DNA of 39,295 bases from Pseudomonadota bacterium. GTDB lineage: Bacteria; Pseudomonadota; Gammaproteobacteria; Acidiferrobacterales; Acidiferrobacteraceae. Made by a program: the position numbers and the translations under genes. Location of the stretch: positions 1 through 39,295 of the forward strand of contig JAJYQN010000040.1 of NCBI GenBank assembly GCA_021794595.1, in the 5' to 3' direction. The notes under the pieces were generated by a model. That model had not been told where the DNA came from. It worked only from the letters and a program-made list of their open reading frames with translations, and ran no database searches. Shown here piece after piece: positions 1 to 39,295 of the stretch; position 1 is the first letter of the stretch, and each line of letters begins with the position of its first letter.

Positions 1-76
1 AATGTTTGCTAATGTGCGGGGCTTCCAATTGATAGGGGAACAGTACACTGCCGTAGGTGTGTGAAGGAGGATGGTT

Positions 77-370
77 GTGAAAAAGATTGTTATAAAAGTG
101 ACAATTTATCGGGACGTGGACCCGGATCTCTACGATTCTGTTAGCGGCGTGCCAATGCGCCGACGCAGTTCTGTTATTCGATACTGGTGGCAACGAGGTC
201 TGCAATCAGCCACTGCGCTACAAATCTCAGCGCGCCCTGCGGAAGCACAAAAGACTTCGATCATTGGCAATGCGGAGGGTGCGCTTCCTCAGTTAGCGGG
301 CGTGAATGATAAGCGACTGGGCGCACAGCTGCATACGGAAATGTTGGGAGGCTTGTTGGCATTCGTGTGA
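77..370 (+). CDS. Small basic protein of an integrated element, possible ribbon-helix-helix regulator
   Basis: I do not recognise a named family. The N-terminus reads as a short beta-strand (KVTIYRDVD) followed by two probable helices, the second rich in Arg and ending YWWQRGL. This is the layout of ribbon-helix-helix DNA-binding proteins, but that is inference only. A GTG at 77 is preferred over the ATG at 71, because the AAGGAGG at 64-70 touches the ATG but sits 6 nt from the GTG. The protein is about 97 aa, with no membrane segment or signal peptide. It lies upstream of an excisionase-like gene and an integrase, so it probably belongs to the same mobile element. Confidence 0.5.
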   Translation: MKKIVIKVTIYRDVDPDLYDSVSGVPMRRRSSVIRYWWQRGLQSATALQISARPAEAQKTSIIGNAEGALPQLAGVNDKRLGAQLHTEMLGGLLAFV

Positions 371-416
371 TGCCGGCATTCATGAGAGATGCAAAGGTTT
401 GAAGGAATAGGGTGTT

Positions 417-809
417 GTGGGAATACCAGAGACAGATGACGAGATGGAACGTGGCGAGGGGCGGCTCTTATGGTCTCTTGAAGTAACCGCGCGGCAGCTG
501 GGTGGTGTTTCAATCAGAACAGTCCGCCGTTTACTGGCCGCTGGTGAATTGCCCACGGTACGCGTTGGGCGTTTGTTGCGTGTCCCTGCAGAAAGCGTTC
601 GTTCCTGGGTCGACCAAAAGCTTGTTTGGGGGGATAATGTTATCCGCGCGGAGCCTGGTGTGCGGAAGGAGATCGTATGCCATACCGACGCAAAGATAGT
701 ACCGTTTATTGGGTCAGTATCACCGACGCAAGCGGCGCGAGAACTAGGCGTTCTACTGAAACTAGGAACCGTAGAGAGGCCGAAGCGCTCGAAGCCAAAT
801 GGAAAGTAG
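417..809 (+). CDS. Excisionase/AlpA-type helix-turn-helix protein
   Basis: The product is 130 aa. Residues of about 18-68 form a MerR-like winged HTH of the excisionase family: a VTARQLGGVSIRTVRRLL core, then a GELPTVRVGRLLRVP wing and a final helix ending SWVDQK. Such proteins bind att or promoter DNA and act as recombination directionality factors or as regulators of the neighbouring integrase. The start is a GTG with AAGGAA about 9 nt upstream. The C-terminal 44 codons overlap the start of the integrase gene by 133 nt in another frame. The integrase has its own strong AAGGAGA site inside this gene. The tail after residue 70 has no recognisable domain, so the functional part may be the HTH alone. 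Confidence 0.7.
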   Translation: MGIPETDDEMERGEGRLLWSLEVTARQLGGVSIRTVRRLLAAGELPTVRVGRLLRVPAESVRSWVDQKLVWGDNVIRAEPGVRKEIVCHTDAKIVPFIGSVSPTQAARELGVLLKLGTVERPKRSKPNGK

Positions 810-1774
810 AGCAACACCAACAGCGGCAATGGGGAGCGGTCCCGAGTGTCGGATTCGATGAATTGATGTTGAAATATATACAAGCAACGAAAACGGAAAA
901 ACGCAGCGCCGAGCGGGATTATTACTCCTTGAAACATCTGTACCCGTGCTTTAGTGGTCGGAATTTACAGGAAATCAGCGCTTCGGATATCCGGCAATAC
1001 ATCGAAAAACGCAAAGGCGAGGGTGGAAAGCATGCCACCATTAACAAGGAGGTTGGCCTGTTTTCGGCCGCCGCTAATTACGCACGGAAGGAATGGGGCT
1101 GGAGCATTCCCAACCCGGCGGCGGGTAGACGACTGCGCGAACCGGAAGGGCGGTTGAGGTGGTTGACGCGGGCGGAGGCGGAGTGGTTGATGCGAGCGGC
1201 AGAAGCCCAAAGCCGATCCACGCACCTGCGGGACTTCATCCAGTTGGCACTAAATACGGGTTGTTGACGGGGTGAATTATTGGGTTTGGAGTGGCGACGG
1301 GTCGACCTACAGCAGGGATTGCTGTATCTCGAAGCAAGCCACACTAAGGCCGGGCGTAGGCGCTATGTACCCATTAATCACGCGGCCCGTATGGCGCTCT
1401 TGAACCGGATGCGATTTCGCGCACAGTTTTGTCCGGCATCGTCCTGGGTGTTTGCGGCTAAGAATGGGGCACGCATCCAATCCGTTAAGACCAGCTTTGC
1501 GTCTGCCTGTAAGGCTGTGGGGATTGAGAACTTTCATATCCATGATCTGAGGCACACGTGTGCCGCTTGGCTTGTGAGTATGGGGGTACCCCTTCCGGAG
1601 GTCCGTGATTTACTGGGACACGCCAGCATTACGATGACCGAACGCTATGCGCATCTGGCACCCGAGAATGTGCGGGCCGCAGTGCAGCGCTTAGATGGTC
1701 AGTCTGAATATAAGGAAAGTAGCGTGATACAGGGTGTTGAGTCACGTTTTGGTCACGGTGACCCAAAGTCCTGA
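677..1774 (+). pseudogene. Tyrosine recombinase (phage-type integrase), interrupted by an in-frame UGA
   Basis: One continuous frame of 365 sense-equivalent codons encodes a site-specific tyrosine integrase: N-terminal Arm/SAM-like region, core-binding domain (about residues 55-160) and C-terminal catalytic domain. Codon 197 (1265-1267) is TGA. It falls after N-T-G-C and before R-G-E-L-L, the place where integrases have the catalytic Arg I (TG-x-R-x-GE). A CGA-to-TGA transition explains it. All other catalytic residues are present: Lys224 (HTKAGRR), His289 and Arg292 (HDLRH), His315 (LLGH) and the Tyr324 nucleophile (ERYAHL). There is no frameshift and the downstream half looks unspoiled, so the lesion is recent, a sequencing error, or a read-through site. 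The start has AAGGAGA 5-6 nt upstream. The gene ends about 50 nt from the 3' end of tRNA-Val, the likely integration target. Confidence 0.85.
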
Positions 1775-1780
1775 GAATCG

Positions 1781-1800
1781 AAGGAGGATGAAGCCATGTA
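1781..1800 (+). other. Strong Shine-Dalgarno followed by a start-stop (ATG-TAA) mini-ORF
   Basis: AAGGAGG at 1781-1787 is followed 8 nt later by ATG at 1796-1798 and immediately by TAA. A second ATG at 1788 could open a 16-codon frame running into the tRNA gene. The ideal ribosome-binding site with no gene behind it looks like the front of a gene cut off at the element boundary, or a minimal start-stop element. No function can be assigned from sequence. Confidence 0.35.
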
Positions 1801-1825
1801 ACATACTGTATTCACAGCAGAAATA

Positions 1826-1900
1826 TGGTGGGCGATAGTGGGTTTGAACCACTGACCCCTGCCGTGTGAAGGCAGTGCTCTACCGCTGAGCTAATCGCCC
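1826..1900 (-). tRNA. tRNA-Val (anticodon CAC)
   Basis: The minus strand folds as a full cloverleaf. The acceptor stem is GGGCGAT with ATCGCCC. The D-arm contains AGCTCAGCGGTAGAGC. The anticodon stem is CTGCC/GGCAG around loop TTCACAC, giving anticodon CAC, which reads GUG valine codons. The T-arm is present with TTCAAAC in the loop. The 3' ACCA (1826-1829) is encoded. The length is 75 nt. The 3' end faces the integrase gene and so the element to the left, as expected for a tRNA used as an attachment site. Confidence 0.95.
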
Positions 1901-1913
1901 CCAGTGCGCGGCC

Positions 1914-1942
1914 AGTCTACGAAAAATCAGGTCTTTGGTCAA
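1914..1942 (-). promoter_or_regulatory. Promoter of tRNA-Val (sigma70 type)
   Basis: On the minus strand TTGACC (1937-1942) and TAGACT (1914-1919) are separated by exactly 17 nt and lie 14 nt upstream of the mature tRNA 5' end. The -35 box overlaps the proposed -35 of the divergent HugZ-like gene, so the two promoters probably compete. Confidence 0.65.
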
Positions 1943-1965
1943 TTTCGTGTAGGGTTTGTTAGAAT
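1935..1965 (+). promoter_or_regulatory. Putative promoter of the HugZ-like gene, possibly giving a leaderless mRNA
   Basis: TTGGTC (1935-1940) and TAGAAT (1960-1965) are spaced by 19 nt, slightly long. A start 6-7 nt after the -10 would fall on the GTG start codon at 1972. There is no Shine-Dalgarno sequence in between, so leaderless translation is a reasonable inference. Confidence 0.4.
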
Positions 1966-1971
1966 GGCCGC

Positions 1972-2721
1972 GTGAACGATTATCAAAAAGCCGTGAAAGA
2001 CGCGCGGGAGCTTGCTCGCTCCCATGAGAATGGGGTGTTGTCGACGCTCTCTAGCGAGATGGACGGATGGCCCTTTGGTTCGGTGGCACCCTACATCTTG
2101 GATTATGAAGGGAATCCCGTTCTCTTACTTTCGGGTTTGGCCCAGCATACCCGGAATATCAAAAAGGACGACCGCGTAAGCCTTCTCGCCTGGGAGCAGG
2201 AGAAGGGCGATATCCAACAGGCGGGCCGAATCACCTTGTTAGGTCGCGCCCAGGAGGTCGAGGGGACAGACACTCTTCGTGATCGCTACCTCCGCTACAT
2301 ACCCCAAGCCCAGCAGTATTTTGCCATCCACGATTTTCGCTTCTATCGGCTCGCGGTTGAGCGGGTCCGTTTCATTGGCGGGTTTGGGGATATCCATTGG
2401 GTGCGTGGAGAAGACTATCGGCTGAATCCCGAGTCTTTTGACCCGAGCTTCGCGGAGGCCGAAAGGGGCGCCGTTCTGCACATGAACGCGGACCATCGTG
2501 ATGCCCTTATTCAGTATTGTCGGGCGCTAGGCGTTGAGGAGACAGAGCCCCGTCTCCTCGGTATTGACCCCGAGGGGTGTGATATTCAGACCCGGGCACG
2601 GCGCCTGCGTGTTCGCTTTGAAAGTGCGGCGCGCGATGCCCCGAGCTTGCGGGCGGCCTTTATTCGTCTTTCGCAGAGCCTAAGGGCTTCCGGGGACGAG
2701 TTGCCACGCTCCGGTTCCTGA
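1972..2721 (+). CDS. HugZ-like FMN-binding (PNPOx-fold) heme-utilisation family protein
   Basis: The 249-aa product has two parts. Residues of about 8-155 form a pyridoxamine-5'-phosphate-oxidase-like split barrel (GVLSTLSSEMDGWPFGSVAPY opening, then the SLLAWE strand). Residues of about 165-245 match the DUF2470 module, with the conserved HMNADHRDAL stretch. This combination is the HugZ/HutZ type, whose members bind heme or flavin and take part in heme degradation or flavin-dependent redox reactions; which ligand applies here cannot be told. The start is GTG 1972, with no Shine-Dalgarno and a -10-like box directly upstream. The last 42 nt overlap the 3' end of the convergent ABC transporter gene. 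Confidence 0.8.
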   Translation: MNDYQKAVKDARELARSHENGVLSTLSSEMDGWPFGSVAPYILDYEGNPVLLLSGLAQHTRNIKKDDRVSLLAWEQEKGDIQQAGRITLLGRAQEVEGTDTLRDRYLRYIPQAQQYFAIHDFRFYRLAVERVRFIGGFGDIHWVRGEDYRLNPESFDPSFAEAERGAVLHMNADHRDALIQYCRALGVEETEPRLLGIDPEGCDIQTRARRLRVRFESAARDAPSLRAAFIRLSQSLRASGDELPRSGS

Positions 2722-4404
2722 TAGCTCCAAGCGCGTCCTGTGGTAGGCGTTGAGCGCGGATCTGTGTCCCACGCTCACAACCGTGCTTTGGGGTAGGCGT
2801 TCGCGCAGTAGTGTATAGAGTTGGGCCTCGGCTGGTTCGTCGAGGGCTGACGTGGCCTCGTCCATATAAATCCATTGCGGTTTTTGCAATAAGATACGGG
2901 CAAAGGCTATCCGTTGTTGCTCACCCAGCGACAGGATGAGGGGCCATTGTTTGGATACATCGAGTTCTGCGACAAGGCGCGGGAGCCCGACCGCCGTGAG
3001 GGCCTCGGCCAAGGTATCGGCCGAGGTGTCCGGCGCGCCGTGGGGGTAGAGAAGGACGTCGCGGAGACTCCCGAGCGGCAGGTAGGGCTTTTGCGGCAAA
3101 AAGAGCGAAACAGCACGGGCCGGGGTGGCCACAAGGCCGCTCCCAAAAGGCCAGAGGCCCGCCAAGGCCCGTATCAAGGTGCTCTTGCCGCTTCCAGACG
3201 GGCCCGCAAGCAGCACCGTCTCGCCGGGTTTTACGGCGAGTGAGAGGTCGGAGAGGAGGGTGCGTCCTCCTGGGATATGGAGGCTCACCGATTGCAGCTG
3301 CAAGGCCTCTCCCGCGGTGTGGGTGAGGGCGTCATATTTCTGGGCCTCGTTGCGCACCCCTTGCATGTGTTCACTAAACCCCGTCAACCGATCGACCACG
3401 GCATGCCATGAGGCAAGATCTGGGTAGATCGTCACGATATAAGAAAGCCCCCCTTGTACTTGACCGAAAGCGGACGAGATCTGCATCACAAGGCCGAGCT
3501 GGATCTGTTTTGCGAAAAAGCTGGGGGCGGATACCAGGAAAGGAAAGATGATGGCCGCCTGCCCATAACCGGAAGAGAACCAGTTTATGATCTTTTGCCG
3601 CTTCATAATGGCCCAGTAATTCTTGAAGATAAACGCGAATCGCTCCCCTAAGCCCTTATGTTCTTGGTCTTCCCCGTTATAGAGTGCGATGCTCTCGGTG
3701 TTCTCGCGGACCCTCACTAAGTTAAAACGAAAATCGGCATCAAACCGCTGTTGGTTGAAGCTCAGGCCGATCAAGGGCCGTCCCAGCTTTAACATGAGCC
3801 AAGTGCCGACGACCGAGTAGAGCAAGGCCGCCCAGACGAGATAGCCCGGGATATCCCAAATACGGCCGTCAAAGGGGATAGTGAGGCGGCTTGAGAGGAC
3901 CCAGAGCATGGCGATAAAGGAGGCAATCGTCACGATCGAGCTCAGAAGACCGAGAGAGAGCTTCAAGGTGCCGCGGATAAAGGCGCTGATGTCATCTGCA
4001 ATACGTTGATCGGGGTTATCGGTGCCATCGCCCAGAATTTGCATCCGATAATAGGTTTGGTCGGACAGCCAATCCTTGAGGTAGTGGTGGGTCATCCAGC
4101 GCCGCCAGCGGATCTGCAGCATTTCCCCTAGATACATCTGGTAAACGGATCCGGCGATATAGAGTCCGGCCAACCAGGAAAAGCGCAGCATGGCGCTCCA
4201 AAACGCCGGCTCGTTATAGTGCTGGAGGGCATCGTAGAAGCCGTTGTACCACTCCGTGATCAGGACATTGATATAGACAAGGCCTAAGCTTAGCCCCACG
4301 ACTATGGCGAGTAAGCCATAGGCGGCCCAGCGTTCCTCGGATTTCCAATAGGGCGCGGCGATACGCCACGCGCCGCGAAAGAATGCGCGATTAAACCGTT
4401 CCAT
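2680..4404 (-). CDS. ABC exporter with SbmA/BacA-type membrane domain (YddA-like)
   Basis: This is a 574-aa half-transporter with fused membrane and ATPase domains. Residues 1-350 contain about six membrane helices of the ABC_membrane_2/SbmA-BacA type, including the family stretches ITEWYNGFYDALQ and NPDQRIADDI. The nucleotide-binding domain has Walker A GPSGSGKST at 401-409, a signature LSLGEQQ near 491 (S-x-G core, consensus LSGGEQ), Walker B WIYMDEATSALDE near 511 and an H-loop His near 547. E. coli YddA and eukaryotic ABCD proteins share this layout. The substrate is unknown; peptides, vitamin B12 or lipids are handled by relatives. The gene is monocistronic and only weakly preceded by a purine-rich site. 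Its 3' end overlaps the convergent HugZ-like gene by 42 nt. Confidence 0.85.
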   Translation of the reverse strand: MERFNRAFFRGAWRIAAPYWKSEERWAAYGLLAIVVGLSLGLVYINVLITEWYNGFYDALQHYNEPAFWSAMLRFSWLAGLYIAGSVYQMYLGEMLQIRWRRWMTHHYLKDWLSDQTYYRMQILGDGTDNPDQRIADDISAFIRGTLKLSLGLLSSIVTIASFIAMLWVLSSRLTIPFDGRIWDIPGYLVWAALLYSVVGTWLMLKLGRPLIGLSFNQQRFDADFRFNLVRVRENTESIALYNGEDQEHKGLGERFAFIFKNYWAIMKRQKIINWFSSGYGQAAIIFPFLVSAPSFFAKQIQLGLVMQISSAFGQVQGGLSYIVTIYPDLASWHAVVDRLTGFSEHMQGVRNEAQKYDALTHTAGEALQLQSVSLHIPGGRTLLSDLSLAVKPGETVLLAGPSGSGKSTLIRALAGLWPFGSGLVATPARAVSLFLPQKPYLPLGSLRDVLLYPHGAPDTSADTLAEALTAVGLPRLVAELDVSKQWPLILSLGEQQRIAFARILLQKPQWIYMDEATSALDEPAEAQLYTLLRERLPQSTVVSVGHRSALNAYHRTRLELSGTGAWQLVPGSP

Positions 4405-4611
4405 CTGCGATTAAGCCCTCGACGCCGTTATGGTTCTTGCCCCTCGGACCCTGTCGGGGCGGCTTTCGTTCCGTCATGATAGCACGCGGGCTAAGGTCCT
4501 AGGCCCTTCTCTTGACCGCGGGGCCGCTTCTCCTTTAGGGTTTCCCGCTTGAGACGAGACTTAGAGCGCGTCCCCGATAATAAATAAAAGAGTGTTAGGA
4601 GGAGACGAGAT

Positions 4612-6084
4612 ATGAAACGGCGACCCCCCATGCGTTTATCCCTTATAGCGACCGTGACCGCCTTGGCCTTGCTGTCGGGCTGTAGCCACAAGCCCGCGTC
4701 CGTTAAGGCCGCTGCGATAAGTCAGGCCACTACGACAAAGCCCGCGGCCTCGGGCCCATCGCTTGCCTCACCCCACACCTGGCTCGCTTACGGCCGTAAT
4801 GCGGCCCACGATGCGAGCTATGCTGGCCCTAAAGGGACGGCCGCCGTCAGCTGGATCTTCCGGGTACCCGGTTCGGTGCCGGGGCACATGTCGAAGGCCC
4901 AGATCAAAAAGACCTATGTGAGCATTACCGCGGTGCGTGATCTCATCGGAATTCCGATCGGCGTGTCGGTGGCCGACGGCACGGTCTATGTCCCGGACGA
5001 CAACGGCTTCGTGTATGCCGTAAACGGGACTAATGGGCGTGTCTTATGGCATTTTAATGCGCGTAACCAGATCATGACCACGCCGCTTGTGGCCGGTCAC
5101 GGGGCCCATAAGCTTGTCTATATCGGTGGCGGCAACTCCAACTTCAGCTATACCCAGGCCGTGAAATTCGGTCACAAGGGCGCCCCGGTGGTGCGTGGTA
5201 CCGACATCAGCGGGATCTACGCCCTTCATTCGCAAACCGGCCATTTGGCCTGGGTTTACCATACGAAGGGCGAAGACATGCCGACCCCCATCATCACCGC
5301 AGGCATGCTGGTCTTTGGCGGCGGCGATGGGCATGTCTACGGCTTGAACGCGGCCACCGGGCAGCTGAAGTGGAAGACCGGTATCAGATCGTTTGTGAGT
5401 ATGTCGTCTGCGACCCGCTATAAGCATCTTGTCATCATGGCGGGCACCCACCCCAATGCGGTGTATGCGGTGAATGCGAAGACCGGTAAGCTTGTCTGGC
5501 ACATGACACCCGCGGGGGTCTTTTCGAGCAGCATGGGCGATTGCGCGCCGGCCCAAAGCCAGGGCGTGGTGGTGACCCAGTTCGAGCAGCGAGCCAAAGG
5601 CGTGCACCGCGCGAAGAGTGTCGAGATTGGTTTGAGTGCGCAAACCGGCAAGGCGCTGTGGGAGACCACTCTCGGGTCCGGGAAGGTCCCGCCGCGCAAT
5701 AAGGATGCGGTGCCTATGATAGCAGGAGGGATGGTCTACACCGGAAGCCCGGTCACGGCGAGCGCTTATGCCCTCAATCTCAAGACCGGGAAGGTGCTCT
5801 GGCATACCCCGCTTAAGGTCAAGATGAAGGCCGCCCCGAGCGTGGCCGGGAAGGACCTGCTTTATCCGGTCGGGAATGGCGCAATCTTTGTGGTGAATCG
5901 CAAGACCGGGAAGATCGTCGGTAAATACATGACCCATCACGGTGGGTTCGGGCCGCAGAACGGGGTCGTGATCGACCACACGTTTGTGATTGGTAGCAAC
6001 TTTGGGTGGCTTTACGCCCTGCCGATCAAGACCATTACAGCGAAGTCGACCAAAGCCCCTGTTGCCAAACCTCAGCACGCATAA
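4612..6084 (+). CDS. PQQ-type beta-propeller lipoprotein
   Basis: The 490-aa product has a lipoprotein signal: positive start, hydrophobic stretch and lipobox LSGC with Cys24. The Ser at +2 suggests the outer membrane. The rest is built from repeated beta-propeller blades of the PQQ-binding-like type, seen as recurring A-x-(T/N)-G-(K/R/Q)-x-x-W tryptophan-docking motifs (GRVLWHF, GHLAWVY, GQLKWKT, GKLVWHM, GKALWET, GKVLWHT). It resembles BamB in fold, but a true bamB lies at 35233, so this is a separate paralogue, either a scaffold or a quinoprotein-like enzyme. I see no Cys-Cys pair typical of PQQ alcohol dehydrogenases. AGGAGGAGA lies 6-14 nt upstream of the ATG. A membrane protein gene follows in an overlapping arrangement. 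Confidence 0.8.
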   Translation: MKRRPPMRLSLIATVTALALLSGCSHKPASVKAAAISQATTTKPAASGPSLASPHTWLAYGRNAAHDASYAGPKGTAAVSWIFRVPGSVPGHMSKAQIKKTYVSITAVRDLIGIPIGVSVADGTVYVPDDNGFVYAVNGTNGRVLWHFNARNQIMTTPLVAGHGAHKLVYIGGGNSNFSYTQAVKFGHKGAPVVRGTDISGIYALHSQTGHLAWVYHTKGEDMPTPIITAGMLVFGGGDGHVYGLNAATGQLKWKTGIRSFVSMSSATRYKHLVIMAGTHPNAVYAVNAKTGKLVWHMTPAGVFSSSMGDCAPAQSQGVVVTQFEQRAKGVHRAKSVEIGLSAQTGKALWETTLGSGKVPPRNKDAVPMIAGGMVYTGSPVTASAYALNLKTGKVLWHTPLKVKMKAAPSVAGKDLLYPVGNGAIFVVNRKTGKIVGKYMTHHGGFGPQNGVVIDHTFVIGSNFGWLYALPIKTITAKSTKAPVAKPQHA

Positions 6085-6769
6085 GGCCGGGATTCCGCGC
6101 GCCCTTGTGCGCGCGGTGCGGGTCTGGAACGCGCGACGGCGGCTCTTGGTGTCGACGCTGGTGGGCGTCGTCGTGTACACCCTTGCCCCAGCCAGCTATC
6201 TTGTCGATAGCCGCTTGTTGTTGGGTTGGGACGGGGCCTGTCTTACATTCCTGCTGATGGCTTGGACGGTCATGGGCCTTGCCAATGCCAAAGAGACCTG
6301 CCGCAGCACGCTCGAGCAAGATCAGAGTGGGTTTACGGTGCTTCTCGTGGCGACTTTGGCGGCTTGCGCGAGCCTCTTTGCCATCCTCTTTCTCTTGAGT
6401 CAGGGCAAAGGCGCGGCATCCACCCTGAAAGTCGCGCACCTCGCCTTAGCGATATCGGCGGTGATCAGTTCCTGGTTTGTCGTCCATACCTTGTTTGCCT
6501 TTCACTATGCCCATAGCTTTTATCGCGGGCGGGCGGTGCAAGACGGGGTAAGGGACGAGGGCGGGATCCGCTTTCCAGGGCGCGCGCTTCCGCACTATGT
6601 GGATTTTTTGTATTTCTCGTTTGTGATCGGCATGACGTCCCAGGTCTCGGACGTATCGATTACCTCCCACAGCATCCGGCGCGCCGCGCTGATCCACGGC
6701 ATCCTCTCGTTCGCCTTCAATACCTTGGTGCTGGCGCTCACGATCAATATCGTAGCCGGCATCGTCTAG
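6062..6769 (+). CDS. DUF1345 family integral membrane protein
   Basis: The product of about 235 aa has four to five membrane helices: around RRLLVSTLVGVVVYTL, TFLLMAWTVMGL, VLLVATLAACASLFAILFL, LALAISAVISSWFVVHTLF and a C-terminal FNTLVLALTINIV. The segment PHYVDFLYFSFVIGMTSQVSDV and the following RR-AALIHGILSFAFNT are hallmarks of DUF1345. Members have no assigned biochemical role. The start is uncertain: TTG 6062 is chosen, giving a 23-nt overlap with the lipoprotein gene, and GTG 6107 is an alternative; neither has a good Shine-Dalgarno, so translational coupling is likely. The stop is 9 nt from the convergent aldo/keto reductase gene. Confidence 0.75.
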   Translation: MPNLSTHKAGIPRALVRAVRVWNARRRLLVSTLVGVVVYTLAPASYLVDSRLLLGWDGACLTFLLMAWTVMGLANAKETCRSTLEQDQSGFTVLLVATLAACASLFAILFLLSQGKGAASTLKVAHLALAISAVISSWFVVHTLFAFHYAHSFYRGRAVQDGVRDEGGIRFPGRALPHYVDFLYFSFVIGMTSQVSDVSITSHSIRRAALIHGILSFAFNTLVLALTINIVAGIV

Positions 6770-6778
6770 CAGAAGCGT

Positions 6779-7819
6779 TTAGGGTGCGGGATTGGGCGAG
6801 TGTGTATGGACTGCATCGATCGCCGTGAGCATCTCGGGCGTCAACACAAGCTTCGCGTTCTCCAGATTTTCCTTTAATTGATCCAAGGTACGGGCCCCCA
6901 CGAGGGTGGAGGCGGTAAAAAACCGGGAGCGCGCGAAGGCAAGCGCCAACGCCCCAAGTGGAACCCCAAAATCAGCCGCGATCTGCGCATAGGCGCGGAC
7001 CGCCGCTTCGACCGGGGGCTTGCGGTAGCGGGGGCCAAATTGCGGGAAGCGGACAAGACGCGCCTCGGGATCTGGCGGGCCTAGGTACTTTCCCGTGAGG
7101 AGCCCAAAGGCCAAGGGGCTATAGGCCAGCAGCCCCAGCTTTTCTTGGTGACAGACCTCCGCTAAGCCGGTCTCGAACGACCGGTTCAAGAGGTTGTAGG
7201 CGTTTTGTATGGTCACGATGCGCGGGAGCTTATGGCGATCCGCGGCCTTGAGAAACCGCAGAGCCCCCCACGGGGTCTCATTGCTGAGCCCTAGGGCGCG
7301 GACCTTGCCTTCTTTGACTAAAGCGCCGAGGGTGGCCAACTGTTCGTCGATCAGCTGACCCTCGTCACGTCCGTTGTGGGGCTCGTAGTGCGTGTCCCCG
7401 AAGAGCGGCAGGGGCCGCGCCGGCCAATGGATTTGGTAGATATCGACGTAGTCGGTCTGCAGGCGCTTGAGACTGTCGTGTAAGGCTGTGCGAATATTGG
7501 TTTCATCCAGCGCCTTGGGGCCGCCGCGTATCCAGCTAAAGCCGCGCGACGGTCCGGCGACCTTGGTCGCGATCACGAGCTTGTCGCGAGCTTGCTTTTT
7601 CAGCCATTCGCCGACGATCGCCTCGGTAGCGCCCTGGGTCTCGGCGCGTCCGGGGACTGGGTACATCTCGGCCATATCGAGGAGCGTGATGCCTTGGGCC
7701 ACGGCGTAATCGAGTTGCTGGTGGGCGTCATCGCGATCGGTTTGTTCCCCGAACGTCATGGTGCCAAGGCCGATATCCGAAACGGTAAGATCGGTGTGCA
7801 TAAAGGTGTGGAGGATCAT
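6779..7819 (-). CDS. Tas-like NADP(H)-dependent aldo/keto reductase
   Basis: The 346-aa product is the same length as E. coli Tas. It is a TIM-barrel aldo/keto reductase with the catalytic tetrad Asp48, Tyr53 (MAEMYP), Lys86 (ATKVAG) and His131 (YQIHWP). It also has GLGTMTFGEQ at the start and a C-terminal GARTLDQLKENL cofactor-binding segment. It would reduce aldehydes or ketones using NADPH in the cytoplasm; the physiological substrate is unknown. ATG 7819 is used, with an in-frame ATG at 7801 as an alternative. The gene stands alone and faces the DUF1345 gene, with no terminator between them. Confidence 0.85.
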   Translation of the reverse strand: MILHTFMHTDLTVSDIGLGTMTFGEQTDRDDAHQQLDYAVAQGITLLDMAEMYPVPGRAETQGATEAIVGEWLKKQARDKLVIATKVAGPSRGFSWIRGGPKALDETNIRTALHDSLKRLQTDYVDIYQIHWPARPLPLFGDTHYEPHNGRDEGQLIDEQLATLGALVKEGKVRALGLSNETPWGALRFLKAADRHKLPRIVTIQNAYNLLNRSFETGLAEVCHQEKLGLLAYSPLAFGLLTGKYLGPPDPEARLVRFPQFGPRYRKPPVEAAVRAYAQIAADFGVPLGALALAFARSRFFTASTLVGARTLDQLKENLENAKLVLTPEMLTAIDAVHTHSPNPAP

Positions 7820-8133
7820 GTCGTGACTTTGCCAATTCAGGGGCAGGCTGTCAAATGAAGGGGAGAGTGCCTAGCTTAGGGTCTGCTTGCTAAGGCGGTG
7901 TGTCCTGAATGGTCGCCTGACCTACCCGGCTTCGCTATGATGGCGATGGGATTCGGCGTGGTTCTTTCTGAGGGGCTCTTGCAGTGTCGCTCGCGAGGTT
8001 CACGGGCTTTGGGGTCCGGACCGGCAGATCCGAGGCATGGTCTGCGCGCTGGGTGTTGGGTTTACGTGTGGGGGATTGGGGGCGGCCTTCCGGGGCTTTG
8101 GGTAGGGCGGACATGGGGGTTTAGGTGACGATC
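7820..8133. other. Intergenic region of 314 nt without a credible gene
   Basis: This region separates the divergently oriented reductase and tsaB genes. A 76-codon frame at 7898-8128 has no Shine-Dalgarno and an odd Gly/Trp-rich translation, and is not believed. A TATGAT at 7936-7941 could be a -10 for tsaB, but I see no matching -35. The right half is strikingly G-rich on the plus strand and holds G-quadruplex motifs (see 8092-8119). Confidence 0.5.
8092..8119 (+). other. Canonical G-quadruplex motif upstream of tsaB
   Basis: Runs GGGG, GGG, GGG and GGGGG are separated by loops of 4, 2 and 7 nt, fitting the G3+N1-7 rule. The motif lies on the coding strand, so it would also be present in a tsaB leader transcript, and it ends 14 nt before the chosen tsaB start. 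A looser set of four G-runs lies just upstream at 8051-8083 (loops 4, 9 and 3). Confidence 0.6.
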
Positions 8134-8790
8134 GTGAATATGTTGGCCATAGAGACCGCAACGCCGATCTTGTCGGTGGCGCTCGAGGTGGGCGGACGGG
8201 TGTTTGAGCGGCGCGTAGAGGATCCAGCGGCGCGTGCCGAGGGCGTGCTCGAGCTCTTGCAAGTATTGCTGAACGAGGCCGAGACCTCACTTGCCGCTCT
8301 GGATGCCATCGCCTTCGGACGGGGCCCTGGATCTTTTACTGGGTTGCGCGTGGCCGCGGCGATTGCCCAAGGACTTGCTTACGCCCAGGGCGTGCCGGTG
8401 GTGCCGATTTCATCTTTGGCGGCCTTGGCCCAGGAGGCGGCGGGCGATGACATTCTGGCGGCCATTGATGCCCGGCGCGACGAGATCTATTACGGATTTT
8501 TCACGCGCTCCAAGAATGGTTTGGTGGAACCGGTGGGAGCGGAGGCCCTAGGGCCTCCAGCCTTAGTACGGGTGCCTGAGGGCCGCGTCTATCGGGGAAT
8601 CGGCAGTGGTTTCGACCACTATCCGCAGGAGCTGCATGGGCGTCATGGTGTGTCCTACGATGCCCATAAGGCTCCCAGCGCGCGCGCCATCCTGAGACTC
8701 GCGCACGCGGCCATCGAACGCGGCGGCGGGGTCGCTGCGGCCCAGGCCTTGCCCATCTATTTGCGGGATAATGTAGCCCAGAGTGCGTGA
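8134..8790 (+). CDS. tsaB: tRNA threonylcarbamoyladenosine biosynthesis protein TsaB
   Basis: The 218-aa product belongs to the ASKHA-fold TsaB family, which with TsaD and TsaE makes the t6A37 modification of ANN-decoding tRNAs. The start MNMLAIETATPILSVAL and the central GRGPGSFTGLRVAAAIAQGLA are diagnostic, as is DARRDEIYY. GTG 8134 is chosen because it gives the usual TsaB N-terminus and has AGGTGA 5 nt upstream; GTG 8125 and ATG 8140 are alternatives. A G-quadruplex motif sits just before the ribosome-binding site. Confidence 0.92.
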   Translation: MNMLAIETATPILSVALEVGGRVFERRVEDPAARAEGVLELLQVLLNEAETSLAALDAIAFGRGPGSFTGLRVAAAIAQGLAYAQGVPVVPISSLAALAQEAAGDDILAAIDARRDEIYYGFFTRSKNGLVEPVGAEALGPPALVRVPEGRVYRGIGSGFDHYPQELHGRHGVSYDAHKAPSARAILRLAHAAIERGGGVAAAQALPIYLRDNVAQSA

Positions 8791-8797
8791 GCGCTTG

Positions 8798-8806
8798 TGT
8801 TAGTAT
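8798..8806 (+). promoter_or_regulatory. Extended -10 element before the MutS2-like gene
   Basis: TG at 8798-8799, one base, then TAGTAT at 8801-8806 form an extended -10. Transcription would begin near 8813, the ATG itself. No -35 and no Shine-Dalgarno are evident, so a leaderless mRNA is inferred. Confidence 0.35.
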
Positions 8807-8812
8807 TCGTCC

Positions 8813-10405
8813 ATGGAAGCTGATGTAGACGCAGTCGAATTTGGTGCAGTCCGCCGTTTGGTGGAACGTCTCACCGCCACGCCCTATGGGGCGGATGCCG
8901 CCCATGCCCTGGCGCCGGCCCCGGACCGGGACACCGCTTTGCAGATGCAGCGCGCCGTGACCGCCGCCCGAATGGCCATAGAGCAAGGGACCAGCGGCTT
9001 GGGGCGGGTCGCCGACGTCCGCGCGGCGCTGCGCCAAGCGGCCCAGACCGGGAGCGCCTTGGCAGGCACGGCACTTTCCCATATCGCCCAGTTTTTGCGC
9101 TTCGGTTTGGAGATGCAGGCCCTGGTGACGCGTTATAAGGACCTTTATCCCGGACCCCTGTCAGATCTTACGCCTCCTGCCTCTTTACTGGCGTCCATCG
9201 ACGGTATCGTTTTGCCCACCGGCCGAATTCGGGATACGGCGAGCCCTAAGCTTGCGGCCTTAGCGCTTCACGGAAAAGAGCAACAGCAGGCCGTGCAAGC
9301 GGTGTTAAAAAAGCGGCTCCTAGAATTGGGAATCAAGGAGCCGCACACCGAATCGATCGTGACCCACGGCGCCCGCCTCATTCTTAGTGTGAGCTCCGAG
9401 CACGCGGCCAAGGTCAAGGGTGTGCGCCGCGGACCGGCTGCTAATGGCCGGCTGCAGCTCGTCGAACCGCTGGAGGCCGTGGCGCTGAATAACCGCCTCG
9501 AGGCGAGTGCCGGCGAGCGTGATGCCGAAGAGCTTGCGGTGCGCCGGGCCCTGACCGCCGAGGTGCGGGTCGCGGCACCGCCCCTGGAGGTCCTGGTGGG
9601 GGCCCTGGCATGGATCGATCTGGCCTTTGCCGGGGGGCACTTGAGTGTTCATATGAATGCCAGCCCGCCGCGCTTGGAGGCGACACCCATACTGAGCTTG
9701 GTCGGGGCCTATCACCCGGCGATGTTGCTTGCGTTTGCCGATAAGCGCGGGCCCCAGCCGGTGCCTTTGTCCATCGCCCTCGATGCCTCATGCCCGATGT
9801 TGTTGATCACAGGGCCCAATACCGGCGGGAAGACCGTGGTGTTAAAGACCGTAGGCCTGCTTGTGACCATGGCCTACTGCGGCCTGCATGTGCCGACCGA
9901 AGGTGAGGCCGTCATCGGGAATTTCACGCGCCTTATCGTCGACATCGGGGACCGGCAGAGCCTGTTGCACCAGATCTCGACCTTCGCCGGCCATGTCGAG
10001 GTGTTAAAGCGTCTCTTAAGCGAAGCAGACGGCGACACCTTGGTGCTGATGGACGAATTGGGGACGGGCACGGACCCCGAGGAGGGCGCAGCCCTCGCTA
10101 TGGCGGTGCTTGACGAACTCGCGGGGCGCCAGGTGCGTGGGATCATTACCACCCACTTGAGCCCCCTTAAGGCCTATGCCGCAGACCACGCCCATCTGAC
10201 CAATGCCACGATGCATTTTGATGCCGAACGCCTCGTTCCGACCTACGAGTTGGAGATCGGAAAGAGCGGATCCTCACACGGTCTTACGATAGCCGAGCGG
10301 CGCGGTCTGCCGCCCACACTCCTTGATGCGGCGCGCTCGCATCTGGCGCGGATTGCATCCGGCGCGGCGCGCTCCGCCGAGGGCGGTCGGGGGAGCGAAC
10401 CGTAA
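8813..10405 (+). CDS. MutS2-like ATPase lacking the C-terminal Smr nuclease domain
   Basis: The 530-aa protein has a MutS lever/core region (about residues 1-310) and an ABC-type MutS ATPase domain: Walker A GPNTGGKT near 334, the STFAGHVEVLKRLL helix, Walker B LVLMDELGTGTDPEEG near 410 and the ITTHLSPLKAYA H-loop region. The family is the MutS2 type, which lacks the mismatch-recognition domain of MutS1. MutS2 acts in ribosome rescue or recombination control in other bacteria. Typical MutS2 is near 780 aa with KOW-like and Smr endonuclease domains at the end. Here the protein stops soon after the ATPase domain, and the following 100 nt before corB do not encode the missing part. The start ATG 8813 has no Shine-Dalgarno. 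Confidence 0.8.
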   Translation: MEADVDAVEFGAVRRLVERLTATPYGADAAHALAPAPDRDTALQMQRAVTAARMAIEQGTSGLGRVADVRAALRQAAQTGSALAGTALSHIAQFLRFGLEMQALVTRYKDLYPGPLSDLTPPASLLASIDGIVLPTGRIRDTASPKLAALALHGKEQQQAVQAVLKKRLLELGIKEPHTESIVTHGARLILSVSSEHAAKVKGVRRGPAANGRLQLVEPLEAVALNNRLEASAGERDAEELAVRRALTAEVRVAAPPLEVLVGALAWIDLAFAGGHLSVHMNASPPRLEATPILSLVGAYHPAMLLAFADKRGPQPVPLSIALDASCPMLLITGPNTGGKTVVLKTVGLLVTMAYCGLHVPTEGEAVIGNFTRLIVDIGDRQSLLHQISTFAGHVEVLKRLLSEADGDTLVLMDELGTGTDPEEGAALAMAVLDELAGRQVRGIITTHLSPLKAYAADHAHLTNATMHFDAERLVPTYELEIGKSGSSHGLTIAERRGLPPTLLDAARSHLARIASGAARSAEGGRGSEP

Positions 10406-10408
10406 TGT

Positions 10409-10436
10409 CAGGGGCAGGCCGGCCTTGAGGCCCCTG
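10409..10436. terminator. Possible bidirectional terminator hairpin
   Basis: CAGGGGC (10409-10415) pairs with GCCCCTG (10430-10436) around a 14-nt loop that itself contains GGCCGGCC. It lies between the converging MutS2-like and corB genes. There is no clear U-tract on the plus side, so efficiency is doubtful. Confidence 0.35.
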
Positions 10437-10447
10437 CCGCTTGTCTT

Positions 10448-10461
10448 GGGCCCCGGGGCCC
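10448..10461. repeat. 14-bp perfect GC palindrome
   Basis: GGGCCCCGGGGCCC is its own reverse complement. It lies 11 nt after the preceding hairpin in the same convergent intergenic space, so the two may act together to stop transcription or may bind a protein. Confidence 0.6.
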
Positions 10462-10506
10462 GTACCTTAAGCCCGGAACGGATCGCCCTAGAGGGGTGGT
10501 GGGGAA

Positions 10507-11793
10507 CTAGCCGTCGTTTTCCACAGACCGCGTCACGATGGTGTGCGGCATGATGCGCGCCACCTGGATCGCGGTTCCGCGCGTGCGCACGATTTCGACC
10601 AGATAGCCGTTTAAGAGGAGGCTCGTCCCCGGGGCCGGGATATCTTCGAGATACTCGGTGATGAGGCCGTTTAGGGTTTTCGGTCCATCGAGCGGCAATT
10701 GCCATCCCAAGGTGCGATTGATGTCGCGGATGCTGGTGCTGCCGTTGATGAGAAAGCTGCCGTCTGGCTGCTTAAAGATGTCGTCTTGCGTGCCGGGCGC
10801 CTGAGTCGTGAATTCTCCCACAATCTCTTCTAGGATCTCTTCTAGCGTCACGAGCCCCATGAGGTCGCCGTACTCATCGACGACGAGGCCTATGTGGCGC
10901 CGCGAGGTCTTGAAGTTGAGGAGTTGGGTCGCGAGCACCGTACCCTGCGGAATATAGTAGGGTTCCAGGACCGCCGCTTGCAGAGTGTCACGGGTGAGGC
11001 GGCCGGCGAGCGCCAAATGCAGGGCTCGGCGCACGTGCAGCATGCCAATCACGTTGTCCAGGCTTCCGCGAAAGACCGGCAGGCGCGTGTAATGGCTGCT
11101 GCCGAGGATCTCGAGAATCTCGTCCCAGTCGGCCTCGAGATCGATCCCTTCGACCTCGCGTCTTGGCACCATCACGTCTTCGACAGTACTCTTTTCGAGA
11201 TCGAGGATGCCAAGAAGCATGGATTGGTGGGCCTTGGGGATGAGGGTTCCCGCCTCCATGACCACGGCGCGCAATTCCTCGGTACTCAATTGGTCCGGGG
11301 TCTTCGGTTTTACCGAAATCCCGAAAAGCTGTAACAGGTGGTTTGCCAAGAAGTTGATCAAGGCCACGAGCGGGTAGAGGACGCGCAGCAGCGGAGTCAG
11401 GATATAGGCGGTACTGAAGGCCACGGGCTCGGGGTAGAGGGCGGCCAAGGTTTTGGGGGCCACCTCGGATATGATCAGGATCACGAGCGTCAGGATGCCT
11501 GTGACGAGCGCCAAGATCCCCGGGCCGTACAGCTTGACGGCCATGAGGGTGGCCACCGAGGAGGCGGCGATGTTCCCGAAATTGTTACCGAGAAGAACGA
11601 CTCCCAGGACCCGGTCGGGGCGGCGAAGCAGGCGCTGGGCCAGTCGTGCCCCTCTATGTCCGGACTCCGCCAAGTGTCGAACACGATAGCGGTTGACCGT
11701 CATGAGACCGATTTCAGCTGCGGAAAAAAAACCGGACAAGAAAATGAGAAACAGCAATACGCCAGCTAGCGTACCAAGGGGAACGTGGTCCAA
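10507..11793 (-). CDS. corB: CorB/YfjD-type CNNM family transporter (HlyC/CorC domain)
   Basis: The 428-aa product starts with a DUF21/CNNM membrane domain of three to four helices (residues of about 1-185, with FFSAAEIGLMTVNRYRV and ISEVAPKTLAALYPEPVA). Two CBS domains follow (about 200-330, with VEDVMVPRREV and GLVVDEYGDLMGLVTLEEILEEIVGE), then a CorC_HlyC transporter-associated domain (about 345-425). The family moves Mg2+ or Co2+, with CBS domains sensing Mg-ATP. The gene order ffh-ypjD-corB, with ffh divergent, is the same as in E. coli. It follows ypjD on the minus strand after a gap of about 150 nt. Confidence 0.88.
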   Translation of the reverse strand: MDHVPLGTLAGVLLFLIFLSGFFSAAEIGLMTVNRYRVRHLAESGHRGARLAQRLLRRPDRVLGVVLLGNNFGNIAASSVATLMAVKLYGPGILALVTGILTLVILIISEVAPKTLAALYPEPVAFSTAYILTPLLRVLYPLVALINFLANHLLQLFGISVKPKTPDQLSTEELRAVVMEAGTLIPKAHQSMLLGILDLEKSTVEDVMVPRREVEGIDLEADWDEILEILGSSHYTRLPVFRGSLDNVIGMLHVRRALHLALAGRLTRDTLQAAVLEPYYIPQGTVLATQLLNFKTSRRHIGLVVDEYGDLMGLVTLEEILEEIVGEFTTQAPGTQDDIFKQPDGSFLINGSTSIRDINRTLGWQLPLDGPKTLNGLITEYLEDIPAPGTSLLLNGYLVEIVRTRGTAIQVARIMPHTIVTRSVENDG

Positions 11794-11949
11794 GGGCTGA
11801 GGCGGCTCCTGAGAGATAAAGCGGAGACGCTAACACATGGCGCGAATTTTTTCGAGAAAGGGGCCGTGGACCGCGTTTTGGGGCTACGCTCTACGGCCCG
11901 GTTGAGGCGTGGTCGCACGAACGGGTGATTTCCCGAATCAGGCGCACAT

Positions 11950-12768
11950 CTAGCGCGCCAATACCAGCTTTAAGAGGAACTCGGCGCTCAGGTAGGCGAA
12001 CACCAGCAATACGAAGCCGCCCACCGTCCAGCGTACAGCATTGCGTCCGCGCCAGCCGAATTGGCGGCGTCCGATCAGGAGGATGGCGAACGCAAGCCAG
12101 GCGATCAGCGACAAGACGCTGTGGTGGGTAAACGGGAGCGGTGTGCCAAAGAGCTGGTCGGAAAAAAAGAAGCCGCTTATGAGCGTGAGTGTCAGGAGAA
12201 CGAATCCCACTCGGATCATTTCAAACATGAGGCTTTCCATGGTCTCCATGGGCGGGAAGGCTTGCATCAATTGCGCCGGTTGCCGGTGGCGGAGCCGGCT
12301 CTCCTGTATCCACAGCATGAGGCTTTGGACTACCGCGATACTGAGCAGGCTGTAGGCAAGGATCGAGATCACGACGTGGATGATGAGCCACGGATCCTGG
12401 GTCGAAGGCGGGGCGAGCCGCGCATGGATGGGCAGGAAGATCTGGGCCAAGGCGGCGAGCGCGGCACTGGGCATAATAAAGGTGCCTAAGCTTGCGATCG
12501 GCTTGCGCAACGACGTGGCCAGAAAAATCGCGGCGACGGCCCAGGCGTCTAGCGATAAGATGGTGCCGATACCGAGCGTAAGGCGTCCGTCCCGGTCGAC
12601 ATCGCCGGCTAAGAGGGCGCCCTGCAAAAGTACGGCTGCGGTACCAAAGAGCGCGGCCTCCCGCTGCTCGGGGTGTGTGTGCGACCGCGAGCCAAGGCCG
12701 CGCCAGTAATAGACTCCTGCGAGCCCATACAGGACGATGGCTATGATATGGAGGATGAGTTGTATCAT
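11950..12768 (-). CDS. ypjD: CcsA-type inner-membrane protein YpjD
   Basis: The 272-aa membrane protein has about eight helices and belongs to the CcsA/CcmC cytochrome c assembly superfamily (DPWLIIHVVISILAYSLLSIA, and the TFHH-like PLPFTHHSVLSLIAWLAFA). The WWD heme-handling motif is not evident, in line with the YpjD subgroup, whose function is unknown. ATG 12768 is preferred over ATG 12798 because it gives the usual MIQLILHIIAIVLYGLAG start directly at the first helix. It is divergent from ffh and upstream of corB. Confidence 0.82.
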   Translation of the reverse strand: MIQLILHIIAIVLYGLAGVYYWRGLGSRSHTHPEQREAALFGTAAVLLQGALLAGDVDRDGRLTLGIGTILSLDAWAVAAIFLATSLRKPIASLGTFIMPSAALAALAQIFLPIHARLAPPSTQDPWLIIHVVISILAYSLLSIAVVQSLMLWIQESRLRHRQPAQLMQAFPPMETMESLMFEMIRVGFVLLTLTLISGFFFSDQLFGTPLPFTHHSVLSLIAWLAFAILLIGRRQFGWRGRNAVRWTVGGFVLLVFAYLSAEFLLKLVLAR

Positions 12769-12875
12769 ATAGGGTTTCCGTCCCTGATCATGGCACACCC
12801 AATGATCTGCGAAAAGGCCTTATTGAGCGCCCGGCCCAGGGCGAGCGTGTTTATCGCTAACGAGGGGAAAGACGT

Positions 12876-14231
12876 ATGTTTGAGACGCTGACTAACCGTT
12901 TACAGGGGGCTATGCGTAGCCTGCGCGGCGAGAGCCGCCTGACCGAAAAGAATATGGGTGACGCCTTGCGCGAGGTGCGGATGGCGCTCCTCGAGGCCGA
13001 TGTCGCGCTCTCGACCACCAAGACCTTGATCGAGGCGATCCGGGTTAAGGCCTTGGGCCAAGAGGTCATGGAGAGCCTAAGTCCCGGGCAGGTAGTCATT
13101 AAGATCGTCTACGACACCCTGGTCGAAACCATGGGCGTGACCTGCGATCGCTTGAATCTGGCCGCAAGGCCCCCGGCGGTGGTGTTGTTGGCGGGCCTGC
13201 AAGGCTCGGGCAAGACCACCAGTGCCGCCAAGCTCGGACGCCTGCTAAAGGAGCGGGAGCGCAAAAAGGTCATGTTGGTGAGCGTCGATATCTATCGACC
13301 GGCGGCCATAGAGCAGCTGGAGCGGCTGGCAAGCGAGGTGGGGGTGTTGTTTTTTCCGAGTCGTCCGGACCAAAAACCGGAGGCCATTGCGCGCGCGGCC
13401 CTTGATCAAGCGAAACGGGAATCGGTCGACGTCCTGATCGTAGATACCGCAGGCCGCCTGCATGTCGATGCCGATATGATGGCCGAGGTGGGCGCCCTGC
13501 AGGCGGCCGTCAATCCTATCGAGACCTTGTTTGTCGTCGACAGCATGACAGGCCAGGATGCGGTCAATACCGCCAAGGCCTTTAACGAGGTGCTTACCCT
13601 CACCGGGGTCATCCTTACGAAGACCGACGGTGATGCCCGTGGAGGGGCGGCACTGTCCTTGCGATCGGTGATCGGGAAGCCGATCAAATTTTTAGGGGTT
13701 GGCGAAAAGACCGATGGCCTGGAACCCTTCCACCCCGAGCGCCTGGCCTCCCGGATCCTGGGGATGGGGGATGTTCTCACGCTCATCGAAGAGGCCGAGC
13801 GCAAGGTCGATCGCGAGAGCGCGGAACGATTAGCGCAGAAGTTTAAGAAGGGGAAGGGCTTTGATTTGGAGGATTTTCGGGAACAGATGGTACAGATGGA
13901 GCGCATGGGAGGGATGGCGAGCTTGCTCGATAAGCTTCCGGGCATGAGCGAGATCCCCACCGCGGCGCGCGAACAACTAAACAACCACGACACCAAGCGA
14001 CTGGTCGCGATCATCAATTCCATGACCCCCCACGAGCGGCGTTTCCCCGATGTGATTCGCGGGTCCCGTAAGCGCCGCATCGCCTCCGGCTCTGGAACCG
14101 GCGTACCCGAGGTGAATCGCTTGTTAAAGCAATTTGCCCAGGCGCAGCGTCTCATGAAGCAGATGGGTAAAGGTGGTATCCGGAAGATGATGGCGGGCAT
14201 GAAAGGGAAAATACCCGGCCTGCCGTTCTAG
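12876..14231 (+). CDS. ffh: Signal recognition particle protein Ffh
   Basis: The 451-aa SRP54 homologue is the GTPase that binds 4.5S RNA and signal peptides and delivers ribosomes to FtsY at the membrane. It shows the N-domain (MFETLTNRLQGAMRSLRG), G1 GLQGSGKTT at 107-115, the YRPAAIEQL insertion-box region, G3 DTAGR, G4 TKTDGDARGGAAL, then the methionine-rich M domain from about residue 325 (MVQMERMGGMASLLDKLPGM) with the RNA-binding SRKRRIASGSG segment. The C-terminal tail is rich in Met, Lys and Gly. AGGGGAAAG lies upstream of the ATG. It is divergent from ypjD. Confidence 0.97.
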   Translation: MFETLTNRLQGAMRSLRGESRLTEKNMGDALREVRMALLEADVALSTTKTLIEAIRVKALGQEVMESLSPGQVVIKIVYDTLVETMGVTCDRLNLAARPPAVVLLAGLQGSGKTTSAAKLGRLLKERERKKVMLVSVDIYRPAAIEQLERLASEVGVLFFPSRPDQKPEAIARAALDQAKRESVDVLIVDTAGRLHVDADMMAEVGALQAAVNPIETLFVVDSMTGQDAVNTAKAFNEVLTLTGVILTKTDGDARGGAALSLRSVIGKPIKFLGVGEKTDGLEPFHPERLASRILGMGDVLTLIEEAERKVDRESAERLAQKFKKGKGFDLEDFREQMVQMERMGGMASLLDKLPGMSEIPTAAREQLNNHDTKRLVAIINSMTPHERRFPDVIRGSRKRRIASGSGTGVPEVNRLLKQFAQAQRLMKQMGKGGIRKMMAGMKGKIPGLPF

Positions 14232-14369
14232 AGGGAGGCGATGGCGCGTCCTTGGTGAGGATGAGGCCCCGTTACGGCGGTCTTCCGACCGATTCCCCGA
14301 CCGTTCGCCGAGGCCGGAGGGGGGCGGTTCCGTTCGTCGCCTGAGCGCTTGCCGAACTCAAGCGCCCGT

Positions 14370-14398
14370 TTTATAGTCGTATCCGCACTTTTTATAAT
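14370..14398 (+). promoter_or_regulatory. Promoter of rsd/algQ
   Basis: TTTATA (14370-14375) and a perfect TATAAT (14393-14398) are 17 nt apart. Transcription would start near 14405, leaving a leader of about 24 nt that contains the GAGGAGA ribosome-binding site. Confidence 0.65.
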
Positions 14399-14428
14399 AA
14401 CCAAATTAGGATGTGAGGAGATAAGGGT

Positions 14429-14899
14429 ATGACGACAGTAACGGTTTCTCCCACGGAGAGCCTCGAGAGGCGGTCGACCAGCCGCGAGGCCGTCGGGCGC
14501 CTGCTTTTGGAGCGCCGCGATATGCTGGTGTTGTTTTGCCGCGTCGCCGGACTCGATCCCTTCCCTCATAACGCCAAGGTTCAGGAGGTCTTGCAGGAAT
14601 TTTGCCAGGTCCTCGTGGACTACGTCGCCGCGGCCCATTTTTCCTTATACGAACGTATCGTGAATGGAACTGAACGGCGCACGGCCGTGGTGGCCTTGGC
14701 CCACGATCTTTATCCCCAGATCGAGATGTGCACCGAGACCGCGATTGTCTTCAACGATAAGTATGATTGCGCGGATCAGTGCCAAGACATCGCTCATCTG
14801 CATGCCGACCTCTCCGAACTCGGTGAGGCCTTGGCCACCCGGATCGAGCTTGAGGATCGCCTCATTGCCGCCCTTACGGGCGGCCGAAAAGCCTCGTAA
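14429..14899 (+). CDS. rsd: Rsd/AlgQ family anti-sigma70 regulator
   Basis: The 156-aa helical protein has the family pattern: ERRDMLVLFCRVAGLDPF, LQEFCQVLVDYVAAAHFSLYERI and a YPQIEMCTETAIVFNDKYD segment. Rsd binds domain 4 of sigma70 and shifts RNA polymerase toward alternative sigma factors; AlgQ in Pseudomonas controls alginate and other genes. The length matches Rsd (158 aa) and AlgQ (160 aa). It is transcribed alone from its own TATAAT promoter. Its last 26 nt overlap the 3' end of the convergent synthase-like gene. Confidence 0.88.
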   Translation: MTTVTVSPTESLERRSTSREAVGRLLLERRDMLVLFCRVAGLDPFPHNAKVQEVLQEFCQVLVDYVAAAHFSLYERIVNGTERRTAVVALAHDLYPQIEMCTETAIVFNDKYDCADQCQDIAHLHADLSELGEALATRIELEDRLIAALTGGRKAS

Positions 14900-15719
14900 G
14901 CACAAGGCACCGCCAGGCCGTAGTCCACAGGCGTCTTTGCGGGAGAAGAACCTGCGCTTGAAGGAGCGTATCCCGGCTGCCTGCCAGTTCCGAGAGCAGA
15001 GTGCGTCCCAGGCGTGCCAATACGATATGCGAGTAGAGGGCGCGCTGGCGGACCGTGGGCCAAAGCATGAAGGCCTGTTCGTAGTGGCTTAGCGCGGTCT
15101 CGTAGAGGGCGGCGACGGCGCCGTGAAAGGTGTCTGCGGCGCAGGCCTTTTTCGGTCCCGTGTCCCGTTCGGCGCCTACGGGCACCGACCCAAGTGCCAT
15201 AAGGCTTGAAAGCTCCTCCGGACGCCGTCGAAAGGTGAGACCGATGTATTGCAGGCGTTCGGTCAGACCCCAGGCGAGCGCGACTGTGGTCGCAAAGTGG
15301 GCGCATGCGGCCCCGTTTGCCCCTTGGACCTCGGCTGCGAGCCGCAGCGGACCGCCCCATTCGCCGGCGAGCAGATCGAGAAACGCGGCCGCGGGAAAGC
15401 GCCCCGCATAGTGGCCTTCGCGCTCTGCGCAGGTGATGACCTGCGCCAAATCCGGGTGACTGAAGAGAGTGGGGGGCAGGTTTTCGGCCAGAGCCCGTGC
15501 CAGCGGGTGTTGGGCGGACCCGCGCTGGGCCCGGGCTAGTTCCTGTTGCCAATAGCCCAATTTGAGAAGGCGAATGTCCGAGCTCCGGGACTGGTTCAGG
15601 ATGGCCTGGATCTCGTCTGTGTAGGCGTAGAGGGCGCTGACCGCGCCGCGAGTCGCGAGGGCGCTAAAGCGGGCGCTGTACCGAAGGGGCGACAGCGCGC
15701 CGCTCTCGCCCGCTCCCAC
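14874..15719 (-). CDS. Squalene/phytoene-synthase-like protein with degenerate active site
   Basis: The 281-aa protein follows the trans-isoprenyl synthase (head-to-head) fold: a SALYAYTDEI start helix, LGYWQQELARAQRGSAQHPLARAL, and HYAGRFPAAAFLDLLAG. The first Asp-rich motif is reduced to DEIQAI. The second, normally LRDVxED, is replaced by a stretch lacking aspartate (YIGLTFRRRPEEL). Catalysis is therefore doubtful, and it may resemble the NDUFAF6-type non-catalytic branch. The only standard start in the frame is GTG 15719, yet the reading frame continues upstream to 15777 with family-like residues (LSASDLV), so initiation may use a rare codon. It lies just after fdxA, probably as an operon, and overlaps rsd by 26 nt. 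Confidence 0.7.
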   Translation of the reverse strand: MGAGESGALSPLRYSARFSALATRGAVSALYAYTDEIQAILNQSRSSDIRLLKLGYWQQELARAQRGSAQHPLARALAENLPPTLFSHPDLAQVITCAEREGHYAGRFPAAAFLDLLAGEWGGPLRLAAEVQGANGAACAHFATTVALAWGLTERLQYIGLTFRRRPEELSSLMALGSVPVGAERDTGPKKACAADTFHGAVAALYETALSHYEQAFMLWPTVRQRALYSHIVLARLGRTLLSELAGSRDTLLQAQVLLPQRRLWTTAWRCLVLTRLFGRP

Positions 15720-15776
15720 AAGATCGCTCGCCGACAGGGCCGGGCGCTCGCGCTTTAGGATGGGGTGCCCCCCGCG

Positions 15777-16100
15777 CTATTTCTCCAGATAGCCACGTTT
15801 GTCTTTGACCTCGTCCCATTGGCCGGCATCCGGCGGCGCGTCCTTCTTTTCGAGGATGGTGGGCCACTTGGGCGCCAGTTCCGCATTGAGGCGTATAAAG
15901 TCCTTTTGGTCGTCCGGGACCTCGTCTTCGGCAAAGATCGCTCCGACCGGGCATTCGGGTACGCACAGGGTGCAATCGATGCACTCCTCGGGGTCGATCA
16001 CGAGAAAGTTGGGACCTTCACGGAAGCAGTCGACAGGGCAGACCTCGACGCAGTCTGTATATTTGCATTTAATACAGCTTTCCGTGACCACATAGGTCAT
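15777..16100 (-). CDS. fdxA: Seven-iron ferredoxin FdxA
   Basis: The 107-aa ferredoxin has a [3Fe-4S] and a [4Fe-4S] cluster. Cysteines lie at 9, 12, 17, 21, 25, 40, 43, 46 and 50, in [17 protein letters not shown] and [12 protein letters not shown], followed by the typical C-terminal [11 protein letters not shown] region of about 50 residues. It is a low-potential electron carrier; its partner here is unknown. AGGAG lies close to the ATG. Upstream on the minus strand TTTCCT and TAATAT with 17-nt spacing could be its promoter. The synthase-like gene follows 58 nt downstream. Confidence 0.95.
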
Positions 16101-16216
16101 AACGCGCTCCTGTTAAAAACCGCTATATTAGGCGAAGCTGAGGCGCTAGGAAACCACCGCTTGCGGTTTTGAGGCGGGCCTTGCTACTATGGCCGAGGTT
16201 GCTGGAGGGCTCGGTC

Positions 16217-17629
16217 ATGAAAGGAATCGTAGACCCAGGTGTTCGTCGGCTGTCCTGGCGGGAGCGCCGCGTGCGCGAGTGGATCAGTGCTCTGCCGACT
16301 GCGGAGCCGGTAAAGGCCATGGGCATGCTGGCCCAATCGGTCCGCGCCTTGAACGGAAGCGTCATCGATGCGGCGACCCGCGCCGCACTCTTGGCTTGCT
16401 ACGAAGAGCCAGTCATGAATTTGGCCGCCATTCTCCGCACTCGCCGCGGCGAGGGGAACGGCGCCGCACTGGCCACGACCCTCCATTCAGAGATCGCCTA
16501 CGGCTATCAAGCCGCCCTTTCCGCTGACTTGCCCGCTGAGCGGCGAGAGGTCGCGACCCTCGGGGCCTTGCGCCAATTGGCCGAGGTGATCCGCAGCGCC
16601 TATCGCGCCTATGTCCCTGCCCCTCCTGGCGTCTGGCGCCGTGTCCATTCCTTGTTTCGTGACGCCGGCCCGCACCCGGACGAGGTCATAGAGCAGGCGT
16701 ATGTCACAGTCCTCCTGTTAGGGCTTTGCGATCCGTATGGTTTGCCGGTTGGTGGTATCGATGCGGTCCATGAGATCATTCTCGAGACGAGACAGCGCGC
16801 GGTTTTGAACGCCACGGTCGGCTTTGCGATCGCAGCCGAGGCCGATAGGCCCGCCGACCCCACTGGCAGTGAGGGGACCCTGTTCCTGGATACGGATGAT
16901 CTGGTAGCCGAGATCGTGCGCCTGCGGACCGCTTTGACTACGCGTAAGGTTTTACCGTCACGGCTTGCGGCGGTGCTCTTACCGGCGCTCGCCGATCGGC
17001 TTTTGATCTCCTTGAGCGAGACCTGGCGACCGGGTCCGCGACGCAAATCCTTGCGCATTCGTCTGGGCGGAGAGCGTTTGGTCTGTCACGGTCTGGCCGC
17101 CCTCCAGCGTTTGGTGGCCGAGGATGCGGGGCGTCATTATGTGGATCTCGATGACGACTGGCAGAAGGCGACCCCACACATTTTGGGGACCAAAGCGCCG
17201 AAGACCTTGCCGCGGGTCACGAAGTGGTATGTTCGAGATGCCGGCCGCACCGGTCTGTGGTTGAGCACCCATCAGCTGGAGGGTGCCCCGCCGGTGCCGG
17301 GAACCTGGATCGGGGTGAAGGACCCGCAGCAAAATCAGGCTTGGCGGGCGGCTGCCGTGCGCTGGTTGAGACGATCGCGGCCCCATGAATACGCCGTCGG
17401 GGTGGAGTTGTTGGGGGAGGCGCAGACTGCGATGTTGCTGCAAAGGCTGTCCCCCATGAGTGCCCGGGCCGGGACCCACGATACCCGCTTCGCGAAATCC
17501 GCAGAGGGTTCGGAGGCGGGGCCGCCCAAGGAGGCGGTCATTGTGTCCTTACGCGGGGCCCAGAGGCCCGCGGCTCAAGGTCTTGTCGGCCCGCATCGTC
17601 CGGCGCGGGTTCGACCATCGCGGGTCTAG
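16217..17629 (+). CDS. Conserved protein with probable C-terminal PilZ-like domain
   Basis: The 470-aa soluble protein has no signal peptide. The first 250 residues are mainly helical (WISALPTAEPVKAMGMLAQ, then ALLACYEEPVMNLAAIL) and match proteobacterial proteins annotated only as PilZ-domain proteins. The region of about 355-425 (VTKWYVRDAGRTGLWLS, PVPGTWIGVK, AAVRWLRR, EYAVGVELLG) has the strand pattern of a PilZ domain. However, the c-di-GMP motif D-x-S-x-x-G is degraded to D-x-G-x-x-G and no clear RxxxR precedes it, so nucleotide binding is uncertain. ATG 16217 has GGAGGG 7 nt upstream; GTG/ATG starts further upstream lack this. The stop shares a CTAG with the convergent suhB. Confidence 0.6.
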   Translation: MKGIVDPGVRRLSWRERRVREWISALPTAEPVKAMGMLAQSVRALNGSVIDAATRAALLACYEEPVMNLAAILRTRRGEGNGAALATTLHSEIAYGYQAALSADLPAERREVATLGALRQLAEVIRSAYRAYVPAPPGVWRRVHSLFRDAGPHPDEVIEQAYVTVLLLGLCDPYGLPVGGIDAVHEIILETRQRAVLNATVGFAIAAEADRPADPTGSEGTLFLDTDDLVAEIVRLRTALTTRKVLPSRLAAVLLPALADRLLISLSETWRPGPRRKSLRIRLGGERLVCHGLAALQRLVAEDAGRHYVDLDDDWQKATPHILGTKAPKTLPRVTKWYVRDAGRTGLWLSTHQLEGAPPVPGTWIGVKDPQQNQAWRAAAVRWLRRSRPHEYAVGVELLGEAQTAMLLQRLSPMSARAGTHDTRFAKSAEGSEAGPPKEAVIVSLRGAQRPAAQGLVGPHRPARVRPSRV

Positions 17630-18411
17630 CTCCTCGAGAAGTCGCTAAAGGCGTTGCGCATGAGGCCGTAGACGCGTGGGTTGGCGGCCAGGATATTACC
17701 GCTTTCGAGCGGATCTCCCTCGGTGAAGAGGTCGCTCGCAAGCCCCCCGGCCTCGCGTATCAAGAGGCTCCCGGCCGCGATATCCCAGGGTTTAAGCCCG
17801 GTCTCCCAGAAGCCGTCCAAACGCCCGCAGGCGACATAGGCCAAATCCAGGGCCGCCGATCCGGCGCGACGAATTCCACTGGTGTGCTGGGCTAGGCGCT
17901 CAAACATCGCAACCCATTCCTTGACCGAGTCGGTCTGACGAAATGGAAAGCCGGTGCCGAGCAGGGCCCCGTCGAGATCAGCGACCCGGCTGACCCGGAT
18001 GCGGCGGTCGTTCAGTTGCGCACCCTCGCCGCGGGTGGCCGTGAAGAGTTCATCGCGGAGCGGGTCGAACACCACCGCCTGCTCCAATCGGCCGCGGCGC
18101 CTCAGTCCTATCGAGACCGCAAACTGGGGGAACCCGTGTAGGAAATTCGTTGTTCCGTCCAGGGGATCTATGACCCATTCCCATTCATTGCCGGCCGCGA
18201 CCCCGCTCTCTTCAGCCAAAATCGCATGGTCCGGGTAGGCCCCCTTCAGGGTGTCGATAATCAGTTCTTCGGCGTGCCGGTCCACTTCACTGACAAAATC
18301 GTGACGGCTCTTCGTTTCCACTTGGAGCCTGTCGATGTCTGGCAAGGCGCGGACGATCATGGTTCCGGCCCGGCGTGCGGCCTTTATGGCAGTGTTCAGC
18401 ATAGGGTGCAT
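17626..18411 (-). CDS. suhB: Inositol-1-monophosphatase family protein SuhB
   Basis: The 261-aa Mg2+-dependent phosphatase has ILAEESG, WVIDPLDGTTNFLHGFP and ETGLKPWDIAAGSLLIREAGG, carrying the metal-binding Glu and Asp residues. SuhB hydrolyses inositol-1-phosphate and in E. coli is also part of the rRNA antitermination complex. The length is close to E. coli SuhB (267 aa). The stop overlaps the PilZ-like gene by 4 nt in a palindromic CTAG. It is divergent from trmJ, an arrangement common in gammaproteobacteria. Confidence 0.93.
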   Translation of the reverse strand: MHPMLNTAIKAARRAGTMIVRALPDIDRLQVETKSRHDFVSEVDRHAEELIIDTLKGAYPDHAILAEESGVAAGNEWEWVIDPLDGTTNFLHGFPQFAVSIGLRRRGRLEQAVVFDPLRDELFTATRGEGAQLNDRRIRVSRVADLDGALLGTGFPFRQTDSVKEWVAMFERLAQHTSGIRRAGSAALDLAYVACGRLDGFWETGLKPWDIAAGSLLIREAGGLASDLFTEGDPLESGNILAANPRVYGLMRNAFSDFSRS

Positions 18412-18471
18412 AAGGGCGCCTCCGGAAAGCGGTGCATTGTAGCGGGCTGGGTCGGCTCTTGAAAGGCTCCG

Positions 18472-18480
18472 TGGTATTCT
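18472..18480 (+). promoter_or_regulatory. Extended -10 element before trmJ
   Basis: TGG followed by TATTCT forms a TGn-extended -10. The predicted start lies about 25 nt upstream of the trmJ ATG, leaving room for the GAGG ribosome-binding site. No good -35 is seen at the right distance. Confidence 0.4.
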
Positions 18481-18512
18481 CGCCCGCGCACAGTCCGGTT
18501 TTCGAGGTATCT

Positions 18513-19247
18513 ATGGCCTTCCCCCACATCCACATTATTCTCGTGCGCCCGCAACATCCCGGTAATATCGGCGCCACCGCCCGGGCCATGAAGAATATGG
18601 GTCTCTCGCAGCTCACCTTGGTGGCGCCACGGACCTTTCCGGCGGAGGAGGCGATCGCGCGGGCGGCCGGGGCCGATGACATCTTGGCGAATACGCGGGT
18701 CGTGGCGAGCGTTCGCGAGGCGGTGGCCGATTGCCCCCTGGTCGTGGCCACCAGTGCCCGTCCCCGAACCATCGCCTGGCCGTGCCTGACCCCCAAAGAA
18801 GCGGCGTCTGCCTTGTGGGTGGGTGCCCAGACGGTGCCCGTGGCCTTGCTCTTTGGCGCCGAACGGACCGGGCTTACCAATGATGAGATCGATTTCGCGC
18901 AGGCCCTGGTGCAGATTCCGGTCGATCCTGTATTCCCGTCGCTCAATTTGGCCGCCGCCGTGCAAATCCTCTGTTACGAGATTCGGCTGAGCGCCGAGGC
19001 CGGGAGGCCGCCGGGGGGCGAGGGTCTTACCGCCCATAAGCCGGCCCCGCAGGAGGCACTCAACCAATTGATCGATCACCTCGAGAGGGTGCTCATCCAT
19101 ATCGGGTTTTTAGACAGAAGTAACCCCCGGAAGCTGATGCGTCGACTGATACGCCTCTTTCGGCGCGCAGCTCCGGATGCCAACGAGATCTTGATCTTGC
19201 GAGGGATGCTGAGCGCCATCGAAAGGCCGTATCCCCCAAAGGAGTGA
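18513..19247 (+). CDS. trmJ: tRNA (cytidine/uridine-2'-O-)-methyltransferase TrmJ
   Basis: The 244-aa SPOUT methyltransferase modifies position 32 of tRNA. Family motifs are visible: IILVRPQHPGNIGATARAMKN, LLFGAERTGLTNDEID and the knot motif IPVDPVFPSLNLAAAVQILCYE. A C-terminal helical extension follows. ATG 18513 gives the normal MAFPHIHIILV start and has GAGG 5 nt upstream. The gene lies immediately before cysE and the isc operon, as in many gammaproteobacteria. Confidence 0.93.
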   Translation: MAFPHIHIILVRPQHPGNIGATARAMKNMGLSQLTLVAPRTFPAEEAIARAAGADDILANTRVVASVREAVADCPLVVATSARPRTIAWPCLTPKEAASALWVGAQTVPVALLFGAERTGLTNDEIDFAQALVQIPVDPVFPSLNLAAAVQILCYEIRLSAEAGRPPGGEGLTAHKPAPQEALNQLIDHLERVLIHIGFLDRSNPRKLMRRLIRLFRRAAPDANEILILRGMLSAIERPYPPKE

Positions 19248-19270
19248 CGGCTGGGGATTCGGCCGGGCTA

Positions 19271-19295
19271 ATACTTGACAGAATTAGTCGGGAAT
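19271..19295 (+). promoter_or_regulatory. IscR type-1 operator in the cysE promoter
   Basis: Aligned by eye to the remembered consensus ATASYYGACTRWWWYAGTC-RRSTAT, 23 of 25 positions agree. The half-sites are ATACTTGAC and AGTCGGGAAT. The element covers the -35 box and much of the spacer, so [2Fe-2S]-IscR bound here would block RNA polymerase. The same type of site lies before iscR at 20102. Confidence 0.75.
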
Positions 19296-19303
19296 GGCCT
19301 AAT
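19275..19303 (+). promoter_or_regulatory. Promoter of cysE
   Basis: A perfect -35 TTGACA (19275-19280) and CCTAAT (19298-19303) are separated by 17 nt. The predicted transcript starts near 19310, about 30 nt before the cysE start. The IscR-type operator overlaps the -35. Confidence 0.7.
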
Positions 19304-19340
19304 GAGGGAATTCTTAAGATGAAAAGGGAAGGGGTCTTAC

Positions 19341-20102
19341 GTGACCGAGAAAGGCTATTTTGCCAGTATTTTCGCACGTGATCCAGCGGCGCGCTCGCGT
19401 TTCGAGATCCTGACGCTCTATCCAGGCGTCCATGCCGTGGGTCTGTATCGCCTAGCCCACAGCCTCTGGCGGCTCCGTTTACGGTGGCTAGCCCAGGTGG
19501 TCGCGCATTTTGCACGCTTTATGACCGGCATCGAGATCCATCCTGCGGCCCGTCTCGGGCGGCGGCTATTCATCGACCACGGTTTTGGTGTGGTGATCGG
19601 GGAAACGGCTGAGGTGGGCGATGATTGCACCCTATATCAAGGCGTCACCCTGGGGGGTACGAGCTGGCGGCCCGAAAAGCGTCACCCGACCTTGGGTCAT
19701 AACGTGGTCGTAGGGGCCGGCGCCAAGGTCTTGGGCCCCATTACCGTCGGAGACGGCGCCCGAATCGGCTCGAATTCGGTGGTTGTCAAGGATGTACCGG
19801 CAGGCGCTACCGTCGTCGGGATCCCCGGGCACGTGGTCGTGAAGACCGAGGAGCGAGCGCGGTCGCACGCCGCGCTCGCCCAAAAGATCGGCTTTGAGGC
19901 CTACGGGCAGGAGGCCCAGACGCCGGACCCGGTCGCCTATGCCATCGATTGCGTTTTAGACCATTTGCAGGTCGTAGACCGCCGCCTAGAGCGGATGTGC
20001 GAGGAATTGCGGAAGGCGGGCATTCCCTTGAGTCATGCGGCCGATGCCCCGGTTGTTACCCGCCCAAACGGGGTCTCCGAAGCGGGTTCCCCGCCCCGTT
20101 AA
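19341..20102 (+). CDS. cysE: Serine O-acetyltransferase CysE
   Basis: The 253-aa enzyme acetylates serine with acetyl-CoA, the first step of cysteine synthesis. It has the short N-terminal helical region ([18 protein letters not shown]) and the left-handed beta-helix hexapeptide repeats with catalytic His in [11 protein letters not shown] and [17 protein letters not shown]. The [10 protein letters not shown] loop closes the helix, and a C-terminal tail of about 75 residues follows. The start is GTG 19341, with AGGGAAGGGG upstream. Its place before iscR and its own IscR-type operator suggest it supplies cysteine for the desulfurase IscS. Confidence 0.93.
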
Positions 20103-20126
20103 TAGTTGACTAATCTTGTCAGGTAT
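20102..20126 (+). promoter_or_regulatory. IscR type-1 operator in the iscR promoter
   Basis: By eye 23 of 25 positions match the type-1 consensus, with half-sites ATAGTTGACT and GTCAGGTAT. A -35 TTGACT (20106-20111) lies inside; CACTAT at 20129-20134 is the 17-nt-spaced but weak -10. This is the expected autorepression site by [2Fe-2S]-IscR. Confidence 0.8.
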
Positions 20127-20161
20127 GACACTATGGGACTCGAATAGACGAGGGCGTGGCC

Positions 20162-20635
20162 ATGAAATTGACGACCAAGGGGCGATATGCGGTAACCGCG
20201 ATGCTTGATCTTGCCGTACACCAGCAGGATCAGACGGTGGCGTTGGCCGATATCGCGTCGCGACAGGGGATCTCGCTGTCCTATTTGGAGCAATTGTTTG
20301 CGAAGCTGCGGCGCAAGGGTTTGGTCGCGAGCGTCCGTGGACCCGGGGGCGGGTATAGCCTCGCGGTGCCGGCCTCGGGGATTTCGGTCGCCCAGATCGT
20401 GGTCGCTATCAATGAGAACATCGATGCGACGCGCTGTGGGGGAGAGGAGAATTGTCAGGGCGAGGAGCGTTGTCTTACGCACCACTTGTGGACGGAATTG
20501 AGCCACAGGATCTATGAATTTTTGGACGGGATTACGCTTGCCGATCTTGTAAGCCAGCCGGGGGTACAGGAGGTTGTATTGCGGCAAGCGCGGCGTCCTC
20601 CAATCGCGGTGGATGTGCCTAATACTTGGGTTTGA
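20162..20635 (+). CDS. iscR: Fe-S cluster regulator IscR
   Basis: This 157-aa Rrf2-family repressor has a winged HTH at residues of about 1-65 ([32 protein letters not shown] and the [10 protein letters not shown] wing). Cluster ligands Cys92, Cys98, Cys104 and His107 have the same numbering as E. coli IscR. With a [2Fe-2S] cluster it represses isc genes through type-1 sites; the apo form controls type-2 sites. ATG 20162 has GAGGG 7 nt upstream; GTG 20156 is too close to it. It is first in the isc operon and its stop is 11 nt before iscS. Confidence 0.96.
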
Positions 20636-20646
20636 TGGGAGCCGAA

Positions 20647-21861
20647 ATGAGAAAGCCGATTTATCTAGATTATTCCGCCACGACCCCGGTCGATCCGAGG
20701 GTCGCCGAGACTATGTGTCGCTATTTGACCATGGACGGCGAGTTCGGTAACCCCGCATCGCGCTCCCACGCCTTCGGCTGGCAGGCGGAAAAAGCGGTCG
20801 AACAGGCGCGCGCCGATGTCGCCGCCCTGATTCATGCCGACCCCAAGGAAATCGTCTGGACCTCGGGCGCCACGGAATCGGATAACCTCGCATTAAAGGG
20901 TGCGGCCCACTTTTACCAGAACAAGGGGCGGCACATCGTCACGGTAAAAACCGAGCATAAGGCGATCCTGGATACCGCCCGGCAGCTTGAACGCGAAGGA
21001 TTCTCGGTGACCTATTTGGATCCCGAACCCAACGGTCTTGTCGATCTGGCGAAGCTCGAAGCGGCCTTGCGCCCGGACACGATTTTGGTGTCTGTGATGC
21101 ATGTGAATAACGAGATCGGCGTCATTCAGGATCTGGCGGCGATCAGTAAGATCCTGCGTCCGCGGGGCATTCTTTTTCATTCGGATGCGGCCCAGAGCGC
21201 CGGGAAGATCGAAGTGGATGTCGCGGCGCTGGGCGTCGACCTTCTGTCTCTGAGCGCGCACAAGGTCTATGGGCCGAAAGGCATAGGGGCCTTGTATGTA
21301 CGACGCAAGCCGCGGGTACGCCTTGAGGCGCAAATGCACGGTGGAGGCCACGAGCGGGGCATGCGTTCGGGCACCCTTGCGACTCATCAGATCGTGGGCA
21401 TGGGCGAGGCGTTTCGCTTGGCGCGCGAAGAGATGGCGTCGGAGGCCAAGCGCTTGAGTGCCCTGCGCGACCAGCTTTTGCGCGGGCTTTCGGACATCGA
21501 AGAGGTGTATGTGAATGGGGATCTCGAACACAGGATTCCCGGTAACCTGAATATCAGCTTTAATTTTGTCGAGGGCGAATCGCTCATCATGGCCCTGAAG
21601 GAGCTCGCGGTGTCGTCGGGTTCGGCGTGCACGTCGGCGAGCCTCGAGCCCTCTTATGTCTTGCGGGCCTTGGGACGGAACGACGAGTTGGCGCATAGTT
21701 CGATCCGGTTTACCCTCGGGCGCTTTACGACCGTCGAGGACGTCGAATATACGGTGCGGTTATTGCACGAAAAGATCGGGCGCTTGCGGGAGCTGTCCCC
21801 CTTGTGGGAGATGTACAAAGACGGCATTGATCTCAATTCGGTGCAGTGGGCCGCTCATTAA
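20647..21861 (+). CDS. iscS: Cysteine desulfurase IscS
   Basis: The 404-aa PLP enzyme is identical in length to E. coli IscS. It removes sulfur from cysteine and passes it to IscU and other acceptors. The PLP lysine is Lys206 (SLSAHKVYG) and the active-site persulfide cysteine is Cys328 ([14 protein letters not shown]). The start [20 protein letters not shown] matches the family; ATG 20647 has GGGAG 5 nt upstream. An ATG at 20635, overlapping the iscR stop (TGATG), is in frame and could be used for coupling. Confidence 0.97.
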
Positions 21862-21887
21862 ATCTGTGATACCAGAAGGAGAACGAT

Positions 21888-22292
21888 ATGGCATACGGGA
21901 CTAAGGTTTTGGACCATTATGAAAATCCGCGGAACGTCGGTTCGTTCGACAAGGCCGACCCCACGATCGGTACCGGTATGGTCGGCGCGCCGGCATGCGG
22001 GGACGTGATGAAGCTGCAGATTCGCGTCAATAGCGAAGGCGTTATCGAAGAGGCCCGTTTTAAGACCTACGGGTGTGGAAGCGCGATCGCGTCAAGCTCG
22101 CTTTTGACGGAATGGGTCAAGGGTAAGACCTTGGAAGAGGCCGGCTCGATCAAAAACACCGACATTGCCGAGGAATTGGCGCTGCCCCCCGTTAAGATCC
22201 ACTGCTCGGTGTTGGCCGAGGATGCCATCAAGGCCGCTATCGCCGATTACCGTAAGAAGACCGGTAAGGACGATAGTGCGAACGCGGCATAA
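21888..22292 (+). CDS. iscU: Fe-S cluster scaffold IscU
   Basis: The 134-aa scaffold has cluster ligands Cys37, Asp39, Cys63 and Cys106 and the HscA-recognition motif LPPVK at 99-103. It assembles [2Fe-2S] clusters with IscS and delivers them with HscA/HscB. The C-terminus carries a short extension rich in Lys and Asp. AGAAGGAGAA lies upstream of the ATG, and the gene is 26 nt after iscS. Confidence 0.97.
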
Positions 22293-22306
22293 GGGAGCGA
22301 ACTGAC

Positions 22307-22630
22307 ATGGCTGTGACATTGACCGAGAGCGCGGCGCAGCATGTGCGTCGTTCGCTTGAGAAGCGCGGCCGGGGAGAGGGCCTGAGGCTCGGAGTGCGCA
22401 CGAGCGGCTGTTCGGGCATGGCCTATGTCCTCGAATACGCAGACCAGATAGGGGCCGAGGACCATGTCTATGAAAGTTACGGCGTGAAGGTCCTCGTGGA
22501 CCCGAAGAGCCTCGTGTATCTCGAAGGGACGCAGTTGGATTATACGCGCGAGGGCTTGAACGAAGGGTTCCGTTTCAATAATCCGAATCAGAAGGAGTCC
22601 TGCGGTTGCGGTGAAAGCTTCAGCGTATAG
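22307..22630 (+). CDS. iscA: A-type Fe-S carrier IscA
   Basis: The 107-aa A-type carrier has the three conserved cysteines Cys35, Cys99 and Cys101 (TSGCSGMAY and SCGCGESF). It binds iron or clusters and passes them to [4Fe-4S] apoproteins. It is 14 nt after iscU with its own GGGAGCGAA site. Confidence 0.96.
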
Positions 22631-22644
22631 AACGAGGGCACCGC

Positions 22645-23163
22645 ATGGCACGAAATTACTTCGAATTGTTTGGTCTTCCCGTCCGCTTTGATATCGATCG
22701 GGAAGAGCTCGCGCGCCGCCACCGGGAGCTGATCCGAACCTGGCATCCCGATCGGTTCGCCCAAGGTTCGAGCCAGGAGCGCAGGCTTGCCGTCGAGATG
22801 AGCGCGGATCTGAACGACGGGGTGAAGGTCTTGCGCGATCCCATAGATCGCGCTCGTTATGTCCTGAAATTAAACGGTGTCTCGACCGACGAGGAGACGG
22901 ACACCGTCATGAATCCCGCGTTTCTCCAAGACCAAATGGTATGGCGCGAGCGTCTGGAAGAGAGCCAGGGCGATGCCAGAGTCGTCGATGACTTAGTCGC
23001 CGAGGTCGCGGCTTTGCGGGCGCGCAAGGAGGAGGCCTTAGGCCGCGCCTTGGCGCAAGAGGCCGGGGCCGGCTTTACGGACGCGCGACAACTGGTTCGC
23101 GAGTTGCAGTTCCTCCGTCGCTTTGCCGACGAACTCGACGAAGCCCAAGCCGGAGTATCGTAA
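22645..23163 (+). CDS. hscB: Co-chaperone HscB
   Basis: The 172-aa J-type co-chaperone has an N-terminal J domain with HPD at 34-36, followed by the three-helix IscU-binding domain ([18 protein letters not shown] and the C-terminal coil [12 protein letters not shown]). It recruits IscU to HscA and stimulates its ATPase. It is 14 nt after iscA; hscA begins 1 nt after its stop codon. Confidence 0.96.
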
Positions 23164-23164
23164 C

Positions 23165-25006
23165 ATGGCCTTATTGCAAATCAGCGAGCCCGGACAGTCG
23201 CCGCTTCCGCACGAACGGCGGCGAGCGGCGGGCATTGATCTTGGAACGACCAATTCCCTTATAGCGACGGTCCGTGACGGCCACGTACAGGTACTCGCCG
23301 ATGCCGAGGGCCGTATCCTCCTGCCGTCCGTGGTGCGTTTTCATGCCGACGGCACAACGACGGTAGGGCAAGCTGCGGCCGAGGCCGAGGTTTTAGATCC
23401 GCTTAATACCATCGCATCGGTGAAGCGGCTCATGGGTCGCGGGCACGGCGAGATCGGCGCAAGCCCCTATGAACTGAGTCACACGGACGAGGGTCCTGTG
23501 CGGCTGCGGACGGTGGCGGGCGACAAGACCCCGGTGGAGGTCTCGGCGCACATCCTGCGCACCCTTAAGGCGCGCGCCGAAGGAAATTTGGGCGGCGAAC
23601 TGGGCGGTGTGGTTATCACGGTGCCGGCCTATTTTGATGAACCGCAGCGCCAAGCCACTAAAGACGCCGCGCGTTTGGCCGGGCTCACGGTTTTGCGGCT
23701 TTTGAACGAACCGACGGCGGCTGCGGTCGCCTATGGGCTGGACCGCAACCCCGAAGGGCTCTACTGCGTCTACGATTTAGGTGGCGGCACCTTCGATGTC
23801 TCGCTCTTGCGGCTATCGCAAGGGGTTTTTGAGGTCCTGGCGACCGGCGGCGATGCCCTTCTCGGGGGGGACGATATGGACGCGGCGGTGGTGTGCCACT
23901 GGGTGGCGGAGGGGGCGCGCGCGACGTCGCCCTCGGAGACCCGCCAGCTCTTGCGCGTAGCCCGGCAAGCGCGCGAACGCTTGAGCGCAGAGACCGAAAC
24001 CGCGATTGATGTCCCGGGCGTGTACCAGGGGTCTTTGACCCGTGCGACGCTCGAGGGCCTGATCGATCCCTTGATCGAGCGGACCCTGATCCCCTGTCGA
24101 CGGGTCTTGAAGGACGCTGGCGTGAAGGTCGCCGACATCCACGAGGTCGTCTTGGTGGGGGGGGCCACCAGGACCCCGCATGTGCGCGCAAGGATAGAGG
24201 GATTTTTCCGCAAGGCGCCCTTACACGACATCGATCCCGATCAAGTGGTGGCGGTCGGGGCCGCGCGCCAAGCCGATCTTTTGATCGGCAATGCCGGCGC
24301 CGCCGATATGCTGCTGTTGGATGTTATCCCCTTATCGCTGGGTCTTGAGATCATGGGCGGGCTGGTCGAGAAGATCATTCCGCGCAATTCCCCCATACCG
24401 GCCTCGCGCGCCCAGGAGTTTACGACCTATAAAGACGGCCAGACGGCCTTGGCCGTGCACGTGGTGCAGGGCGAGCGCGACTTGGTGAGCGATTGTCGAT
24501 CCTTGGCGCGCTTTTCCTTGCGCGGTATTCCCCCGATGGTGGCCGGCGCGGCCCGTATCCGGGTGACCTTTCGGGTCGATGCCGACGGGCTTCTCAGCGT
24601 GACGGCGCGCGAACTGACACAGGGTATAGAGAGCGAGATCACGGTAAAGCCGTCGTTCGGGCTGTCGGACGCGGATATCGAGCGGATGTTGGGGGATTCG
24701 ATTATTCATGCGAGCGATGACGCCTTGGTGCGCGCGCTACGCGAACAACAAGTAGAGGCGGACCGGATGATAGAGGCGGTAGAGGCAGCGATGGCGGACG
24801 GCGCGGACCTACTCAGAGACAAGGAACGGACCGCTATTGAGGGGCAGATCGCGCTCCTAAAGAGCGTCAAGGCCGGCACCGATCCCCAGGTGATACGGGC
24901 GGCGATCGCAAGCCTCGATCAGGCCAGCGCAGACTTCGCGGCGCGGCGCATGGACGCCGGTCTGCAAAAGGCAATGACGGGCCGCTCCGTCACCGAGTTC
25001 TCGTGA
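23165..25006 (+). CDS. hscA: Fe-S assembly Hsp70 chaperone HscA
   Basis: The 613-aa Hsp70 is close to E. coli HscA (616 aa). The ATPase domain starts [16 protein letters not shown] and has [14 protein letters not shown] and [14 protein letters not shown]; the substrate domain (from about 380) binds the LPPVK loop of IscU. The start [12 protein letters not shown] is the standard HscA N-terminus; earlier in-frame starts lie inside hscB. GGAG lies about 9 nt before the ATG. The stop overlaps the fdx start as TGATG. Confidence 0.96.
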
Positions 25007-25344
25007 TGGGCCGGATTCGCGTCTTGCCGCATCCGGAGATCTGCCCTGAGGGTGCCGAAATCGACGGACCCGAAGGGATGAGCATCTGTGATGCCCTTTT
25101 GGGCGCGGGTATAGCGATCGAGCACGCCTGTGAGAAGGCCTGTGCCTGCACCACTTGCCATGTATTGATCCGCCAAGGCTTCGAGGCCTTGGAGCCGGCC
25201 GAAGAAAAGGAAGAGGATCTGTTGGACAAGGCCTGGGGCCTGGAGCCGGACTCCCGTTTAAGCTGCCAGGCCAAGATACCAAAGGAGACCCTGGTGGTGG
25301 AGATCCCGAAATACACTATCAACATGGTCTCGGAAGTTCATTGA
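25006..25344 (+). CDS. fdx: [2Fe-2S] ferredoxin Fdx of the ISC system
   Basis: The 112-aa adrenodoxin-type ferredoxin has cluster ligands Cys42, Cys48, Cys51 and Cys87 (ACEKACACTTCHVL and SRLSCQAKI). It donates electrons for cluster assembly on IscU. ATG 25006 overlaps the hscA stop by one base (TGATG), implying translational coupling. iscX follows 19 nt later. Confidence 0.95.
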   Translation: MGRIRVLPHPEICPEGAEIDGPEGMSICDALLGAGIAIEHACEKACACTTCHVLIRQGFEALEPAEEKEEDLLDKAWGLEPDSRLSCQAKIPKETLVVEIPKYTINMVSEVH

Positions 25345-25363
25345 CCGCAAGGAGTCTTTTGAT

Positions 25364-25570
25364 ATGGGCCTAAAATGGAGCGATGCCTCCGATATCGCCA
25401 TTGCCTTGAGCGAGCGCCATCCCGATATCGATCCCCGCTATATCCGCTACACCGATCTGCATAGCTGGGTGCTCGATATCGAAGACTTCGATGATGAGCC
25501 AGAGCGGTCCGGGGAGAAATTGCTGGAAGCGATCCAGATGGCCTGGATCGAGGAAGTCGACCCGGACTAG
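25364..25570 (+). CDS. iscX: ISC accessory protein IscX
   Basis: The 68-aa acidic protein (MGLKWSDASDIAIALSERHP, then the YIRYTDLHSWVLDIEDF helix) is the small IscX/YfhJ protein, which binds IscS and iron and tunes desulfurase activity. AAGGAG lies upstream. In most gammaproteobacteria it ends the operon. Here a diguanylate cyclase gene begins 2 nt after its stop. Confidence 0.95.
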   Translation: MGLKWSDASDIAIALSERHPDIDPRYIRYTDLHSWVLDIEDFDDEPERSGEKLLEAIQMAWIEEVDPD

Positions 25571-25572
25571 AT

Positions 25573-26499
25573 ATGGACACTGAGAACGCCTCTTCTCGGC
25601 AGCCGGGTTTCGTCGTTGTTCGGCTGTGGATTCTCGTGGAGGCGGACCTCTTACGCTTGGCGCGCCTGGCCTTGGACGCGACCCGGACTTGTGGCGGGAA
25701 TGCCTTTAGTGCGGCGGAGACCGTAAGCGCAGTCTTGGCCCGGATGCGCGAGGCGCGGGTCACGGCCGGGGGTGCACTTGAGGTCCGGCTGATGGCAGAC
25801 GAACAGCAGCTCTATCTCGATTTTGCCGAGCAACGCCATATGCTATCGGAGATACGGGCGATGGAGAGTGATCGTTTGGCCGGGCTTGCCGCGCGCTTGC
25901 GCGACGAAAGTGAAAGTCGCGACGCAGAGCTTCTGTGGCAGCAAAACCGTGAGGCGGCGCGAATCGCTGCCGCCCAAGCCGAGGCCCTAGAGGCCCTGGA
26001 AAAAAGCCTCCTGGAAAAGCGCCAAGCCCTGGCCTGGGCCACTTTGCAGGCCGATACCGACCCCTTGACCGGTCTTTATAATCGCCGCGCCTACGATGCG
26101 CGACTCGATCAGGCGGTGGCCGAAGCGCGTTCAGGCGCACGGCCGCTCGCCCTGTTGTTTCTCGATCTGGATCACTTCAAGGACATCAACGATAGCGAGG
26201 GTCACGGCGCTGGCGACTGCCACTTGCAGCGCGTGGGTGCGGTCTTACAAACCGCCCTTGCCGATTCCGGCGACAGCGCCTGCCGTACTGGGGGCGACGA
26301 GTTTGCTGTCATCATGGCCGCGCCCTTAGGACGGGCCTTAGAGGTCGCGCAAGGGGTTATCAAGGCCTTGGATGGGGGTGTGAGCATCGGTCTTTCCCTG
26401 TATCGTCAAGGCGACACCGCTCAGACTTTGGCCAGCCGTGCCGATCAAGCGCTCTACCGCGCCAAAGGCGCGGGTCGCGGACAGGTCATGGTGATCTGA
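25573..26499 (+). CDS. GGDEF diguanylate cyclase with coiled-coil and RsbT-like N-terminal remnant
   Basis: The 308-aa protein has a C-terminal GGDEF domain (about 160-308): DPLTGLYNRRAY, the metal-binding LDLDHFKDIND and an intact active site GGDEF at 240-244, so it should make c-di-GMP. The RxxD inhibitory site has DSGD in place, so product inhibition is probably lost. Residues of about 85-158 are a charged coiled coil. Residues of about 20-83 align by eye with the first half of the RsbT-like domain in the next gene (VEADLLRLARLAL, then TAGGALEVRLM) but lack the ATP-binding N-box and G1 box. There is no membrane segment. It starts 2 nt after iscX with no clear Shine-Dalgarno; the next gene starts right at its stop. 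Confidence 0.85.
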   Translation: MDTENASSRQPGFVVVRLWILVEADLLRLARLALDATRTCGGNAFSAAETVSAVLARMREARVTAGGALEVRLMADEQQLYLDFAEQRHMLSEIRAMESDRLAGLAARLRDESESRDAELLWQQNREAARIAAAQAEALEALEKSLLEKRQALAWATLQADTDPLTGLYNRRAYDARLDQAVAEARSGARPLALLFLDLDHFKDINDSEGHGAGDCHLQRVGAVLQTALADSGDSACRTGGDEFAVIMAAPLGRALEVAQGVIKALDGGVSIGLSLYRQGDTAQTLASRADQALYRAKGAGRGQVMVI

Positions 26500-27570
26500 T
26501 TGGACAAGCGCGCGTTCTGTGATGTCCGACTGCTGTTTGAGCAGACCCTCATAGCCGAGAGCGATCTCATTCGTCTTAAGGCGAGACTCAGTGCGGTCAG
26601 TCTGAGGATGGGCTTTAGCCCGGCGCTCACCGAGCGGGCGCGCATGGTGGCCTCCGAGATGGCCACTAATCAAGGTAAGTATGCGGGCGGCCGCGGCTTG
26701 CTCCAGGTGTGGGAGGTCAAGATCGGTGATCACTGGGCGCTCGATCTCTTTGCTCTCGACCATGGGCCCGGGATCAATGACCTCACCTCGGCGGTGGCGG
26801 ATGGGTACAGTACCGGCGGCACTTTGGGTAAGGGTCTAGGCGGCATGAAGCGGCTTGCGCACGAGTTCGGGCTTATCACCCGGATCGCGGCCAGCCCTGA
26901 GCTTCCCTGGCACGGCACGGCCTTGTGGGCCCGATTTCATTCCCAGGACGCGGGCGCGGGCGCGGGTCCGGGGCGGTTCGCGGCCCATTGGGACCTCGGT
27001 CTTTATCGGCGTAGTTACCAGGATGCGCGTGAAAACGGCGATGGTTTCGTGATCTGTACGCGCTCGGGGCTTCGGGTGCTCCATCTCGACGCCCTCGGGC
27101 ACGGACCCTTGGCGGCCGATGTGGTGGAGGCGGCGATCCAGGGTTTTGATTGCACGAGACCGCTCAGGCAGGCCCTAGCTGAGCTTGAGCTGCACCCGCG
27201 CATGAAACGGGGGGCGGCCGCCTGTTGTTACGAAGCGACCGACCAGGGCAGCTTACTGTGGTTAGGAGTCGGGGATATGCAGGCATGCTTGTTGCATGGT
27301 ATTTCTCGCCAGACCTTGGGCTTCGGGCCCGGTATATTGGGCCAAGTGCACGGCCGCTTGCATGAGGCCGAATGGGTTTGGCCGGAGGGGGGTCTCGTGG
27401 CCAGCGCGTCCGACGGTTTTCGGAGTGGTTGGTCGCAAGCCTTGGCGCTTTTAACGGGTTCGCCGCCGCAATTGCTGGCGTATTTTCTGGGTCATGTGTT
27501 CGGGCGGCTCACGGATGACCGATCATGTGTCATTGTGAGACGGGGGACGGGGGAAGACAATGGAAAATGA
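26500..27570 (+). CDS. RsbT-type kinase fused to RsbX/SpoIIE-type PP2C phosphatase
   Basis: The 356-aa protein combines opposing activities. Residues of about 12-148 are a GHKL serine kinase of the RsbT type, with N-box Asn57 (ASEMATNQGKYAGG), the Asp87 box (LDHGPGI) and a Gly-rich lid (GGTLGKGLGGMKRLAHEF). Residues of about 162-350 are a SpoIIE/RsbX PP2C-like phosphatase with putative metal-binding Asp181 (NGDGFV), Asp197 (HLDALGHG), Asp305 (ASDGF) and Asp340 (DDRSCVIV). The expected targets are the STAS proteins encoded just downstream. A TTG start directly at the preceding TGA means coupled translation; no other start fits. The 3' end overlaps the RsbR-like gene by 11 nt. Confidence 0.82.
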   Translation: MDKRAFCDVRLLFEQTLIAESDLIRLKARLSAVSLRMGFSPALTERARMVASEMATNQGKYAGGRGLLQVWEVKIGDHWALDLFALDHGPGINDLTSAVADGYSTGGTLGKGLGGMKRLAHEFGLITRIAASPELPWHGTALWARFHSQDAGAGAGPGRFAAHWDLGLYRRSYQDARENGDGFVICTRSGLRVLHLDALGHGPLAADVVEAAIQGFDCTRPLRQALAELELHPRMKRGAAACCYEATDQGSLLWLGVGDMQACLLHGISRQTLGFGPGILGQVHGRLHEAEWVWPEGGLVASASDGFRSGWSQALALLTGSPPQLLAYFLGHVFGRLTDDRSCVIVRRGTGEDNGK

Positions 27571-28426
27571 AGGGGCAATCCAGGCCTTACTGATAGAACA
27601 GCTGCAACTGAAGATCGGGACGCTCACAGAGACCATCGAGAAGCGCGGCCGGGATATCTTCGGGGATCGGAATCTCATGTCTCTCGATGAGATTACCGAT
27701 GCGAGTGTGGAATTTTTGGAGCTCATCGTGGTTGTGCTCCAGTCTCCGGAACCCCTAAAGGCGCGCGGCCCGGCGTTCGCGGCGCTGACGCAGTTTATTA
27801 GTGAAATCGCGCAGCAGATCCTCGTCCGGGGCGGGGATATGGAGCAGTTCCTTCGGTATATTATGTTCATGCAACGCTTGTTCATGGAGTCGCTCGAGGA
27901 GCAAGCGGCTATGTCGTTTAGCGAGGCCCGGGCCGTGCTTTTGCTACTCGCGACCCTTTTTAACGAAATGATGCTGTCGGTGTTTCATACCTATCTGCAC
28001 GAGCGCGAAGAGACTATTCGCGCCCAACAAGACGAACTGAAGCAGACATCGACGCCCATCACCAGTATCTGGGACGGGGTACTGACCCTCCCCATTATCG
28101 GCACTTTGGACTCCCAGCGTACCTTGATGATCATGGAGCGGCTGCTCACCAAGATCGAATCCGAGCGGGCGCGGGCGGTGGTCATGGATGTGACGGGCGT
28201 CCAGACCGTGGATTCCCAGGTGGCCCATCATTTGATCCAGATGACGCGCGCCGTGCGGCTCATGGGCGCCAACGCCATTTTGACGGGTATTCGTCCCGAT
28301 ATCGCCCGGGCATTGACGAGCCTCAATATCGAATTGACCGATGTCACGACCCGCGCCACCTTGTCCGATGGCCTGAAGGAGGCGTTTCGGCTCATGAATA
28401 TCGAGGTCCGTGAGAAGCCGGTGTGA
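27560..28426 (+). CDS. RsbR-type stressosome STAS protein
   Basis: The 288-aa protein has an all-helical sensory N-terminal region (about 1-150, RsbRD_N-like; no clear heme or flavin site), a linker helix (about 150-165) and a STAS domain (165-288) with PIIGTLDSQRTLMIMERLL, DVTGVQTVDSQVAHHLIQ and GIRPDIARAL. The two positions phosphorylated as Thr171 and Thr205 in B. subtilis RsbRA correspond to Ser185 and Ser219, with the same spacing of 34. It would form the stressosome scaffold with the next gene product. ATG 27560 has GGGGGA upstream. It overlaps both neighbours (11 nt and 4 nt). Confidence 0.85.
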   Translation: MENEGAIQALLIEQLQLKIGTLTETIEKRGRDIFGDRNLMSLDEITDASVEFLELIVVVLQSPEPLKARGPAFAALTQFISEIAQQILVRGGDMEQFLRYIMFMQRLFMESLEEQAAMSFSEARAVLLLLATLFNEMMLSVFHTYLHEREETIRAQQDELKQTSTPITSIWDGVLTLPIIGTLDSQRTLMIMERLLTKIESERARAVVMDVTGVQTVDSQVAHHLIQMTRAVRLMGANAILTGIRPDIARALTSLNIELTDVTTRATLSDGLKEAFRLMNIEVREKPV

Positions 28427-28764
28427 GACGGCCCTGGCATCTCACCAGGATTGGTCCCGCCGGTCTCTTGTTTGAGCCGAGTGAAGGCCTCAATCCGAGT
28501 GCCGCCCTCGATTATATCGAGGACCTGGTTCAGGTGCTGCTTTCGAGCGAAAGCCGTTATTTGTACTATGATGTCAAAGACGTCGCGATCATTGATACCG
28601 TGTACTACCAATGGTTATTGCAGTTAGAGAGAAGTTGTCGGCTCTTAGGGGTGCGCCTGGTCGTCCTTCATATGCGTCCTGAAACCGCCTTTGCCCTCGG
28701 CCGGAGCCTCGATGGGCCGATCCCTTTCTCCTGTGCCCAAGGTCTCGACAGGCCACCAGTGTAA
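28423..28764 (+). CDS. RsbS-type single-domain STAS protein
   Basis: The 113-aa protein is a stand-alone STAS domain with YYDVKDVAIIDTVYYQWLLQLER and a GVRLVVLHMRPETAFAL strand-helix. The phospho-acceptor is Thr59, aligning with Ser59 of B. subtilis RsbS. It should be the antagonist that holds RsbT until phosphorylated. The start is GTG overlapping the preceding stop (GTGA). It ends the coupled cluster. No good terminator is seen in the 66 nt before the ndk promoter. Confidence 0.75.
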   Translation: MRRPWHLTRIGPAGLLFEPSEGLNPSAALDYIEDLVQVLLSSESRYLYYDVKDVAIIDTVYYQWLLQLERSCRLLGVRLVVLHMRPETAFALGRSLDGPIPFSCAQGLDRPPV

Positions 28765-28830
28765 GGGGCGAGTCGGACGGTCGGCGTATGAGGGCCGAGG
28801 GCTTCTGGTACACTACCTGGAATCAATAAA

Positions 28831-28859
28831 TTGCCGCCTTCCGAAGTAGGCGCTAGAAT
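28831..28859 (+). promoter_or_regulatory. Promoter of ndk
   Basis: TTGCCG (28831-28836) and TAGAAT (28854-28859) are 17 nt apart. Transcription would start near 28866, giving a leader of about 33 nt that includes AAGGAA. This separates the ndk-der gene group from the isc/stressosome transcript. Confidence 0.65.
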
Positions 28860-28898
28860 GCGCCCATTTCGGCACTCACCCTTTTAAGGAATTTAGGC

Positions 28899-29330
28899 AT
28901 GGCCATCGAACGTACGCTCTCCATTATCAAGCCAGACGCGGTTGGGAAAAACGCCATTGGGGCAATTTATGCCCGTTTTGAGAAGGCGGGGTTGCGGATC
29001 GTCGCGGCCCGCATGATGCACCTGACCCGCGCCCAGGCGGAGGGGTTTTATGCCGTTCACAGGGAGCGGCCGTTTTTTGCCGATCTCGTCGCCTTCATGA
29101 GCTCGGGTCCGGTCATGGTTCAGGTGCTCGAGGGAGAGCAGGCGATCGCCAAGAATCGCGAGGTGATGGGGGCGACCAACCCCAAGGCGGCGGCACCCGG
29201 CACGATCCGCGCCGACTTCGCGGCCAGCATAGACGAGAACGCTGTGCATGGTTCGGACGGTCCCGACACGGCGCGTGCCGAGATCGCCTACTTTTTCGCG
29301 GATATGGATCTCTGTCCGCGTACTCGTTAG
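28899..29330 (+). CDS. ndk: Nucleoside diphosphate kinase Ndk
   Basis: The 143-aa enzyme equilibrates NTP and dNTP pools through a phospho-His intermediate, His117 ([20 protein letters not shown]). [15 protein letters not shown] and [14 protein letters not shown] are typical, and the length is that of E. coli Ndk. It has its own promoter and an AAGGAA site. rlmN follows after 27 nt. Confidence 0.97.
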
Positions 29331-29357
29331 GAGGGTAGTCTGGAGGAAACGGGCTTT

Positions 29358-30431
29358 GTGAATTTGCTGGGCTTGGATCGGGCTGGTCTTGCGGATTTTA
29401 TGCGCCAGATGTCCGAGCCCGCCTTTCGCGCGCAACAGATCTTCCCGTGGATGCACCAGCGCGGGGTCACGGACTTTGCCGCTATGACGAATATCGGTAA
29501 GGCCCTGGCCGGGCGTTTGAGTGAGCGGGCGCGGATCAGCCTTCCCGAGATCGTGACCGAGCATCTGTCGATGGACGGGACCCGGAAATGGGTCTTGCGG
29601 CTCCATGACGGCAATGCGATCGAAACCGTGTTCATTCCGGAGACCGACCGCAATACCCTTTGTATTTCATCTCAGGTCGGCTGCGCTCTCGACTGCGCCT
29701 TTTGCGCGACTGCCCAGGAGGGATTTAACCGCAATCTGACGGCAGCCGAGATCGTAGGCCAAGTGTGGCTCGCCGAGCACACCCTGCGGCAACGCCAAGA
29801 GGGTGCGGGACGGGTTATTACGAATGTGGTCTTTATGGGTATGGGCGAGCCGCTTTTGAACCTGAAAGAGGTGGGTCCCGCGATTCGGATCATTTTGGAC
29901 GATCTCGGTTACGGACTCTCGCGTCGGCGGGTCACGGTCAGTACCGCTGGCGTCGTGCCTCACATCGACCGCTTACATGAGGAGGCGCCGGTCAGCCTCG
30001 CGGTCTCTCTGCACGCCCCAGACGATGCCTTGCGCACGGCGCTCGTGCCGCTGAACAAGAAATATCCGATCGCAGAGCTCCTTGAGGCCTGCCGTCGCTA
30101 TGTAGCGCGGGACCCACGTCGCCGCATTACCTTTGAGTACGCGATGCTGGCGGGTGTCAACGATAGTCCAGACCAGGCCCGCGCCCTGGCGCGCCTCTTG
30201 CGGACCGTACCTGCGAAGATCAATTTGATTCCGTTCAATCCGTTTCCCGGTACCCGCTTCGAACGTTCCCCGGATTCGGTGATAGACGCGTTTCGGGATA
30301 TCCTGCTTGCATCCGGCATCGTGACCATGACCCGGCGCACGCGTGGGGATGGTATTCGGGCGGCCTGTGGGCAGCTTGCCGGGGTGGTTAAGGAGCGGAC
30401 TCGCCGCGTGGTGCCTATTCATGTTTCGTAA
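29358..30431 (+). CDS. rlmN: Dual-specificity rRNA/tRNA methyltransferase RlmN
   Basis: The 357-aa radical SAM enzyme methylates C2 of A2503 in 23S rRNA and A37 in some tRNAs. The cluster cysteines are Cys109, Cys113 and Cys116 (CALDCAFC). The mechanistic cysteines are Cys102 and Cys337 ([12 protein letters not shown]). [21 protein letters not shown] is also typical. GTG 29358 gives the usual MNLLGLDR start, with GGAGG about 11 nt upstream. It overlaps pilW by 11 nt. Confidence 0.95.
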
Positions 30432-31191
30432 AAAGCTTATTTGGACGGTGGTTTTTCTGGGCGGACTGGCCGGTTGCGCGACCGGACCTAGACTGACCCC
30501 TCAGTCTCATAAGCTCGTCCAGTTGCGGGTCGCGCTCGGTGTCGGTTATATGCGCCAAGGGCAGTTGGGTTTGGCGCGTAACGAGCTCGCGCAGGCCTTA
30601 GCCATCGATCCCACTGACGCCCCGGCCTTGAGTGCTATGGCGATCGCCGAAGAACGGCTCCGTGAGCCCGCCAAGGCGGCGCACTATTTTCGCACGGGTT
30701 TGTCCCTGCATCCGCACGACGGCAACCTCCAGAACAACTATGGGGCGTTTTTGTGCGGGCAAGGGGATGTGAAACGCGCGATCCGGCACTTCAAGGCGGC
30801 CCTGCATTCGCCGCTTTACGCGACACCCCAGATAGCCGACCTCAATATGGGTGTGTGTCTTATGAGGACGCCTCAGAGAAAGGCCGCCATCCATTACTTT
30901 CATAGGGCCCAGGCCTTGGCGCCGGCCTTGGCCGGCCCTTATTATTACTTGGCGCGAATTCGCTATAAGGGCCACGAATGGCACCGGGCCAAGGTCGATC
31001 TCCATCAGTATTTGCAACTGACCCGTAGTGTCCAAGCCCTCTTTTTGGGCGTGCGGATCGGGCGTGCGCTCGGCGATAAAAAGCTTGTCCGATTTTGTGC
31101 CACTCGGCTTTTGGGTAATTATGGACATACCCCTCAGGCGCGCATAGTCGAGGCATGGCAGCGGAGGGGGCAGCTCTTTGGACACTCGTGA
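30421..31191 (+). CDS. pilW: Type IV pilus pilotin PilW/PilF
   Basis: The 256-aa lipoprotein has lipobox LAGC (Cys19, Ala at +2, outer membrane) followed by about six TPR repeats ([24 protein letters not shown]-like [22 protein letters not shown]). PilF of Pseudomonas is the pilotin for the PilQ secretin, and this position between rlmN and rodZ is conserved. ATG 30421 lies inside the rlmN end; earlier in-frame starts would add sequence before the signal peptide. Confidence 0.9.
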
Positions 31192-32221
31192 CCCCATGAA
31201 TGGCGCGGCCGTGAACCCGGGCGAACGCCTGAAGGCGGCCCGCGAGCGGGCCGGGTGGTCGATCGAACAGGTGGCCCTGAAGCTGCGGCTGTCGGTGGCG
31301 CAGGTCGCGGCCCTCGAGAAGGGTGAGCGCGAGGGCCTGCCCCCGGCGGCCTACGTCCGCGGCTATTTGCGCAGTTACGCGCAGCTCTTGGGGCTCGACC
31401 CCCAGGAGTTCGCCAAGGTGCGCGGTAGTGTCGAACCCGCAGCGGTGGGGGAGAGGCCGGCAGTGGCCCCCAAGACGAGATTGCCATGGGAGCCCTTAGT
31501 CTACGCCTTGTTTGTCATAGGTCTCGTGGTGGGAGTGGTGTGGTGGCGTATGGATAGACGTCCGTCCACGAGGCCAGTTCATGACACGGTGTCGTCCGTG
31601 GAGGCGATCGGTGCGCTGCCGCCGCGCTTACAGTCACTTGCGATGCCAGGTGCGAACGACGGCCAATTGAGTGAGTTTCCGTTGCATCGCCGGGGCCTCG
31701 GGCCCCGCTCAACGGCTCCCGCGCCCGTCTCGCGCGAGCCGCTCTCGACAGGTCCGGTGAGCGGGGCGAAGGTGGCCCGCGCGCCCCTCCCGCAGCCGCT
31801 TCCGACACCGCACGGGACGCCGGGCGGGAAGGTCTCCGTGCCGAGCGCTAAAATACCCGCGCAGGGCGTCCTGACTCCCGGAATGAAGACAAAGACCGGG
31901 GCGACCGCCCTTCCGGCCGCGCCGCCTAGCGCTGTACCGAACCCCGGAGGATTGATAAGCTTACCGCAGGGTCGCCATTACGCGACTTTACGCATCAGGG
32001 CGACATCCGGTGGCGTTCGGGTTTTGGTGCGTGACGCCAAGGGGACACGGCTCTTGGCCACCCGTATTGCTGCGGGTCACGGGGTCCATGTCGTGGGTCT
32101 GCCGCCGTTTAGCGTGGCGTTGAGTCGATCCCGAGGGGTCTTCATAACGATCGGCGGGCACGCGGTGGCGCTCCCCTCGGCCCATAAAGGGCGCCGTTTA
32201 CGGATCACAGTCGATCGATAG
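31178..32221 (+). CDS. rodZ: Cytoskeleton protein RodZ
   Basis: The 347-aa protein links MreB to the cell-wall synthesis machinery. Residues of about 13-85 form a RodZ-type HTH ([39 protein letters not shown]). One membrane helix follows (about 108-124, [18 protein letters not shown]), then a long Pro/Ala/Gly-rich periplasmic linker (about 130-255) and a DUF4115 beta domain. TTG 31178 is chosen for its GGAGGGGG site, giving a 14-nt overlap with pilW; ATG 31196 is the alternative. Confidence 0.87.
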
Positions 32222-32234
32222 GTGGGAGAATTCT

Positions 32235-33350
32235 ATGCATGAGACGACCCAGATTATACGCCGTAAGAGCCGCGCTATCCGCGTGGGACGGGTGACCGTA
32301 GGCGGGGATGCCCCCATCAGCGTTCAGAGCATGACCAATACTGACACCTGCGATGTCGCAGCGACCGTGGGGCAAATCCAGCGCTTGGTGGCGGCCGGGG
32401 CCGATATTGTCAGGGTGTCGATTCCGACGATGGAGGCCGCCCAGGCCTTTGCGCAGATTCGTAAACAGGTCGATGTCGCACTCGTCACCGACATCCATTT
32501 TGATTATCGCATCGCCCTCGAGGTTGCGAAGCTCGGGGCCGATTGTCTGCGCATTAACCCCGGTAATATTGGGCGCGAAGATCGGGTTCGACAAGTCGTC
32601 GATGCCGCCCGCGACCGCGGCATCAGTATTCGCGTCGGAGTCAATGCCGGCTCGCTTGAGAAGGACTTACAGAAGAAGTACGGGGAGCCCAACTCCGATG
32701 CCTTGGTCGAGTCGGCGGAAAGGCATATGGAAATTCTGGAGCGCCTCAATTTCCGGGATTACAAGATCAGCCTCAAGGCCTCGAACATCGCCATGACGGT
32801 GGCCGCTTACCGCAAGCTCGCGACCATGACCGAGCAACCCTTGCATCTCGGCATTACCGAGGCTGGAGCGCTCCGGGGCGGTACCGTCAAATCAGCGATC
32901 GGTCTGGGCATGCTCTTGGCCGAGGGTATCGGCGACACATTGCGGGTGTCTTTGGCGGCTGATCCCGTCGAGGAGGTCAAGGTCGGTTTCGAGATCCTGA
33001 AAAGCCTCCAGTTGCGTAAGAAGGGGGTGAATCTGATCGCCTGCCCCTCGTGTTCCCGGCAAGAGTTCGACGTGATAGGAACGGTCAACGCCCTTGAGGC
33101 GCGGCTCGAGGACATTCAAGAGTCCATCGATGTCGCGGTTATCGGCTGTGTCGTCAACGGCCCCGGGGAGGCGAAAGAGGTGCAGGTCGGCCTCGCCGGT
33201 GGTTCGCCCAATCTGCTCTATAAGGACGGCAAGCCGTACGGTAAGGTGAATAATGCCGATCTGGTCGATACGCTCGAGCGGGCCGTGCGCGAGGAGCTGA
33301 AGCGGCGCGCGTCCAGCGCCCCAATTATCCCGATCAAAGCCCTGCCTTGA
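32235..33350 (+). CDS. ispG: 4-hydroxy-3-methylbut-2-enyl-diphosphate synthase IspG (GcpE)
   Basis: The 371-aa [4Fe-4S] enzyme converts MEcPP to HMBPP in the MEP isoprenoid pathway. The cluster ligands Cys270, Cys273, Cys305 and Glu312 (ACPSCSR and GCVVNGPGE) have the same numbering as E. coli IspG. The TIM-barrel N-terminus is intact ([11 protein letters not shown]). GTGGGAGAA lies upstream of the ATG. As an Fe-S enzyme it depends on the nearby isc genes. Confidence 0.97.
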
Positions 33351-33357
33351 GGGTCGC

Positions 33358-34614
33358 TTGAATCGCCAAATTGCCGGGGTACGGGGTGTCAGCGCGCTAT
33401 TGCCCCATGACGCGGCGACTTGGGCCGCAGTAGAGGGACTCGCCCGTTCGGTGCTGGCGGCCTACGGCTATGCCGAAATCCGCTTGCCGGTGCTTGAACG
33501 GACTGAGCTCTATGCCCGGGCCGTGGGCGAGGTGACAGACATCGTCGAGAAGGAGATGTATACCTTTCTCGACCGCAATGGTGAGAGCTTAAGTTTGCGC
33601 CCCGAGGGAACGGCTGGATGTGTGAGGGCCGGCATCGAGGCTGGGCTTTTTCATAACCAGACCCAGAGGCTCTGGTACCAAGGCCCGATGTTTCGGCACG
33701 AGCGGCCACAGAAGGGACGTTACCGGCAATTCCACCAGTTGGGGGTCGAGGCCTACGGTATGCGCGGGCCGGAGATCGAGGCTGAGCTGATCCTGCTCGG
33801 CGATCGACTGATGCGGATGCTGGGGGTCAAGACCCGCTTATTGATGAATTCCTTGGGGACGGCGACGTGTCGGGCCCGTTATCGGGACGCCTTGGTCCAG
33901 TATCTGGAGGCCCATGCCGCGGCTCTGGATGAGGACAGCACCCGGCGCCTCCAGAGAAACCCCTTGCGGGTACTCGATAGCAAGAACCCGGAGATGGCAG
34001 AACTTCTTGCCGGAGCTCCCCAGATCGGGGACTATCTCAATGCCGATGCCCAGGCCCACTTCGAGCGATTGACAGATCAGCTCTCGGCCCTGGGCGTGAA
34101 TTTCGAGGTTGCCCCACGTTTGGTGCGCGGACTCGATTATTACACGCACACGGTCTTTGAATGGGTGTCGGAGGAGGGGGGCGCCCAAACTGCGGTCTGC
34201 GCGGGCGGGCGCTACGATGGGCTCGTGGCCGAGCTGGGCGGGGCGCCGACGGCGGCGGTCGGTTTTGCGATAGGGCTCGAGCGGTTTGTGACTCTTGTCA
34301 CGAAGGTCGCAGCTCATCAAGCGCCCGATGTGTTTGTGATGACGCCTGCGGCCCTGAGCGCTTCGGCGCTGGTGCTGGCGGAATCGCTGCGCAACGAAGG
34401 GCTACGGGTCGAGCTGCATCTCGCCGGGGCCAGCCAAAAGAGCCAAATGAAGCGGGCCCATGAAAGTCGGGCGCGCTGTATCGTGCAGGCGCAAGACGAG
34501 GAAGCGGTGGTGGTGATCTGCGCCGGCCGCAATGAGGGCACGGTGCCCTGGACGGACGCCGTAACGCGCGTCACAAAGGCCTTGGAGGCGAAGACGAAAC
34601 ACGATGACAAATGA
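33358..34614 (+). CDS. hisS: Histidyl-tRNA synthetase HisS
   Basis: The 418-aa class II synthetase has motif 1 region EKEMYTF, motif 2 MFRHERPQKGRYRQFHQ, the HisA signature GLDYYTHTVFE, AGGRYDGL and motif 3 GFAIGLERF, then the anticodon-binding domain. The start is TTG 33358, giving MNRQIAGVRGVSALLP, the usual N-terminus; GAGGG lies 4-5 nt upstream and is part of the ispG stop region. It overlaps yfgM by 11 nt. Confidence 0.95.
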   Translation: MNRQIAGVRGVSALLPHDAATWAAVEGLARSVLAAYGYAEIRLPVLERTELYARAVGEVTDIVEKEMYTFLDRNGESLSLRPEGTAGCVRAGIEAGLFHNQTQRLWYQGPMFRHERPQKGRYRQFHQLGVEAYGMRGPEIEAELILLGDRLMRMLGVKTRLLMNSLGTATCRARYRDALVQYLEAHAAALDEDSTRRLQRNPLRVLDSKNPEMAELLAGAPQIGDYLNADAQAHFERLTDQLSALGVNFEVAPRLVRGLDYYTHTVFEWVSEEGGAQTAVCAGGRYDGLVAELGGAPTAAVGFAIGLERFVTLVTKVAAHQAPDVFVMTPAALSASALVLAESLRNEGLRVELHLAGASQKSQMKRAHESRARCIVQAQDEEAVVVICAGRNEGTVPWTDAVTRVTKALEAKTKHDDK

Positions 34615-35236
34615 CCTGATCCAAGACGAGTGGGCTGAGCTTAAGTCGTTCTTCCAAAAGTATGGCCGGTTCGTGGTCTATGGCCTCCTGGCGGTGGCCA
34701 TCGTGGTCGGCGGCGCCGTCTATTATCATCGTTATGAGGCGCGCCGCTCCTTGCTTGCGGCCGCTCTGTACAACGAAATGTTGGCGGCGACCAGCCAACA
34801 GCGCCCGGGTCTCGCGACAGTCGCGGGCCACAAACTCGAGCATAGCTTCGCCGCGACCCCTTACGCCGGACAGGGCGCGCTGCTTCTGGCCCGACTGGAT
34901 TATGAGCAAAATCGTATCCCCGGCGCGATCGCCAATCTCAAGTTCGCGGCCCATCACGCCCGCCAATGGACGGTTCGGACCGTGGCGCGCTTGCGGCTCG
35001 CCGATGTGTTGCTGGCCGAGGGCCATCCCCACAAGGCCTGGACCTACGCCGATATCGCGCAGCCCTACGGGTTCAAGGCCATGGTCTTAGGGCTTAAGGC
35101 CGAGATCTTGGCGCGCGAAGGCAAGAACTCCGCGGCCTATAAGACCTTTGGAAAGGCGATCACGTTGGCGCCCAAGAAGTCGAGTCTCACCGTCTTATGG
35201 CGCCGTGAGCAGGCCCAACTCCCGGTGTCCCCATGA
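34604..35236 (+). CDS. yfgM: YfgM family periplasmic TPR-like protein
   Basis: The 210-aa protein has one membrane helix (about 23-41, VVYGLLAVAIVVGGAVYY) and a periplasmic TPR-like helical domain. E. coli YfgM (AncA) associates with the SecYEG-PpiD complex. The place between hisS and bamB is conserved. It overlaps hisS by 11 nt and bamB by 4 nt (ATGA). Confidence 0.9.
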   Translation: MTNDLIQDEWAELKSFFQKYGRFVVYGLLAVAIVVGGAVYYHRYEARRSLLAAALYNEMLAATSQQRPGLATVAGHKLEHSFAATPYAGQGALLLARLDYEQNRIPGAIANLKFAAHHARQWTVRTVARLRLADVLLAEGHPHKAWTYADIAQPYGFKAMVLGLKAEILAREGKNSAAYKTFGKAITLAPKKSSLTVLWRREQAQLPVSP

Positions 35237-36396
35237 GAAATGCGGCGATCCTGGCACTTCTTCTTTTGGTGGGTGCCTGTGGTCTTTTTAGTAGCAACAG
35301 CAATCTCGCCCGTCCCCATCGGCTGACCACCTTCAAGTCGACTCTGAAGGTCACGCGGGTGTGGTCGCATGAGGTGGGCAACGGAACCGGCGGCTATGAC
35401 CTGATCTTGCGGCCGGCTTTGGCCCAGGGAACGATCTATGTCGCGAGCGAAAACGGGGTGGTGGCGGCTTATCGTGCCCGCGATGGTCACCGCGTCTGGC
35501 GCAAGCACCTGAAGGCCCACATGACCGGCGGAGTCGGTGTCGGCCAGGGTCTGGTGGTGGTGGCGACGCGGCGGGGCCGGGTGTTGGCCCTAAAGGCCAA
35601 GAACGGGGCCTTGGCGTGGCGGGCGCAGGCTCCAAGCGAGGTTTTGGCGTCTCCCGTCATCGGGCCGCACGGGGTCTATGTGACCTCGCTCGATGGTCAT
35701 GTGATGGCGTTTGGCTTGAATCACGGGAAGCGCTTGTGGATCACGTCGCACGTCGAGCCGGCGCTTAAGTTGTATCTCGCGTCACGTCCGGCGCTGGCCC
35801 ACGGCCTGCTTTATAAGGGTTACGCCAACGGCCTGGTCGCCGCTCTGCGGACGCAAGACGGACGCCGACTGTGGACGAGCGTGATCGCCCGTCCGCGGGG
35901 CGGGGACGTCGTGGAGCGCCTCGTCGATGTCGCGCACCCCATCTGGCAACAGAATCTCGTGTATGCCAATGCCTATCACGGCAACGTGGTGGCTTTGGCG
36001 GCGCACTCGGGCGCCATTCTCTGGAGCCACCCGCTGTCTTCAGACCGCAGTATGGCCTTGGGCGGTCAGTCGCTTTATGTCGTTACGACGGCCAGCCGGG
36101 TCATGGCGCTAGCGAATGCCAGCGGCGGGACCTTGTGGACTCAGAAGCTGTTATTGAATCGGCGACTCGGAGACCCGGCCTTGGCGGGGCCTGCGGTGGT
36201 GGTCGGGGATTTCGCGGGATACACGCAGTGGCTGTCGCGCCAGACCGGGGCCCTTATGGCGCGCAAAAGGGTGGGTGAAGGGGCGATTCGGGCGGCACCT
36301 CTGGTTGCTTCGGTGGTTCCTGGCCTTCCCTACGTCTTTGTACTCAATACGAACGGGCGTCTCACGGCTTTGCGGTTTAAACCGAAGGCCTCATGA
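35233..36396 (+). CDS. bamB: Outer membrane assembly lipoprotein BamB
   Basis: The 387-aa lipoprotein has lipobox VGAC (Cys16) followed by an eight-bladed beta-propeller with repeated PQQ-like motifs (DGHRVWRKH, NGALAWRAQ, GKRLWITS, GRRLWTSV, SGAILWSHP, SGGTLWTQK). BamB helps BamA insert outer-membrane proteins. It overlaps yfgM and der by 4 nt each (ATGA), so the three are translated as a coupled set. Confidence 0.94.
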   Translation: MRNAAILALLLLVGACGLFSSNSNLARPHRLTTFKSTLKVTRVWSHEVGNGTGGYDLILRPALAQGTIYVASENGVVAAYRARDGHRVWRKHLKAHMTGGVGVGQGLVVVATRRGRVLALKAKNGALAWRAQAPSEVLASPVIGPHGVYVTSLDGHVMAFGLNHGKRLWITSHVEPALKLYLASRPALAHGLLYKGYANGLVAALRTQDGRRLWTSVIARPRGGDVVERLVDVAHPIWQQNLVYANAYHGNVVALAAHSGAILWSHPLSSDRSMALGGQSLYVVTTASRVMALANASGGTLWTQKLLLNRRLGDPALAGPAVVVGDFAGYTQWLSRQTGALMARKRVGEGAIRAAPLVASVVPGLPYVFVLNTNGRLTALRFKPKAS

Positions 36397-37793
36397 AGCC
36401 CGTCGTGGTACTCGTTGGCCGCCCCAATGTTGGCAAGTCCACGCTCTTTAACGCCCTGACTCGGTCGCGGCAGGCGCTGGTCGCCGATATGCCGGGCCTT
36501 ACTCGCGACCGACAGTACGGGGACGGACGGGTCGGTGGCCGCCCCTATATCGTCGTCGATACCGGGGGTATGGTCCGCGGCGACCAGGACCCCCTGACCG
36601 CGCTCGTTTTGACGCAAACCCGCCAAGCCTTGACCGAGGCGGACGTGGTCGTTTATGTCACTGACGGCCGCGAGGGACCCAACGCCGATGACTGGGCGAT
36701 CGCGGATTTACTGCGGACTCTGAACCGCCGGGTCTTTTTGGCGGTTAATAAAACCGAGGGCCTGGAGGCCGACCTTGCAGTCGCTGAGTTCCACGCCCTG
36801 GGCCTCGGCCGGCCTTATGCCATAGCCGCCACCCATAATCGCGGCTTGGAAGAATTGATGACGGCGGCCCTCGCAAGCTTTGGGCCGGAGGATCGCAGTT
36901 TCGAGCCCGGCGACGGCATGCGGATTGCGCTGGCCGGGCGACCCAATGTTGGCAAGAGTACGCTCGTGAACGCGCTTCTCGGGGAGGAGCGCGTCGTGGT
37001 CTCCGAGATCCCCGGCACCACGCGCGACAGTGTCCGTATTCCGTTCGAGCGCGAGGGCAAGCGCTATATCCTGATCGATACCGCCGGCGTGCGCAGGCGC
37101 AGCCACGTCACAGATCCCCTAGAGCGCCATAGTGTGGCAAAGACCCTCCAGGCGGTCGACGAGGCGCATGTCGTGCTTTTAGTGTTTGATGCGCGCGAAG
37201 AAATTAGCGAGCAGGATGTGACGCTCGCAGGCCATGTCTTGGCGCAAGGGCGGTCTATCGTTCTTGTGGTCAATAAATGGGAAGGACTGGAGGCCTCGCG
37301 GCGTGATTGGATCAAGCGCGAACTGTCGCGCAAGCTCCCGTTTCTCGCCTTCGCCCCGCCGCATTTCATCTCGGCGCTAGAAGGCTTGCATATCGGGCCT
37401 TTGTTTCCGGCCATGGAACGTGCCTATCGGTCCGGGGGTCGCGCGCTTCCCACCCCGCAGCTGAACCGCTTATTGAAAGACGCCATTGCCGCGACCGCGC
37501 CCCCCATGGTTCGGGGCCGACGCATCAAGCCGAAGTTCGCCCATCAAGGGGGCAAGCACCCGCCGCGCGTTATCGTGCACGGCAATCTCGTAAACGAGGT
37601 CCCGGACGCCTGGCGCCGCTATCTGGCACAGCGGGTTCGCGAGCACTTCCGGCTCGAAGGGACGCCGGTCGAGATTGAGTTCCGGGAAGGGGATAACCCG
37701 TTCGCGGGGCGCGTCACAAGCTCTGCGCCCACGGCCCGCCAAGAGGCCAAGAGACGCCGACTCAAGCGCTTTCGCAAGGCGCACTACGAATGA
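36393..37793 (+). CDS. der: Ribosome-assembly GTPase Der (EngA)
   Basis: The 466-aa protein has two GTPase domains and a C-terminal KH-like domain and acts in 50S subunit maturation. P-loops are GRPNVGKST near residues 9-17 and again near 182-190; G3 motifs are DTGG and DTAG. Both G4 motifs read NKxE (NKTEG and NKWEG) where NKxD is standard; some betaproteobacterial Der proteins also have Glu in the first. The basic tail RQEAKRRRLKRFRKAHYE is typical. It ends in a 10-nt overlap with the convergent xseA. Confidence 0.96.
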   Translation: MKPVVVLVGRPNVGKSTLFNALTRSRQALVADMPGLTRDRQYGDGRVGGRPYIVVDTGGMVRGDQDPLTALVLTQTRQALTEADVVVYVTDGREGPNADDWAIADLLRTLNRRVFLAVNKTEGLEADLAVAEFHALGLGRPYAIAATHNRGLEELMTAALASFGPEDRSFEPGDGMRIALAGRPNVGKSTLVNALLGEERVVVSEIPGTTRDSVRIPFEREGKRYILIDTAGVRRRSHVTDPLERHSVAKTLQAVDEAHVVLLVFDAREEISEQDVTLAGHVLAQGRSIVLVVNKWEGLEASRRDWIKRELSRKLPFLAFAPPHFISALEGLHIGPLFPAMERAYRSGGRALPTPQLNRLLKDAIAATAPPMVRGRRIKPKFAHQGGKHPPRVIVHGNLVNEVPDAWRRYLAQRVREHFRLEGTPVEIEFREGDNPFAGRVTSSAPTARQEAKRRRLKRFRKAHYE

Positions 37794-39274
37794 CCGGTCT
37801 TGACCTCGACCCGGAGTTCCCCCGAGGCAAGGAGAATCCCTAATTCCTCTCCCGGTCGGCACGAGGTGGCGGCCGAGACCACCCGGCCGTTCTGATCTGT
37901 GACGATCGCATAACCGCGTTCAAGGACCGCCCGTGGTCCGACCAGCGTCAATGCCCGCGTGATGTGCTCGACATGCTCCTCGCGGGTCTTGAGAGCGGAG
38001 CGCATGGCGCGCACAAGCCGATCGGTCAGGGCCTGACGGGTCTTTCCCAAGGACTCGATCGCAAGACCCGGGTGGCGCGCCGCTAAACGTGAAGGCAGGG
38101 TGGCAAACCGGGCTCGGCGGGCCTGAAGCTGCCGATGGATGACGGTGTATAAGGCCGCGGGCATCGGGCTTAGGCGGAGTCTGTCACGCTGGAGGCGGCT
38201 TTGGGGAGACTGCAGGGCAAGCCGGCGCGACAGTGAAAGCAGGCGATTCCCGAGCCGTTCCTGGTAGCGAGGGAGGGCCAGGAGTAGCCGCCTTTTGAGG
38301 GCGCCTAAGACCCCCTGGCGCTGGGCGAGAGCAAGTGCTGGCGTCGATAATCGGCGTTTTAGCTCATCCAATTTTTGAATGCGTTCGCGCATCGCCCGCT
38401 CACAGAGCCTTTGGAGGCGCCGCCGGGCCTCTTTGTGGCGTTCTCGCCATAGGCTTTGGTCTGGACTTAAGAGCTCGGCTGCCGCCGTGGGGGTGGGGGC
38501 GCGCACGTCCGCGACCCAGTCGGCGATAGTGGTGTCGGTCTCGTGGCCGACGCCCGATACCACCGGAAGGCGCGAACGAAATATGGCGCGCGCCACGGCC
38601 TCCTCGTTGAACGGCCAGAGGTCCTCGAGAGAGCCGCCGCCGCGCGCCAATAACAGGACGTCGCACTCGGCGCGGATATTGGCGAGATCAAGGGCCTCGG
38701 ATATCCGGAAAGCGGCGTCCTTGCCCTGCACCGGGACCCCGTAGAGAAGGACCGCTATCGCCGGAAAGCGGCGTTTCAAGGTGGTGAGGATGTCGTGCAA
38801 AACGGCCCCATCGGGCGAGGTGATGACCCCGATTCTGCGGATGGTCTTCGGCAGGGCCTTTTTATGTTGGGCGTCAAATAATCCCTCGCTCGCGAGTTTT
38901 TTCTTCAGCACCTCGAAGGCGCGGCGTAGGGCGCCTTCTCCCGCATCCTCCATTTGTTCGACTATGAGCTGAAATTCCCCGCGTCCTTCATAAAGGCTGA
39001 CTCGGGCGCGGACTAGGACTTGGGCGCCATTGACCACCGGACAGCAGAGCCGCTGGGCGCCCCGAAACAGCGCGCAGCGCACCTGGGCGCGGCCATCTTT
39101 GAGGGTGAAATAGATGTGCCCGGACGAGGGCTGCGAAGAGTCGCCGATCTCGCCTTCCACCCACACCCGCCCTAGCTGGTCTTCCAGAAGGGCTCGCACC
39201 TCCTGATTGAGGCGCGAGACGGTATAAACGGCACGGTCGGAAAAGGCGGGGGGAGATGGAATTTCAGGGGTCAT
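37784..39274 (-). CDS. xseA: Exodeoxyribonuclease VII large subunit XseA
   Basis: The 496-aa protein is the catalytic subunit of exonuclease VII. The N-terminal OB-fold (VSRLNQEVRALLEDQLGRVWVEGEI, SSGHIYFTLKD) is followed by the catalytic region (IGVITSPDGAVLHDILTTL, LLLARGGGSLEDLWPFNEE, PVVSGVGHETDTTIADWVAD), a long coiled coil and a C-terminal GYAIVTDQNGRVV segment. ATG 39274 is preferred over ATG 39286, with GGTGGG just upstream. The window ends 9 nt beyond the earlier ATG, so its promoter is not visible. Confidence 0.95.
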   Translation of the reverse strand: MTPEIPSPPAFSDRAVYTVSRLNQEVRALLEDQLGRVWVEGEIGDSSQPSSGHIYFTLKDGRAQVRCALFRGAQRLCCPVVNGAQVLVRARVSLYEGRGEFQLIVEQMEDAGEGALRRAFEVLKKKLASEGLFDAQHKKALPKTIRRIGVITSPDGAVLHDILTTLKRRFPAIAVLLYGVPVQGKDAAFRISEALDLANIRAECDVLLLARGGGSLEDLWPFNEEAVARAIFRSRLPVVSGVGHETDTTIADWVADVRAPTPTAAAELLSPDQSLWRERHKEARRRLQRLCERAMRERIQKLDELKRRLSTPALALAQRQGVLGALKRRLLLALPRYQERLGNRLLSLSRRLALQSPQSRLQRDRLRLSPMPAALYTVIHRQLQARRARFATLPSRLAARHPGLAIESLGKTRQALTDRLVRAMRSALKTREEHVEHITRALTLVGPRAVLERGYAIVTDQNGRVVSAATSCRPGEELGILLASGELRVEVKTGHS

Positions 39275-39295
39275 TCGGCCCACCATAGCGCGAAA

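Follow-up and report, generated by a model that had tools for sequence, protein, structure and literature searches.

A conserved four-gene set of stressosome-type proteins and a diguanylate cyclase, found at the isc operon in one bacterial family, as a candidate cyclic-di-GMP switch

A stressosome that comes with a diguanylate cyclase, MtG, reportedly was described from Moorella thermoacetica by Quin et al. in 2012. As the available portions of the following sources have it, MtG is built as RsbU_N-GAF-GGDEF (PMC12143880), the stressosome of Vibrio vulnificus is linked to iron metabolism (PMC9237108), and V. brasiliensis does not keep the RsbS sites of Bacillus subtilis (PMC4976288). With V. 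vulnificus in artificial seawater, isc genes are induced, and so are those of the stressosome, with no link drawn between the two in the excerpts at hand of that report (PMC4260858). The cyclase SiaD, according to a likewise partial source, is activated by a phospho-regulated partner, SiaC, acting on its stalk (PMC8457831).

The locus considered here lies in a window, i.e., the whole stretch of DNA that was analysed, of 39,295 nucleotides. Four genes, encoding a GGDEF diguanylate cyclase, an RsbT-RsbX fusion (TX), an RsbR-like protein (R), and an RsbS-like protein (S), begin 2 nt past iscX and are followed by ndk:

20102-20126, + strand: IscR type-1-like candidate site 5' of iscR, by match to consensus
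20156-25570, + strand: iscR-iscS-iscU-iscA-hscB-hscA-fdx-iscX, the operon to which the module is joined
25364-25570, + strand: iscX (TIGR03412, E 1.5e-31)
25573-26499, + strand: GGDEF diguanylate cyclase, ORF of 308 aa
26500-27570, + strand: TX, an RsbT-type kinase domain fused to an RsbX/SpoIIE-type PP2C phosphatase, 356 aa, TTG start
27560-28426, + strand: R, RsbR-like, N-terminal sensor region plus STAS
28423-28764, + strand: S, small RsbS-like STAS protein
28831-28859, + strand: promoter-like element TTGCCG-17-TAGAAT, 5' of ndk
28899-33350, + strand: ndk-rlmN-pilF-rodZ-ispG, next after S

Here iscR, fdx, and iscX were identified by family, with the remaining isc genes named by sequence and order. 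An initial annotation had described four coupled genes after iscX, and its ORFs and spacings are all reproduced, that is, 2 nt from iscX to the cyclase gene, 0 nt from there to TX, an 11-nt overlap of TX with R, and a 4-nt overlap of R with S. Its GGDEF, RsbT-RsbX, RsbR-type, and RsbS-type identities are borne out as well by Pfam and PDB profile matches, except that the RsbT half is assigned from conserved ATP motifs and a poorly scoring match to RsbW (E 0.6). That annotation did not mention the ndk-rlmN-pilF-rodZ-ispG genes, the IscR-type site, the promoter-like element of ndk, or how widely the cassette occurs. Scans for sigma-70 sites (4 versus 4.5 in shuffles) and for terminators (13 versus 12.4) gave no excess over shuffles. 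A search of the openly licensed literature turned up no account of such a cassette, nor of stressosome genes attached to isc, which is weak evidence of absence.

A locus scan with TX alone as query yielded 80 further loci, or 81 with the window. The order GGDEF-TX-R-S, on one strand, is seen in 72 of these 81, with the remaining nine cut by contig ends, and the cyclase gene comes first in every locus holding its place (80/81). As the same four genes are found together in other bacteria, nearly always apart from isc, they are a real conserved unit, i.e., a cassette that is conserved beyond chance. No RsbU, RsbV, RsbW, or SigB genes occur within it. Shared neighbours of the cassette were looked for and rejected, since flanking ORFs form no widely common clusters (the commonest is in 11/80 loci). 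The 42 entries that are named to order, family, or genus belong to lineages of sulfur-, iron-, or hydrogen-oxidisers.

TX would be the cassette's enzyme of partner switching. In Pfam it has solely a sub-threshold HATPase_c_2 match (0.049). When the family profile is compared with PDB sequences, its PP2C, RsbX-type half has SpoIIE-type 3zt9 as best match (2.7e-20), followed by RsbX 3w40 (9.2e-10); 3zt9 is what we take to be a Moorella protein. Both halves have intact motifs, as E53, N57, D87, G110, and G112 of the kinase, which we assign to the named RsbT-type ATP motifs, along with D181, D197, D259, D305, and D340 of the PP2C domain, including the metal Asps, are invariant across all rows not gapped at the position (80-81 rows). 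The two domains are one ORF, with no separate RsbT kinase gene whose product could leave the complex. Being tied to its phosphatase, TX does not amount to an RsbT that is released on its own. It may have other targets as well.

The remaining two proteins are the STAS proteins, R and S. R has a Pfam STAS match (E 2.5e-13) and a weak N-terminal RsbRD_N match that is below cut-off (0.0041), and its profile finds stressosome RsbR-type chains in the PDB across the linker and STAS part, the best being 7o0i_B (1.5e-37), presumably a V. vulnificus entry. Using RsbR site numbers that we take to be T171 and T205, the R of the window by alignment has Ser219 at the first position and Ala251 at the second. 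Asp218 followed by Ser (72) or Thr (3) is seen in all 75 rows without a gap at this place, three more rows being gapped, and the 205 position is Ala in 69 and Ser in 6 of 75 rows. Haem sensing by R was dropped and is not proposed, because the N-terminal part of the R alignment has no His that reaches 60% conservation. S in turn matches STAS at 1.2e-4 (22.2 bits versus a cut-off of 22.6) and, by profile, the RsbS structures 6jhk (5.2e-5) and 6qcm (7.1e-5). At the RsbS Ser59 position, Ser or Thr is present in 8 of 73 S proteins and Pro in 30, i.e., the phosphorylatable residue mostly is gone, with Asp58 (69/73) and Tyr61 (72/73) found beside this variable position. The window's own S has Thr59, and so may be phosphorylated there.

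The cyclase consists of an N-domain (~11-98), a helical stalk (~99-161), and a GGDEF domain (~160-303; Pfam E 2.7e-35), with the GGDEF motif intact here and kept in 80/80 cyclase rows. Its stalk and GGDEF part resemble the SiaD structure 7e6g. Against the SiaD family the cyclase scores 104.7 bits, below the cut-off of 290, and in Pfam and NCBIfam scans none of the four proteins matched the SiaC or SiaB families. The N-domain has no Pfam match listed, and a Foldseek search with the full-length cyclase is filled by GGDEF matches, hence uninformative on this domain. Its structure model (pLDDT 92.6) has the order b-a-a-b-b-b. Among the 50 Foldseek matches listed for it, the eight above a probability of 0.3 all come from the RsbV/RsbW complex of B. 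subtilis and are here taken to be RsbW chains (probability 0.44-0.91, TMq 0.51-0.65, E 0.19-0.79), with no match at E <=0.001 and an unrelated 3sv1_B being top by E-value (0.062, probability 0.12). The N-domain is predicted, that is, to resemble half of an RsbW kinase, without the ATP motifs. That it is a degenerate RsbT by sequence was rejected, given that hhalign with clean ends scores it at 0.4% against the TX kinase half, no better than the 0.4% against the PP2C half, versus 100% for a positive control consisting of the kinase halves of two row sets (an earlier run with untrimmed ends gave 0.04%). The idea of a kinase-like N-domain is retained because of the structure model alone.

Might the cyclase be a mere neighbour, with TX, R, and S controlling something else? 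Against this are the constancy of the cyclase gene's first place and the distribution of the N-domain, a profile of which has matches in 18 of 96 relatives' genomes, 16 of them cassette cyclases and two of them weak (8.7e-4 and 9.3e-4), and, in the window's own genome, in one place versus 27 GGDEF matches. The N-domain is cassette-specific, with solely those two weak matches outside of the cassette among the 96 genomes, and the mere-neighbour explanation is quite improbable. Given 27 GGDEF matches, the cassette cyclase's share of the cell's output may be minor.

The explanation that we prefer, held at slightly short of even confidence, is that of a four-gene partner-switching cassette which sets cyclic-di-GMP via an R/S scaffold, a bifunctional TX, and a cyclase that docks by its N-domain, and which is isc-linked in one family. 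What it draws directly from the sequence is the gene set and order, the intact motifs, the R acceptor position, the loss in S, the confinement of the N-domain, and the place after iscX. R and S would co-assemble via their STAS domains as a stressosome-like scaffold, with S a structural, mostly non-phosphorylated partner and with the N-terminal region of R as the sensor of the input. TX, as a bifunctional enzyme, would phosphorylate R at Ser219 and also remove that phosphate. The pseudo-kinase half domain at the N terminus of the cyclase would dock on the scaffold, where the kinase domain of TX would compete with it, and the change would be relayed along the helical stalk to the GGDEF dimer. 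A sharper version is more tentative still: the cyclase bears a dead, truncated RsbW/RsbT-like kinase domain that rivals the RsbT-X enzyme for STAS partners, is kept in iron-/sulfur-oxidising Beta/Gammaproteobacteria, and in one family is under Fe-S control via IscR. If true, this would be a partner switch in which the output enzyme has itself taken on the fold of the kinase.

Wiring of the Moorella type is an alternative, i.e., that the RsbT-like half of TX, released from R/S, binds or phosphorylates the cyclase, making the N-domain a TX receptor rather than a mimic. The M. thermoacetica RsbT homologue is reported, in the available parts of two sources, to act on a downstream cyclase (PMC4976288, PMC12143880), and the gene linkage seen here fits such wiring equally. 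The predicted b-a-a-b-b-b order, however, is not that of a four-helix RsbU_N bundle, the Pfam scan lists no match for the domain, and TX is bound to its own phosphatase. This alternative is rather unlikely, and less likely than the docking and competition just outlined.

The isc operon is a separate matter. Genes of isc flank the cassette in three of the 80 other loci, the other 77 being without an isc-region gene in the flanks examined, and those three plus the window form one clade. Within the family, 4 of 18 genomes carry the cassette, all four at isc, and among these the link is kept down to 45% TX identity. Between iscX and the GGDEF gene lie 2 nt in G010 and ~71 nt in G015, and in G009 the two overlap or the start is uncertain. 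Of other same-genus genomes, 10 of 13 are without TX and have iscX then directly ndk, and in module-free relatives ndk-rlmN-pilF-rodZ-ispG follows iscX directly. Between iscX and ndk, 13 module-free genomes of the family show no more than chance-level matches to the module (E 2.0 and 2.3). The ndk promoter element, which bounds the insertion downstream, is present in three of four carriers and in 13/13 module-free family genomes examined, and is absent from G015 and from three outside genomes examined. Apparently the cassette arrived once, between iscX and the promoter of ndk, with losses thereafter. In the six cassette genomes outside of the family with iscX located (G021, G023, G026, G032, G082, G090), iscX is elsewhere in the genome. 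As isc mostly is absent around the cassette, Fe-S status therefore is not core to the module, the Fe-S link being a special case of one family.

Within that family, the site before iscR, called with what we take to be the IscR type-1 consensus, has 2 mismatches in the window, with none found in 100 shuffles, and it recurs with 0-4 mismatches in 16/16 family loci holding the region (18 genomes sampled), including upstream in each of the four carriers (4 mismatches in G015). Transcription of the cassette there likely is from the iscR promoter, as judged from the spacing and site, and its joint expression with isc under IscR control is plausible. With what would be a single move to the 3' terminus of the isc operon, in this family only, the amount of the cassette probably follows IscR-controlled isc transcription. 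The initial annotation suggested that Fe-S or oxidative status, through IscR, sets the level of the module, and this is plausible locally, on the 2-nt coupling, a gap too small for a terminator or promoter, and on the predicted IscR site; it does not extend to the 77 loci. Homologues unlinked to isc, raised there as a counterargument, are largely what is found, save for the family's four of four carriers. A passive position, with a strong housekeeping operon giving expression without Fe-S function, is compatible with the protein model and denies the Fe-S link only. Favoured by those 77 loci and by the intact isc-ndk region of module-free relatives, and opposed by a link kept across four carriers, each with its IscR-type site, it has somewhat better than even standing.

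The cassette is a compact, conserved candidate cyclic-di-GMP switch, present in lineages (Thiobacillus, Gallionella, and Sulfuricella among them) that need attachment for their life on minerals. It is a concrete example of how a cyclase could come under the control of a stressosome-type set with no RsbU_N involved, with the isc-linked family being a natural test of wiring Fe-S status to cyclic-di-GMP.

Relative to Bacillus/Listeria RsbRST, the cassette shares RsbR and RsbS homology, RsbT-type kinase motifs, and an RsbX-type phosphatase, but the RsbS Ser59 position is variable, the RsbR T205 position is mostly Ala, and T and X are fused. The stressosome particle is a megadalton R/S assembly, to which the scaffold proposed here would correspond. 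Vibrio RSTX is similarly a minimal stressosome of Gram-negative bacteria, with ties to c-di-GMP or two-component outputs (PMC9237108, PMC4976288), but, as the former source in its available part has it, with the order R-S-T-X, T and X separate, and a haem globin in RsbR (PMC9237108). Pseudomonas aeruginosa SiaABCD also has a kinase, a phosphatase, and a phosphoprotein partner controlling a stalked cyclase, but SiaC binds the stalk, SiaA and SiaB are separate, no RsbR/RsbS-type pair is described in the portion available, and the N-terminal domain of SiaD is small (PMC8457831). SiaD seems too short to hold the cassette N-domain. Moorella likewise has a stressosome and an RsbT-type kinase, with a cyclase as the output; here instead the kinase and the phosphatase form one fusion protein, the N-domain of the cyclase is a different one, and the cyclase gene is first in the operon.

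Re-checking of the four open reading frames of the cassette yielded the same coordinates and spacings as the initial annotation. The cassette and the features 5' of it are as follows:

20102-20126: candidate IscR type-1-like site (2 mismatches; none in 100 shuffles)
20156-25570 (+): isc operon, iscR-iscS-iscU-iscA-hscB-hscA-fdx-iscX
25573-26499 (+): GGDEF cyclase
26500-27570 (+): TX, an RsbT-RsbX fusion
27560-28426 (+): R, an RsbR-like STAS protein
28423-28764 (+): S, an RsbS-like STAS protein

Following the cassette, 3', are ndk-rlmN-pilF-rodZ-ispG. The identities of IscX (TIGR03412 match) and of the GGDEF domain (Pfam) are certain. Pfam signals are faint for TX (0.049) and for S (1.2e-4), and profiles built from relatives' sequences were used for the identities of TX, R, and S beyond Pfam. 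With these, the second half of TX resembles SpoIIE/RsbX-type phosphatases (2.7e-20 and 9.2e-10), R matches stressosome chains of the RsbR type (1.5e-37), and the match of S is to RsbS (5.2e-5). The first half of TX is a putative RsbT-type kinase, as based on conserved ATP motifs together with a weak RsbW match (0.6).

TX matches were found in 21 of 96 genomes (the relatives sample, own genome included), 17 of which are full-type, i.e., possessing the block GGDEF-TX-R-S in that order, with two of these missing the gene at one end of the block, where the contig stops; the other four have weaker matches and other arrangements. A wider scan, using the TX alignment as query and one genome per species, returned 85 relatives, and 80 of them were retained. 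All four genes are present on one strand and in one order at 72 of the resulting 81 loci (window included), and at each of the remaining nine a contig ends no more than 184 nt from the block. As only TX served as query, the GGDEF, R, and S genes were free of selection by the scan. Labels reach order, family, or genus for 42 of the 80 loci (Gallionella 8, Thiobacillus 7, Sulfuricella 6, Sideroxydans 4, Thioalkalivibrio 2, Sulfuricaulis 2, Hydrogenophilus 1, the rest Gallionellaceae and similar) and only Proteobacteria, a class, or bacterium for 38. The lineages so named are sulfur, iron, or hydrogen oxidisers. Among 369 genomes drawn from the class, own included, 17 have TX at 1e-20, one of these (G028) with an arrangement differing from the cassette. 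Loci L021, L023, and L026 (G046, G028) hold other RsbR/S/T/X-like clusters, not arranged as the cassette, in which several kinase- or phosphatase-like stretches stand apart from one another.

The motif residues of the kinase (E53, N57, D87, G110, G112), the phosphatase (D181, D197, D259, D305, D340), and the cyclase (GGDEF) are invariant wherever an alignment row has a letter (80-81 rows). In alignment with RsbR chains, the RsbR 171 position of R is Ser in 72 and Thr in 3, and the 205 position is Ala in 69 and Ser in 6. The RsbS 59 position of S is Ser or Thr in 8 of 73 (Thr in the window, Pro in its closest relative), with adjoining residues conserved. It is thus most likely R that carries the phosphate cycle.

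Cyclase residues about 11-98, the N-domain, have no Pfam match. A profile of this domain matches in at least 18 of 96 genomes, scoring in some of them having covered the leading 55 candidates. Among the matches listed, 16 are cassette cyclases, which includes every cassette genome except G037 (cyclase cut off), and two, both weak (8.7e-4 and 9.3e-4), are elsewhere; the N-domain, that is, goes with the cassette. Its AlphaFold2 model (73 sequences; pLDDT 92.6) is b-a-a-b-b-b, for which nothing in the PDB was found at E <=0.001, the lowest E-value belonging to the unrelated 3sv1_B (0.062, probability 0.12). Among the best 50 rows, probability exceeds 0.3 in eight, all of them chains from the RsbV/RsbW complex of B. 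subtilis, with TMq of 0.51-0.65 and E of 0.19-0.79. These were taken as RsbW chains, as 6m36_A is named RsbW and there are ten such chains in two entries. Sequence-profile comparisons gave no support for kinase likeness. With moderate confidence, the N-domain may be viewed as a truncated kinase fold lacking ATP motifs. The stalk and GGDEF domain are SiaD-like. A Cys tail, C-x(3,9)-C-x(2,4)-C, follows the GGDEF domain in 40 of 79 cyclases, mostly at L121-L174 and not in the window or L095-L097, and is possibly a metal or redox site. The own genome (2.9 Mb) has 27 GGDEF and 24 EAL matches (one EAL below cut-off) and only one PilZ match.

The composition, order, motifs, position, and domain specificity of the cassette are directly observed. 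Mechanistically, R and S would form a scaffold, TX would both add phosphate to R and remove it, and the cyclase would dock via its N-domain, with signal transmitted through its stalk. Alternatively, the cyclase could be activated directly, for which PMC4976288 and PMC12143880 supply precedent from Moorella; for this cassette we view that as somewhat less likely than docking via the N-domain.

The flanks examined at the 80 loci have a median length of about 6.9 kb on the upstream side and 6.7 kb on the downstream side, with at least 1 kb upstream in 70. The initial annotation had joined the module to isc, and isc followed by the cassette indeed recurs at L095-L097 (G010, G009, and G015), though it is not seen at the other 77 loci, whose flanks hold no isc-region genes. 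These three and the window group as a single clade of the TX tree with 100% support, and all are from one family. In the six cassette genomes outside that family for which iscX was located (G021, G023, G026, G032, G082, G090), iscX and TX are on separate contigs or no less than about 150 kb apart. The Fe-S link is thus local to this family and not central to the module. Of the 14 remaining family genomes in the sample, 13 have ndk next after iscX, across 105-276 nt with no module remnants; the contig of the 14th, G007, stops too early to show this region. In a tree of ten isc-region proteins, G015 branches off before all other family members (92%), and G009 is sister to the crown group, which is free of the module (100%). 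The simplest account is that the cassette arrived at isc once and was later lost in some genomes; repeated arrival at this same site is a formally possible but less simple alternative.

The iscX-GGDEF junction is 2 nt, leaving, consistent with the coupling initially described, no space for promoter or terminator. Among the other carriers, G010 likewise has 2 nt, G009 an overlap or an uncertain junction, and G015 a gap of about 71 nt. Upstream of ndk is TTGCCG-17-TAGAAT, present (exact, or TTGCTG once) in all 13 module-free family genomes and two of three other carriers, and missing from G015 and from three outside genomes examined. As the promoter scan alone was at chance level (4 found versus 4.5 expected; terminators, 13 versus 12.4), conservation is the evidence for this element, which locates the cassette between the isc end and the ndk promoter. 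At L091 and L093 (G090, G023) no ndk match lies between iscX and rlmN, and most other genomes examined differ. IscR type-1-like sites occur with 0-4 mismatches to the consensus upstream of iscR at all 16 family loci covering the region, and the cassette likely is co-expressed with isc. A second candidate site (19271-19295, 2 mismatches) is just 5' of a cysE-like gene at 19341, with matches similarly placed (2-4 mismatches) in eight relatives (G005, G006, G009, G010, G011, G013, G016, G017).

No description was found, within the open-access literature, of the fused RsbT-X enzyme, the cyclase-first order, or the cyclase N-domain, nor, as initially suggested, of a stressosome-type set placed at isc. 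Moorella is known to have a stressosome tied to a cyclase, as are Vibrio and other Proteobacteria (PMC4976288, PMC12143880, PMC9237108). The variability of the RsbS site has a partial precedent, as B. subtilis RsbS sites are missing as well in V. brasiliensis (PMC4976288). In Vibrio vulnificus in artificial seawater, five of eight isc genes along with stressosome genes are upregulated, according to PMC4260858, which is possibly an independent hint at conditions shared by isc and stressosome.
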